This document shows, in pieces, positions 1 through 64,000 of a stretch of DNA of 64,000 nt. The stretch covers positions 62,001 to 126,000 of the forward strand of contig JADGJC010000002.1 in NCBI GenBank assembly GCA_027596075.1. Reading direction: 5' to 3'. The notes under the pieces are model-generated. The model saw nothing but the letters and a program-made list of their open reading frames with translations, made no database searches and was not told the origin of the DNA. Position 1 is the first letter of the stretch. Each line of letters begins with the position of its first letter. The DNA comes from Rhizophlyctis rosea (taxonomy: Eukaryota > Chytridiomycota > Chytridiomycetes > Rhizophlyctidales > Rhizophlyctidaceae). A program made the position numbers and the translations under genes.

Positions 1-932
1 CCAAAGGTTGGCGTCGGTGAAAGGAGCCAAATATATCGTTCCGGCGGATGGCAGCATAGCTCCCCCCGGCTTCAAGAAGTGGTCGCGGGCATACAAATAT
101 GATTCGATCATTCTTTCATGAACTAGCAGTACACCAATGGGCTCGCTGATCAACGTGTCCACTTGAGGCAATTTGGCATCTTCGATCTTTGCTGCATGGA
201 GAAGTTGAAATCGGTTCCTTTTCAACGCGAAGACTTCACAAGTGAAAACCTACATGCGACCACCTCCACCCTTCCGTTCATCCAAGTATTTCGCGCGTCG
301 GTGCTTGTGACCATCTTGCGTATTCTTGATGCCATAGAACTAGCCTCCACCGCATATACTTTGTCAGCTCCCGCTTGCACCGCGAAATACGATAGAATTC
401 CTATGACAAGGTTAACGAAATTTTTTGAAAATGTTATCCACACGCGTCTGCCATACCGCTTCCCGCCCCGATGTCCATAACGCTCTTTCCGCGGAACCAA
501 CCAGGTCCGTTTGCAATTATGGCGGAGTGGTACATAGAAGTGCGCACGTTATCCTGCAGCATATTCTGTTGGTGTACAAATTGAGCATAGTAACTGAAAG
601 CACGGTGAGGTTTGGTTTCGTTTCGGCAACTGCTTGTGGGAAAGCTACCTGAAGTATGCGGGATCTCTAGACTCGGAGGAAGGCGACGCCTTCACCAGGT
701 CAGTCGCGGTGGGATCTGTCTTTGAGTCTTGCTCGCCACCCATCTGAACGGACGGTCGTTAGCCCCCGGCCCTCAGCTCACATTAAGAGGACGGCCGTAC
801 CTTCCGCGACAAGCACTTTCTTTCAAATTGTTGGAAATTTCGCGTGATCTCTGTGGGAAGGCCAAAAATAGCTTGAAAAGTGTGAACACCTTTGTGTCCC
901 AGATGGTGGCTGCATCCGACAAGCCACCTCAT
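1..932 (-). CDS. PRMT4: Protein arginine N-methyltransferase 4 / CARM1-like (N-terminal part, cut by window edge)
   Basis: Type I protein arginine methyltransferase that transfers methyl groups from S-adenosylmethionine to arginines, typically of histone H3 and RNA-binding proteins. Five exons read from 932 leftwards: 801-932, 649-743, 457-593, 253-400 and 1-190, joined by GT-AG introns of 55-62 bp. Visible motifs, in order, are YYAQFVHQQNMLQD, the SAM-binding motif VMDIGAGSGILSYF, the post-I acidic residue in VYAVEASSMA, and the double-E loop SEPIGVLLVHERMIES. The QQNMLQD segment and the VEAS(S/T)MA motif are CARM1-like rather than PRMT1-like, so PRMT4 is my call. The start at 932 is the first ATG that gives an open frame into the core, but no PH-like N-domain is obvious and the start is tentative. 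The beta-barrel domain lies beyond the left edge. It is divergent from BBS2. Confidence 0.85.
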
Positions 933-1269
933 ATCATGTCAGCCCGGGCGTCAGCGCAGCACCGTGCCTCCCTCAGGCTGACTCACCCCTTTCATGTTTG
1001 GAGGGTCCACTTACTTCAATCTTCATTCAATCTTCATTCCCTTTCATCACATCCTTCCCCTCCGCAATCCCTGCTTATCATCAAATATCTGTGCTTTTGG
1101 GTTGCGCACCTTGGTAACCCAACTCCTATCTGTATGTATTCCGTACATATGGAGTCCTTTTCGAACGGAACAACAAGCAGCGCGCCTAATCGGCTGGCCA
1201 CATAGGCCCTTACACTGCAAAGACGATTGTCCTAAGTGGTGCCTGCGTCATACATGTGCCGGCCCACAG
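933..1269. promoter_or_regulatory. Divergent promoter, PRMT4 / BBS2
   Basis: A gap of about 340 bp between two divergent starts. It contains one TGACTCA element near 979 (the consensus of Gcn4/AP-1-type bZIP factors) and a short direct duplication, TTCAATCTTCATTCAATC, near 1016. No other gene is seen. Function of the elements is inferred from motif alone. Confidence 0.4.
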
Positions 1270-4200
1270 ATGACTTCCAACCTGACGCTGACCTTCACCG
1301 ACACGCTGCGAAAAGCGCCCAATGATTGGTGCATATTGGGGAAATGTATGTCGTTATCTTTGGCATTTTTGAGAGGAAGCTTCCAAAATTAATTGCATTC
1401 ATCAGACGACGGTGTGCAGTCAACCTTGACATATGCAACATCCAGCAACAGAATAGTCTTCCAGACTGTGGATCTGGCTGGACGGAAGAAGAAGTCATCA
1501 ACGGACTATGGCGAGTTGCGGTCCAAAGATCGATTGACCGGCTTGAATGCTGCTCGATTGGTCCCAGGATCAGGACGGGATGTGCTTGTTATGGCAACTT
1601 TCCGGGGCCTCCTGATGTAAGCGAAATGCCCACCACTCTGTTGCCTCAGTGGCTAAAATGTTCCAGCTTTGATGTCCACGCTGGCCGTGACGTCATGTCA
1701 GTGTCAACCAAAGTCAATGCATTGACGGTGGGATACTTTGAAGCTATCAGCACCATGCTAGTCGTGGTTGCCGGGGATTCATCAATACAAGTAAGTTGCT
1801 CCAACTTGACATGTTGAATCATGACTAAGCCGTTTGTGTAGGGCTTCGATTACCGGGGTAACATGCTGGCTCTCATACCGACCGATGCCGGAATTTGTTC
1901 AATTGCCCTTGTAGATGTCAACAAGGCAAGCGCTTCGTCTAACCGTGTGCCGGGCATATCACTTATTTAACTTTACAGGACGGACAAAACGAGCTCGTAA
2001 CTGCTTCCGAGGTATTGCCCATGTCATCTCCTATTTCCAAGAGGCCTTGTTTATGATGATCTACTAGGACAAGGAGTTGCAATACCTTACAATGAATGAA
2101 TGTTTCGCAAAGATCCATCGGGCAGATGTAGTAAAGTTTGTAACCCCTTTGAGAGACAATCTCTATGGGTATGGTACGGTTGCTTTTTTACCCCACGCAA
2201 TTTGCGAAATTATTGAATGCAACTTTTAGCTTTGCATCATCTCAAAAGTTTGGTGTCTTTGATCAAGAGAGATTGATTTGGGAAATCGACATTCGTGATC
2301 AGATCACCTCACTGGTTGGGTAAGTCCCCATTCGGTGCATACAAGTCTTCCTCCTTTTAACTTGTGTTTGAAGGATTGGGGACAATTTGCTAATGGGGAC
2401 CGTCAGGGGCACAGTACAGTCAAGGAACTGTACATCGGGCATTTTGGCATGGACGGAGCGGTTTGACCATGGGGTGGTTACTTTACTGAGGTTCGATGAT
2501 GCGACAAAACGGGGGGAAGGCCTTCTTATACTTTTGAATAACGGTGACGGTATGTGAATTGACGCTGGAAGATGCTCATTTGGACTACAACCTCAATCCA
2601 CATACACAGTACGAGGGTATTGTCCACAGGAAGCCCAACTCGAGAGCAACTTACTGAAAGTGACTACGGAAAATGAAATACTGGACGAGCTTCATACTGA
2701 GAAGCAGGAACTACTACGAAAGCTTCGACAGTTCCATTTCACCAAGAAACCGGCTGAGACACCCTCAGAGAGTCATGATATCCTGGTAGTGGATGAAACT
2801 CAATCGACTCAAATTGAACGAGCAAAACCAGTGGAGAAGAAAACCACAACCAACTATTCCAGTTCTTCAACATCGGACGACTCTGCCAACATCCAATTGA
2901 AGACGTCAAATACATCAACGTTGCGGACATCTGACAGCCAGCAGCCTGTTGTTTCAGGCGTCGCCCCAAGATCACCCAGGGAACAACATACTAAATTCAA
3001 CCGCATCCCTGTGTATGCTTCAGTGGGCAGCAAATCCAACATCAGAGGACCAACAGAATCTGTGATATCGCCGAAAACAGTCCATTTACAACAGCGTTCA
3101 ACAGGAGGAAGTATGTCAAGCACAACTGTACCATTCATTCATCCGGTGGAGGAATCAGATAGGATTAGGAGGCCATCTGGAAGTGAAGAGGGGGCCAATC
3201 ATGCATCAAGGCGGCATGAGCTTGTAGACAGTGGAAGTAAGCAGCACACGGAAACAACAGAGCAAGATGAAACAGCAAGTGAGGCAATCGTCGCGGAAAC
3301 ACCTGAGCCGAAATATATGCGCCGCCTTCCGGCTTTATCCCTTCCTCAGCGTCAGCATAGTTCAGTACAACCAGCTCCCATAGAGCATGACCATGCCGCC
3401 ACAATCGAGATGGTCAACAAGGCATTTATGTCTTACAACACCGAGGATCCACCCACCAGGGCGCCCATGACTGAGTTGATTGCAAGCGAAAGCGTACATC
3501 CCAGCAAACGGACCACACATCTGCCTGAATTGGGACGTCATGTTGATCGGTGGGAGCAGGGTGTCGCTGCAGATCAAGCAGATGTTGCTAAAGACAGCGT
3601 TGGGAATTTGCCTGGTCAGGGTAGAGAGGGGGAGTGGCCGTTGGATGAACATTCTGTCAGACAGGCATCGGCTGGGTTCAATATTGAAGAACCAGCAGGA
3701 GAAGATGATATGCCCCAAACCGGGCCGAGAGATACGGCAAGTAAAGGAGATGGAGCCAGCATATTGGTGGATGAAGAGAGGGCGATTTACGATACTTTGA
3801 AGGGCGAATTAGAAAGTGAGAAGGGAGCTGAGAACCCAGGTGCAGCGACTCGGGAGGAGGAGGAATCATCCAATGAAGTAGCTCCGGACCCCATTGTGAA
3901 CGAGGAGGAGGCTCGCCAGGAGGAACTCCTACGGCAGCCAATCCCAGAAGCTGGTCAAGAGGAAGGCGCAGAGCAGGAAGAGGAACAAGGTGGGGTCAAA
4001 GCCATACCACTCTTGGAAGAAAAGAAGCTGTCGGAAGTCCTAGAGCCCCGCGAGGTGGGTCAACCATTGTCACAAACCCTTTCCACCTTTACTCAACGTA
4101 CATGCATCAGTCACTGCCGGAAAAGCCAAGCAAACCATCAATCCTTCCTGACGACTTGGTTGAGTGCAAACTCATCGCCGACTATCATCCACAAGAGCAA

Positions 4201-5551
4201 GAGCGGAGCGGCTGCTACGTATTGATCAGCACCAATGACCCAGTGCTGGTTATAAGTGAGGTCGCGCAGTACTTGGAGTCTGCGGATGGATTGAGGCGAG
4301 ATGTGAAGAAAACGTATGTACAGACTGAAGGGAAACGATTCTAGATTGGCCACGCTCATATCAAACCTCCAGACCGATCGAACCAATGGGGCGGACATAT
4401 CGAAGCGCTTTGGATTCGACGCAGGATGGGACAATGGAGTTACATTTGAGAATATTGATATCATCTACATCAAGGTGGTGGAAAGTCTGTCCTGATTTTA
4501 CAGAAATGAAAACCATGTCGAACACCTTGCCTTCAGCACTTCTGCAAGGCAATATGTCAATAAGCGCGTCTTCGCAGTGCCCGAATTCGCGCTTTACAAG
4601 CGTGTGCCGTATGTCGCAACTCCTCCGACTTCTTCCGTCACCTTTTCGGTAGACGGTGGTGAATCTCGAGTGAGTTGCGAGCCCTGAACGATATGTCCAT
4701 AAAGTGTTGCGCTGACTTCATTTCACCCTCAGATCAAAGACTGGATTCAAAAAGCATTCATGTCCGACGATTCATTGAAGCAATCACAATCCGACTTTGC
4801 TGCCGTCTCTCTGCAGAATCATCAGAATTTGGTCATCAAGTGCTCGGGCAATCAGGTCCGTCATCGTTCAGATTGTCAATCGTTCGTCTGAAGGCATGAG
4901 TTCCAACACATGCAGCAGGTCACAATCAACACCGACGACATCCAACTGGCGGCCAAGCTCATCACGTCTTTGACTGCATACTTGAGGACATCTGACTTGG
5001 AGGTCTCAGCGGACTTCCCCATTCTGTCTGCTCACATCGCAGAAGCCATATCTCAGCTGGATGACACAAACAATGCGATCGCCCGTTTTCAAGATGGGTT
5101 GGTGGAGGCTGTCGTGCAGATTCAACTCTTCTTGGATCAGGCAGAGGACAATCGGTTGATGGGTGACATGTAAGGATGCAGACGTCAGATTTTGAGTGTA
5201 CGGATCGATTGAAATGTCTGTCTATCAATCCAGTGCCAAGATGAAGGAGACATATAGCCTCATTTACGATATGAACCGCGACTTACTGCTGGAGCACGCA
5301 AAACGTGTCCCGAACCAAAAGCTTGGGAATGAGAACCGAGAAGAACTGAACAAGACCATATTCCAATTTGCAAATCTGCGCGGTATGAGAAGTCGGCGCT
5401 GCTTCGTGTCTTATCCTTCTCCTCAAACTCCCATCTTTGTTCAGTTGGACGACCCCGCTCCAGTCTCATGACCGCCTGTCAGAAAGCTTTCGCCACTTCC
5501 AAGACCGCATCGATTTTGCACTGGATCCAGCACGGTGCACCGAAACTTTGA
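1270..5551 (+). CDS. BBS2: Bardet-Biedl syndrome 2 protein homologue with a large internal insertion
   Basis: Subunit of the BBSome, the coat-like complex that moves membrane cargo in cilia and flagella. The start at 1270 gives an N-terminus (MTSNLTLTFTDTLRK, then GKYDG across an intron at 1346-1405) that aligns with animal BBS2. The beta-propeller part includes AGDSSIQGFDYRGN. It is followed by a coiled coil (ENEILDELHTEKQELLRKL, about 2670-2730), the GAE-like region (about 4110-4330) and the helical C-terminus (ITINTDDIQLA at 4916; DNRLMGDM at 5150). The stop TGA is at 5549-5551 after a final intron at about 5381-5445. At least ten introns. Odd feature: between coiled coil and GAE region lies an uninterrupted exon of about 1.3 kb coding for about 440 low-complexity residues, first Ser/Thr-rich and then Glu-rich, absent from the 721-residue human protein. 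Presence of BBS2 implies a flagellated stage. Confidence 0.93.
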
Positions 5552-5723
5552 CATTTAGATGAACTATGCCGCAGATTTGTGCGCCTTCCACCTACGCAAA
5601 AGGACGTGACCCTTCTCCCATCCAGACACCAAGCGACCGGCGATGAACTTATCCAATTCCGGAAGGAATACCCGTGTCCATCGACTTTCATCCAACATCA
5701 GTCCTGTGCACCCATTCGTCAAT

Positions 5724-7226
5724 TCACACTTGTTCATAGACTTTCTGTGAATAGTGATCGATTTTGAACTTACCAACAACACAATCTTCGTGACGGATGC
5801 CCTCAATTTCCCTTAACTTAACTTCTTCTATCTTCAGTGTGTCATGCAGTAAATGGTAAAACTTAATGGACGACTCTAAAGGGACCGTGTGATCCTCGTC
5901 TCCATGTACAATCAAAACTCTGTCGGGTAGCCAGTGGTGCAAAATGTCACTTTCTAGGATGCTTGGACTGCAACTTCGCAGGACATGAGATGGGGATGCA
6001 TGTGCGAACGCCAAGGCATGATTGCCTTCAGGATACACATTTTAGTTATCGATGGAAGCTTTCCGTGTGCACTGGTGGACTCACCGCACACTCGCCACAT
6101 TGCCGAGATTTCTTCCACACCTCGTTTACTTTCGAACGCGTGGTGGTCCGTTATGTCATAGACGCCAGCCATTCTAAGTAAGGGATTATTAATCACCGGT
6201 GCTTGATGGCTGGGGAAGTAAAAGCTGGGTGCCAGGCATTCAATGTTTACAGGATCAAACCTCGTATGGCAGGGGTTGGATCTGACCATTGTGGCAATGT
6301 GGTTGTAGGTGCTACAATATCGTCGGATGAACCGCGTTTACGCAGCTCCAAGCATGTAGAGGTCACGGCACCGTGCAGGACTGTCAAAGCGCACAGATGG
6401 GCGCCGGCACTATGGCCCATCAGATAGATCTATACTAATGGGTTGGCAATTCTACGCCGCTTGCAGATTGTAAAAGACAGCGGTACCTGACTGGCGTCTC
6501 CATGATACGCACCAACATTCTTTTGCGTCCACAGTATTACTCGCCGAACATCATCCACCATATCCGGAATGTGTCCTCTGGGAAACAACGTATAATCGGC
6601 TACGACAACTGTGTACCCACGCGTTTGAAGGGTGTGTGCCAAAGGTCCATAGATTGTTTTACTGCCTTGGGACAATACTTAGAACATCGTCTTGTCGGGA
6701 CGTTCTCAACTAGCCGAACCTGAGCTCCAGCTGCCGCCGTAAATGAAAACAATGACGGGAGCTCCGTTCGATGTACGACTTGTCGGGACATAGATGTCCA
6801 GTTTGTTCTTCGTGATCTTGCTTCCATACTGGACATCCTCACTTGATAGCGACGCGTCAATTCAATTTGTCCCGCTCTCAATCTATGCTGCCACAAAACG
6901 CCTTACTAGATAGTATTCCTGATACAACGCCGCGTTCGCAACCAAGTGAAAGCAATTTTGAAAAAGGGTCCGAGAATATAGAACGAGAATAGCCCAAAAG
7001 CGGCGACGTTGATTTTGAAAACGCGAGCGGGGTGCAGTGGCAGGTACGGGATGGTTATGCCAACAAGTTGGGGAAGTCGCGGGTTATGCGCTTGAGCCAT
7101 GCGCAAGTACACGTAGATGGCCAGCAAGTACGATGCCGCTAGTTATGGGAGGTCAGGTTGATGACGCCCTATCTTCTTGGGAACAAGAGGGTGCATACCG
7201 AGCACCTTGAGCACCACTGACAACAT
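5724..7226 (-). CDS. Alpha/beta hydrolase, prenylcysteine methylesterase (ICME)-like, membrane-anchored
   Basis: Serine hydrolase of the alpha/beta fold. The deduced start (7226, MLSVVLKVL, spliced to AASYLLAIYVYLRM) and the next segment (INVAAFGLFSFYILGPFF) form two hydrophobic N-terminal helices, so the enzyme is probably anchored in the endomembrane system. The core shows an oxyanion-hole motif VIVFIYGGSWSSG near 6745, the nucleophile elbow GHSAGAH near 6410, the catalytic Asp in VHGDEDHTVP near 5900 and His in GIRHEDC near 5795. This order and spacing fit the family that includes plant isoprenylcysteine methylesterases and related carboxylesterases. Substrate is not determinable here. Several short introns (for example around 7130-7195 and 6668-6720). 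Stop at 5724-5726. Divergent from the ADCK2-like gene. Confidence 0.8.
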
Positions 7227-7712
7227 GTGCGCAAGGTTCTGTCTGGGAGCGCACGCTATCCTGCGCGTATGAACTGCTGGAGGGTTTGAAAGATGAAGAT
7301 GGAAGTCGGCAATTTGTTCCCCACGCCCTGCCTGCGCATATAAAAGAACCAAAGTTTACGAAGGTCAAGCAAGAGTGCAGACACGTGTCAAAAATATTTC
7401 CATTGGAGCGTGACAGCGTGTAAACAAATATCGGTGTGTGTGCGTTGACACGTCTCTTTTGGTTGCGTGACTTGCGTCATGTCCCATGTGGGTCCCGGTC
7501 GGGCCACCCCGCGTAAGCTCACACTCGCCTTATCTTCACTTTCCACCTCCCTTCAACTCTGTTCTTCCAAGCTCCATTTTGTAGCAGTCAACTCTTCAAA
7601 TTACATTCCCACTTATTCAACGTTCTACATATTAGGGCTGCTGTTTATCCAAAGAATTCCTCATAAACTCCATATAGCTTGCGCTCAGCCTTAAGCGGCT
7701 CCTCTGGCACCG
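7227..7712. promoter_or_regulatory. Divergent promoter region, hydrolase / ADCK2-like
   Basis: About 485 bp between divergent starts. Pyrimidine-rich tracts precede the plus-strand gene (about 7520-7600). I see no further gene, no RNA gene and no clear repeat. Confidence 0.3.
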
Positions 7713-10105
7713 CGATGACTCCGTCGAGGGTCAGACTAATATTTCAATTCACTGGGGCTCGTGCTCCAATTCCCTTGACAACTTCCCTTCACAATCCTTG
7801 TCGGTCAACCTGCTCCTACCCGACACCTATCTTCCTCTCCCAACGCATATCTTGCCACTCACGACGACCTTTTCATGGACAAACATATAGAAATAGACAT
7901 AGCAACCACGGCAACAATAACACCAACACTGGAAACGCGCACGGGCAACATAATCGACGGCGACCTCAATATGGCTGGAAGAATGCATCAGTAGTTACAG
8001 GTTGTTGGATAGCGGTCACCGCGCCGGATCGATTCTCCTCGCGGACCTCCTCATCCCCATCAAACATTCCGCCTCGCATCTTCCACAACTGTCCTTCAAA
8101 AACTATCACTGTGAGACTGTCAGCAGGCGGCAATTGGGGGCCTGTCAATGCATCCCGGGAAGTTCTACGTTTAGTGGTTCGGGTGGTACGTCGGTTATGG
8201 AGCGCTCTGCGGCTTACCTTCCGGTTTCTTCAATTGGCGGGAATATTTGGTCCTGTCATCCTTGCGTTTCCCGTTTGGTACTTGCAAGAGCGCGGCCGCT
8301 TCGCCAGAGACGAGCCACCCAGTAGCCTCTGGTGGGTACATGTATTAGTTAGAGCGTTTGAACTATCAGGTCCTACTTTCACCAAGGTGCCGCAACATAT
8401 GTCATCTTTGGTACCGTGTTGCTCGTCGTAACCCACATTCCATAGCTTGGGCAATGGGCAAGCTCCCGGAGCGATCTCTTTCCGCCTTACGTTTGCGAAA
8501 TATTGGGTAGACTGCAGTCCAACGTAGCACCTCATTCCATTCACGCGACCAGGCGCATCTTTCGAGCTAACTTCGGGAAGGATATTGATGAATTATTTGA
8601 CGAGTTCAAGGAGGAACCCATAGGTGTTGGTGCCATCGCCCAGGTGTGTGCTGCAATTGACAATGTATTCGTATAATGGATCGACGTTGACATCAGCTGG
8701 ATTGCAATGCGACTCGCGTAGGTGTACCGGGGCAAGTTGTCATCAAGAGATCCCGCCACGGATCATTCAGCTCAGTACGTCGCGATCAAAGTATTACATC
8801 CCGGAGTAGACGCTCTAGTCAGTAACGATCTCAAAATCATGCGGATCGTAGCCAACATCCTTCACGCATTGCCCGGTGCAGAGTGGCTTAGCTTCCCAGA
8901 CGAAGTCAAAACATTCTCCGTAATGATGAAGGATCAGCTGGACTTGCGCAGTGAAGCAGATCATCTTCGTCGTTTCGCAAAGGACTTTGAGAAACGGGAG
9001 AACGTCTCTTTTCCGGAGCCTGTTGGGGATTTGATTCGGAAGGATGTGCTAGTGGAGACATTTTCAGTGGCGATCCCGGTTGTGAAATTCTTGAATGAAG
9101 GGCCGACGGTGTTTGACCATGATCTAGCTGATATAGGACTGATGGCGTTCTTGGTATGTGTGAGGAAGCAGCTTTATCTTTTTGGATTGGGGAACTCACA
9201 GAGACATTGGTTTCAGCGAATGTTGATCATTGACAATTTTACGCATGCGGACCTCCACCCCGGTACGTAGTGCGTCTTCACACTTAGATGCATGGATCCA
9301 TCAACTGATTGGCCATGCAGGCAACATTCTGGTCACTTTCAAGCGGCCCATCGGCAAATCAATATTGGGGCGTCCGACGTACAACAATGACCCCGCCAAC
9401 TTCATAGATTATGAAACAGTGAAACATATCGCTTCCTTACCGCCCGCGGAATTCAAAGCCGCCGTAAAAGACATGAAGCGCCAAGGCCTAGGCCCACACC
9501 TCATATTCCTGGACGCCGGTTTAGTTTCCGAACTCTCCCCAGAAAACCTCACCAACTTCCTAGACCTCTTCTACGCCATCGCCGAATTCAACGGTACACA
9601 CGTTGCAGACCTGATGGTCGAACGGTCCCGCACCCCCTGGACCGTAACAGACCCCTATGCCTTCCGCAAAGACATGGAAAAGTTCCTCGCCCGGATCCGT
9701 GCCGAGACACTTCAGCTCTCTAAAATCAAAGTCGGAGAAATCCTAGCCACGGTGTTCAACATGGTGCGAAACCACCATATTAAGATTGAAGGGGATTTTG
9801 CGAATGTGGGGATCTCGATCATGCTTTTGGAGGGGATTGGGAGGCGGTTGGATCCGAATATGGATTTGTTGCATGAGGCGTTGCCGGTTTTGAGGGAGGC
9901 GGCGAAGTTGGGGATTGTGGGAGGGGTGAAGCAGGGTGTCACGGGGAAGGAAGCGATGCCGGCGAGTTTGGGGAAGGCGCTTAGTTGGGATGTGTATGTG
10001 AAGGTTTGGTTGTATAAGTGGGTAAGGCCGCTGCTGCTTATTGGAGATGAGTTTTTCGAGCAGGAACGGTATGAAGACGCTAGGCAGTTCTTCCCCGACT
10101 TTTGA
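7713..10105 (+). CDS. ADCK2-like (UbiB/ABC1/COQ8 family) atypical kinase
   Basis: Member of the UbiB family of atypical protein-kinase-like proteins, mitochondrial and linked to coenzyme Q handling; human ADCK2 and yeast Cqd1 are the closest members by reading. The N-terminus (ATG at 7713; an in-frame ATG at 7679 is an alternative) is basic and Ser/Pro/Arg-rich, fitting a mitochondrial presequence, followed by a hydrophobic helix (LAGIFGPVILAFPVWYL, about 8238). Family motifs: the KxGQ segment FTKLGQWASSR split by an intron around 8388-8443, the Ala-rich loop GVGAIAQVYRG split at about 8642-8722, the invariant Lys in VAIKVLHPGVDAL, VLVETF, and the metal/catalytic stretch NFTHADLHPGNILV split at about 9265-9320. 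Stop at 10103-10105. All UbiB hallmarks are intact. Confidence 0.88.
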
Positions 10106-10553
10106 TCGGTCTGTAGATATAGTAAATATACTAGTAACTAGGGGGTCGGCCCATACTCCGATTCGGGGGGCATGATTTTCAGACTCAGTGATAGGCTGAT
10201 GAATTGGAGGATAGTTGTCCGTAGACTGCCATCGAAAGTATATAGCCTTCAAAATCGATCAGCTTACTCATGATTATGATTGAAACAGGGATACTCTTCC
10301 AGGTCGCATTGAATGACGAACGGTCTATGTTACATGGGCTCTTCTAGGTTGATTCGTCGAGATGTTTCTCTGCCACTCCCAACTGCATCGTCCATTTCTT
10401 TATCTCCGTATCCTCATCGGGCCTTCAAATGCGTCCGACGCAGGTTTCTGCAGCCCTCGTCCGCTTCTGCCGATGCCTCCACACTGGGTATATCCTGCTC
10501 ATCCTCCCGTCCCGCTCAATCAGCGCTCCATCCCTCCATTGATTTACGCTCCA
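10106..10553. other. Convergent intergenic gap
   Basis: About 450 bp between the 3' ends of the ADCK2-like gene and the BET1-like gene. It should hold both 3' UTRs. Nothing else recognised. Confidence 0.3.
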
Positions 10554-11133
10554 CTATCCCGATGAAGGCGCTCGTTTCCATAGAAACCATATTGCCAGGA
10601 ACAGTAGCACGGTAAGGCCCACCATATATAGCATATTCCGGTTGTGTGGAAGGGATACCATGTGTTGCAGGCGTCCCATTGTAGACTTTAGCCGAGTTCC
10701 GGCGGTGTCGAATGATTGGGACATGTCATCGAGGAATCTGTTGCAAAAAGCATGAATACTAGTCTTGCGGGAAGAGCATATGTAAAGAGGGCTTACCGAT
10801 TTTGGCCAGTGGCGTCGTCGTGAATTTGGATTGTTACCTAATTGGAATAGGAGTGCAATGTTGGTGTCATGACAAACAGCTCCATAAATTTGAGCGTCCA
10901 GCTATATTGAGTGGAGAAAACACTGTTCGGACGTATTACATTCTTTAAGGCAGATATCTTGCTATGCAGGGCGTCAAGTGAATCTTCGTTTTGAGACTGT
11001 AGGAGGCGTTCATTGAGTTCGTTTTGGTGCCCTGACGGACGACTCCAGCTGCTGCTGAGAAAAGTCGAGGAAAATAGTGTTAGATTGTTGTGTTAGAGCC
11101 GTTGGCTGGAGAGAAGAAGTTATACCTTGACAT
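10554..11133 (-). CDS. BET1: BET1-like Qc-SNARE, tail-anchored
   Basis: Small SNARE acting in ER-Golgi membrane fusion. Four exons give a protein of about 110 residues: a tiny first exon (ATG at 11131-11133), then GHQNELNERLLQSQNED, ALHSKISALKN spliced to VTIQIHDDATGQNR, then FLDDMSQSFDTAG, a linker ending MGRLQHMVSLPHNRNMLY, and a C-terminal anchor VGLTVLLFLAIWFLWKR. The heptad pattern surrounds a central zero-layer Gln consistent with Qc-SNAREs; the layout NE.LL..QN...L..KI..LK.+TI.IH.....QN..LD.M matches Bet1 rather than Sft1, though the latter is a possible alternative. Stop TAG at 10554-10556. It shares a short promoter of about 260 bp with the MCP1-like gene. Confidence 0.85.
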
Positions 11134-11394
11134 CTTTGCAATGGAGAACAGGCGGAAGATGGAAGTGGGAGGAACAAGAGCGGAATTCGGGTGGGAACGT
11201 CTAGTCTGCTGAAGGCCTGCAACCTTCCACAAACGCGTCGACACGTGGGGTTGCGGGAAGTGGGCTATTTGTGGCAAAGTAAACAATCAAATCCAAACAA
11301 ACCTTCCTGTCCACGATTGTCCCCAAAAACCCGGGAACATCCAACCCAACTCCCTTTCCATATTTTTATATCTGCATTGAACAAGCAGCCAAAG

Positions 11395-12280
11395 ATGTCC
11401 CTCGACCACACCCTCACAACGATACAATGCGTATCCGGCCTCGCCTTCTCCTCGTTCACCCTCCTCCACCTCTCCGGCCACGCCCTCGCAACAATACGCT
11501 TTTCCCTAGCGGAAACAGCCCTCTACGCAAGCCGTGAATTCTACCAAGCCCCATGGATAGAACCCCTCCTCATCGGAGGCAGCGTAGGCGTCCATGCCAT
11601 CGTCAGTATCATCAAAGTCGCACGGAGGAAGGCGCGGCAAGCAAAGATCAAAGCCGCCAAGGCAGAGGACGATGAAAAGCGCTTGCAAAAGACGAAGAGC
11701 GAGGCTGTCAAGGGGTTGGAGTATCATCGGTATTCTGGGTACATCCTCACAACGTTCTTCTTGCCGCACGTATACGCATCGAGAATCAATCCGTTGAGGG
11801 GTAAGATGGTGATGCCTGCAGTTCAAGAATCATCACACTTCTCACACTTGTGTGATCCGGGATAGTGTTGCCGGACCCCTACATCATGGATCTGACGTAC
11901 GTCACATGGACGATGCATTACCTCGCTCCAGGTGTCTTCCATGTATGTCCTCCACTGCAACTATTGCATCACATCTCATTCAACATGTACTTGACTTTCC
12001 ATGTGACTTACACCATGCCTCTCAGGCCTACTATCTTGCACTCGGAACCGCAGGCCTCTACCACACACTCTTCGGCATCAACCAAGCAGTGGTGCACTTC
12101 CGCGTCATCAAGCCCACTCAACGCCCTTGGACCAAGATCCTCGGTGGGTGCACGGCCATCATGGCCAGCACCATTTTGGCCATCAGCGGCGCATACGAAA
12201 CAATCTCTATGCCATTGCGGTCAAAGTGGATATTCTTGCATGATGCAATGATGGGGAGCTCTGGTGTAGCCATGGGGTAG
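11395..12280 (+). CDS. MCP1-like mitochondrial multi-pass membrane protein
   Basis: Protein of the Mcp1/DUF1691 type, a fold related to succinate dehydrogenase membrane anchors; yeast Mcp1 is a mitochondrial outer-membrane protein linked to lipid homeostasis. Start ATG at 11395 gives MSLDHTLTTIQCVSG. Hydrophobic segments: SGLAFSSFTLLHLSGHAL, PLLIGGSVGVHAIVSII, YSGYILTTFFLPHVYAS, YLALGTAGLYHTLFGINQA and ILGGCTAIMASTILAISG, i.e. about five membrane spans. Conserved histidines sit in LHLSGH, GVHAIV and YHTLFG. A lysine-rich loop (KVARRKARQAKIKAAK) follows span 2. Two introns (about 11803-11864 and 11945-12027). Stop at 12278-12280. I am fairly sure of the family; the biochemical role is inferred from yeast. 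Confidence 0.72.
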
Positions 12281-12657
12281 TAGAGTAAAAGGGATCAGGA
12301 GTGGAATGTTAGTGGTGTATGTAGGGAGTAGTTGTGTGATTTTGTAGAAATGATAGATAGTGGGTGAATGTGTTCACCTCACTAGAGGCAGCTAGATCTG
12401 TACCAACAGGGTCAATTGGACAGATGACACTTCGCACTCCGTGCATTTGGGCAATCCCCTTGAAATCCCACAGTCGTGTTCGGCAGTCACCTTCATGATC
12501 AGCCGGAGTCAATTCTTAAATACCAAAAATTATATATTGAACGATGCCTAATTCTCAAAGTGAAAAACAAAATGAGAGTATGGTGTGTGTGGGGTTCTGC
12601 CTAAAACTACTATCTACAAAAGCTCTCTAGCTCCTACTGACTTCCCCTACTCTGTCT
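12281..12657. other. Convergent intergenic gap
   Basis: About 375 bp between the ends of the MCP1-like gene and ADE4. AT-rich in its second half (around 12515-12560). No gene seen. Confidence 0.3.
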
Positions 12658-14720
12658 CTACTTGCGCCGCGGCGTACTCGGTGCCCCATAATTATTATGC
12701 AATCCTACCACGTTCGCTGCTACAGGTACTTTGGCCGCCTTCGCCGAATCACTACGAAGAGATTCTAGTTCTAGCAGGTACTCCTCCGTCACGTCGCCCG
12801 TTACATAACATCCGTTGAACACGGAGATGTCGAAGGTTTTGATGGCGGAGTTATACTTTGCTACGGATTGGACCAGGTCGTCGAGATCTTGGTAGATGAC
12901 CTTATCTGCTCCAATCTCGGATGCGATCTCATCTTCTGTTCGGTTGAAGGCGACCAGTTCTTGCCGGATGGGGATGTCGATACCGTACACGTTGGGGAAG
13001 CGAAGGGGAGGAGCACAGGATGCAACGTAAACCTTCTTCGCGCCTGCTTCGCGTGCCATTTGGACGATCTCTTTTGATGTTGTACCGCGGACGATGGAAT
13101 CTGGAAAGATGCAAACATTCAGCAACTTCCTCCTAACGAGAACCGCAAGCGCAATCATGACGTACCATCCACTAGCAGAACATTCTTCCCTGTGAACTCC
13201 ATCGTCATCGGATTCAGCTTTTGCCTGACAGACTTTTTTCTAAAAACGAGAAGCAATGAGATCGTGCCTTCGCATCCAAACGCAAAGCTCCAGTTGACCA
13301 ACCTTTGCTGTTGGCCGGGCATGATAAACGTTCGTCCAACATATCGGTTCTTGATGAAACCTTCCCGATACAGAATGTTCAACTCATATGATGCCTGCAA
13401 AGCGGATGATCGAGCTGTATCCGGGATCTAGGTTCCAAAGCATGAGCCCAATCGTTCCAACTGACACCAACCGACGAATGCTACGAACCGGAATGATTAC
13501 GTCGATATCCATGTTAGCCTTCATCTTCCGCTGCACAGCCCCAGCCAATGCCGAACCCATCGCCAATCGCGCTTTGTACACTGAAATCCCATCCATGATC
13601 GAATCTGGACGCGCGAAATAGACGTACTCAAAAATACAAGGAGTAAACTCCTTGGGGCGTGCACACTGCCGCGTTACAAGTCCCCGCTCTCTGGTGATTA
13701 TGATAGCCTCGCCTGTGATGATCTATGAGACGCGCGCTCCCACGAATCCATCATCAGAATCAAACACCCACCTGGCTTGACATCCGTGAAGTTTGTGAAA
13801 CCCAACGCTTCCAACGCCACACTCTCCGATGCCATCATGTAATCGGTTCCCTCCGCCGTTTTCCGTTCACCGTAAATCAGCGGCCTGATGCCATTAGGAT
13901 CCCGGAAACCTATCAGACCAAAACCGGCAATCATGGCGACACAGGCGAAGCCGCCTCGCACTTGCGCGAAAACCCCCTCCAAGGCGGCGAAGATGTCATC
14001 TTCCTTCACCCTGAAAATGATATGACAACAGCGTGAATCAGAATCGAAAGTGTCCCTGTTGAGGTACTAGTGAGGCATACCTGAACTTTCCGGTTCTGTT
14101 CAGGTAATCCGCAAAGATGTTCAACAAAACTTCCGAGTCTGAATCAGTATTGACATGACGATGCGCCTCGTGATCCAAGAAATCCCGCAGCTCCTTCGCG
14201 TTGGTCAAATTCCCGTTCTATGACATTGGAGTGTTAAGTCAGATTCTTGTCATAGCAAAAACCGAGTGCACGCGTTGCCACATACATGTGCGATGACGAT
14301 ACCGTAAGGGCTGTTTACATAGAATGGTTGTGCCTCTGCGTCGGCCGACGTGCCAGCCGTCGGGTACCGGACTAAGGGAAGCAACATAAGTACTACTGCC
14401 CCCAAAAGAAACCGTTTTACATCACCACATACCGTGACCCACTCCCATCGCGCCACGAAGGTCTGCCAGTTGATGGGGTTGGAAGACGTCGCGAACCATA
14501 CCGTTTCCTTTGCATTGATACAGCCGGCCTTTATGACCACAGGTGATAATACCAGCGGCATCCTGGCGGGAAGAGCTGGTCAGCTTTCGCCCAGATATTG
14601 AATCACGTCGGCACGAGTACTCACCTGACCACGGTGCTGAAGGAGCCCCAAGGACTCATAAAGGTCACCGCTGCAGTTGGCGTTCGGGTCCGCCAAGATA
14701 AGACCAATTATTCCACACAT
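12658..14720 (-). CDS. ADE4: Amidophosphoribosyltransferase (glutamine PRPP amidotransferase)
   Basis: First committed enzyme of purine synthesis: transfers ammonia from glutamine to PRPP to give phosphoribosylamine. The protein begins [13 protein letters not shown] (ATG at 14718-14720), so Cys2 is the glutaminase nucleophile and there is no propeptide of the type found in vertebrate enzymes. LQHRGQ follows in exon 1. The internal part shows [16 protein letters not shown] (about 13900) and [11 protein letters not shown]. The PRPP-binding motif [15 protein letters not shown] is split by an intron at about 13098-13163. The C-terminal part has [20 protein letters not shown] and ends at the TAG at 12658-12660. 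Several introns of 50-90 bp. A TGAGTCA element lies about 320 bp upstream (15038-15044); purine genes in yeast are under Gcn4/Bas1 control, so this may be functional. Confidence 0.93.
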
Positions 14721-15372
14721 TTTGGTTGAGCAAAGTCCTGCGAGTTGCAGGAGTCAACCTGCCGGGATACTTGTATATGCGTGCGGATAGTGGTCGGGTT
14801 TATAAGCTGTCCTACGCAAGGGAAGGAGCGAGAACAGCAGTGCTGCACAGAGGTAGGTGGGGCGGTGATGGACCAGAGGCCAAAAAAGAAGAAGAAACCA
14901 CGCGCAGGAGTGCCTCAACCCTTATTGCCAATCGACCACCCGAACAATTTCTCACCCACTCTCGTTGGTGGCACATGATGTGGAATCATCAATGGTTCGC
15001 CAAACATTTTTTGAAATTCGGGAGGCGTGCATCATAGTGAGTCACTGGCGGTGTCCCACTTTCAGTATGGCCCTGGGGCTCTCAGTGATCAAAAACATGA
15101 TCGCGGATACCCAGAAACTGATCATGGACGCGATCGGACGGGTCAATGATACCCGCAGTCCGAAAGGTCAAACATGACAGGGCTAAGCACCCTGGGGTCC
15201 ATGTTCTGGGCCGCAGTCAATCCCGTCTGCGTCTGCAGACCTGCTCCAGACCTTGCCTCGCGGCCCTCGCCTTTTGAGTCTCCGAATCGCTCACTCTCCA
15301 TAAATCCCGCACACTCCCACATATTATCCGAGATATCCCCTGCCATCAGCATAGGGTAATCAATATTGGGAC
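14721..15372. promoter_or_regulatory. Divergent region, ADE4 / TB2-REEP gene
   Basis: About 650 bp between divergent starts. It contains TGAGTCA at 15038-15044. Open frames here (for example 15143-15397 on minus) have no recognisable product. An upstream exon of the TB2/REEP gene could hide here. Confidence 0.35.
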
Positions 15373-17769
15373 ATGCTACACAGCATACTTCTAGCAACTT
15401 GTTATTCTATCGCTTCGTACTCCACGCTAAAAGCCCTTCAGTCTGAGCGCCCAAACGCAAAACACATCGCACAGCTATGCACACTGTGGATAGTCCTAGC
15501 CGTATATCGTAGCCTGGAAGGCATTGCAGATGCGTTGGTTTGGTGGTATGCTTGTACTGGTTGTCTGGTTTACAACTGACACCAACCAGCTAACCTTTGG
15601 GTTTCCAAAGGCTACCGTTCTACAGCCATGCCAAAGCGACTTTTTTCGTTGCTTTGTGCATCGGTCAAGGCTCACTTGCAAGTATAATATATCGGCGAAC
15701 AATTTTTCATTGGTTACGAATGAGAGAAAAGGACATTGACAATGTAAGCTGAATGTCTCCGGGTTGTTTGCTGTATTCAAGCTCAGTAATGCTGGTATCG
15801 AAAGGTTGTCGGTTTATGTACCAGCCAAGCGTCGTTCATGATAGATACATGTACGCGCCAGGCCCAAAGCTGCTACCTACGCACAATTGACGGAGTCACA
15901 GCCACCTACCGAAGCGTACATACTTGGAGGGTAAGTCTGAGCATGCAATAATTTGGCTAAGCCCTTGTTGAGACCCACTTCCAGCTCCGACCTGGTCGTA
16001 TCGTCAATTATCTCATCGATGAAAACCTGGATGATGATACCAATGCCCCTACTCAACGTATCCAAAGCGTTGCACATACTGCAACGGAATCGCTCGGCAC
16101 CCCCTTTTCGGCAGACATCCATACCTTCCCATCACTTGAAATTGCGCCAAATTATCAGCCGAACACCGCAATATTCACCTCGACCAGCCAGCCTTACTCC
16201 GACAGTCCATCGATAGCATATCCCTCTGCCACCCCCAATTCATCAACCGTGAAATCGCGAATCAGTTCGCAGCACAATCTCACTATCACAGGTATTGATC
16301 GCGAAAACACAATCAGCCCGCAAATCGATGATGATGAAGACTATGGCGGGAGGGGATCAGCTTGGGGGTTAGAACGGCACAGAAGGGTTGCCTCCGTGGA
16401 AGCAGATGCCCGGCCGCCGCGCAATGAGCGTCCGCGATCTGCCGTTTCAAGCTGGGTAGCGTTGGACTCCATACCCATGGATCGTGACATAGATGCTGTT
16501 CCTACAAACAGCGCTGATCAGCCTGTGATCGCCCCACACCCAACGGGGCAACCAGTGCCGCATTTACCCGTCGTGGAGTACTCTAATGATGACAGTCCGA
16601 GACCACCTAGTGCATCTTCGGACTCAGCCAGTACTTTGACACTTGCACCTACAATTGCCCAAATTGACGATTTAATCATTCGAGCTCGTCAACTTTTGGA
16701 AGGCGGGAGTGGCAGCCAAGACGGAACTAGTGTCGATGTCACTTCTTTTCAGGATAAACAACGGGATTATGGGGTGGACCGAATGGCGGAGGACGTAGAC
16801 TTGGAACCTGCTTCTGTGCCTGAAGAACGAAATACGGCAGCGAGATCGTCCTCTGAGATCCAACAGTCATTCCAAGCGGAGTCGACCTCTCCGCGCCTCA
16901 AAAAGGTGAAGAGCCCTCCACTGGGACGGACGCGCAAGGTCGATCGGAGGGGTGTCGGGACGGCAGCGTATGGTGGTAGGACCATCAGTAGGACGAAGCG
17001 GGGTGAGAGTGCGAGCTTAGTTAGAGGTGTCGGTGCAGACGACGTCTTCAAAAGTTCAAGTATGAAGGTTGGGGAAGTCAAACGGCGGAGGGTACAGCGC
17101 ATGGCATTGACAGGATCGGATGCGGGTAGCGACATTGTTGGCAGTCATGTTGAGGGCAATGATGATCAACCTGCTGGGAGCTCTCCGTTGCATGCAGAAG
17201 AGGATAGCCCAGCACCGACAGCGTCTTCATCACGGTTGAGAAGATCTCGATCCAATCTGGAGTCGCAGCCACGAACGCATGAATCTTTGTCAGGTACCAC
17301 CCGCGACGCATCCACTCTGACTAGAGCATCTACCAAATCATCACGTGCTGGGCGACCAACATGCGCAGCAAGCCTTCCTCCTGAACCGGGCATTCACTCA
17401 TCAGCAACAACCTCCAACCTACCGCAGCGCGTTCCTCGACAGCGTCCCCTTCTCACTTCCAAATCCAATCCCAACCTTTCCTCCGTAACATCATCAACCA
17501 CATCCACGCGCGGGGTAGTATCCACATCTGGCCGACATACCCGATCAAAATCACACCTGGCAAGCACTCAGAAAGAAGGAGAGGACCAGCCTGATGGTCC
17601 GCCTGAACCTGTTGTCCGGGATCCATTTGATTTTGATCAGGCTTTGGAGGAGGAATTGTTCAAAGTCCATGTCCGGAAGGAAGCAGTTATTGGCGGTGGT
17701 GGGACTGCAAAGCGGTCATCAAGTCGGAAAGGTGGCGGTACCCGGCCAGGCTCTTCACATGTGACATGA
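15373..17769 (+). CDS. TB2/DP1/HVA22 (REEP/Yop1-like) membrane protein with long disordered C-terminal tail
   Basis: ER-shaping hairpin protein family. The TB2/DP1 domain occupies the first 110 residues: ASYSTLKALQSERPN, LCTLWIVLAVYRSLEGIADALVWW, then across an intron (15547-15609) LPFYSHAKATFFVALCIGQ and IIYRRTIFHWLRMREKDIDN. A 69-nt exon is inferred at about 15862-15930 and the next at 15985, read from LRPGRIVNYLIDENLDDD in one open frame to the stop at 17767-17769. This tail, about 590 residues, is rich in Ser, Arg, Pro and acidic patches with no recognised domain (for example KKVKSPPLGRTRKVDRR and SRLRRSRSNLES). Yop1 and plant HVA22 are under 200 residues, so the tail is unusual; fusion of two genes is possible if the exon chain at 15740-15985 is wrong. 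Start at 15373 is the first ATG before the domain. Confidence 0.7.
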
Positions 17770-18794
17770 TGCATTGGGGATAGGGAAAGGACAACGGGTA
17801 GGTGGATTTGCTTGCCTCACATCCTGTGATCATTCCTCATTTCCATCTCCGGAATTGCAGGGGGTCATTGAGATGTAGGATTGTACATGGCATGTCGCAC
17901 ATCGTCCTGTAAATTCGAAGTTTGCTTTTTGCTCATATTGCGTATCAAGGTCTTTTTGCTATTGAGACTGAGACGCGTGCTACTGTTCTCATCGGCTCTA
18001 TGAACACCTTCTTCTCAAGCCCTTCGACACTTTTGAGCGTCGAAGTGAGCGAAAATCTCGAGGAACTGACTCATTCTGTGATGCAGTGTGTTCGGTTGCT
18101 GGATACCAATTTGCTGCAGCAATCGGGGCGCTCGATCTCCTTACACATCGGCAAAATCTGTGCCGACATACGTTGTGAAAGGAGATCAATTGCTCAAATC
18201 TTGAATGCAAATCTGCTATCCGCCACGCACATAATGTTACCACCAAATTTTCCATGCTAGCGCATTCGGTGACGGATGGCGTGGCGCTTGAGAGTTGATA
18301 GATGACAAAGTTTCCCCAAATGTGCTGAATGTGGGGTAATTGGAGGAGTGAACAGTAGTGCCGAGTTTGATGCTGTCTTTCCGGAAGAGTCTATGACTTA
18401 TATGAAGCGATAAAGCACTACTAGCATCCAGCAGTTCCAATTGCCTCCTGATGTCCCTTCATGAACCCTCGCGCCTTCGATGGGTTCTGGATGGAATGCC
18501 AAGCCACAATTGGTGGCACTCGCCATCGCCAAATTGCGATGCGGGACAGCGGCGGCACGAGCCCCTTTCAAGCATCCAACCCCCCTAACACCCTCATTAT
18601 CCTTATATCGGAACAGACATATACCCCTCACGGGACCGTCCTGCCCGGAACTGCTGCCTGTAGCTCACTGCACCTGACGGGAAAAGACTTCACACGTCCT
18701 CTATAGCGCCTTATACTTTCGTTCTTGTTTCCCTTCCACGCGGGGCTCAATTACCTGTTTCTGTGACTTGAAGTCTCAATTGTGAGCCGCAAAT
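17770..18794. other. Intergenic gap without confident gene
   Basis: About 1 kb. A plus-strand frame of 112 codons (17922-18260) and overlapping minus-strand frames are open but show no family resemblance, so I do not call them. The last 100 bp should carry the promoter of the repeat-protein gene. Confidence 0.3.
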
Positions 18795-20642
18795 ATGGAA
18801 ATGGAGGAAGTTAGGGAGATGGTACGTTGCCTTGTATCGTCAGAGGTCTACAAAGGTATGCTCAAACTCTTCACTTTTTCAATAGGAGGTGGAACGGAGC
18901 GAACACGAGGAAGAGGCGAGGGTCGGCGCAACCGAATCGACCGCTACTGCTAGCAAGGTAACTTGTCAGTCAGGCGAACATTTTGGTTTTTTGGTTGTTT
19001 GCTCATCTTCTTTTTCGCAGAAAGAGGTGGTGGAAAGCTTGGAAGCGCTAAAACATGCATCATTGTTCGCTCTCAACTCTCTCGTTCGACAACTTGCTCA
19101 AGAGGAAGGGGAGGGTTCATCAACAGCGCCGTTGACGTCAACAAAGGAGGGCATGCCAGCCTCACGCAATAGCACGACCTTATCCCATTTTGCATCGTCA
19201 GCACGCTTGGGGGGCAGTCAGACCAGCTTACACGATTTGGCGGAAAAGGCAAAGGAGATTCCGGATGGAGGGGAAATTGCGGCGGCCTTAGAACAGTCAG
19301 TTGCAGACAGGCTCAAGAGCTCGGAAATCCTTCGGAGAAGCAACGACATGCTCAACCACGTCGCAGCCGACTCCAGATCCTTACAAGTCACAGCCTCATC
19401 TCACACTATCAACGCGGAAAGCGTCCATGCACCCTCATCTCCCGAATTATCGTCCAATATACCCGCTCCTGCTGCCGCGCACCTCGCTCCAGACGTCCTT
19501 AGTGATCATGGGCTAGCGTTGGCACTCGCTGCGCTGTGCAATGGGTTGTACCAATTTTTGGAGGTGCAAAATGGGGATACGGAGGGGAGCACAGCAAACA
19601 CAACACCAGCGGGGGATCAATTGTTGACGGGAGCCGGTTCTACTCAGTACCAGAATTTGGTGGATCATGTATCGATGGTGCAGAATCAACGTACAGCTGT
19701 CGATGTGACCACCATGTCTGAACAGCAGCGTACCCTTTGGTTAGAGATTGACCGTTTGATGGTGCTGGTGCAGACGATTTGCGCTGTGCGGGGACGGAGA
19801 CAGAGTTTCCCACCACCATATGAGGAAGCTACCAAGGGATCTCCTAGTCTTGAGTACTCTGATGCCAAGAAAGAGAACATTCCCGAACCCCGCATCTCTG
19901 TCGAGGGCCTCACCAGCATCGTCTCCGCCATTGACCGCGTCTTCCGAGTCGCTCCCCGGTTAGATAACCAGTCCGTCCTCCTCAACGCACGACAAGAGCG
20001 TATCATGTCTGCAGCTCAGCTAACCGCCCTGATCCAACGCCTTAACCGAGGGAAGGAGAAGTTCCAAGACCAGCGAGCACTACCAACCACTCGGTACACG
20101 GCCTTGTATAACCTCGTTGATCAAATCACAATAGCGGGGAAGCGTAGTTTATCAAATCAGCGTGTGGAGATTACACCAGGTCAACGACAAAAGATGGAGA
20201 TGGGGAGATTGACGGGAATCATTGAGCGTCAGGACCGAGGTCGTTTGCATAATCAGGTATGTGTCAAAAGTCATGCTGCCCATTTATCTACGGGAGTGCA
20301 TGTTGATTGAACACATCTTCCACACAGGATTGGGTATCCCGAGAACAACAACTAATCGCCGACCTCGAAAAGCTCCACCAACGCATCGGCCAGCGCGACG
20401 AAACCAAAATGCAAGAACAACGGTTCTCCGTCTCATCCAAGAAGCAAAAGGACATGCACTTTGCGTCGCTGGCAGCTCGGGTGGATCGTGCGGAGGAGCG
20501 CCGCATGTCAAATCAGGATGCGTTGGCGCCGCATCAATTGAAGGAACAGAAGTTTGCGGAGATTGAGAGGGCAATGGATCGGATGTCGCCGGCGTTGACG
20601 GAGCAGCGGGCGTCGCCGAGGGTGCGGACGAAGGCGGCTTAG
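18795..20642 (+). CDS. Unrecognised protein with tandem 29-34-residue helical repeats
   Basis: Family not recognised. Exons: a short first exon (ATG 18795, MEMEEVREM), then about 18891-18957, 19021-20256 and 20329-20642. The N-terminal half is acidic and Ser/Ala-rich with predicted helices. From about 19720 to the C-terminus the protein is made of successive units that each begin with an acidic or Asn residue plus Gln: SEQQRTLWLE, NQSVLLNARQ, DQRALPTTRY, NQRVEITPGQ, NQDWVSREQQ, EQRFSVSSKK, NQDALAPHQL, with a last half unit EQRASPRV. Within units the pattern is roughly Q-x-x-x-L-x-x-x-Q, then L-x-x-x-I and a basic cluster, suggesting a helical hairpin or coiled-coil array. One unit is closely matched in the gene at 58136-59275. 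A real gene is well supported by the clean introns and regular repeats; function is unknown. Confidence 0.75.
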
Positions 20643-21352
20643 GTAGAGATATGTAGTTGTGTAGGGTTAAAGCAGCTTAGCTTACAGTTCATTGTTTGTT
20701 CTTGTGTTGATAGTTCTACGTCCCTCTTCTTTGATTAGTTGTCGGCTTTCATATATTTGTATCATTAGGAAAGGTCTGAGTAGTGTAGCTTGAAGGATAC
20801 CAATGTTAGGATCTGTGTATATCAGTCGATTGACTGCGCAACATGCTGAATTGCAACGTACTTCATCTTTTCCAGCTTGACTCAGCTCAGATCTTTTCTT
20901 CAGACAGCAAAGCATGCATCTCTTAAGGGATATTTATTCGTGAACGGGGACACGCCCCGCAAGTTGCTTGGATGAGCGTCTCGCGCAAGATGGTTGCAAG
21001 TCGCGATTGCCAATCAAACTAACAATATCTCTTCGAGAAGGAGAAAGAGTCCGAGGAAGTCACGCACATACTGTATGAGAGCTGTTGTGAGATGAGATAG
21101 ACTTCCATCTTTGAAAGGTTTTCAGATTGCATCCGCATTATATGACCATACATCAAAATCATCTGACCATTTGATCAGACGAAAATTCCAACTCCAACAA
21201 TCCATCGTGCACTCAAAGATCCCTTTACTGCAACCATATTTCATTGCAAACGGATACCAAAACAGTATGTACATGAATCAAGGGTAACGATTGGAGTAAC
21301 ACGAATCGACTAATGCTAGCTCCTTGTGCGATGAAGAGTCTGAAGGGTTTGT
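20643..21352. other. Convergent intergenic gap
   Basis: About 710 bp separating the 3' end of the repeat protein and the 3' end of the KGG protein gene. No coding frame or RNA gene recognised. Confidence 0.3.
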
Positions 21353-21760
21353 TTACTCGTCGTCCTCGGCAGAAGTACGGCCGCTGCTGTGGCCGCCCTT
21401 CTCGCCCATCTTGCGGAACGCGTCAGGGTCGTGCTCCTGCAAGGTGAAGGAACTGGCGAGTTAGCGGGTCACATCACTTCGGCGTTGAATAAAGCTGCGA
21501 TGCATACCTTGCGGGTGGCAGCGGCCTTCTGAGCGATGGCCGACTCCTCCTCGTGAGATTTTTGGTGGCGGGCCTCGGCTCCCTTTTGGGCGATGGCTTG
21601 GACTTCCTCCCTGGATGATGAAGAAAGGAGAAGAGGAAGCTTGGTGAGCATGGCATGTTGAAACATTGAATTGCGAAGGAAGGCGGTAAAGCCGTCAACG
21701 GGGAACATACTTGGGGCGGTTGGCGAAGTTGCCGGGGTTGGTGTTGCCAGTGGAAGACAT
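21353..21760 (-). CDS. KGG-motif stress protein, Con-10 (conidiation-specific protein 10)-like
   Basis: Small hydrophilic stress-associated protein of about 78 residues. Exon 1 (ATG 21758-21760) ends GNTNPGNFANRPK; exon 2 encodes EEVQAIAQKGAEARHQ and SAIAQKAAATRK; exon 3 encodes DPDAFRKMGEKGGHSSGR and stops at 21353-21355. The GNFANRPKEEV opening and the repeated A-x-K-(G/A)-(G/A) units are the hallmark of KGG/Con-10 proteins, which accumulate in fungal spores and under desiccation or light. Two introns of about 90 and 65 bp separate exons exactly at repeat borders. The molecular role of the family is not established. Confidence 0.85.
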
Positions 21761-22806
21761 GTTGATAGTGTTGTTGTGGTAGTGGAGAAGAGTGAGTGTT
21801 TTCGTGTGTGTTGTTTTCGTGTGATTTGTGAGTATGCGAAGGTTTTGGGGAAAGATTGGTGGACCAGGACTTTATACCATTTCCACTTGCTAGTCGTCCC
21901 GCAGTGCACCGCAGTCATTCGGTCTTCCAACGTCAAACCCCAAACATCATCAGCATCCGTACGTCATGTCCAACACCGTCTGACCCGCCTGATACACCCA
22001 GCATTGTAATTACGCCTAGCATTGCATAAAAGTTTGACAGGTGAGGTCAGTATTATCTGCGTGTGGCTTAGATGACGCGAGCCTTGCGATGGGGGATCGG
22101 ACCACAATTGCTTACGCGTCCTGACATATTCCTTTCCCGATGCTATTCCCCCACCTATAAGCACGAAAATGGACCCTTACCACTCAGAATCTCATCGAGT
22201 TATCATGCTCGTCTCGAAACATCAAGCTGGGAACGCGCCACCAACAACAAAGCAGCGATGCTATGCTTATAGGTACCGCCGATGCCCTTACGCATCGAGG
22301 AAGGGAAAAATGCACTGTGATTACATTCCTTCGGTAGAATGAACAACAATCTAGCCCTTCGACTTTGTCTTGGAGTGGTTGGACGAGGTCCGGAGTCCAG
22401 ACTATCGGGTTGACTGGCCGTGACCATTGCCCATTTTGCCGGTAGCGGTACTGTGCCGGTAATGCATCACGTAAACAAATGCAGTGCGGTCGACCCCCTA
22501 GATGTTTGCATAAGATGCGACCATAACTATACACTTTGCTTGCTTGCTTGCTTAATATATCAATTGCCGCCCAATCCTGATCAGTTACTCATCACCGCCC
22601 GCAAATCACAGGTAGGTGGTTGTGGGAAAATTAAGAATCCCAGTCGGCATAGCTATCTTTTGCCTCTGGGCATGATAGAATTGTGGAAGAAACCCAAATC
22701 GAACCTCTATTGCATGTTCAAACCATTCTGCAACCCGTCATGTGAATGGGAGTCTTGATGTCTATGAGTTTCTCATTAATATTCTCAGCATCATCTTCAG
22801 AATCTT
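21761..22806. other. Intergenic gap without confident gene
   Basis: About 1 kb including the KGG gene promoter and the 3' side of the F-box/WD40 gene. A minus-strand frame of 116 codons (22184-22534) has no recognisable product. A short CTTG tandem repeat, four units, lies near 22538-22553. Confidence 0.3.
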
Positions 22807-24482
22807 CTATTCCTCCGCATCCTCATCCGCGCCATGGTGATCCCGGCGCTCCTCCTCCAGAAATGAAAAATCCCACATCAGCAACGACTGATCAAGCGAG
22901 CTTGTGATAAGCTTGGTGTCCGTGAACCTCAAGTTCCAAACCTACCAAGTCATCAAGACAAAAACCTTGAGTTTGAGGTCTCCATAGCCAAAAACAGCTT
23001 AGCCCACACAGAAGAGAAGATGAAAGCTTACCGTAGCTTTATGCCTTTTCATCGTGTAAAGGCATGTCCCAGAAACCAGATCCCAAACTTTCACGCTCCC
23101 ATCGGCACCACCTGAGACCAATCTCTCAGATCCAAATTGCAAACACACAACGGCAGCGTCATGCCCCGCCAATGTTTTGAGAAGCCGGCCATCATTCACA
23201 TCCCAAACATGAATCGTCATGTCCTGACTACCGGAGCACACATAGTGATTGTCGAATTGGACGCAATGCACGTTGTTCGTATGGGATCGCAACGTTTTTG
23301 ACGGCGTTGTGTTGTCCAGCTGCCTGCAAAGATGTAAGCATAATTTCAAAGAACGAGGACAGGAGTCAGCGCCCGTACCATATCTTCACCGTTGCATCTA
23401 CCGAGCCCGACACGATTCGTTCCGGAGATATCTGCACGCAAGTCACCGCACCTTCATGTCCACGCAGCACCGCTAAGCATTGACCGTCATCCATGTTCCA
23501 TACCTGCGGCGACATACCTGGCGTGATCAGAAGTGTGAACAAGGCACCAGCTTCAAAATCCATTCCTTACCCGTATAGTCCCATCTTCACTTCCAGACAC
23601 TGCAATATTTCCATGGCATCCAATGCATGCTACCTCATCCTCATGTCCGAGCAAAGTGTAAATGCATTCTCCAGACCCCATATCCCATACTTTCACCGTC
23701 CCATCAACGCTTCCGCTGACGATCCGCCGCTTGTTGAACTATACATAAATATAGAATTACTTTGCTGACATCTGGCTCTTACCAGACCATTGACGAGCGT
23801 ACCTTCACTGCAGATATGACACCCGAATGACCCAATAACCGCAACCTTTCCACGCCGGTGTGAAGATCCCACTGAAAGAGCGCTATGCTCGTTAGCATTG
23901 CTATATATCATTTGCACATAGTCTCAAAGACATACCAGCTTTCCATGTTCGTTCAAAGATACTGAGACAACTTGCGAGTCATCAAACTCCATGCAGACGT
24001 TGCCTGCATCTGCAAAACCGAGCCGTCTCAATGAGCATTCAAAGACCGCCATACGAGGAGGAGTTGGAATGCTTACCATTTGCAATGGTGGTAACGCGAC
24101 AGAAACCCTTCTTCCAATTTACCCATGTCAGGTAGTTGTTCTTATAAATCTTTTTCCAAGGCGCCAGAGATACATCTTTCACCATTCCCCATACATTCTG
24201 TATTGTGCCGTCACGATCATCAGGCATATCTGCATGTTCGACAGGACCCCGCGCGACGGCCTTGATGGGTTGATAGCCGCGCTGCGCACACATACGTGCC
24301 CAAAGAGCGTTGTCGGCAAGGATATCATTCCACCTACGATTTGCGACCGCTGATGCTGCTAATGAGGACGGTGATGAAGCAAGTTTGGAGAAGATGCCTT
24401 GTAACAATTCGGGAGGTAGGGAAGTTGCATTGGCGATGGAAATGTGTGGATTCACCGGGTTGGACCGCTTTTCGGCAGGCAT
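22807..24482 (-). CDS. F-box / WD40-repeat protein (SCF substrate receptor-like)
   Basis: Probable substrate receptor of an SCF ubiquitin ligase. The N-terminus (ATG 24480-24482) carries an F-box: SLPPELLQGIFSKLASSP, then VANRRWNDILADNALWARMC. A linker (APWKKIYKNNYLTWVNWKKG) leads into seven WD40 blades spread over several exons, e.g. DGTVKVWDMGSGECIYTLL, DGTIRVWNMDDGQCLAVLRG, DATVKIW, DMTIHVWDVNDGRLLKTLAG and DGSVKVWDLVSGTCLYTM, last blade SLDQSLLMWDFSF. It ends with an acidic tail at 22807-22809. This is the Met30/Cdc4/Fbw7 architecture but without the dimerisation domain being clear, so I leave the gene unnamed. Confidence 0.85.
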
Positions 24483-24608
24483 GGTTAGTCAACTATCTTG
24501 TCTAATAGTGAACACTCCGTTATTGCGATCTGCCGGCAGATGTTGGGCAATGAGGGAGTCTAGGCATTGCCTTTATATTGGACAAGACCCTTCAGCTTTT
24601 GAGGAACT

Positions 24609-24898
24609 TCAGATGTCATGTTTTGACGACTCAGTGAATTCATGATACTGATAGCCCGATACGGGATCTGTTTGAAGAATCATTCCCTTCACACACCCCG
24701 AGCCGGTGGCGGCCAAATGCACCAATATTGTCAAGCATGATGCAACAGAGGCAAATTCATAACCAATGTCAGCTCCGAAGAATGTTCCAAAGTTTCTGTT
24801 TATTGTGATCAATGTGGGATGGAAATGTTATACTTGGGATTGATGACGAAATAGGGGGCACAGCCACAAACACCGCCACCCTTCCCAAATTGCTCCAT
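24609..24898 (-). CDS. Small orphan protein of about 83 residues, two exons
   Basis: Not recognised. ATG at 24896-24898 opens MEQFGKGGGVCGCAPYF; a typical short intron (about 24800-24836, GTATAA...CAG) joins it in frame to NFGTFFGADIGYEFASVAS, then CLTILVHLAATGSGCVKG, and the frame stops at 24609-24611. The middle is moderately hydrophobic and could be one membrane segment. Only about 55 bp separate its ATG from the ANKZF1 stop upstream on the same strand. A consistent splice that joins two open segments supports a gene, but it could be a chance reading or the remnant of a longer one. Confidence 0.4.
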
Positions 24899-24953
24899 CT
24901 TCGTCTTCTGTGAGAACCTCAAACAACAACAGATTCATTTTATTGTGATCACA

Positions 24954-27133
24954 TTACTCATGAATAACCGAGTTAAGCTGTAAGATGAATCAGCAATCAC
25001 AGTCTCATCGCCCTCCGCGTTCCTCTCACGAGTACTTACTTTCACGCATCCCGTAGAACAATATCTAAACGCCAACTTTTCAAAAGGCGTGATTCCCACC
25101 AGGGACTTTCCGCATGCTGCGCACTTATTTTGCTGAGTTTTCATGCGAGCTTCCGCGGCCAAGGCTCTGCAGCTCAAATGTCAACATTCATCCTCTGCAA
25201 CAACTTTGAGGCCGATAATACCTCTTTTCCCGGTCCAACATCGCGCGCCGTTCCGGGGTCATCCCTACAGCCTGCTGTTCAGTCTTCGACAACTTCACCA
25301 ACCCAGCTCGCTTCGGCCCTGGTCTCGCCACCTCCGGTTCCGGTTCTGGAGCTACTTCCTCCGGACGGTTCTTAGCCGCAGCTTTCTGCTTCTCCTTTTG
25401 CTTCTTCTTCTTCTCCCGCTCTTTCTCCTTCTGTTTTGATTCCATTTCTTCCGTAAGTGGTCCGGGTATTCCACTCTCCCCGTAATTCCAGCGATCCGGC
25501 TGTCGCGCCATGAACCGTCTGAATTCGTCGCGGGAATCCTTGTTTCTGGCTATGTTGTAAGGTGTTGCGTTCTTACGCCCGGCCCGGATGCAGGGATTGG
25601 CACCAGAATCCAGCAGATATCCTACAATCTCTGCATGACCATTTACTGCCGCAATGTGCAACAAACTTCCCCCAATATCCTCTGGTAAGATTTGATCCAG
25701 GTCCAATCCCGCAAACGACTCCATGTGGGATTTTAGCAACTCAATTTTTCCGCGTTCAGCAAAATCGACGAGTTTAAGGAAGCGTTCATCTACTGGCGGC
25801 TCTTCAGGTTTCTCTGATGTTGGATTTGGGGATGTTATTGCTATGTTGGCGCTCTTCGTTCGGTTTGGTTGAGTTTTGGAAGCAGCTTGCTGCTTGGGTG
25901 CAGCTTCGGGAACCCACTCCTGCACCCTCACAGTACTAAGCTCATTGAAACATCGTTCGAGTTCGCTGAAGGTGGGACGACGCGTAGTGAATGGGAAAGA
26001 GCGAATTCTGTCATCCGGAGATGTCAAGGGAGAGCCGTCAAAGAAAACGGAAGCTCGATTGACGCCAGGAGCGCGGATGAAAACCAGACGGCTCTGCTTT
26101 ATGTAATCTTTCCATTCTACGAGCAGTTCACGAATCTCTTGCTGCAGCATCCGTTAGCACAGCAATATGAAATTCCAAGGACTATAGTATGAGCGTGGTA
26201 CCTGTAATGCTTGCTCGTTGTATCTACGTAGCCCCGCTCCTGCAGATTTTGCTTTTCCTTTTGCTTGATCATTGCTGTTCAAAATCTGTATGAACATCAG
26301 ACCTGAATGAATGCATTGTGTTTCCAAATCGGCGGTCTACCTGCTTTGAGCTCCTCCTTGCTTCCGGCGAGTCGTATATCGATGAAACGTCTTATGTACG
26401 ACCGCTTTCGATGTTTTGCAATCAACGACAGCTCCAGCAAAGTGACCTACAAAGTTTCTTCATCAATACGGTGTTGGCGCTCATTCCAGCAAACGAGCAT
26501 ACCCGCTCCAAGCATCAGTAATGTCCAGTAGATTGATGGCTCATTGCCCACTTGAAGTCGCTTCAATGCAGTCGTCAATTGTGCAGTGTCCGTTTCAGAG
26601 TCACCGACCCTCTTGGCACTCAAGACTTGTTTATATACGAGTGCGCACTTGCTTTCATCCTCTGTCAATGTTTAATAAGTATCGCAGCAAGTATTCAATC
26701 TTGTCAAGCGTGCTGGCACTCTGAACGCACCAGGCAGACGAAAACCGACAAAAGGCGATCCTGCCTGAGCTTTGGCAGTGGACTTTTCCCGCTCTTCTGA
26801 GCTTTCATCGTCCGAGTCGGACGCCTCTATTGAACTGACTTCCTCAATATCATCGAACTGCATTTCAGTGACGGGCGGTTCAGAACGGATCCGTCGTTTC
26901 AAATTGTACCGATGCCAGTCCGTTTTGTAGTGAGCCCTCATCAGCTCAGAAGTTTCGAACTGAAGTCCACCACAAACTGAACAAGTGGTGGTTTTTGACG
27001 GCTGTGCATCTTGTATTGCAGCAGGTGTGATGGAAGATACTGAAGAGTCTGTCGGGACAGCCGCTGCAAGGTTTGCGAGCAGTTGAGGCGGAAGTGCAAA
27101 AAGGGACAATATCTGTTGCTGGGAAGCCGCCAT
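24954..27133 (-). CDS. VMS1: ANKZF1 / Vms1-like peptidyl-tRNA hydrolase of ribosome quality control
   Basis: Releases stalled nascent chains from 60S ribosomes and protects mitochondria from CAT-tailed imports. Start 27133 (MAASQQQILSLF). Order of domains: C2H2 zinc finger CSVCGGLQFETSELMRAHYK (about 26990), acidic linker, VLRF1 release-factor-like domain (PSIYWTLLMLGAGHFAGAVV, TFHRYTTRRKQGGAQS, then KGKAKSAGAGLRRYNEQAL across an intron), two ankyrin repeats (GGSLLHIAAVNGHAEIVGY; about 25700), a lysine-rich coiled segment (EKEREKKKKQKEKQKA), the VIM-like stretch RRAMLDREKR and a C-terminal zinc-binding end CAACGKSLVG...FRYCSTGC spliced to the stop at 24954-24956. The GGAQ loop supports catalytic competence. 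A copy of the 158-bp repeat sits immediately upstream of the ATG. Confidence 0.93.
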
Positions 27134-27153
27134 CGTAATTACCACCGCGATGT

Positions 27154-27311
27154 GTATTTTCTACACACCCCTCTCCGGGGTTATGCATACGAATGAGTAT
27201 GCCAGAGTAAATTACAGTTGCTCGTGCTACCTAATGAGCGGAGAGTATAGACTAGACATATCTAAACTATACAATGAGCAACTGAAATCTGATGGGAATG
27301 CCGATGACAGA
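27154..27311 (+). repeat. 158-bp dispersed repeat, copy A
   Basis: Starts GTATTTTCTACACACCCCTC and ends GGGAATGCCGATGACAGA. It is nearly identical, with one single-base indel and a few substitutions, to 34755-34911. It begins only 20 bp upstream of the ANKZF1 ATG. A 12-bp piece of its left end (GTATTTTCTACA) recurs at about 27546. The sequence after the right end differs between copies, which gives the right border. Confidence 0.85.
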
Positions 27312-28970
27312 CGCCCCAAGAAACAAAAGCACCAACTACGCGTTGCGATCCCAAGTGGCGGTTCCCGCCAAATACCGCGATGTGGTGAACCGTTGTCAGC
27401 GGAGGGAGGAGGACAGGCAAAAAATTGAATACTGGTAAGACAAGTCCAACCAGGCCCAGCTCATTTTCATGAAACATTCAGCATACTTTGGGTGGGTTGA
27501 AGAACGGTAACTTCACCCCCCATCTTCCTCACAAATCGGCAGTTTGTATTTTCTACAGTTTGGTGAGTGACTTCGAGCACTTCACCCCGTCATAGCTTCC
27601 GTTACTCAGCATTCTGGTGAATAGGACCCATACTGTAGCCGCCACTCAAGTAGTGTATAGTCTATCGCTTTCAATATGGGCAAACACCTCACCTGACGAG
27701 GCAGATAGCGAGGCAACGTTGGATGATGACGATGAAGATAGCGGCATGCTGGATGATGACGGTGGAGATAGTGAGGTAGAAGCAGCCGGCGAGGATGGAG
27801 ATTACGACGAAATGCTGAGTGATGACGATGGAGTTGCAACTTTTACTGCGGGTTCTGCGGAAATCTTCAATGAGAGCAATGCCCCATCACCCACTCTTAC
27901 ACCCCGCCCCGAAGCGTCTCCGTCACCTACTCTTACACCCATCCGCGATCCGTCTTCATCACCCCATCTTGATCAACGCAGCGATGGCGAGTGGGAAGGA
28001 GAATTCAATGCACATCATAACTTCATTGGGCGGGAACTGGACGAGCCAATGGAGGAGACGGACGGGGATGAAGAGGGGGAGGGTGATGAGGGAGTTGGTG
28101 AAGGGGCTGGCGGATACACTACGACGTCAAATGATTTCGACCTCCCAGCTGTCATTGCTGAAGTTCCAGTGGGTGAAGCTAGTGTGATGACGTGCGATGG
28201 TGGCGGAAACGCGACGAATATTGAGCGGGGTCAGAATAGTGGCTCGGATGCAGCGGAGGGTCAATCTTTGGCGGACGGCTATGTGGGCGAAGTGGGGCAA
28301 GGAGGCGGCAGTCATCGCCACCGGGGAGAAAGTAACCGGGTTGGGCAAAGTCATCATCATCAAGGAGAGCCCTCATCGTCGGCAGCATCATCGGTCACCA
28401 CGAACATACAGTGGATGGTTGCGGAACAAACAGGGCTTGGTGACGGAGAGACGGTGTTGCCTCGTCGGTCACGGATGTCGGTCACAGAAAACATACAGTG
28501 CACAAGCGAGCATGACGCCGAGCTTGAGCAATTGGCGGAACGCTTCCATTCGACTGAAGACGAAGGCATCCGACTCCTTCTAAACCAGAAAAACAAAATG
28601 GCGCAATAGGAAGCAATGCTCGCCACATCATACGAAGAGTCAGCTAAATTGAGCCGCGCGGGGGATGTAGCATTGAGGACGCAGGAAAGGCATTCAGAGG
28701 AGGAAGAGAAGACTACCCAGCGGAACTTCAAGCGGAAGGAAGAGGTGATGAAACACCAGAAGAACACGGTAGACTCACTCAGGAAAACGATTAGTTTAGG
28801 GAATCAATAGAGGGAAGTGTTGGACGAGGGAGAGTAATCTGTTGGAAAGCAAAATTGCGATCATGGAATCACGGTTGGCAGCCAAGAAAAGGAATTCGGC
28901 GTTGAAACGACAATACGCAGAGTTGGAAAGGCAGATGGAGGAGTCGGGTTCTCATGTTGACGAAGATTGA
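27312..28970 (+). pseudogene. Degenerate acidic / coiled-coil gene, possibly mobile-element derived
   Basis: An open frame of 330 codons at 27617-28609 is very rich in Asp, Glu, Gly and Ser (for example DEADSEATLDDDDEDSG, NAPSPTLTPRPEASPSPT). Its reading frame goes on after an in-frame TAG (28606-28608) as a helical, charged stretch (AMLATSYEESAKLSRAGD, EEEEKTTQRNFKRKEEVMKH), meets a second TAG near 28808, and after a frame change continues as SNLLESKIAIMESRLAAKK and ALKRQYAELERQMEES to about 28970. Upstream, 27312-27430 also has a basic open segment (KYRDVVNRCQRREEDRQK). Two stops and one shift in an otherwise coherent coiled-coil tail suggest decay. It lies directly downstream of repeat copy A. 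An acidic region plus C-terminal coiled coil resembles accessory proteins of some DNA transposons, but I cannot name a family. Confidence 0.5.
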
Positions 28971-29072
28971 AGGGGTGCAAATCCTGGAGCGGAGTATTGG
29001 GGTGTTTTGGTTTCGATGCAAGAAGAGCATCTTGCATGCTGCTTTTTAGGAAATTAGTCAATACGAAAATCA

Positions 29073-29357
29073 TTAGTTCAAAAAGTTGGCGGTAGTGTAA
29101 GGGTGAATGTAGGGTAGCATGTCAAGGCGGCAGTCGTTGTAAAAGTCAAAGAGCTGTTTTCTGTGAGTTGTATGCGCGGATCTTTTGGCCTCTAGGAAGG
29201 TTCTGCGGGTTGACTGGCTCAAATTTCTTTTGCGGGGTATGCAGGGACGGTTTAGATATGTGAGCTGCTGTTCTGGTGGGGCCAATTGGGCAATGGTGAA
29301 GGTTTTTGTTGAGATTCTCGGCATTGCCAGGGCCCGATCATCGAAAGCTTCCGTCAA
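29073..29357 (-). CDS. Possible small protein of 94 residues, unrecognised
   Basis: Single open frame from ATG at 29355-29357 to a stop at 29073-29075, basic, without recognised domain (RKRNLSQSTRRTFLEAKR in the middle). It is placed head to head with the small gene at 29421, about 60 bp apart, which is compatible with a shared promoter. There is no intron or homology support, so a chance frame is quite possible. Confidence 0.25.
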   Translation of the reverse strand: MTEAFDDRALAMPRISTKTFTIAQLAPPEQQLTYLNRPCIPRKRNLSQSTRRTFLEAKRSAHTTHRKQLFDFYNDCRLDMLPYIHPYTTANFLN

Positions 29358-29420
29358 AAATTATCGCGTCTCTCACCTATCTAACCCACCAGCCTTCCCT
29401 TCCATCAGCGTCACCTCACA

Positions 29421-29742
29421 ATGAGTGACAACATTAATTCCGCTTCGGGCCATTCAACAACACCTAGACCCAATGACGGCCAAGCTCAGGACGTTCAACG
29501 TCAACCAGCAACCACCAAAACAGACGGACAACTCTGGCTAGAAAAAGAACGTAAAGCATGTATCCGTCACCCCGCGGTTCCTTAAAGGTCTACAAAACGG
29601 AACACTTAACGAAAGGGACCGCGGTCATCTCATTCGCTATTACGGGAGTGTGGAGAATGCCATTGAGGAGATTAGTGCATTGGAAAAGTCGGGACCATAC
29701 GGATTGGTGGACAAACCTGGCGACAGGGTTCTGTACCCTTGA
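29421..29742 (+). pseudogene. Small gene with an apparent frameshift, unrecognised
   Basis: ATG at 29421 opens a hydrophilic N-terminus (MSDNINSASGHSTTPRPN, then TDGQLWLEKERKA). Near 29558 the sense passes to another frame that reads RFLKGLQNGTLNERDRGHL, YYGSVENAIEEISALEKSG and GLVDKPGDRVLYP to a TGA at 29740-29742. The second part looks like a compact folded segment. The change of frame needs either a one-base deletion, a sequencing or assembly error, or an unusual short intron (a 55-nt GT-AG option exists ending CTAG at about 29541, but its donor GTTCAA is poor). Total length would be about 100 residues. Family unknown. Confidence 0.4.
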
Positions 29743-30399
29743 GTGACCTAGTTTTTGAACCAAAAGTGGGTGGAACCAATAGGATGTAGTCTATGACGTC
29801 AGTTATAGATTCAAGCTAGTAATGAAAACGACATGCAGTGTAGAGAATGTACTGAATAGTACGCTTGAAAGCTGCTTGGCAGACGCCGTGCTATTTCCAT
29901 AAGTCAAGGGAAAAACCACATTGACCAGATTGTACACTCACTGGACAGGTCACATACATCAAGCAGTGCTCATAGTCTTTCGATGCCAATATCAAATGAG
30001 TGTTGACGGGAGCTTCATCTTCGCTAGTCATTCAATCGCATTTGCCAACTATCGCAAAATCCATGAGGAACAAGTTTGGTTTCCTTCACGAAATGCGGCT
30101 TCCAATGTCTTTGGCCACTGCGACCAATGACATCTTCTGAATCAATTCGCAAGGTTACTTGGGTGTCCGAAGATGGGTCCAGGCTTCTCACTGTACAATG
30201 AAATCCACTCTGCACCTGGCCTGCTTTCAGCTGCGTCAGAGGCGGGATGAAGTCAGGCACTTGGCATGCGATTGCCATGGACTCGAGAAAGGCCATGGTT
30301 TCTGTTGCAGCATGATGGAATAAACTACAACTCTGCTACTAGCGCACTATGCTGATCTACTGAACTGACATGACTACGTAAAAAGACAACAACAATTGG
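29743..30399. other. Intergenic gap without confident gene
   Basis: About 660 bp. A minus-strand frame of 90 codons (30024-30296) opens MAFLESMAIACQVPDF and reads plausibly (VPDFIPPLTQLKAGQVQSG) but I cannot place it in a family or find a convincing second exon. Confidence 0.3.
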
Positions 30400-32934
30400 T
30401 CATCGCCGGTTTCTAGACATGAGCCGGTCCAGCCCTTCCTCTTTTGAACGCGCCTTAGCCTGCACAAGCTCAGCCTCCGCAACCTCCATTTGACGTTCCA
30501 GGATCTCCAACTGAGGTCGCAACTCTAGATACCGTCCTTCTGCAAGCGCAAACGCATCCTTCCGCAATGCCTTCCCTGCCCTTGCCTCGTTTTCATTTTC
30601 GCGCGCTTGGATTTGCCAATGTACAGCTGTAGTAATGTTGGTCAATGTTGGTGCAAGAGACACTTTGGGTTCTGCTACCACTTACATGTCCGAGCATAGA
30701 AATCCCGTAATGACTCCTTTGGTAGAGGGTCATTTTCACCAACCGGTACGCCAGCAATTGGCTCCGTTTCCGGTGCTACTGCAATAGGGCTGGCACTTGA
30801 GCCATTGCTCCCATCTACCATGTCGGATGTCTTCTCACGCTTCCCCTTCTTGGTCTTTCCGCTATGTTTGACCCCTTCTTCATTGTCACTATCACCATCC
30901 TCCACCACCGCAGCTGCAGCATCTTCCTCCTCTCCATCGTCATCTTCCTCCTCTCCATCGTCATCTTCCTCCTCTTCCTCCTCATCCTCCTGTTCTTCTT
31001 CCTCCTCCTCCTCCTCATCATCATCATCACTGTCTTCCCCGAGCCATTTGACGGCATTCAGATCGTCAGTCAAGATACAATTCCACCGATCCAGCTTGTC
31101 CAGATTCAGAGACCAAAAATCCGCTAAGGACACTTCACGCGCCCCTTCTTCAAAAATGCCTCCAAATCTAATGAGATATGTCAGTGCACGTTGATAGCAT
31201 AATATTTTTTATACACGAAAACTTACACATAAACAGTATTGCGAGCGACCGACATCATCGCGTTAAAGCGTGGGGAAGGAAGGTCAACGCCGACTCGTTG
31301 CTCATCTTCGTCATCAGAACTATCGGAGTCAGATGAAGCAGCGTTTGCATTTCTCCGCTTCTTCTTCCCCTTCTTCCCGACACCCTTCAAATTCAGCGGG
31401 TACCACTTATTTGAATCTGAGAAACGTTGGTCAAGAATAAGCACACTCTAATTTTTCGAGAAGCCGTCTTACCTATCAGATATTGATACGCATCATTATG
31501 ACAGATGGACTCCAATTTCTCGTCGGACTCCTGAATATCTGACACTCCTTTGAAAAGTTCAGCACAATGCAACAACATATTATTAAGAAGGCATTTCAGA
31601 CTACCTCCGAATAAAATGCCTTTCCCCTTGTATGGCACAACGGTACATCCACTACGAAGGGTGGGCGCCATTCCCCCCGGCTTTTTCCGCCTTTCCCATC
31701 TGCAATGGATCTTAACATTTGCCGACACTGCTATTGTATCTTTAGAGGCTGGACGTACCTGATCGCCGAGAGATCGGAGTTCATTTTCAACATCCACATA
31801 TCGTTATGAACCATGCCCTGTGCCTTCTGTCCCTTCTGCCCCTTCACAATGACTTTGCAGTATCCGCCATACATGCTAATCACGTCCCCAGATGCGAAAA
31901 ATTGAAATCCAGACCGCGCCGTCGGTCTCGGTTCCGGGATGTCGAGTTTCTGCCATTTGAACTCCGTGGTATCAAACAGCCAGAGGTCATCGTAACTGTC
32001 CAACACTGTTATTCGATCTTGCGTATCATGGAGCTCAGTAACCTCCCACTCACTATCTTGTTTCCGCTGATGTATCATAGAACCCTCCAAACAGTACCAG
32101 ATAGTGTTTCCACACTGCCATGCGATGACCCGACCGAGGTGGAGGCCGTCCTCTCAATTCCAGTTTCTCCCACGCGTTCGTTTTTAAGTCCAGAGTCCAA
32201 AAATCCTTGTAATGAAAGAACGAAGTCTCATTTGGACTTACGAATTCACCTATAAGCAAAAATAAGCGGAAATGAAAAATACAGAACGAAGGGTCACCGG
32301 CTCACCGCCAAAGAGGAAGATGCGGCCAGATGGCAGAACTGTGAGTTGATGTGAAGATCGCGGACCAGGGGAATTTGGTGATGTTATTCGCCGCCATTCA
32401 TTCTTTTCAACATTGTATCGGAAAAAGTCATTGTACATGTGCACTTTCTGTCCATCAAAATATTCGCCTGACACGTCATTCGTGAGCAGACCACTCAAAG
32501 CTGCAAACGCTGAGCACGGCGAAACCTACCTCCAAACAATAAGAGCTCGTCAAGATTCAAGGGATTATTAACGAAAGAGGCGTTCGACCGACGACTGGGT
32601 GGGGGAGCGTTCGACTCTTCCGTCACAGTGTACAAAGCCTCTTGCTGAAACGTGGACGGTTCAGTCAAGGTGACGCCCGGTCCAAGTGTTGCAATTACCA
32701 ACCTCCTTTTGAAAAGTGGCAAGGATAGCGTCAATGTCCTCTTCAGGTTCCCCCAGGTCATCTTTGGCTTTCTTCGTTTGCTTTCGTTTCGACTTTGCTT
32801 CTTCCTGAGCAATGACGTGAGTTGGGTCGAATATCGCACTGAGCTGACAGATAGCGCACCTTTTGTTTGCTCTTCGCCCCCGCTCCACCCTTCTCTTCCT
32901 TCTTCTTCTTCTTCTTGTCTCTTCCTTTACCCAT
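30400..32934 (-). CDS. Kelch-repeat protein, KLHDC4 / Kel3-like
   Basis: Kelch beta-propeller protein of the KLHDC4/yeast Kel3 type. ATG at 32932-32934 starts MGKGRDKKKKKKEEK, the lysine-rich opening shared with the human protein. Kelch motifs follow in order: LDELLLFGGRF (about 32550), EYFDGQKVHMYNDFF, SGRIFLFGGE, YKDFWTLDLKTNAWEKLEL, RSGHRMAVWKHYLVLFGGF, YDDLWLFDTTEFKWQKLDIP, FFASGDVISMYGGYCK, and after a long loop SPRFNAMMSVARNTVYVFGG. The loop contains GVGKKGKKKRR. The C-terminal third has a very acidic run of about 50 Asp/Glu (30890-31045) and a charged helical end ARSKEEGLDRLMSRNRR; stop at 30400-30402. Molecular role is not settled for the family. Divergent from the rhodanese-phosphatase gene (220 bp). 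Confidence 0.88.
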
Positions 32935-33154
32935 TAGGACTCTGCTGCTGAAGTGGTTTGGAAAAACACAGCCGACCTCGCTGCGCAAAATCCGTGCAAA
33001 TGGACGCGACAAGTCGACTGCGCCGTGGCTTTGGATCTCCGCCAGCCGGAGCTTGGGCCTGCTTGGGCCCACACGCCTTCTCCAACTTCTTCCCCTCCCC
33101 TGCACCTGCCCTACTTCCAAAACGAACTTATTCCCGAACACTTCAACGTATACG

Positions 33155-33717
33155 ATGCAAGCCCCTACACCGTCATACATCGAGCCAGAAGAGCTTGCAA
33201 AGCTGGTGAAGGATAAATCTCTTCGACCAGGGAAAGACTTCGTGGTGCTAGACGTGCGGGGGGAAGACTTTGAGGTAAACAACATACCTACCCCTTTCAG
33301 AGTTCCATTTCATACCACTGACAAAGGTGTCGTGCTGGTATAGAATGGCAATATCCCTGGCTGTCTAAACATACCAGCCCATCAATTCCTGGAAAGACCA
33401 GCGGCTTATGTTGAGCGGTTTGAAGGAGTGCCGAAAGTTGTATTTCACTGCGCGCTGTCTCAAGGTGTGTTATGAGCATATCTAGGGTTATGGCATATGA
33501 TTGATGAACGTCTGCAGTACGGGGGCCGAAGTGCGCAACCCGATATCACGCGGCGCTGCAGCAAGGTCTGCAAGAGATGGCTGATAAAAATGAGGCGCCA
33601 CCGCAGCAAGTCTACATCCTGAGAGGAGGATTCGATGCGTGGCAGAGAGCATTTAGAGACAGCCCAGAAATGATTGAAAACTTCAACAAGACGTTTTGGG
33701 ATGATCCCATGCTCTGA
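33155..33717 (+). CDS. Rhodanese-type (Cdc25-like) phosphatase, Ibp1/Ych1/Arr2 family
   Basis: Small single-domain phosphatase or arsenate reductase of the Cdc25-related rhodanese family. ATG at 33155 (MQAPTPSYIEPEELAKLV). The rhodanese fold is seen as DFVVLDVRGEDFE, spliced across 33274-33342 to NGNIPGCLNIPAHQF, then KVVFHCALSQ joined over an intron (about 33466-33518) to VRGPKCATRYHAAL. The active-site loop HCALSQVR is a CX5R signature, the size found in Cdc25-type enzymes rather than sulfurtransferases. VYILRGGFDAWQ and the end FWDDPML match the fungal Ibp1/Ych1 group. About 145 residues, stop at 33715-33717. Confidence 0.88.
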
Positions 33718-33756
33718 AGTGTGTAGACGTCCGAGAGTGTATAAACATATAATTTA

Positions 33757-34413
33757 TTAGAAGATCAAGTTGTATGCAGTCTTGAGTGTTGCTCCAAGAA
33801 GGGCGAAAAGACCGAAGTATCCGAACGCCCCGTACTGTCTTTTGCCGGGTTCGCCGGTGTGGTAACCCTACGCAGATCGACAATGTAAGTCACTCGAAAG
33901 TTTGTAATGAACGTATTTCACAATGGCAATATATATCGGCATACCTTTGCATACGCCAAGCGGGACACAACCCATACACCTCCGGCAAGCGCGGCCAGTT
34001 GAGGGTGCTCAATGGATGCACCGGTCAAAAGCACATAGAACAAAGGCAGCTTCTCCAAGGTGTTTTGATGAGCGCGTTGGTAGCAGTTGTAAATCATCTT
34101 CTTGCGATCTTTCTCCGCTTCAGCCTTGTCAGCGTACACTAGATGGCAACACGTAAGTGAATGAGCTGATATATAGGCCCCCAATAACGATGGAGTACAC
34201 AATACGTACGGTAGGGGTATGGAACGCCCGCCTTCTTGCGCTGGCCACCAGCCGCTCCTCCCAAAAATTCCGTGATCTGCGTTGGTGACTTAGCATTAGC
34301 TACTTCCTTTAAAACATGATGATTATAGATCAAAGGAAACATACAAGTACGGCTGAGACGGCAGTGATCAACACGTAGCCATGGTCAGCAGTGAGGGTGT
34401 ATGTAAGAACCAT
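33757..34413 (-). CDS. MGST3: Microsomal glutathione S-transferase 3-like MAPEG protein
   Basis: Membrane glutathione transferase/peroxidase of the MAPEG family in ER or mitochondrial outer membrane. Start ATG 34411-34413 gives TADHGYVLITAVSAVL; later exons give RKKAGVPYPY, VYADKAEAEKDRKKMIYNCYQRAHQNTLEKLPLFYV, HPQLAALAGGVWVVSRLAYAKGYHTGEP and RQYGAFGYFGLFALLGATL, ending at the TAA 33757-33759. The FNCxQRxHxNxLE-type motif (here YNCYQRAHQNTLE) and the GYHTGEP loop are diagnostic for MGST3/FLAP-like proteins. Four membrane helices as expected, about 150 residues. The start codon lies only about 100 bp from a cluster of repeats upstream. Confidence 0.92.
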
Positions 34414-34510
34414 CTTGAAGTGAAGGTAATTTATGATGAGATCGGTGTGTATTGTCTGGTTTGAAAACGCGCAACCCGAGTCGCTATTTATACGCGAAGG
34501 GTGGGGTTGA

Positions 34511-34734
34511 AAATTGATTACGTGGCCATAACCCCACTGGGGTCCGGGCCTGTATTACTAATTCGTATGCATAACCTCGGGTGTGTAGAAAATACACAGC
34601 AGCCAGCTTTCCACCGCGTTCCTCACTTTGTCACACATTTTTGAAGTCCGGAGCTCCGATCCGAATCCCGCCAATTACCCAAAATTGATTACGTGGTCAC
34701 AACCCCACTGGCGTCGGGCCTGTATTACTAATTC
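34511..34734 (+). repeat. Direct repeat pair of about 53 bp
   Basis: 34511-34564 and 34682-34734 are near-identical, both starting AAATTGATTACGTGG and ending CTGTATTACTAATTC. The first is followed directly by an inverted fragment of the 158-bp repeat, the second lies about 20 bp before copy B of that repeat. The pattern suggests a nested or duplicated small element. Confidence 0.8.
34560..34598 (-). repeat. Inverted 38-bp end fragment of the dispersed repeat
   Basis: ATTCGTATGCATAACCTCGG followed by GTGTGTAGAAAATACAC is the reverse complement of the first 40 bp of copies A and B, with a short deletion. Facing copy B (34755), it could be a terminal inverted repeat of a small element spanning 34560 to 34795. 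Confidence 0.75.
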
Positions 34735-34754
34735 AGATGACGGACGTGGATTTC

Positions 34755-34911
34755 GTATTTTCTACACACCCCTCTCCGAGGTTATGCATACGAATGAGTA
34801 TGCCAGAGTAAATTACAGTGCTCGTGCTACCTGATGAGCGGAGAGTATAGACTAGACATATCTAAACTATACAATGAGCAACTGAAATCTGATGGGAATG
34901 CCGATGACAGA
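34755..34911 (+). repeat. 157-bp dispersed repeat, copy B
   Basis: Same sequence as copy A (27154-27311) and the same orientation. Homology ends right after CCGATGACAGA in both. Both copies keep the frame that would read SGEYRLDISKLYNEQLKSDG, but with no recognisable protein around it. Confidence 0.85.
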
Positions 34912-35058
34912 AGCATTGACAGAAACATGGGGTACGTCTTTGACAATAAGATGGGGAATGCAGGTATTCGACGGGAAGGCTCGGCCCTCATAAACTCGTC
35001 GTCTGCAGTTCCGCCCAGTATTCTGTCGGAGGCTCATACCACTCCCAATCTATGCTTC
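34912..35058. other. Gap between repeat copy B and mtIF-2 3' end
   Basis: The stretch 34414-35058 as a whole holds repeats and no supported gene. An open frame running from copy B (34834) to 35217 overlaps the mtIF-2 C-terminus on the opposite strand and is treated as chance. Confidence 0.3.
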
Positions 35059-38000
35059 CTATATGATTTTGCGCTTCCGCTCAGTCACCGAATACCCCTG
35101 AATGATATCTCCCTTCTGGAACTCCTTGAAATTCTCAAAGTTCATCCCGCACTCCAAACCCTTCGAAGCTTCCGTAATGTCTTTCTTATGATGTTTGAAG
35201 TTCTTCAACTCACCTGATGAACGCAATTTTAGTCTACGCCCCATCTCCAACATTGTAAACAAATAAGCTCACCATCATAGATTTTCTCTCCACCTCGCAT
35301 CACCCGCACCTTATTAGCCTTCTTTATCACCCCAGTATTCACCCGACAGCCAGCCACCATGTCCGTCCCCTTCTTGATATTGATTTGAAAAGTATCCAAA
35401 ATCTCCGCCTCCCCAGTAACCTCCATCACGACTTCCATCGGAAGCATATCGCTCAACATCTCCTTCACGTCATCCAGCAACCGATAGATAATGTTGTACT
35501 CTCGGATGTCAACAGTCACAGTATTTGGTATCTGCTTGCCTTTGGGCACGTTGAACGCTATGATTTTGGCTGATACTATGGTTGAGAAATGATCAGTCGT
35601 GATTGTAACAAATCTGCCATACCTCCGGTAGCTTCCGCCATCTTCACGTCTGAGGGATTGACGGGCCCCACTCCCGAATCTACGATATTTGCGCGTACTT
35701 CGTGAGCAGGTAACGCATAAATCGACTCAACCAAGGCTTCCAAAGACCCCTGTACATCCGCTGCAGGAAGATTGAAGTCAGGCGTAGCCCCCCCAGCGAC
35801 ATCATAATGGATGCTACGCACCTTTCAATATGAGATGCAACACCTTCTCCCCATTCTCCGTTTCCAGCGTTGGAGTCGCCTCCTGATTGTCTGCCTCATC
35901 CATAGCTTTGCGGCGCGCCCGTTTCTCGTTCAATTGTTCCCGGCCCTTTTCCTCTTCTGTGCGCCTCACCCTATTTAGCCTCGTCTCAATGACTTCCTTC
36001 GCAAGATCCTGTGTACGGACACAACAAGATCAATCACCGGCTACCAAACCTCCCACATATATGGCCACCAACCTCGCTCTCAGCTTCCAAAACCTCATCT
36101 CCTGCTTCAGGAAGACCCTTCCATCCGATAACTTCAACTGGCTGAGCCGGACCGGCTTCTTGCATCGTATTCAAGTTCTCGTCGTGTAACGATCGAACCT
36201 TGCACCACACGTTGCCGGCGACGATGACTGCCCCCGGCCGAAGGGTGCCCCGTTTTACCAAGAGCGTTGCGACATTGCTGTCATACCAGTTAGCTATCCT
36301 GATTTCAAACATTCCATCATCCAGTGATTCTACACACCCACGGCCATGTGCTTGTTTAGCTTCCACAACAACGGCTTCTACATGTCCCTCCGGATCGCCT
36401 CGTAAGTCCATCACTTCCGATAATGTGACAATGGTTTCCTCGAGTTCATCCAGACCCTTGCCCTGTCGATGTGTTCAATCAACTCGAACATAACACCGGT
36501 GCATTTGTGACCAAGCCTACCGTTAGCCCAGACACCTCGACGGCAGGAATTTCTCCGCCATACTCCTCCAAGATAACTTCATGTTGCAGCAACCCCTCCT
36601 TGACGGCTTTCTGAAACAAAATGTTAGCGAGATTGCACGATATCGATGAAGTTGATAACTCACGATTTTGACGTTAGGCTTATCGCACTTATTGATGGCA
36701 ACGATGATGGGAACTATAAGGGATCGAGAGGTTGAGTATCGTAGCTAGTACGATTAAAGGGATCCACAAATTACCGTCAGCTGCCTTAGCATGTTTGATG
36801 GCCTCCACAGTTTGAGGCATAATGCCATCATCTGCCGCGACGACCAAAACCACCACATCGGTCGTCTTTGCCCCACGTGCACGCATCGCCGAAAAGGCTG
36901 CATGCCCAGGTGTGTCCATGAAGGTGATGCGCTGTCCAGAAGGCAGAACAACTGGAATTGCAACAAATAAATGGAAGAGATCACTGACGCGAAGTTCAAA
37001 GCTGCCACGCACCAGAAAAGGCTCCGATATGTTGTGTTATTCCACCAGCCTCTCCTGCCGCTACTGAAGTCTTCCGAAGCGAGTCCAAGAGTGTTGTTTT
37101 GCCGTGGTCAACATGTCCCATGATGGTTACCACAGGAGGACGTGATGGGTATGTGCTCCAATCCTCAGGTTCTAGTCTGTTGATTTTCATACACATATTT
37201 AACAAAACATTATGAAGAGCGTCTTCAAATGTCTTCAACCCACCGCGGCTCCAAGTCTTCCCCAGAATCAGTTGGTACGATTGGTTCCATATTATATTCC
37301 AATGCAACAGAACTAGCGTCCTCCGCACTAAGATCTAAACTTCCATCAATTTCACTGTCTTTCTCCATTATCTGGTGCTCCGCTTGAGTGGTACTCACGA
37401 TAAGAATGCTCAACATTCTCAAAGCCCAGCTGCACCATCTTGCGTTGTAGTCGATCTACGATTCATATCAGCCTGCATTTCATTGTAGCCATGGAGCAAG
37501 TATACGTTCAAATTACCGAAATGGACTCCGATAGCCTGACTCAATTGGAATGCACTGATCCCTTCATAGACGTGAACGTGTTTCGGCTGTTTGGCTTTCG
37601 CGAGCTCCTTCTTCCGTGCCCTCTCCTCGCGTTCCTCGCGTTCCCGCCTTTTCTTATCGTGCTCCCTCTCGCGCCTTTCACGGTCTCTCGCTTTGTCATC
37701 CCGACCGCCTCGTTTACTCCCCCGTTCCCGTCCGCTTTCCGGCTCTGCGGAATCGTCATCCATGCTGATGATGTTCTCACGATCTCTGCCTTTGTTGTCA
37801 TGATTGCCTTTCCTTTTGACGACTTCGTCCTCCAACTCGACGCCTCCTTCTTCGTTCCTCTGTCCGAACTGTTTTTTCCGACTTGCAAATTCAGGGCCAA
37901 ACGTTGATGCGTCTGGAGCCCACCGTGGCTTGACCTGCCCCTCAGACCTAGAAAGCCCCTCTCCCACACTGCCCCGACCGCGATCTGCGGGTCTTTGATT

Positions 38001-38435
38001 GTGCGAGGCCAACTGGGACGCGGCTGGTCGACTTCGTTCAGCGAAAGCGGAAGGTGGTGAGTGTTGCGTCTCAGACAAAGTGGTATGACCTTCGGCCGGT
38101 CGAGTGGGTGTAGAAGGCTGCTGCCGATCTTCGCCGTTTCGCGGTATTGGTGGACTCGGTTTCATGAATGCACCGAAGCCAGCGCTGAAACTTCCGCTCC
38201 AGTTAGCCTTCGGCGGTGTCGGGGGCGCAATTTTAGCACCTCCTCTTTCAAAACGTGCTCTGTCGCTACTGAACGATGGGCCCCTCCCCTGTTGCTGGAC
38301 CCTCGCGGTACCCCTCTCATTGGGTTTGGGGAGAATTTGCGCCCGTGCATTTGAATAGTGCCGACATTGTGTTGAGCGCCGAGCCAATGAGTGTGGTATG
38401 CCTTTCACATCGGTAAGAAAATATGTCGGGGTCAT
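35059..38435 (-). CDS. MTIF2: Mitochondrial translation initiation factor IF-2
   Basis: GTPase that brings initiator tRNA to the mitochondrial small ribosomal subunit. Start ATG 38433-38435; the N-terminus has a presequence-like stretch with a probable cleavage region [16 protein letters not shown] disordered charged segment follows ([19 protein letters not shown]). The G domain shows [19 protein letters not shown] (G1, about 37115), GITQHIGAF (G2), [18 protein letters not shown] (G3, about 36900) and the NK(C)DKPN motif (G4, about 36680). Domain II/III pieces include [19 protein letters not shown], and the C-terminal domain [51 protein letters not shown]. Stop at 35059-35061. At least eight introns. 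All motifs needed for GTP binding are present. Confidence 0.93.
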
Positions 38436-39191
38436 GACGGATTCATTTCATGATTTTAGCTTCGGCTGGTGGAAGAGATCTTCAAACTTGGGAGGATCGT
38501 TTTAGCGTGAAAGGATTGAATGGGTCACCAAAAATTCAGTGCTGAGGCTCTGACTCATGATGAGTCATTGATGCGTTTGACCCAGGGCCCAGTGGGGCCT
38601 CATTTCCCAGACCCCAAATGCTGACTCAAACAGTTCAATGGAACCCGGAGCCCCGGACACGGAACCGTGTATCACCAGCCGCTACCCCACTGCGATAGGC
38701 TCTTCAGTCCGAAGGTGGAAAAAAGGTTTTGGTCACGTGATTTACCTACGATATACGCGGTATGACCCAGTGCCCACCAGGGGAGATAAAGAAGCGGCGC
38801 AGCACCTGTGTGACGTGCACGCTCCCGGTCGAGAATGGCCTTGATTTTTTCTCAAAACGTCCTCCGCTGCTGGTCGAGGATACTGCCCTTTCCTCAACTT
38901 CATCCCGAACAAAATCTTAACCCACACTTTAGCAAAGTCACTGCATCAGCCCGCCTACCCATAGAAGTTTGACTGCTAGTGACATAGTTCTGCCGTCGAA
39001 ATCTGTCTCTTGAGATTTGGCCCTTAGAGTTATTTATATCATCCAAGACGACTTTGGAAACAGTTGTTATTCTTATTGTGAGAAACGGACCACTTTTACT
39101 TAGGTATTGTCAAAAGGAACACAGATATATGTACGCTGCTGAGGTCGCAAGTTTAACCTTAGTTTGCTCAGCTTCAGCGACCATAGATATA
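38436..39191. promoter_or_regulatory. Divergent region, mtIF-2 / mitoferrin, with clustered TGACTCA sites
   Basis: About 750 bp. TGACTCATGATGAGTCA at 38551-38567 is two inverted Gcn4/AP-1-type sites three bases apart, and another TGACTCA is at 38622-38628; all lie 115-195 bp upstream of the mtIF-2 ATG. No gene recognised. Binding is inferred from motif only. Confidence 0.5.
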
Positions 39192-40379
39192 ATGACTGAT
39201 AGCGTGGAGGAGGTCGATTATGAGTCTCTGCCCACGACCTCTGTTGCGACAAACATGATGGCTGGGGCGTTGGCTGGCATCACAGAGCACGCGGTTATGT
39301 TTCCTTTTGATAGTATAAAGGTGTGTGTGGCTTGCGCATTTGCAGAGTTGGGCCATCGGACTGATCCATCATCAGACGCGGATGCAATTGCTATCACCCA
39401 ATCCGCAAGCCATCTATTCTGGAGTAGCCAATGCACTATCGCGTATCACAACAACAGAAGGATTCAATGCATTATGGCGAGGAGTAAGCTCAGTGATTGT
39501 GGGGGCCGGTCCCGCGCACGCTTTATATTTCGCAACATATGAGAAGTGCAAGGAGGTATTCATCAACGGGGAGGACGGAGAGCATCATTTGGCACATGGT
39601 ATGTTGAGCTGGACGGATGCACTACGGACGGATGCGCGGGGTTTGCTTATCCACTTTTGGCCTCTGATAGGTGCTGCCGGGGCGTGTGCAACGGTCATGA
39701 GTGACGGTTTGATGAATCCCTTTGACGGTTGGTATTTGATTTGCCAAGTGATCACTTTCGAGCGCTTCTGATTTGCCATGACAGTGATTAAACAACGGAT
39801 GCAAGTACACGGATCAGCCTACCGGAGTGCGTTGCAATGCGGTCTCTCTGTACTGAGAACCGAAGGAGTCAGCGCATTTTACATATCATATCCCACAACC
39901 ATCATGATGACCATCCCATTCCAATCTATCCAATTCGTCACATATGAGTACTTCCGAAAACGATTCAACCCATCGGGCGTTTACGACCCGAGAACACATA
40001 TCGTTGCCGGAGCATTGGCGGGTGCAACTGCTGCGGCTGTCACAACTCCCTTAGACGTAGCGAAGACACTGCTGCAAACGCGGGGCGTCACAACGGATGC
40101 CGTGATTCGGAACGCATCGGGAATGGTGGAAGCGTTCCGCATCATTTACCAACGGCACGGGTGGGTGGGCTTTACGAGGGGATTGAAGGCACGCGTTTTG
40201 TCGCACATGCCCGCAACAGCCATTTGCTGGACTACGGTATGTTTGCTTTGCCGAGACATTTCCCAAGACAATATCTGACGTATTGTGTTCCGCAGTACGA
40301 GTTCATGAAAATGATGTTGACATCACCGTCACCATCAATAGCCAAGGAGCCCCTTCAGGTTGCAAAGCAGCAGACTTGA
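39192..40379 (+). CDS. Mitoferrin-like mitochondrial iron carrier (Mrs3/Mrs4 type)
   Basis: Inner-membrane solute carrier (SLC25) bringing ferrous iron into mitochondria. ATG at 39192. Three carrier repeats: first [27 protein letters not shown] then across an intron (about 39321-39375) [10 protein letters not shown]; second [33 protein letters not shown] spliced to [10 protein letters not shown]; third [30 protein letters not shown] and [24 protein letters not shown], last exon [12 protein letters not shown], stop 40377-40379. The three signatures are PFDSIK, PFDVIK and PLDVAK. The [20 protein letters not shown] and [18 protein letters not shown] segments are characteristic of mitoferrins. 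One middle exon (about 39601-39730) has an intron right after HLAHG. Confidence 0.9.
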
Positions 40380-41675
40380 ACATACTAAGTTGTCCTACTA
40401 CCACCCCCCGATCAAACTTCCGTGGGCCTGGCCCCCACGGTGTAGAGTTTTGCAGATATGTCGTAGATATTGTATTTAAATACAACTTTTCCTCCCCTTC
40501 CTGTGTACTATACAAGACGCAAATTTTGTCAACATGTAATGATTTTGTCTTCGCCATGAACGCGTGGCAGTTTTTTACAGATCGCAAATGCTTCCGCCTG
40601 GTTTGAATGGAATCATATTTGTGCAGCTGAGCTGGAGTCATTCAATTAAGTGACTCAGAATGAGACCAAAAGATTAACGGCGTCAATGTTTGTTCTCTGT
40701 AGCTTCAATCCGAAGGTTATCATCATGGGAACACACCTACTAGCCTGCAATTGGAGCAATCCCAAATCAGAGCAGAATGTGGCGTGTCGACGCTACGCCT
40801 CAAAACACCAGTTCAGGGCGCCCGATGTGCTGATGCCATTGAACCTTCATTTCAGTACCAACCCGGTGATTCTTCGGCAAATCTCGCGGGGCGACTCTCG
40901 CAAGGCGGCACTGCCTAATGTAGCCAGATATGGTTCGTGTAATGAGGTGCAATTCATAATGAACCTAAGGAAAACGTATCGGAGCATCGGCTGCACCTGC
41001 TTCGGGCTCCAGGTCAGCAGCTGTTTGGTATGCCCCTCAACATGGGACTGGCAGAGCAAGGGCAACCGCGTTTGGCGCCAACACCGACAACTGGCGGTGC
41101 GTGGCGTCTCAAGTAAGATTGTAAGGTGTGCAATCGACCTGTATTGGCAGATCCATCGGCGGGAGTGGCGGGGGAAGCATGAACAATGTAGCATCCAGCT
41201 ACATCACCGACGTATGGCATACCGGGACGACCGAGCGAATATATACGGCGGATCAAGGAAAGACCAGGATATGGTGGGCATTACGAAAAGTGTAGGCCCA
41301 TAACTTGAAATGTGAAGGTGCGGGGTCCTTTTATAACTTTCTGTCAAAACAGCTTGCGCGATTCATGTTTGGGTGTGCGTGATTGGGCGCGGATCGTCCC
41401 ATGGCCCAACAGGGGCAAAGGCTCCAACCTGCTGCGCAGTGGCGCTAACGTGGCACATTGACGTACACAAGCCACTCAATGGACCCACCTTGCTCCCGCC
41501 GCTTGCTCCAGCTGCTCTGCTTTCTCTCTCATCCTCCAGAAACAGTGGAAACAGCTCAACCTGTGCATCCCCGGCATTAACAACACTTCCTTCTCCATCG
41601 GAAGTTGCGATGCGACCGACTTCTTTACTTAGGGTCTGAGAGTACAATATCTACGACTTCGAACCACGGCAAGCC
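40380..41675. other. Intergenic gap without confident gene
   Basis: About 1.3 kb, the second longest gap. An uninterrupted plus-strand frame of 217 codons (40650-41303) has no recognisable composition or family, and minus-strand frames overlap it (40847-41194, 41014-41256). A TATAAA-like box in minus orientation near 41330 and a TGACTCA near 40650 are seen. I leave it uncalled. Confidence 0.3.
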
Positions 41676-43063
41676 ATGAAGCTGCCGCCTCTGCCCTCCA
41701 TCGGGGAGGTGCTTGCCATTTACAACGTGAAGGCGACGGAGAAGCTCGGTCAAAACTTCCTGATCAACGCATATGAGTCGGGTGCGTCAACCTTGCTGTG
41801 CTTTTTTGACAAAGTCACGCTCCTTACTAGTGCGGTGCAGCAAAGTTTGTTCGTACTATGGGAACGATATCCCCACAGAGCGTTGTTATGGAAGTAGGAC
41901 CGGGTAATATGTTGGAGTTTGTTAGACTTTCTTCCGTGCTTGCTGACCACTGTGCTGTCAATAGGGGTTGGATCTATCACGCGTGCACTTTTGGATGCCG
42001 GAGCCGAGAAACTGGTGGCGATCGAAAAGGACACACGTTTATTGCCAATGTTGGGGGTGTGTTGTGCTCTCGACGGGAAATATTGCGCGCTTCAGACGTC
42101 TTGACTGCCAGCACAGAAATTGTCTGATGCATCCGAAGGGCGCCTGCATGTGATTCACGGAGACGCAATGTCATTCAAAGGCTTAGAAGCTCTGAAGCAG
42201 ATTGTCGACCCCTCAGTAGGTAGGATTTTCTCTGTTTGCGCAGGATGGATCGGCTACTTATGGATACGGGCCAACTGCCAGTTCCAGAAAAGGTGCATAT
42301 CGTTGGGAACTTACCATTCAACATCGCCACCCCGTTGATCACAAAATGGGTGCACGAAGTGCTGGTCGATCAAACATTTGGGACATCTTTGCAGGGCAAG
42401 GTTGATTTCACCTTGGGTGTTCAGAAAGAATGTAAGGCTAACTTGTGGTTTCATTTTTCGAGATTGCTTATCTCCGTTTGACATTCGCAGTTGGCGAGGT
42501 TGGTAGAAACAAGAGGTAGAAAAGTTTCGCGTGACTCATCTGATGCGAAAAACATGTTGCAGCGGATGACGGCTCCTATCGGAAGTGGTGACCGTGGACC
42601 CGTGAGTGTACTTTGTCAGGCACTCTATCATGTCACCATGGAGCATCTTATATTGCGAGGATCCTTTCGTCCAAAGCCCCATGTATGGAGCATGATGTCG
42701 GCAATCGCTTCATAGCATAGCTAATCGTTTGTGTGTCAAGGTGGATGCTTGCGTTATCCGCATGGACCCTCACCCCGCCCGGTTATTGGATGCTTCAGGT
42801 ATGTTGACATGCTGATGTAGTCTATCACCCTCGCTGACATTGTCACAATAGTGTCCTCCCATTACTTCATGTCTTTGCTTAAGTATACGTTCCAGCAACG
42901 TAAAAAAATGCTGCGCTCATCGTTGAGCACAATCCTGGGACCGTCCGCACAGGATATTTTGGCGGAAAATAACATAGATCCGGCGTCAAGACCCCAAGAA
43001 CTCGAAGCAGCGGACTTTTGTAGATTGGCAGGCATTCTGCACAGGAGGAAGATTTCGTTCTGA
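41676..43063 (+). CDS. TFB1M: Mitochondrial rRNA adenine dimethyltransferase (TFB1M / KsgA-Dim1 family)
   Basis: Dimethylates two adenines in the 3' stem-loop of the mitochondrial small-subunit rRNA. Start ATG 41676 (MKLPPLPSIGEVLAIYNV; human TFB1M has RLPPLPTIREIIKL). Motifs: EKLGQNFLIN, VVMEVGPG split from VGSITRALLDAGAEKLVAIEKDTR, LHVIHGDAMSFKG, the catalytic motif VHIVGNLPFNIATPLITKW (about 42295), LGVQKEV, SFRPKPHV and VDACVIRMDPHP, and a C-terminal helical end AADFCRLAGILHRR, stop 43061-43063. About eight introns. The GNLPFN motif keeps the N-L-P-F needed to position the adenine. In budding yeast the related Mtf1 has become a transcription factor; the intact motif here argues for methylation. 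Confidence 0.92.
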
Positions 43064-43412
43064 TGCTTATGGGCGCAAAGTGTAAATACGGTAGATATGG
43101 TTCAAAAATTGCATGTAAATATTGTCCAATTGTCGTTTTCCCGTGTATATTTTTGGTGAAATGTGCAAGCCACCGTGACGTCCATTTACGTCTGCCAGGT
43201 CGGACAAATACCGAAGCCAGGAACGCAAAATATTCGCTGGCTGCGGGCTCTTGTCGATGTTCACACATTTCTGTTCTTGGCAAACTGGAACACCCAATTC
43301 ATCATCTCCATCCACACAGCGGCAACTGTACTGCGACCGCACTTCGAACAAACAGATACGTCCCCTTACTGTGTACTCGTTCTTTCAGCACAAGGGAGGT
43401 CCAGCTGTAGCA
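43064..43412. other. Short intergenic gap, EXO1 promoter side
   Basis: About 350 bp between TFB1M and EXO1 on the same strand. No gene recognised. Confidence 0.3.
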
Positions 43413-45807
43413 TGGGGATTCAGGGGCTTTTGCCCTTGCTGAAAGACATTCAACGTCCCGTAAACATCAAGGATTACGAAGGTCAATCAATCGCCGTCGA
43501 CGCATATGTATGGCTACATAAGGGCGCCTTTGGTTGCGCGCTGGATCTGTGCCAAGGTGTTCCCACCAGAAAGTGAGTGGACGCAGTATACCTATGAACG
43601 GATAGTGTGAACTTCTGCTAAACTGGTACAGATATGTGGACTTTTGTATGAGGAAGGTTCGCAGCCTACAAGAACATAAAGTGTGGCCCATACTTGTATT
43701 TGATGGTGGTATGTGACCATCCCCTTGTGAGGAGCATATGTGGAAAGCTCATTTTAGTACCGTAGGTCACTTGCCGATGAAAGCTCAGACAGAGAAGAAC
43801 AGACGAAGGTATTGTGATTCATCATCCATAACTTTGAACCCACGACTGACACACCTGCCGTAGAAAAAGGGAAGAGAATCGACAACAAGGGCTGGTATAT
43901 CTCCGCAATGGGCAAAAATCAAAAGCCGTTGAGTGCTTTCAAACATGCGTGGATGTAACACCGCGAATGGCGTATGAGCTCATCAAGGTATCTTCCAAAT
44001 TGCCATGACTCATGTGCACGGTCGTGTTCAGCATCTTTCGTAGGACCTAAGAGCTGCCAATGTTGAATATATCGTAGCGCCATATGAGGCGGATGCACAA
44101 CTGGCCTTTCTCGCCAAATCGGATATTGTCTCGGCAGTCATATCAGAAGATTCGGACTTGTTGGTGTTTGGATGCCCGAAGGTACAGACGAGCCGAACAT
44201 CAACCTTCAATTCAATCCTGACCTTTCGGATTTTCAGGTCATATACAAACTAGACAATCAAGGGAATGGGATTGAGATAAACCTTGAAAATCTCAGTCAA
44301 ATCACGGGGATGACATTTTGGACGCATCGGACCTTTCGTCAGATGTGCATACTATCAGGATGCGATTATTTGGAATCGGCGCATGGAATCGGCATCAAGA
44401 AGGCCCAATCTTTGTTCACTGGACGATCGTTGCAAGCGGAGCAAGTAAGAATGCACTCTGAAATCATAGTCAAGCAATCTTCCTCACAACCCCATCATTG
44501 CCGACTTTGAAGATCATCAAACAGTGGACCACTTGGGGCAAAGCTTGCAATGCACCAGCCAAAATGCCGCCAGATTACCTGAACCGCTTTCGAAAGGCGG
44601 AACTAACGTTTTTACATCAACGCGTGTACGATCCTGAAATTGGCGGCCTGGTACCATTGACGCCTTTTCCTGAAGGATTCGACGTTGATTATCCTGACAC
44701 TGATTTCCTTGGACCGTATGTACATCCGTTGCTATTACCCACTCATGGCAGTCCTGACTGTTGTGTTTGACAAGAGATCTTCCTGCCGACATTGCGAAGG
44801 GCATTGCTCTCGGTGACATTGATCCAATATCCAAACGGTCCTTTGACGGCGAAGGCTTGGGAGGGCTAAAGGATGATGGAAACAAGTTGGCGCCTGGTTG
44901 GTCAGAAGAACCCCATGAAGACGCCGAAAATGTTGAGCCTCAACCCAATACTCGCTCTCCGAGTGGTACGTATTGTCGTATCAATGCACAACATTCAGCT
45001 AACGAGGCGTATCAAATAGGTAACACAACTCCCAAACTGTTTCCTATCTTCCATTCTGGTCCCGCCACCCGAAAAAACCCAACGCCGACACCGTCCAAAT
45101 CTGCAATCGCAACACCTGCCCGTGCATCAGTGAGCCAGCAGTCAGCAAAGGCTTCCACCTTTCCCCTTCCACCTTGCCGCAACGTGTTGGACATCCGATC
45201 CCGCCCCACCGCTTCACTTGGACCTAGGAAGGAGACTTCCGCTGTTTCTCCATTCTTCAAATCGCTGTCGTCTTTGCAGAAGCAGATAGGGAGAGTGGGA
45301 GCAAGAGGAGATCATGCGGGCGATGCATCTTTGAAGGAGGAGCCGATTTTGTTGGGCGAGTCTGAAGAAACCATAAACGATAGCTCGATACCACATGACG
45401 AGGGGGGTGACCGGCAATACGAGGGTGACGCTGAATCTGATACGGAGGATATCCTTCGGACCCCTTCTTTGCGAGATCGCCTGCTGGAATTCAAAGCAGA
45501 TGCCATCAGCGTATTACGCAAATATGAAGGGGTGACTTTCGACAGTGGGGTAACGAAGAAGCGACGATTGACCTATTTCTACGCTTCGTCCTCTCGGGAT
45601 ACAATCGAGGCTCCATCAAACAATCAGGAAGATCCAGTAGTGTCTCGCGAAGGAAACATTGCATCATCAAGCACGGGCTCGAGTGCGCCGTCCCGCACAT
45701 CACATCTGTTTCGGTCCAGTTCTTTCCTCGCCGGGTTTGCTTCGAAGTATAGCGTAAATAGTGAAACGGTAAGCCGAAGGCGGAAAATCATTAAGAATTG
45801 TAACTGA
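43413..45807 (+). CDS. EXO1: Exonuclease 1 (XPG/FEN family), 5'-3' exonuclease and flap nuclease
   Basis: Resects DNA ends and removes mismatched strands in mismatch repair and recombination. Start ATG 43413 gives [13 protein letters not shown] with the N-terminal Met-Gly used in the active site. N-domain: [28 protein letters not shown], then the helical arch [19 protein letters not shown]-domain: [19 protein letters not shown] and [16 protein letters not shown] with the metal-binding acidic residues, joined over an intron (about 44180-44237) to [11 protein letters not shown], then [21 protein letters not shown] (H3TH motif). The C-terminal half from about 44770 to 45807 is disordered and Ser-rich, as usual for EXO1 regulatory tails, and contains no clear domain. 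Stop 45805-45807. Confidence 0.93.
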
Positions 45808-46082
45808 TGAAGAGAACAGTCGGGCAGCCAAGTACGATCTGCTCCTGCCAAGAAGCGATTGGGCGTCGGAAGAATGAAAAGACAATCATTATGAAGATGT
45901 CCTCGGAACTTTCTGTACATAGATCATTTCCTACGATTTTGTATGCACCCAACTGTAAATATAGTACGGCGGCATTTTTTGTTCATATGTTCATGCTTTT
46001 GTTACAATCAATTCACTATCTACACTTGCACACTATTGGATACAAGGAGGAGGAGGGGTAGTTTTTTAACCAGGTTCCAGCA

Positions 46083-47748
46083 TCATGAGAGCTTTTTGAA
46101 ACCGAATGCTTCCAGTGTTCCCTTCGGGTTCACCGTCTTCTCCTCCTTCTTCTTTCTATTGGAAGACCCATCCGTTCCATCAAATCCTACAGCCTGCAAA
46201 ACCTTGTCGAAAACTTCGGCCGCCACGCTACCCCCTGTTGCCTGCGCGTGTCCTCTTGCAAAGTCTTCTCCAACCTCGTCCGCCAGGCCTGGTACGCCGG
46301 TGACGGCCTCACGCAGAAAGGCGATGATGTCAATGGGCGTTGGGGATGCCTGAGTGCCACCACCAGCTTTCGCTATCCGCATCGCAAAGTTGACGCGGCC
46401 CGGCAGGTATGAGGTGTTGGCGACCATGACAATTTCCAGGGATTTTCCTTTCAGGGTGTTTGCCCATCGGGAAGCTATTACAGGGTGAACTTGACAAGGG
46501 GAGTCTATTCGGATCAGTGCAACCCGTCCTAGGGTGATATCAAGTGAGCTTTGGTCGACTGTGGAGCGGAATAGACAGGCAGCACACTGACCATCACTTG
46601 AAAATTTTGGAGGTGCTCGCGAACACCGTTGGATTTCTGCCGAGACATCCGACCGGCAATTCTGTAACTTTGCAGCGTCCGACACTTTACGCTGAGAAAT
46701 GTCCGCTGCCGTACTTGAAGCTAGTAGTGCACGCCAAGCTGGTGTTGGATCTGACAAGGCAGCTCTTCGTGCTGAAATGCATATCAGCTTCTGCTGCTTC
46801 CCGTGCTCACTTAACAATCAAGAATGCCACATACGTGCATTCAACAATGCGACAGCATCAGAGATGTGTTTTCCACGAGTCTTCCCGGCCGCATCACTCA
46901 AATCGGGGAAAGGGTGCTCCCATTTGAAGCTTGTTCCCAAGTCGCCTGCAGTGCCCACAACTGCCAACCACGCTAGGTGTTTTCGGACATCGGAGTGTAG
47001 AGGTTCGCAAAGGATGAAAGCCAGGAGACTAGATGTTGCTATAGGTTCGTACCCGTATGCGCATACAACCTGTTCGATACTTCACTATCAATATCAACTA
47101 TCAGGAAAGCTTTCGGCGTCAAAACTCACCATTGCACCTTTTGGGAAATCCATGCTCTGATGGTGGTCAATTATCAGAGTATCAACTTCGTCTCCCACTA
47201 CTGCCTCCCCACCTCGGCTTCCTTGGTCAACCACAATGCAAACGCTAGAATTGTAACTTTTCAAACGTTCCCGTTCGTCCTCACGATGCACATTGCTACC
47301 CTTCTCCACAAAGTGAACCATGATATTCGACTCGCTCATACCCATTAGCAACAGCGTTTTGTATATGATCATCCCTCCAGTGAGACCATCTGCATCTTTA
47401 TCGGGTACGAGGAGGATGCGTGGAGATGGGTTTCTAGTTGGAAGAGAACGAAGAAATTCACGTGCCGTATTGAGAGACGATGCAGATGTTGGCCATGGTC
47501 GGAATGGACGGGGTGAGGGGGATCGGGAAGCTGTTGAGGCTAGCATTCGTGGCTGGTGTGTGAGTATTGCAGTCTGTGAAATACAATATCGATATTAGCC
47601 TACCTGGTGAAACCGCTCGTTTTTTCCCCGGCATGCTGGTTTTTGTATGTTGTTCTCTGCAGTATGGAAATCGCCACTTACAATTCAAGGTGCCTAATGA
47701 TATGATCTTCCAGCTTACGCGACGTCGACTAAGGGCTGCCAAAAGCAT
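46083..47748 (-). CDS. DHH-family phosphoesterase, RecJ-like, possibly mitochondrial
   Basis: DHH/DHHA1 phosphoesterase; family members act on single-stranded nucleic acid or small phosphorylated substrates. Motifs: RILLVPDKDADGLTGG (motif I, about 47410), CIVVDQGSRGGEAV, TLIIDHHQSM (the DHH motif, about 47180), and after an intron (about 47052-47128) LAWLAVVGTAGDLG. The C-terminal part holds a DHHA1-like domain, VNFAMRIAKAGGG with the conserved glycines and GHAQATGGSVAAEVFDKVL; stop at 46083-46085. The DHH exon can start at 47546, but a splice model extends it to ATG 47746-47748 with two extra short exons, giving an Arg-rich, acid-poor N-terminus (MLLAALSRRRNN) that would suit mitochondrial import. 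Specific substrate is not known. Confidence 0.8.
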
Positions 47749-49441
47749 ACGCAGCAGTCCTATTCAGGCTTTATTCTCCAGTGAATGGGTTTGATGGAAT
47801 CGGCTGTATCAGCTTTAGATTGTTTGTATAAGAAGGTTAGCAGTGTTGAGTCACTTTTTGGAACCGCCAGGCTGAAAAGGAGATGGTGATGGTGCGAAGG
47901 GCGATGAGTTGACGACCTCCCAGCAGAATCAAGCTCACATAATTTTAACGATCACAATTTTGACAGCTTTGGCCTTTGCCGATAAACGGACGAATATTAC
48001 CCACCAGGTGAATCAGATCGGAGAAACTGATGACGGGGTGGGTGGCCCTCAAACGCGTCTACACAGCCACAAAATTCGGTGAATTCACCGTCTCACTCCT
48101 GGGGAGAACGCCCCAGGTTTGAACGCTATGCATGAATAAATCAACGGCGCTTGCAATCATCCGTCCCCTTTGCAATTTTGCTGTCTTACGTTTAATACAA
48201 GCATGGTCATTATAACTTCCATTCCATGGTAATCAATTGAAAACTGCAATGAAATTTGAAAGTGACAAAATGAATCTTTCGTGCATAGTTGTTGTTCAGT
48301 CATGTACATGATCGGGTTGCTCAAAAAGCAGCACTCCGGCCTCAAAAACATCATCCATCTCCTGCCCATGCACAGACAGCCCGAAGCCAACCATTGTGGT
48401 TTGCCCGATGCAATGGACAAGTCACCAGTCATACTGAGTCCCGCCAGGCCATAGATGAGCAAACTGGTCCCTTAGATTTTTGCCAAATGCAGAAGTGCTT
48501 TACTGGGAAGTGACAAAGGTATTTCTAAGTGATACGGAAAATAGGAAGGGTGGCTGGAAGTACGGATTTGTCGAATCAGGCGCTCAGCTATTGAACGTCA
48601 CACCGATGTATAGATCAAATTGAAAACTTCCATCAATCGAGGCAGAGCAGTGACCTTCATTATGCATGTGCTAGCAGCTGTGATGTGTCCCAGTAGTCTG
48701 TCATTCGTCCGTTTGCTCTTAATATATCTTCCTTCCCCGCAACGAAGCATTGATTCCCTTGCCACTCTTGCCTCATCATGCCACCAAACTCACCGAAACT
48801 TTGAGCGACACATTTGGGAACAAGACTCACTAATTTCAAAATGAGAGTATCTGCCAGGTCAAACGTTTCTGTGCGTTGGCAGCATCTTTACAAATGAAAC
48901 TGTAGCAATTCTATTGGCCATCCAATTTGCGTGTCAAACTGCTCAATAGCACAGTTTTCCTTTGGTCAAGAATAGGAATGACTGAGTGTAAACAAACGCG
49001 CTTGCTGCGCCATTCTCATGGTTGGCACAGCCACTGTGAGCCACCCATTCAGCGTGGCGTAGGCGGCATCCGAAGGGTATATGAAGGGGTGACTGTGCCA
49101 TGCACTGATAGCGGCCTTTCATTAGCCACGCCAATGGGGCCTTTGTGTACGGCGGAGGTGCCAACCTTCAAGTCTTGCCTTTGGCACAAGGTTGGAACTT
49201 CAGACCTCTCACGAAAGACCTCTTTGTGACATCTCCTGCCTTTGTTACCCTCTCTTGCTGAAAGGCTCGAGCCGGGCCGTCCCTGACGAAGGTAAGTCAC
49301 TGTTGCTTGCGAAGCATGACATACGCGGCCTACTAAACTGCACTCGGTTCCGCGTGCTCTCATTTTGCAATTCTCAGAAGCATTAATCTCATACTTGACG
49401 AATCCGCCGATACTACTGCCCTAGAATATACCACCACAAAA
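47749..49441. other. Longest intergenic gap, no supported gene
   Basis: About 1.7 kb. It includes a TGAGTCA near 47849 upstream of the DHH gene. Several frames of 70-105 codons are open (for example 48157-48462 and 49049-49363, minus) but overlap each other and show no family signal. No rRNA, tRNA or repeat recognised. Confidence 0.3.
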
Positions 49442-50062
49442 ATGAAGTCCCTATACCTCGTCGGTTGTCTCTTGGCTCTGCTCGCTCTGTTGAGCACCCC
49501 AGTCGACTCTCTCTCCCATAAGGCGGAGATGTTGAAAAACCTCGCTTTGGAAGAGCAAAATGGTATCAAGTGCACGGATAGGTGGTGCGGTTGCCACCAA
49601 GGCTATTGTTGTGAGTAGTGGTAGTGAAATTCATTTTCATCTTGAAGTATGACAGCACTGACGTTAATGATAACCGCAGGGAAGAATATGACTGGCTTGG
49701 ACGTGTTCCCATCGGATGTTGTTTGGTCCCCCTACCGGTTCTGTTACAAGGACAAGCACTGCTTGATGGGTTGTGTGAAGAAGGCGAAGGCTACGGTTGG
49801 CACCTGTATGGTCTTGGTGAGTACCAATATTAGTCCAGTGAGGGAATGGATCTGTATTGAACATATCAAATAGGATGATGGATTTCCCCCAGAAACCGCC
49901 ACCAGCATCTTATGCTCTCAGGACTCGGATTGCTTTACCTATCGCGAAAAGCTTTACCCTGATGAGGTTGTCAAACGGGTGAAGCGCGAGGTCACATTGG
50001 ATGATGACACCAAGGGCCGTATGGAGGCCGTCCTTCGGGCATTGGCCGCCGCAGGAAATTAG
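49442..50062 (+). CDS. Small secreted cysteine-rich protein
   Basis: Predicted extracellular protein of about 160 residues with no recognised family. ATG at 49442-49444; signal peptide MKSLYLVGCLLALLALLS with a likely cut after TPVDS. Three exons: the first ends at GCHQGYC, the second runs from WKNMTGLDVFPSD through YRFCYKDKHCLMGCVKK to GTCMVL, the third starts DDGFPPETATSILCSQ. The mature chain has ten cysteines, consistent with five disulfides: KC, WC, GC, YC, FC, HC, GC, TC, LC, DC. The last 45 residues are cysteine-free and charged, with a KR-V-KR-E sequence that could be a Kex2-type processing site, and an Ala-rich helix at the end. Both introns have typical borders. It could be an effector-like or cell-surface protein; nothing in the neighbourhood tells which. 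Confidence 0.72.
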
Positions 50063-50215
50063 CTTTCCTCCAAGCTTTTGAACATTTCCATCATCCCTTC
50101 CAACCGTAGGAATACATGTCCATACCCCCTCTCGCCCGTTCCCTTTGTTACATAGATGGCCTCGTAGTGCAGTAGCTGAGCCCAGTTTATATATAGTAGT
50201 AGTGATACGTACATG

Positions 50216-50326
50216 ATACAATGACATACTCCCGAGCCCTTCCGGACCCGGCTGCCGAGACCTTGCGGCCGGCGAGGCCGCCAGCGCAACTCTAAAGAGC
50301 TTTTACTGAACGACCCCTCTGTCCAG
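50216..50326 (+). repeat. 111-bp repeat, intergenic copy
   Basis: From ATACAATGACATACTCCCGAG to CCCCTCTGTCCAG. It is about 90% identical to the reverse complement of 50944-51054, which is an intron of calpain-7. It lies between the convergent 3' ends of the secreted-protein gene and calpain-7 (46 bp from the latter's stop codon), and ends in CAG like a splice acceptor, although here it is not in any gene I can see. Confidence 0.9.
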
Positions 50327-50371
50327 TGCCTAAACACCGAAACACCTCCAAACCTCCACCGTGTACATTGC

Positions 50372-53300
50372 TTATGGTTTGTTTATCTTCGCGATGTTTA
50401 CCAATTTGTCTGAGTAAACAAACGCCCGGAATTGCCCAGCCACAGGCTTCCACGTCGAAAACACGACCGCGTATCCATGTCCAGGTTGTAGAATGAAATC
50501 ATTCAGAACAACGCCCTGGATCCAATCGATATAAGGCCCTGACGATGCCTTCTCCGCCAAAGTCTTCGTTCGTTCATCTCTTTCAAAAAGTGTGATGTTA
50601 AGGGCCGGTGGAGGTCTGATGCTGGACGCTTGTAACCGGATCCTGTGAAGGAAAAAGCATCTGAACAACATGTGCCACGACAATACCATCACGGAAAAGA
50701 ATTCTCACGTGACGCGAGCCTGTTCCGTCGCTTGTATCAAAAACTGGGGGTTGAGAAAGAAGTCGGGTCCTCGGGATGAACCTCTCGCGTTCACTTCCAA
50801 TTCCCAAGCGCCCTGTATGGTCTTCTGATACATCCCCTGCGCATAAAAAGTCAGTGTTTAGCCACTCCCAACGGGGCGCTACGATGAAATGACACACCTC
50901 TCCTTCAAGTGGAATCGATGAAACTGCAATGCGGCTCGTCGACCTGAACAGAGGGGTCGTTCAGTAAAGCTCTTTAGAGTTGCGCTGGCGGCCTCGTCGG
51001 ACGCAAGGTCTCGGCAGCCGGGTCCAGCAGGGCTCGGGAGTATGTCATTGTATTACCTTATTGTCAACATAAAATTGCCCTCCATCTTTGGCTCAAAGGT
51101 AGACGCAACTATCGTGTATTCACCAGCTACCAAGAAGAATAGGCATGAGTATCGCTACGACTTTCCTCAAAGACGTTTCAAAGCACTCTCTGCTCACGTT
51201 TGACGTGTTTGAAATCGAAATAACAAAATCCATGTCGGAAGTCACCAGTGGAGACGACTGTTTCATCCACAGATGCACTGTCGCCTGCAGTCAGTCATTA
51301 CGCTCAATTTAATCAATTTCGGTTTGACTTACTAGCACACTCTCTTTCCACCTCGCATGAGCTTCAGATTGATAGGGTAATCCTTGGGAGCTTCAAGCAT
51401 CGCGAACACCGCACACTTGTCAGACTCAGGGGGAACAGTAACTCTGTAGTTTGGGTTGTTCACAAACGTGGGGTGTGATGCCGCTCCACCCGCACTTTCA
51501 TCCTTCCAGCAGCCTTTAATCTGTGGAATGAAATGCATGAGCTCAAGTCTTCTGCAAACTTCCTTCAAGGTGGCAGACCTTCGTCTCAAACGCATGTCGT
51601 TTTGGCACTTCCCCAATTTTGAAGGGCGAGAACGCATATACCCTCAGGCTGAAATCTAATGTTTTTCGTCTTTCATGTTGGGACATGACGATGGTGTATC
51701 TAGATTGTCCTTGTGGAGCATTGAACCGCACAAGGACATGTGGGCTACCATCATCGTCAGCATGAGTTTCCTTTTGGCAGCCTTTTCGCAATCGCACCTA
51801 TTGATGTAAACTCCCCGAATCATTGGGTTATCGGGATAGTGGACCCGGCCGCAGTTTGTTTTTGCGAACACATGCATGGTGATGTAATCGGTGTTTTCTT
51901 CCTGCCGCATTGGTTATGGCGGCCAGCTTATTTTCTAAGGCAAACCCAAACTTACCGTAACGGTCATATGCTTCGATAACAATAGCCAAATGGCCCCTTC
52001 CTTTGGGTCTTTCACATCGACTTCCACTGTTGCGTCAGTGGTAAGTTTGGACAGATTGTAATGCCGTGTTACGGTGTATACTCACGACCATATTGCGGAT
52101 TGGACCCTGAAATATGTGTTGGATGATCTGCTCAAAGCGCTTTTCGGAATGAATGCAACACACCGAGATTGTAATTGTCTTTGATCGGTCCCTCGTAAGC
52201 TGGCCAGGAGCTGGTGTTGAATGGACGTCAACAGTCATGAATGCCCAGTAGATTCGCTTTTACTTACACATGCAATACATAGCGATTGTCGAAAAGTTCG
52301 GGATTCCTATAATGGCGGTTAGTTTACAACGGGTGAGTTCCAACACACACGACTTACCAGTTCAAATGCAAACAATCAAATTTCGAACAGATGGACTGAT
52401 ACTCTATCCAAAAGATTCCTGCTTGCGGTATGAGCAAGTGCCATTAGACCGCCCGAAAGAACTGCAATTTTGAGGTACCATCATCGATTTCCAGCGCTCC
52501 GGCTTGGTCATAGTTGAGCGCAGATTTCAGCTCGGAAGTCCAATTTTGCTCATCTATGTGCGAATATGGGCCTGCAAGAAAAGCGTCAGCATCTTGTTGG
52601 TTAAGTCCGAGCGAGTCAAAATACCTTTCCAGCGTTTGTGACTCCAAGGATTCTTCAACTGTCGTCAAGATGATTAGATTGTGCAATTCATTTGTATATA
52701 ATCTTCGTGCGCCGTACCTTCAAAAGTCTACGCCCTAATATCTCTCTCATGTCGAGCACTGAACGTACTGTGAGGACATTGTCCGTCTGTGGTTATCGCG
52801 AGATCCATACCTGCATATGCATGAGATGGGACCAAACCCAACGCCTCCGCATCCTGCTCCGAAAGTTGCCCCTGGAAGGATATCGGTGATGTTGTGGTGA
52901 GATGCTTTCATATCAACGAGACAGGAGTCATTGCCTACCGTAGCGATTGTAATCAAAACATCGCCGTGCTTGCAGCCGTCGTGCATCCGGCGCCATTGTT
53001 TATCTGGCACAAACGTTTTGCTACACTGAAGAGGTCAACATGTGACTAAGGAAATAAGTCCTGGTACATACTCTTGCATAAGCACGTGCTCGGGTATCCA
53101 TCCAGTCAATGCTGAGGTGAAGGATCGTTAATCTTTGCCCTGCCACCATTCCCTGTCGAGATGGGATACCATATAAGTCAATACTCGAATTGCTGTCATT
53201 CGTCGCAAACGGTGAGTATCAACAGAACAGTGAAGACTTCGTCAATGAGAGCTACGTACGATCCCGGAAAGTCGAAGCCGCCCATCAGTTTCATGTACTA

Positions 53301-55026
53301 CAGTTCGCACTGAGCATTCGGTCTGAACAGACATTGATTGTGATCACGCTTACCGCTTTTTCAACGATGCTTGGCCACAACTCATTCCGGTTTGCAGAAT
53401 ATGTGCACATCAGTTTCCCTAATGGGAGTGACTTAGTCCCATTCAGGCGACACACAAAGACCGGAAGGGCTCGGGAGTATTCATTGTATCACACACGAAG
53501 ACCGAATGCGTACCATCTTTGCTCACCGGCAGGAGATCATCCACGACTGCAAGATAATTAAACATTGGCCATCATGAAAGATGTTCGCAAATTCTCACCA
53601 ATCTGCAATAGGATGCGCTCAAGGTCAATCATTAGCTTCAAACTCGACTGATGTTTACAGTACCTTTCTCGGAATCCCATTGAACACCAGTTTAACCTGA
53701 AAGCAATCAGAAACCGTCATAAATCTAATTCTCCTTCCGCACAGACAATAGTATCATTAGTATTACCATGTACTTTCCACTGGGATTATACATGGGCTGT
53801 CCATCCCTGTCCTTCGGAAAGATGCATGCCGTGATAAGCTGCAGATTACGTGAGCGCAGGCGTCTGGCGCCGAAAATTGGTGTCCCCTCACCCTTTTGTG
53901 AAATTTACGCTCATAAGTTGCACTAACGCAAAGTGAGGCTACAAACGAACAATCGGTCACAACGTCTTGCGTGATACTGGCGCTCGAGATAAGCTGGATC
54001 ATTTTGGGCTTTGCCATGAATTGGAACGGACGTTGCCAGGAACCGAATTTTGCGGTTTGCTTTGGTGAAAGCCTCAGAAGGCCATCGGGGTCGGTAAAAG
54101 GCTCCTTACTCCAGAACCGTTCATGCATATCGATGTCTAGCCACGGCAGGTAAGTTTTTCCATTCACGTAGGATGTTTTCTTCAAGACACTGATCTCTTC
54201 CGGCGTTAATCCTAGGGCGTTTGGAGCTGTGTCTACGGCCGATTTGGACGTGGTACGCTTGTGTTGTGGCCCAGGCGATGAGGCATCATGCTTTTGCCGC
54301 AACTCCTCGGCCCGCGGCACTATGATCGCCAGTCTGCGTTCCATCTCACCCCGCCTGTCTTCCGAGACGGCTATCCATGATTGTTAGCATCTCAACATTG
54401 CTGTTTTTGAATCAATGGTTGGATAGCGAGGCACACCTTTTGCCACGTCAATGTACACTTCAGCTGCTGCAATGTACGATTGGTATGCTTCCCCAGTTAA
54501 TCCTTTCTCATCAGCAAGCACAGCTTGGTCGAAAAGAAACTGTAAGGGACAGAATTCTGATTGTCATGACCATGTTTTGGGCTGAAAGGGTAGCGAGTCT
54601 GGCCAACGTACCTGCGCCCGCTGCAACTTGTTTTCAGATGCAGTAGCATATGATGTTGTGCTCGGTCGACTGGACCCGCCGGTCTGCTCCAGCTGTCTTT
54701 TCAAAAGCTCAGCCCGCTCCACATACTCCACCACCCTCCTACGCGCCTGCTGCTTTTTATTATCATCGGTCTCAACTGAGAACGATGACCATATATATTA
54801 GCTTCATCAAGTATTGTATGAATAGTTGAGTTTCAAGTCAGTGTGTGCTGCAAAACATACGTTTGCTGATTCGCATTAACAGTTGGGACAGTTCAGTGTA
54901 GTACAATACGGCAAGCTGACTGTCGCGGTCACTGTCGGCTTCCACGGCCCAGCTCGCCAGAGTCCATGCTTCCGAATATAGCTCCCGTATAGACGGTGTG
55001 CCTGGTGCGACACCCGAGGGATTCAT
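50372..55026 (-). CDS. CAPN7: Calpain-7 / PalB-type cysteine protease with two MIT domains
   Basis: Calpain-like protease working with ESCRT-III; fungal PalB/Rim13 process the ambient-pH transcription factor. N-terminus: MIT domain 1 (YSEAWTLASWAVEADSD, about 54970) and MIT domain 2 (FLFDQAVLADEKGLTGEAYQ, about 54500) bind ESCRT-III tails. Protease core: EEISVLKKTSYVNGKTYLPWL, catalytic Cys in VTDCSFVASLCVSATYERKF (about 53960), VVDDLLP, ANRNELWPSIVEKA, His in LGLVPSHAYA (about 52820), Asn in LKNPWSHKRWKG (about 52655), NWTSELKSALNYD. Two C2-like domains follow: ESAGGAASHPTFVNNPNYR, TGDFRHGFCYFDFK, EYTIVASTFEPKMEGNFML, and last GHGYAVVFSTWKPVAGQFRAFVYSD; stop 50372-50374. Complete catalytic triad. 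The start at 55026 is the best ATG before MIT 1; an in-frame ATG at 55125 is an alternative. Introns at 50944-51056 and 53432-53526 contain the dispersed repeat. Confidence 0.9.
50944..51056 (-). repeat. 113-bp repeat forming a complete intron of calpain-7 (introner-like)
   Basis: On the minus strand it starts GTAATACAATGACATACTCC and ends GACCCCTCTGTTCAG. Removing it exactly joins FMLTIR to STSRIAVSSIPLEGE in frame. Nearly the whole intron matches the intergenic copy at 50216-50326 in inverted orientation. Mobile sequences that supply a whole intron are called introners. Confidence 0.88.
53461..53490 (-). repeat. 30-bp fragment of the same repeat inside another calpain-7 intron
   Basis: Minus-strand GATACAATGAATACTCCCGA followed by GCCCTTCCGG matches the first 30 bp of the 111-bp repeat with one deleted base. 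It lies inside the 95-bp intron 53432-53526, which separates VVDDLLP from SLPLGKLMCTYSANR. Confidence 0.8.
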
Positions 55027-55468
55027 CGGTTCTATGACGTAGTGAAGCCTTATCTCCACAGTGATCCCAACAGGCACAGCTATGATACCATGATCAGAAT
55101 ATGACTCCCTTACAACCTTCAGCAAGTGAAGAAAAGCGCTATGCTAAGCTTAAGCGAGTCGCAACTGTGACGCAATAAGTGGGCGATATGTTTTGAGCGC
55201 GATTAGGTTCATCGAAAAGAAGACAGTTGTCCTACTGTCCTCGGAAACTGGGCACCGTACGGAACCGGGTGAAATGGCATTCAAGTGCGGAACCCACGTG
55301 ACACAAGCCACAAGAGCATGACTTCGTTGCATTCCTGATATCTCACCCTGGTCTTGTTCGCAAAACTCCTCTCGTAAATTTCAAGTTTCCACCCCCAATC
55401 ACCGACTGCTGGACTTTCGCAATTCTCAGTACATACTGAAACCTCAACACGAACTTTGAACAAATAAC
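55027..55468. promoter_or_regulatory. Divergent promoter region, calpain-7 / RPN11
   Basis: About 440 bp between divergent starts. No proteasome-type (PACE-like) box was recognised by eye. No other gene. Confidence 0.3.
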
Positions 55469-56814
55469 ATGGACGTAAGTGCAAAGATCACGCCGTTCCA
55501 AAAGCGTCATTTTGTACTCATCATCTTTTGTAGCGTCTGCAACGACTGTTTGGAGGAGCAGCGGGGATGGGTGGGGCTCAGCCTGGGCTGGACACGCCTA
55601 CTGTGGATACGGCGGAAATGGTATACATCTCGTCTCTGGCATTATTGAAGGTGCGTAAGGGAGCTGCTGCGATGGAAAACATCTATTTTGCTAACTTTTT
55701 GAGCTGGGTAGATGTTGAAGCACGGTAAGACGACATGCTCGTTGTCTCCAACATTGACGGGCTAGCTCATACGTATCGCAGGACGAGCCGGTGTGCCTAT
55801 GGAAGTCATGGGTCTTATGTTGGGAGAGTTCGTGGACGACTATACAGTGCGAGTCATCGACGTGTTCGCTATGCCTCAAAGTGGTACCGGAGTTTCCGTA
55901 GAAGCTGTTGATCCCGTTTTCCAAACAAAGATGTTGGATATGTTGAAGCAAACGGGAAGGTATGTCGTCATGTGCATGATTTTTTTCTTCCTATCACTTA
56001 AAGCAATTTGCCATTGTAGACCAGAAATGGTTGTTGGATGGTACCACTCTCACCCCGGATTCGGATGCTGGTTGTCCAGCGTAGATATCAACACACAACA
56101 GGTACATCATATTATGAGGAGCTGCCCTGGAATTCACTGCAGCTGATGGGCCGATCATTAGAGTTTTGAGGCGTTGAACCAACGGGCTGTAGCCGTTGTG
56201 GTTGATCCAATCCAATCTGTGAAGGGAAAGGTGGTCATTGACGCGTTCCGGTTGATCAACCCACAAACCGTCATGCTTGGCCAAGAACCCCGCCAAACGA
56301 CATCGAACATCGGATATCTCAACAAACCCAGCATTCAGGCATGTTTGCAACGTATATGTGACCTCAAAGTCGTTCTCTAAAATCCATGCTGGCAGGCCCT
56401 TATCCATGGGTTGAACCGGCATTACTACTCCATTGCAATCAACTACAGAAAGAACGAACTTGAACAAAAAATGCTACTGAACTTGCATAAGAAGACATGG
56501 ACTCATGGTTTGGTTTTGGACGATTTCAGTCACCATACCGAGCTAAATGAGAAGGCGGTCAAGGTGAGAATGAAACGTCAAGTTCACCAGTTGCAAACCT
56601 CGCTGATCTCGTGACGACACAGACAATGCTATCGCTGTCGGAAGCGTACAACAAATCTGTCATCGAAGAAACAACCATGACTGCCGAGCAGTTGAAGACG
56701 CGACACGTTGGGAAACAGGATCCAAAACGGCATCTTGAGCAGAATGTGGAGAGCGCCATGACGAGTAACATTGTGCAATGCTTGGGATCGATGCTCGACT
56801 CGGTGTCTTTCTAG
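55469..56814 (+). CDS. RPN11: 26S proteasome lid deubiquitinase Rpn11 (PSMD14)
   Basis: Zinc metalloprotease that removes ubiquitin chains from substrates at the proteasome. First exon encodes only Met-Asp (ATG 55469) before an intron; then [69 protein letters not shown], and the JAMM motif [19 protein letters not shown] (about 56040-56095) with both histidines, Asp and Ser. [11 protein letters not shown] and [17 protein letters not shown] follow, then [19 protein letters not shown] and the C-terminal [18 protein letters not shown]; stop 56812-56814. About 308 residues, the normal length. Extremely conserved, so the call is secure. It is 246 bp from the convergent VPS68-like gene. Confidence 0.97.
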
Positions 56815-57059
56815 AGTCGCCAATATATCACTGTGACGGCTGCAAATGCGCACCGGATCGTTCGTCCATTCAACTGTTTACGATATTGGGACCCTTTCTG
56901 GGTAAACAATCGAAGCTCGCGGCGGCGACAAGGGAGGGAAATTCCGCACAGTATGTTCATTAGTTACACATATTTACAGCTCTGGCGATATCAATACATT
57001 GGGAAGCTCTCATCGTGTTGGCTGGCCGAGAAGTTCGTCAGCATCCATGAAAACAGAGT

Positions 57060-57924
57060 CTAAAGGGTGGTGATGACATACCTGTTTCTGCCAAACCAAA
57101 GAACCATCGATCTGTATTCGCAGGATACATTAGTTCCTTGTGAAACTCGCTCGCCAGCTCTCATGCACTTACGAGACGAAGATCAGAACGTTCTGTGCCA
57201 CTACGGCTATCGCAAAATGAAACGCATCTCCAGTTTTACCCGGAAGGACGTATTTTAGCGTCATGACCGCCTGGCATGTTGGAAATCAGCAAGCTCCTTG
57301 TTGGAACAGAAGCAGAAGAAAATCCCTCCATCTCGAAATAACTACATACCACCGCCCCGCCCAAAGCTCCCAGCGCCATTGTAACCCCAATGAACGCAGC
57401 GGCCCGCGCTTTACATGCGACATTGCTCCCATTGAATCTGTCATCATCAGCGTTGAGCGTGTCTTTGTCAATCAAGTTAACACTGTTGGAAGGGCAATAC
57501 TTCAGTGTGAGAAAGCTCCATAGGATCGTGGTTTTTTAAAGCAAACCGAAGGACAGCAGCAGTCAACGCACATCGTCAAAGCGACTGTAGAAAGAATACC
57601 CGGCACCCAGTCTTCAAACCGTATCTCCACATGGTCCTCCAAAGTCGACGAAAAGGCAATACCGTCAATGAATAACCACCAACCCAAAGCAAACTAAGGA
57701 GCAAAGTCAGTCCAAAGTTCCAAAGCCTTTGTCTGATGGACCAAGCCAGGAAGAGCACCCACCAAAGCACCTGACAAGTATCCGACCACCTCAATGCGCG
57801 AAGGGAGGAACTTCTCCAGCCGACTGTGCAGGGCTGTGAAAACTACTCCACAGCACGCGCAGTAAAAGGGGTTTCGCTCGTTGTTCGCGTGCTGGTCGAG
57901 GGACAGCGGTTGATACCGAGGCAT
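57060..57924 (-). CDS. VPS68 / TMEM50-like four-span membrane protein (UPF0220)
   Basis: Small four-helix membrane protein; yeast Vps68 forms a complex with Vps55 in late endosome-to-vacuole sorting. Start at 57922-57924 (MPRYQPLSLDQ); an upstream in-frame ATG at 58053 would add about 43 residues. Membrane parts: RIEVVGYLSGALV, spliced to the family motif WWLFIDGIAFSS, then WVPGILSTVALTM, RAAAFIGVTMALGALGGAV spliced (about 57268-57348) to AVMTLKYVLPG, and FAIAVVAQNVLIFVSS spliced to MVLWFGRNR; stop at 57060-57062. The RFNGSNVACKARAAAF segment and the final IF-x-S-x-x-x-x-x-G-R pattern match UPF0220. About 200 residues. Confidence 0.8.
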
Positions 57925-58135
57925 TTGTTTGTATGTAGCAAGGCGGAGGTATTGAGAGCTTTTGGTTGCAGATGAGACTCGAAAACTTGGGACTGTGATG
58001 AAGGCAAGGGTTGGATCCAAAAGGGGGGCGAGGTTGAGAGGCTCGTGGGTCATCGTGCGTCACCCACACTCTCCTGCAACCCAGGACAAGCATGCCGATG
58101 AATGGCTCTTCGAGGATTAACTATTAATTAATCTA

Positions 58136-59275
58136 ATGCCGATGCGGATCCGTGATCGATTAGTGAGGTTCTTGGCCAGTGTATCCTCAAAAGCATGGTG
58201 TTGCCGATACATCATCAGAACCAACAACTCGACCAAGGCTGAAGAACGTCTCTCTCCTATCGAGTACGAAATATTTCAAACATATTGTCGTTTCATTCAG
58301 ATTGCGACACGTCGTCTGAACAGGTATGTGGAGTAGTGTCCTTGAACATAATGGTACCATCCGTATGCATCCGTATGCAAATGCTTATGCGGGATTTCAT
58401 TGACGATTATCAACCATTTTTGGCAGTCACCGTCTTGCTGCACTATGAGGTCACCAACTGGCCCAGACTTTACCCTCCCGCCGTGCATATATCCGACTGC
58501 CAAACCGTACAACGGATTTTCAACACTGCTACATCGTTTCGGCCGATACGAACGCATCCGGAACACCTACATAAAGGAACAGCAATTGGCCTCCGTTGTA
58601 CCCAACACCCGCACTGGTGACGCGAGAAGAGAAGGGTCCGTGGACACATTGGTCGGGGCCGCTTCTGACGGGGAGGCTGTTACTTGTGCTGCCAACGTGC
58701 CTGAATCGGACGGTATCAACCTGCCACCTTCGCATCGTCAACCAAACCTCGGACCTCCATCCACTTTGGATCGCAACGTCGCCATCGATGTACTATCCGC
58801 CCAGCTTGCTCGACCAGCTCTTGGGGAGATGATGGACCAGCGCGTAATGCTAACACCGCGACAAGAAATCAAGCTTGAGCTTGCGCGATTGGGGGCGATC
58901 GTGGAGAAGCAAGTGCGCAAAGGTCACCCTCAACTTGGGACAACTCCTCCAACTCAACAAGGCAACGCACCAGTCGGCTTTGGAGAACCCGGAGTTCCGA
59001 AGCCGGTACGTTAGAGAGCCTCTTGGTTCAATTCCCTTCCATTCATGTCGGTACGCCCAATTCTCAACATATGCGACGGCCAGTATATTCCCACATCATC
59101 TCCAACCAATCCCAATTCCGACTTCGCTTCGCCCAACCCGTTCCTCCCTATTTCATCCATCCTTGGTTCGGCAACTTCCTCGCAAATGGCCAACTACATC
59201 CCACCAGAAGACGTGGAGAAATGGGAATTTGCGCGGGAGGTGCTCCAGCGACATGCTTGGTATGCACAGAAATGA
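58136..59275 (+). CDS. Unrecognised protein sharing the helical repeat unit of the gene at 18.8 kb
   Basis: No known family. Proposed exons: about 58136-58321 (MRIRDRLVRFLASVSSK...), about 58429-58997 (GRYERIRNTYIKEQQLAS onward) and about 59082-59275 (YIPTSSPTNPNSDFAS to EDVEKWEFAREVLQRHAW). The first junction is not resolved in frame, so the N-terminus is tentative; the third exon and stop (59273-59275) are firm. Near 58835 the protein reads DQRVMLTPRQEIKLELARLG then AIVEKQVRKG, which aligns without gaps with NQRVEITPGQRQKMEMGRLT then GIIERQDRGR in the other gene. Only one clear unit is present here, perhaps preceded by a weak one (VAIDVLSAQLARPALGEMM). The tail is Pro/Ser-rich. Function unknown. 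Confidence 0.6.
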
Positions 59276-59951
59276 AGGGAAGGGAAGGGCGACACGGCTA
59301 ATAGCACGTTCAATGGAGGCTGAAAGGGGTAGAGCCAGCACCAGAGTTTTGTATATATCTGTAGTTTTGATGTAGATAGTGGAGGCAATTGTATTGCTTC
59401 GTGCACAAGTGTGTCTTCCTTGCTGATATATAGCTTCAAAGACGTAAGAAGTGTAGTGCAACCTACTATCAAACCCACTCCATGGAGGCGGTAGTGTGTT
59501 AGCGATTTTGCACGGACTGCTCTTTCCCCAGCATCATGCCACTCAAGCGGAGGGAAAAGCCAGAGTGGGATAAGGAAGTGGGGAGGTCCATTAAGACGGG
59601 AATGATAAGTAGGCAAATCCAACCAATTGGGAACGTCAGTGTTGTGTATTCTCCTGGAGGTGCCCATAGGGCTCAAGCCGTCATTTGAGAAAACGTGAAA
59701 TGGTGACGATCTGTCAAGGGAGGATCTTGCAGTGCGAAGTGTTTGACATTTATGGGTTGCTCAAGAATCAAACAAATTGCCAATTTGCAGATTGCCCAAG
59801 CCACTCATGTGACAGGCTTGTTACCTGCGCCACAGAGTTGGTCGGAGGTTGGGTGCTGCAGGGTTGAACATCGTGCTGCCATCATCAATTGAAGCTCTTT
59901 CGCTACCAGCCGATATCTCCACATTACTTGAGGAGCGGTCCATAATACAAA
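59276..59951. other. Intergenic gap, RPL28 promoter side
   Basis: About 675 bp. A minus-strand frame of 160 codons (59194-59676) overlaps the end of the previous gene and has no family signal. No RNA gene seen. Confidence 0.3.
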
Positions 59952-61025
59952 ATGGTGGGTCATCCATGATGGTGGAGGAAGAGCGAGCAGGAAGGGATGG
60001 ATGAGCATTAGATGTTTGGAACGGACACGGATGGATATGGAAGGGTGGATGGATGGATGGTTGGCGGTATAGGCCGGAGAATGGCGAATCAACAATGGAG
60101 TTCGAGAATAGACCTGCATGGCGTTTGCACTCGTTCTCCTATCAGCGACTGCTTTACTCGGCTCTCAGTATAATCGCATGTTCTAACTCTCATTTTTTTG
60201 GATTTTGTTTAGCCTTCCCGTTTGTCCAAGAACCGAAAGAAGCGCGGTCGTAAGTATCAAATGTTTTAGTTTTTGTTGCAGAAGTTTGGTTTAGTAACCT
60301 GTTTTATCAATCTAGACGTATCCGCCGGTCACGGCCGTATTGGTTAGTACCCGCTTGAACATAGAATTTTTCAAGGGTGTGAGGGTTGGGAGGGAATGGC
60401 GTGCATTCAGCAGCGGGAGCGGTGGGAGCGGCGGAGAGGCGGCAGATGAGGAGGAGGGGAGCATGTCTATCGAGTCGAGCGTGGGCGGACTACGGACGTG
60501 GAGGGACTGGGAGAATGGAGACGTGGCGATCGGCTTCTGCAGAGACATTCACAGGTCGCTGACGCACCGCCTCAATTACAGGCAAGCACCGTAAGCACCC
60601 CGGTGGTCGTGGTCTTGCCGGTGGTCAGCACCACCACCGCATCAACATGGACATGTACCACCCTGGTTACTTCGGAAAGGTCGGTATGCGCCGGTTCCAC
60701 TTGACCCGCCAAGGGCAATGGGCACCCGTCATCAACACCGACAAGCTGTGGACTTTGGTTTCGGAGGAGGCCCGCCTCAAGGCTGCTGAGAACCCCTCCG
60801 GACCTGTGCCTGTCATCGACATTCTCCGTCACGTAAGTTTGTAGATTCTTTATGCTGTGGATCGTTGATTGGAGGCTCATATTACGTTTGCTGTAGGGTT
60901 ACGCTAAGGTTTTGGGCAAGGGTCGTCTCCCCGAGATCCCCTTCATCGTGAAGGCTCGTTTCGTTAGCAGGAAGGCTGAGGAGAAGATTGTGGCTGCCGG
61001 TGGAAAGGTCGAGCTTGTCGCCTAA
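59952..61025 (+). CDS. RPL28: 60S ribosomal protein L28 (uL15, L27a in animals)
   Basis: Large-subunit ribosomal protein. The body begins directly at an intron acceptor (TTTAG at 60208-60212) with [12 protein letters not shown], so the start Met must come from an upstream exon. ATG at 59952-59954 followed at once by GTGGGT fits as an exon ending on the start codon; a second ATG-GTGGAG at 59973 is the alternative. Then [20 protein letters not shown] across two introns (about 60251-60315 and 60343-60581), [40 protein letters not shown], an intron at about 60835-60897, and [18 protein letters not shown] to the TAA at 61023-61025. About 148 residues, normal for the family. The second long intron (about 240 bp) has no recognised snoRNA. 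Confidence 0.95.
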
Positions 61026-61159
61026 ACGGGTTGTCAATAAACAAATGACCGTGCAAAGAAACTCTATTTATGCTGGAGCTGCTGGTATTCTGTTCTATTC
61101 TGCGCGGATTTACGTATGTCGAGCTATCTCTATCTACGTTATCTGGATTTTGCAGTCAT

Positions 61160-62848
61160 TTACGCTACTGGATCAGTCATGACGAGCGTGGTGGTTGGGT
61201 TCGCCTGGTCTTCAGCCTGACCTCCATTTGTGATCGCATCGGGCTGCAAGATGATTAAGATTTGCGAAATGACCTTCCAATCCATGCAACATGTGGCATT
61301 CACCTTCTCAGTCATATCAAGCTTTCCATCATGGTTGTCGGGCAGCTGTTTCTTGTTGTGGTTCTTGTTGTAGCTTTCGATCGCCGATGCTTCCCGTGGT
61401 GGAGTTTTGGAAGTCCTCGTTATGGATGGCAAAGGCGACTCCTTTTGGATAGGTTTCGTGGGCCTGGAAGCTGAATGCTGTCTTCCATTAGCCGTCGGCG
61501 TTGCAGCGTTCCTATCCGCCACTGCTGTTGAGCTAGCAGGTTGTGGTGATGCGCGTTCATACTTTTTCAACAGTAGCTCGAAACGCAGGGGGAATTCCGC
61601 CATGCTTTGATCCAAACAGAATGTCAAATTGCAAGCAAATTCCCTTTGCCCTCTGAAGATGCAAATGATTACCTTTGAAGATATACTAATTGTGTTCGAC
61701 GATCCTGAAAGTATTTCTTGTGATCGTAGAATGCTCCTTTCCCTTCAATTCGTTTGAGCAAGGCCTACACATGATCAAATTTAGGGTGGATGATGTTCCA
61801 ATTATAATGCAGTCCAGCATACCAAGTTTTCTCTGTTTATGTTTTCCAGTTGCTGCTTGCGTTTCGTTTCATTCAAGGTGTGGACTTGAGGCAGGACGGG
61901 AACTTCGGCCTGGTGCTGCTCTATCAAACACATCTTTCGATGTAGCTTCTTGTTGTCCCGTTCGATTTGCATCTGTCGCTCTTCATTGGCGAAACGGACG
62001 ATAGTTACATTTGGGTGCGGCAATGAGTAGTATGACATCAAAGTACCTTCTCTCAATTGCTTCCCCTTCAGGTTGTTTCGCAAATGCCGATATTTCCTGG
62101 GTGGGCTGCTGTTCACCGTTGAGGTGACTTGCTTGAGCTTTTCCTTGTTCTTCTCCTCGTTTCCTGCTTGCCACTTCCACTCCAGCAACCGACTTGCGAC
62201 GGGGTACCCAGTGCCGTGGAAATGTCGATAGGGATAGCGGTCATGTCGAAGTGGTCCCGTCAGCCACCCACCGTCACCAGGTTCGGGCAAATCGTCCAGG
62301 ACTGCCATGTCCTTCTCATACGATTTTGCAGCAGCTAAAGCTTTCGCATCTGCTGGGTCGAGTTCGGCTTCCTGCTCCAATTCAACTTGTTCCACCTCAG
62401 GCCTTTCCGCTTCCGGATGCGGTTCACCTTTTTGTTGTGCCTTCGACTGTCGCCCAACTCTTGCCGCCTTCTTGGACCCCTTGACTCCCTTTTTGCCCGT
62501 TCCTCGTGCTTCTTGACTTCCATCCTTCAAGCCACTCATCTGGTCATCCGACCCACTCGCCTTCTCATCTTGTGAAGGGTCTACCAGTGGCACCGCGCTC
62601 CCCTCTGGTGCATGTTTCAGTTCATTTCCTTCAACACCGATTGCCGCTTTTGGAGAACCCTCTTCAGTCTTCGATCCGACTTGTTGTTCGTTCTCGTCTT
62701 TTTGCGCCTTGCCTGTTAATTCTGGTTCTTCAACAGGGGAATCACTGCTGTTTGTGGACAGCTGCTCCCCAGATGATGTGGCAACAGGAGTTGCTGACGT
62801 TGTTGTTGCATCTGGAGGTGGGTCATCGGCGTTGTCCGTTTGTTGCAT
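61160..62848 (-). CDS. CFAP97 / Hemingway-domain cilia- and flagella-associated protein
   Basis: Proteins with this domain are needed for motile cilia in flies and animals. Start ATG 62846-62848 (MQQTDNADDPPPD). The first 220 residues are acidic, disordered and Ser/Glu-rich. A conserved part follows: GDGGWLTGPLRHDRYPYRHF and PPRKYRHLRNNLKGK. The Hemingway-like segment reads QIERDNKKLHRKMCLIEQ, LNETKRKQQLENINRENL, and over an intron (61743-61805) ALLKRIEGKGAFYDHKKYF, the typical IxRENxxLLKRIExxKxxY pattern, ending VYLQ. A second intron (about 61605-61672) joins to SMAEFPLRFELLLKKYE and a basic, Ser/Thr-rich tail; stop 61160-61162. Together with BBS2 it supports a flagellated zoospore. The family call is moderate because the first halves diverge freely. 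Confidence 0.68.
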
Positions 62849-63361
62849 CGCGTTTACTTAGAAAGGCAGCCCGTTTACAGCGCTATTATCGGTAACTTTG
62901 CGGTTCCCTAAGTCAATTCCAATACATCAATGTTATTTATAGCTTCGCAATGTTTGCTTTTCTAGCAGGACCACCGACGATCACGATTACGGTGGATTTA
63001 CGGGTCAGATCGATTGCGTACTCCATCCTCATCACGTCAGGAAGGATACCTCAGCATCAAGGGGCGAATCCTGTAAGACCAAATAGCAATAAGTTGCGAA
63101 GATCAACTACTCATCATCTCACCACACGCAGCCACAAGAATGCAACTGACAGTGCTATAGAAGCTTCGCTGGTACACCGTCGCCCAATGTTTTCGAGGAG
63201 CATGCAAACTCTGAACGTCCTGTAAACAATTATGTAAGCCCAGAATTCACGTGACCGAAACCCCTGCCTCTGATGCTCTCCAATGTCCATCATTTGAAGG
63301 TGGTTGTTTTTGAATTCTTCTCCTTAACCGCAATTTCCTAGACCTAACAAAGTAACGCACA
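62849..63361. promoter_or_regulatory. Divergent promoter region, CFAP97-like / RPN12
   Basis: About 510 bp between divergent starts. A plus-strand frame at 62950-63225 has no family signal. No repeat or RNA gene seen. Confidence 0.3.
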
Positions 63362-64000
63362 ATGACGACGGATACCCTGAGCCAAGGTATTCTGGCACTA
63401 TACCTGTATGTTGTCACACCTTCCATGTGCTGACTTCTTCTTCAGCGACGGCTTTGCACGAAAATCTCAAAAAGGATTTCTTCTCTCCCAAGCCCGATCT
63501 GGAGAAGTGTGGAAAATTATTGACCAGTCTAAAGGTGTGCCTCCATATGTTTTAACTTTGTTTCCCATTCCATTCTTATTAATGTATTAACCTGGACACT
63601 GATGACTTGCAAAGATCCTATTGACCGAACTGTCCTTTCTAGTGCCGGGGGATAGAGCACCCAGCGCACAAGAGCATGCACTCACGAGTAAGTAAACAGC
63701 GAAGTGTGTCAGGCAATAACAAGCAGGTGCTGAGTAGCTACTTCACAGGGGACGTCCTTGAAATCGGTGCACTATGGAGTGTGCGAGCAAAAGATATTCC
63801 AGCATTCGAACGGTATTTCGCACAGTTGAAAACCTACTACAATGATTATAAGTAAGACGGACAGGTGTTCACTGGCATGAACCCAGTACATAGACTAACT
63901 GACAATCGCATGGTTTCTTTCAGTGACAAAATCCCCCCATCGCAACGCTTGTATACCCTTCTCGGCTTGAACTTGATCCGACTCCTCGCTCAAAACAAAA
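63362..64000 (+). CDS. RPN12: 26S proteasome lid subunit Rpn12 (PSMD8), cut by right edge
   Basis: PCI-domain subunit that is added last to the proteasome lid. ATG 63362 (MTTDTLSQ) spliced over about 63387-63444 to [19 protein letters not shown] and [11 protein letters not shown]; next exons give [17 protein letters not shown], then [34 protein letters not shown], and the last one [25 protein letters not shown] running off the window. This tracks human PSMD8 ([34 protein letters not shown] and LLGLNLLFLLSQNR) closely when short stretches are compared. Introns of 57-75 bp. The C-terminal PCI/winged-helix half is outside the window. Confidence 0.94.

What the first reader, a model, noticed from the sequence alone, without database searches (positions are those of the whole stretch)
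50216..51056. A 110-bp repeat that exactly constitutes a calpain-7 intron, with an inverted intergenic sibling 0.6 kb away
The minus-strand intron 50944-51056 matches 50216-50326 (inverted) over about 110 bp with roughly ten differences, reaching the 3' CAG in both. The match stops at the splice sites, so the repeat and the intron are the same unit. That is the signature of an introner-like element, here with a copy landed outside any gene. Fungal introners were described mainly in ascomycetes; a family in a zoosporic fungus would be notable.
Basis: partly seen in the sequence, partly recalled or inferred. Interest (0 to 1): 0.85.

Follow-up and report, generated by a model that had tools for sequence, protein, structure and literature searches.

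The report
Local inverted duplicate forms calpain intron
In this chytrid-like fungus one intron of a calpain-7 gene is almost exactly a 110-base sequence that also sits, flipped, just past the gene's end; the known copies are confined to this one gene, so it looks like a one-off local copying accident that made an intron, not a family of invading introns.

Summary
Intron 27 of a 30-exon calpain-7 gene (50944-51056, minus) matches 50216-50326 (plus) at 94.6% over 111 columns. The match covers intron nt 4-113, ends exactly at the 3' splice site and enters neither exon.

The introner reading meets its own refuter. In the 44.1-Mb assembly a DNA search finds only these two copies, and four short patterns along the unit, up to 3 mismatches, find no other credible copy.

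I found a third, partial copy: 31 nt at 53461-53491, inside intron 8 of the same gene, flanked by 13-nt direct repeats with one mismatch. Without filler plus one repeat intron 8 would be 54 nt. The two introns carrying unit sequence are the longest of 29 (113 and 95 nt; median 59).

Best reading: a one-off, local, inverted templated insertion during break repair; DNA beside the calpain 3' end supplied filler that became intron 27 and enlarged intron 8. Direction, process and splicing are inferred; no relatives' DNA or RNA-seq was available. A Pol theta-like gene is present. New member of a known kind: idiosyncratic intron gain.

The parts
50944..51056 (-). Intron 27 of the calpain-7 gene (113 nt, phase 2, GTAATA...TTCAG); nt 4-113 are the repeat unit
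50216..50326 (+). Inverted sibling of the unit, in the 310-nt gap between the calpain stop (50372, minus) and the end of a plus-strand ORF (50062)
53461..53491 (-). Partial third copy (31 nt), matches 50214-50245 with one 1-nt gap; carries TTCC like the 3'-flank copy, where intron 27 has TGCT
53419..53513 (-). Intron 8 (95 nt), host of the partial copy; 54 nt without filler plus one repeat
53450..53504 (-). Partial copy with its two flanking direct repeats (GGTCTTCGTGTGT / GGTCTTTGTGTGT, one mismatch, 41 nt apart)
50372..55026 (-). Calpain-7-like gene, 30 exons, 942 aa

Best explanation
A one-off, local, inverted templated insertion. During repair of a double-strand break, or a replication template switch, in the calpain-7 gene, about 110 nt of DNA beside the gene's 3' end was copied in inverted orientation into coding sequence at an AG|GT site. 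The insert brought a CAG at its 3' end; the donor GT came from the exon's own AGGT (or its 4-nt duplication); the whole insert is now removed as intron 27. The same or a similar event put about 28-31 nt from the same template into intron 8, leaving a 13-nt target duplication. Shown: three copies in one gene, the exact 3' boundary, the gene structure, no further copy found in the assembly. Inferred: direction of copying, break repair as the process, splicing. The branch site is not identified.
For: Only two full copies in 44,103,614 bases; 24-mer and 3'-end 21-mer patterns give only these two; the 5'-end 21-mer adds one 3-mismatch site. Partial copy with 13-nt flanking repeats: in the 64-kb window a scan for 13-nt flanks with at most one mismatch around 25-33-nt inserts finds only this site and one low-complexity tract. 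The partial copy shares TTCC with the 3'-flank copy. Intron 27 G+C is 58% against a mean of 45% (sd 5%) for the other 28. The two introns with unit sequence are the longest of 29. Intron 27 has a 4-nt in-register direct repeat AGGT at its splice sites; the other 28 have 0-3 nt. A gene with Pol theta-like polymerase and helicase pieces lies on contig C608.
Against: No relative's DNA, so absence of the intron in sisters is untested. One other intron of the gene has even higher G+C (60%). AGGT at both ends is close to the splice consensus and 28 introns are a small background. No YTRAY branch motif lies in the last 60 nt of intron 27 (nor in 10 other introns). Three sequences without an outgroup do not fix direction; the bases just before ATACAATG in the partial copy (GTG) agree equally with the intron (GTA) and the 3' flank (ATG). 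No clear target duplication flanks the 3'-flank copy or distinguishes donor from recipient.
Confidence: 0.5

Rival explanations
1. The intron is the older copy. Its sequence was copied from intron 27 to the gene's 3' flank, as DNA by local template switching or through the excised intron RNA used as a template, and a piece reached intron 8 from there.
For: The 3' end of the match is exactly the 3' splice site, as expected if the excised intron was the template.
Against: The 5' end lacks the GTA of the intron. Intron 27 is unusually long and GC-rich for this gene. The partial copy resembles the 3'-flank copy at two diagnostic bases, so this route needs an extra step. A DNA-level copy would have no reason to stop at the splice site.
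Confidence: 0.33
2. Introner-like element family with an intergenic copy.
For: The unit equals the intron almost end to end.
Against: Two full copies and one fragment, all in one gene; published families have 5 to more than 2,000 copies per genome (PMC9860276, passages). The tool's counts are lower bounds and very common words are skipped.
Confidence: 0.04
3. Retrocopies of a small structured RNA (SINE-like): both full copies are antisense to a folded RNA and the partial copy is its 5'-truncated 3' end with a target duplication.
For: On the strand antisense to the intron both copies fold better than nearly all shuffles (z -2.8 and -3.3, 1 of 200 shuffles each); 13-nt duplication at the partial copy.
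Against: The fold survives no better than under random changes: 41% and 23% of 1000 simulated mutants in two schemes are at least as stable. No Rfam match reached its gathering score in 50150-51100. Retroposition would not confine copies to one gene.
Confidence: 0.05

Closest known systems
[quoted passage not shown] PMC4202315, passages read; review PMC3443670, passages)
   Same: Single event, insertion with short flanking direct repeats, secondary staggered-break insertions inside introns
   Different: A likely donor, inverted and 0.6 kb away, is visible here; recency and absence in relatives could not be tested
Local inverted templated insertions at yeast breaks (PMC11724301, abstract and passages)
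   Same: Inverted copying of nearby DNA into a break
   Different: There most are under 14 bp, up to about 150 bp, and copied from beside the break; here 110 nt from about 0.6 kb away
Introners / introner-like elements (PMC9860276, passages; PMC4457414, passages)
   Same: Intron and repeat unit coincide
   Different: Not a multi-gene family; one intron only
Tandem genomic duplication at AGGT (PMC3443670, passages)
   Same: AGGT at both intron ends
   Different: The intron does not match its flanking exons, so it is not a tandem exon duplication

Membership tests
Introner / introner-like element | Several to thousands of similar introns in unrelated genes | tested here: not met
   2 full copies and one fragment, all in one gene
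Introner / introner-like element | Unit ends coincide with splice sites | tested here: met
   3' end exact, 5' end at intron nt 4
Introner / introner-like element | Terminal inverted repeats or constant target duplications (some families) | tested here: inconclusive
   No TIR by eye; no tool was run for short TIRs. AGGT (4 nt) at intron 27, 13 nt at the partial copy, nothing clear at the 3'-flank copy
Intron gain by double-strand break repair | Short direct repeats flank the insertion | tested here: inconclusive
   Partial copy: 13 nt with one mismatch. Intron 27: AGGT, 4 nt against 0-3 in the other 28 introns, weak
Intron gain by double-strand break repair | Inserted sequence is filler from elsewhere, not from the flanking exons | tested here: met
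   Intron nt 4-113 match the 3' flank and no exon
Intron gain by double-strand break repair | Intron absent at the orthologous position in close relatives | not testable with these tools
   No close relative's DNA is held; nearest calpains are 54-57% identical proteins
Tandem genomic duplication at AGGT | Intron is a copy of adjacent exon sequence | tested here: not met
   Window self-BLAST shows no match of the intron to its exons
Intron transposition by reverse splicing | Full intron copied, in sense, into another position of a transcript | tested here: not met
   The sibling is antisense to the gene and lacks the leading GTA; the intron-8 piece is partial

The most novel reading that the evidence does not exclude
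The locus shows the birth stage of an intron whose donor is still visible: a non-intronic flank sequence seeded two intron changes in one gene (one whole new intron, one enlarged intron), perhaps in one complex repair event. In the boldest form the excised intron RNA itself served as repair template and wrote intron sequence back into DNA beside its own gene. The 110-nt inverted pair would also let the excised intron pair with the 3' end of its own transcript.
Probability: 0.15. Interest if true: 0.65.

Novelty: new member of a known kind. Interest (0 to 1): 0.38.

Why it matters
[quoted passage not shown] Here a likely donor, or twin, is 0.6 kb away and a second insertion with its footprint lies in the same gene, so one comparison with a sister chytrid could settle direction and mechanism. 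It also removes a false lead, a chytrid introner family.

Tried and rejected
Introner family: rejected on copy number. Diverged copies in the DNA fetched by then: BLAST with both copies gave, beyond the known three, only 14-23-nt matches with E 0.24 or more; nhmmer, of which I printed only the first query's part, added none below E 1. Off-target pattern hits: one on C290 with 3 mismatches; 14 besides the two exact ones (one with 2 mismatches on C542), where the reversed-pattern control gave 11. Patterns allow no gaps, so one search missed the partial copy itself; (DNA query over intron 8) also missed the 31-nt relation. Short gapped fragments elsewhere in the genome could therefore be missed.

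Structured-RNA idea: the fold looked good, but a mutation control shows no constraint; Rfam gave two matches far below their gathering scores, neither on the copies. A 19-kb query did not return its own place, so it is not used as evidence of absence. The repeat 27154-27314 / 34755-34914 is a separate low-copy family with copies on C617. Of 33 repeat pairs (700 columns or less, E up to 1e-4) in 280,152 sampled bases only the known pair was checked with a gene model; some others pass a loose GT/AG edge filter that I did not follow up.

Paper searches: introner + intron gain + fungi, 22 papers; intron gain / double-strand break / templated insertion, 341 papers with two of three, 20 listed; introner + chytrid, 2 papers (passages seen of PMC8476143, which do not report chytrid introners; listing only of PMC10716250); spliceosomal intron / inverted copy / intron gain, 279 papers, 12 listed, none with 'inverted copy'; intron gain + template switching + microhomology, 2 papers, listing only.

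Full report
Observation. The minus-strand intron 50944-51056 and the plus-strand stretch 50216-50326 match over 111 columns at 94.6% with one 1-nt gap, E 1.6e-42 in the window (core of the arms). The differences are 5 substitutions and one indel. The match runs from intron nt 4 to nt 113 and stops at the AG of the 3' splice site; neither exon is included.

The gene. By hand, with homologues as a check, I built a 30-exon calpain-7 model, 55026-50372 minus: 29 GT-AG introns, CDS 2829 nt, 942 aa. Pfam finds MIT, Peptidase_C2 and Calpain_III. The two best of 1103 matches (7992 candidates scored) are chytrid proteins: P0001 Synchytrium microbalum, 54%, and P0002 Borealophlyctis nickersoniae, 57%. 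An alignment with seven fungal proteins is gapless through the intron-27 junction in 6 of 7; P0002 has gaps there, which may be its own gene model. The intron-8 junction (LPVSKDG|KLMCTYS) is gapless in 7 of 7. Introns are 42-113 nt, median 59; the two longest are 27 (113) and 8 (95).

Third copy. Self-BLAST also gave 53461-53491 minus, 31 nt matching 50214-50245 with one gap. It lies inside intron 8. On each side is a 13-nt repeat with one mismatch. A scan of the window for 13-nt flanks with at most one mismatch around 25-33-nt inserts finds only this site and one low-complexity tract at 30932-30936. Removing filler plus one repeat (41 nt) leaves 54 nt, a typical intron length here. The piece has TTCC where the 3'-flank copy has TTCC and intron 27 has TGCT. 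The three bases before it agree equally well with both copies, so they do not help.

Genome. The assembly has 44,103,614 bases in 634 contigs. The full unit gives 2 matches at E<=10, the known two. Patterns with up to 3 mismatches: the 5'-end 21-mer gives 3 hits, the two copies plus one 3-mismatch site on C290; the central 19-mer gives 16 hits, 2 exact and 14 others against 11 for the reversed control; a 24-mer and the 3'-end 21-mer give only the two copies. The tool warns that counts are lower bounds and that very common words are skipped; the pattern results argue against a hidden abundant family. Patterns allow no gaps, so short gapped pieces like the intron-8 one could be missed elsewhere. 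A self-comparison of 280,152 sampled bases (window included) gave 33 repeat pairs; those involving the unit are the known ones.

Interpretation. An introner family needs many introns; one is found. What remains is local copying. The near-perfect 13-nt flanking repeat at the partial copy looks like the footprint of staggered-break repair with filler, and the filler's diagnostic bases match the 3'-flank copy. Intron 27 has G+C of 58% against 45% (sd 5%) for the other 28, although one other intron reaches 60%. Its splice sites carry a 4-nt in-register AGGT repeat; the other 28 introns have 0-3 nt. Together these favour flank-to-intron copying, but with three sequences and no outgroup I put that at one half, and intron-to-flank copying at one third.

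Repair enzyme. A search for family-A polymerase gave 6 matches on two contigs, the two above the cut-off on C608. The C608 piece matches Pol theta structures best (8.7e-19, against 1.1e-9 for Pol nu), and a helicase piece upstream on the same contig and strand also matches Pol theta best (1.6e-18). The C146 polymerase was not identified. So the enzyme class that can make templated insertions (recalled) seems to be encoded; that it acted here is inference.

Controls against my own ideas. The good RNA fold on the antisense strand is matched by 41% and 23% of simulated mutants in two schemes, so it is no evidence of a functional RNA. No YTRAY branch motif lies in the last 60 nt of intron 27; 10 of the other 28 introns lack one too. 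PMC11782384 (abstract only) reports direct repeats at or near the borders of all 213 introns it examined, a caution against over-reading AGGT. Nothing here shows splicing by RNA.

Literature, from passages unless noted. PMC4202315: Daphnia neointrons formed at breaks, exon-intron direct repeats of 4-12 bp, source mostly unknown. PMC9860276: introner families of 5 to more than 2,000 copies; the word 'chytrid' does not occur in its main text. [quoted passage not shown] PMC8476143: without introners, intron gain is mostly by idiosyncratic events. PMC11724301: local inverted templated insertions in yeast. PMC3443670: seven proposed mechanisms, 5 unambiguous break-repair cases at that time.

Noticed in passing
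window 53599-53602 (-): A 4-nt exon (ATTG) between two introns of the calpain gene is needed to keep the frame (IPRK-I-VVDD). The annotated proteins P0001 and P0002 have odd insertions or replacements near this place, as if gene predictors had missed a similar tiny exon there.
   Followed up: partly
window 27154-27314 and 34755-34914 (+): 161-nt repeat (97.5%) 7.6 kb apart, with two further copies on contig C617; one alignment extends to 285 nt. A low-copy repeat family unrelated to the unit.
   Followed up: partly
window 58159-58228: 70-nt stretch with a 97% match on contig C622. ARAGORN found no tRNA in the window; not identified.
   Followed up: no
window 49442-50062 (+): Convergent neighbour gene that seems, by eye from the ORFs, to start with a signal peptide-like sequence and to encode a small cysteine-rich protein in several exons.
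   Followed up: no
contig C112:45446-45606 against 48748-48533, and 147791-147840 against 147952-147904 (genome coordinates): Other short, local, inverted repeat pairs (88-94% identity) on the same contig, not checked against gene models.
   Followed up: no
contig C608, about 12427-16110 (loci L041, L042, L047): A gene with Pol theta-like helicase and polymerase pieces.
   Followed up: partly
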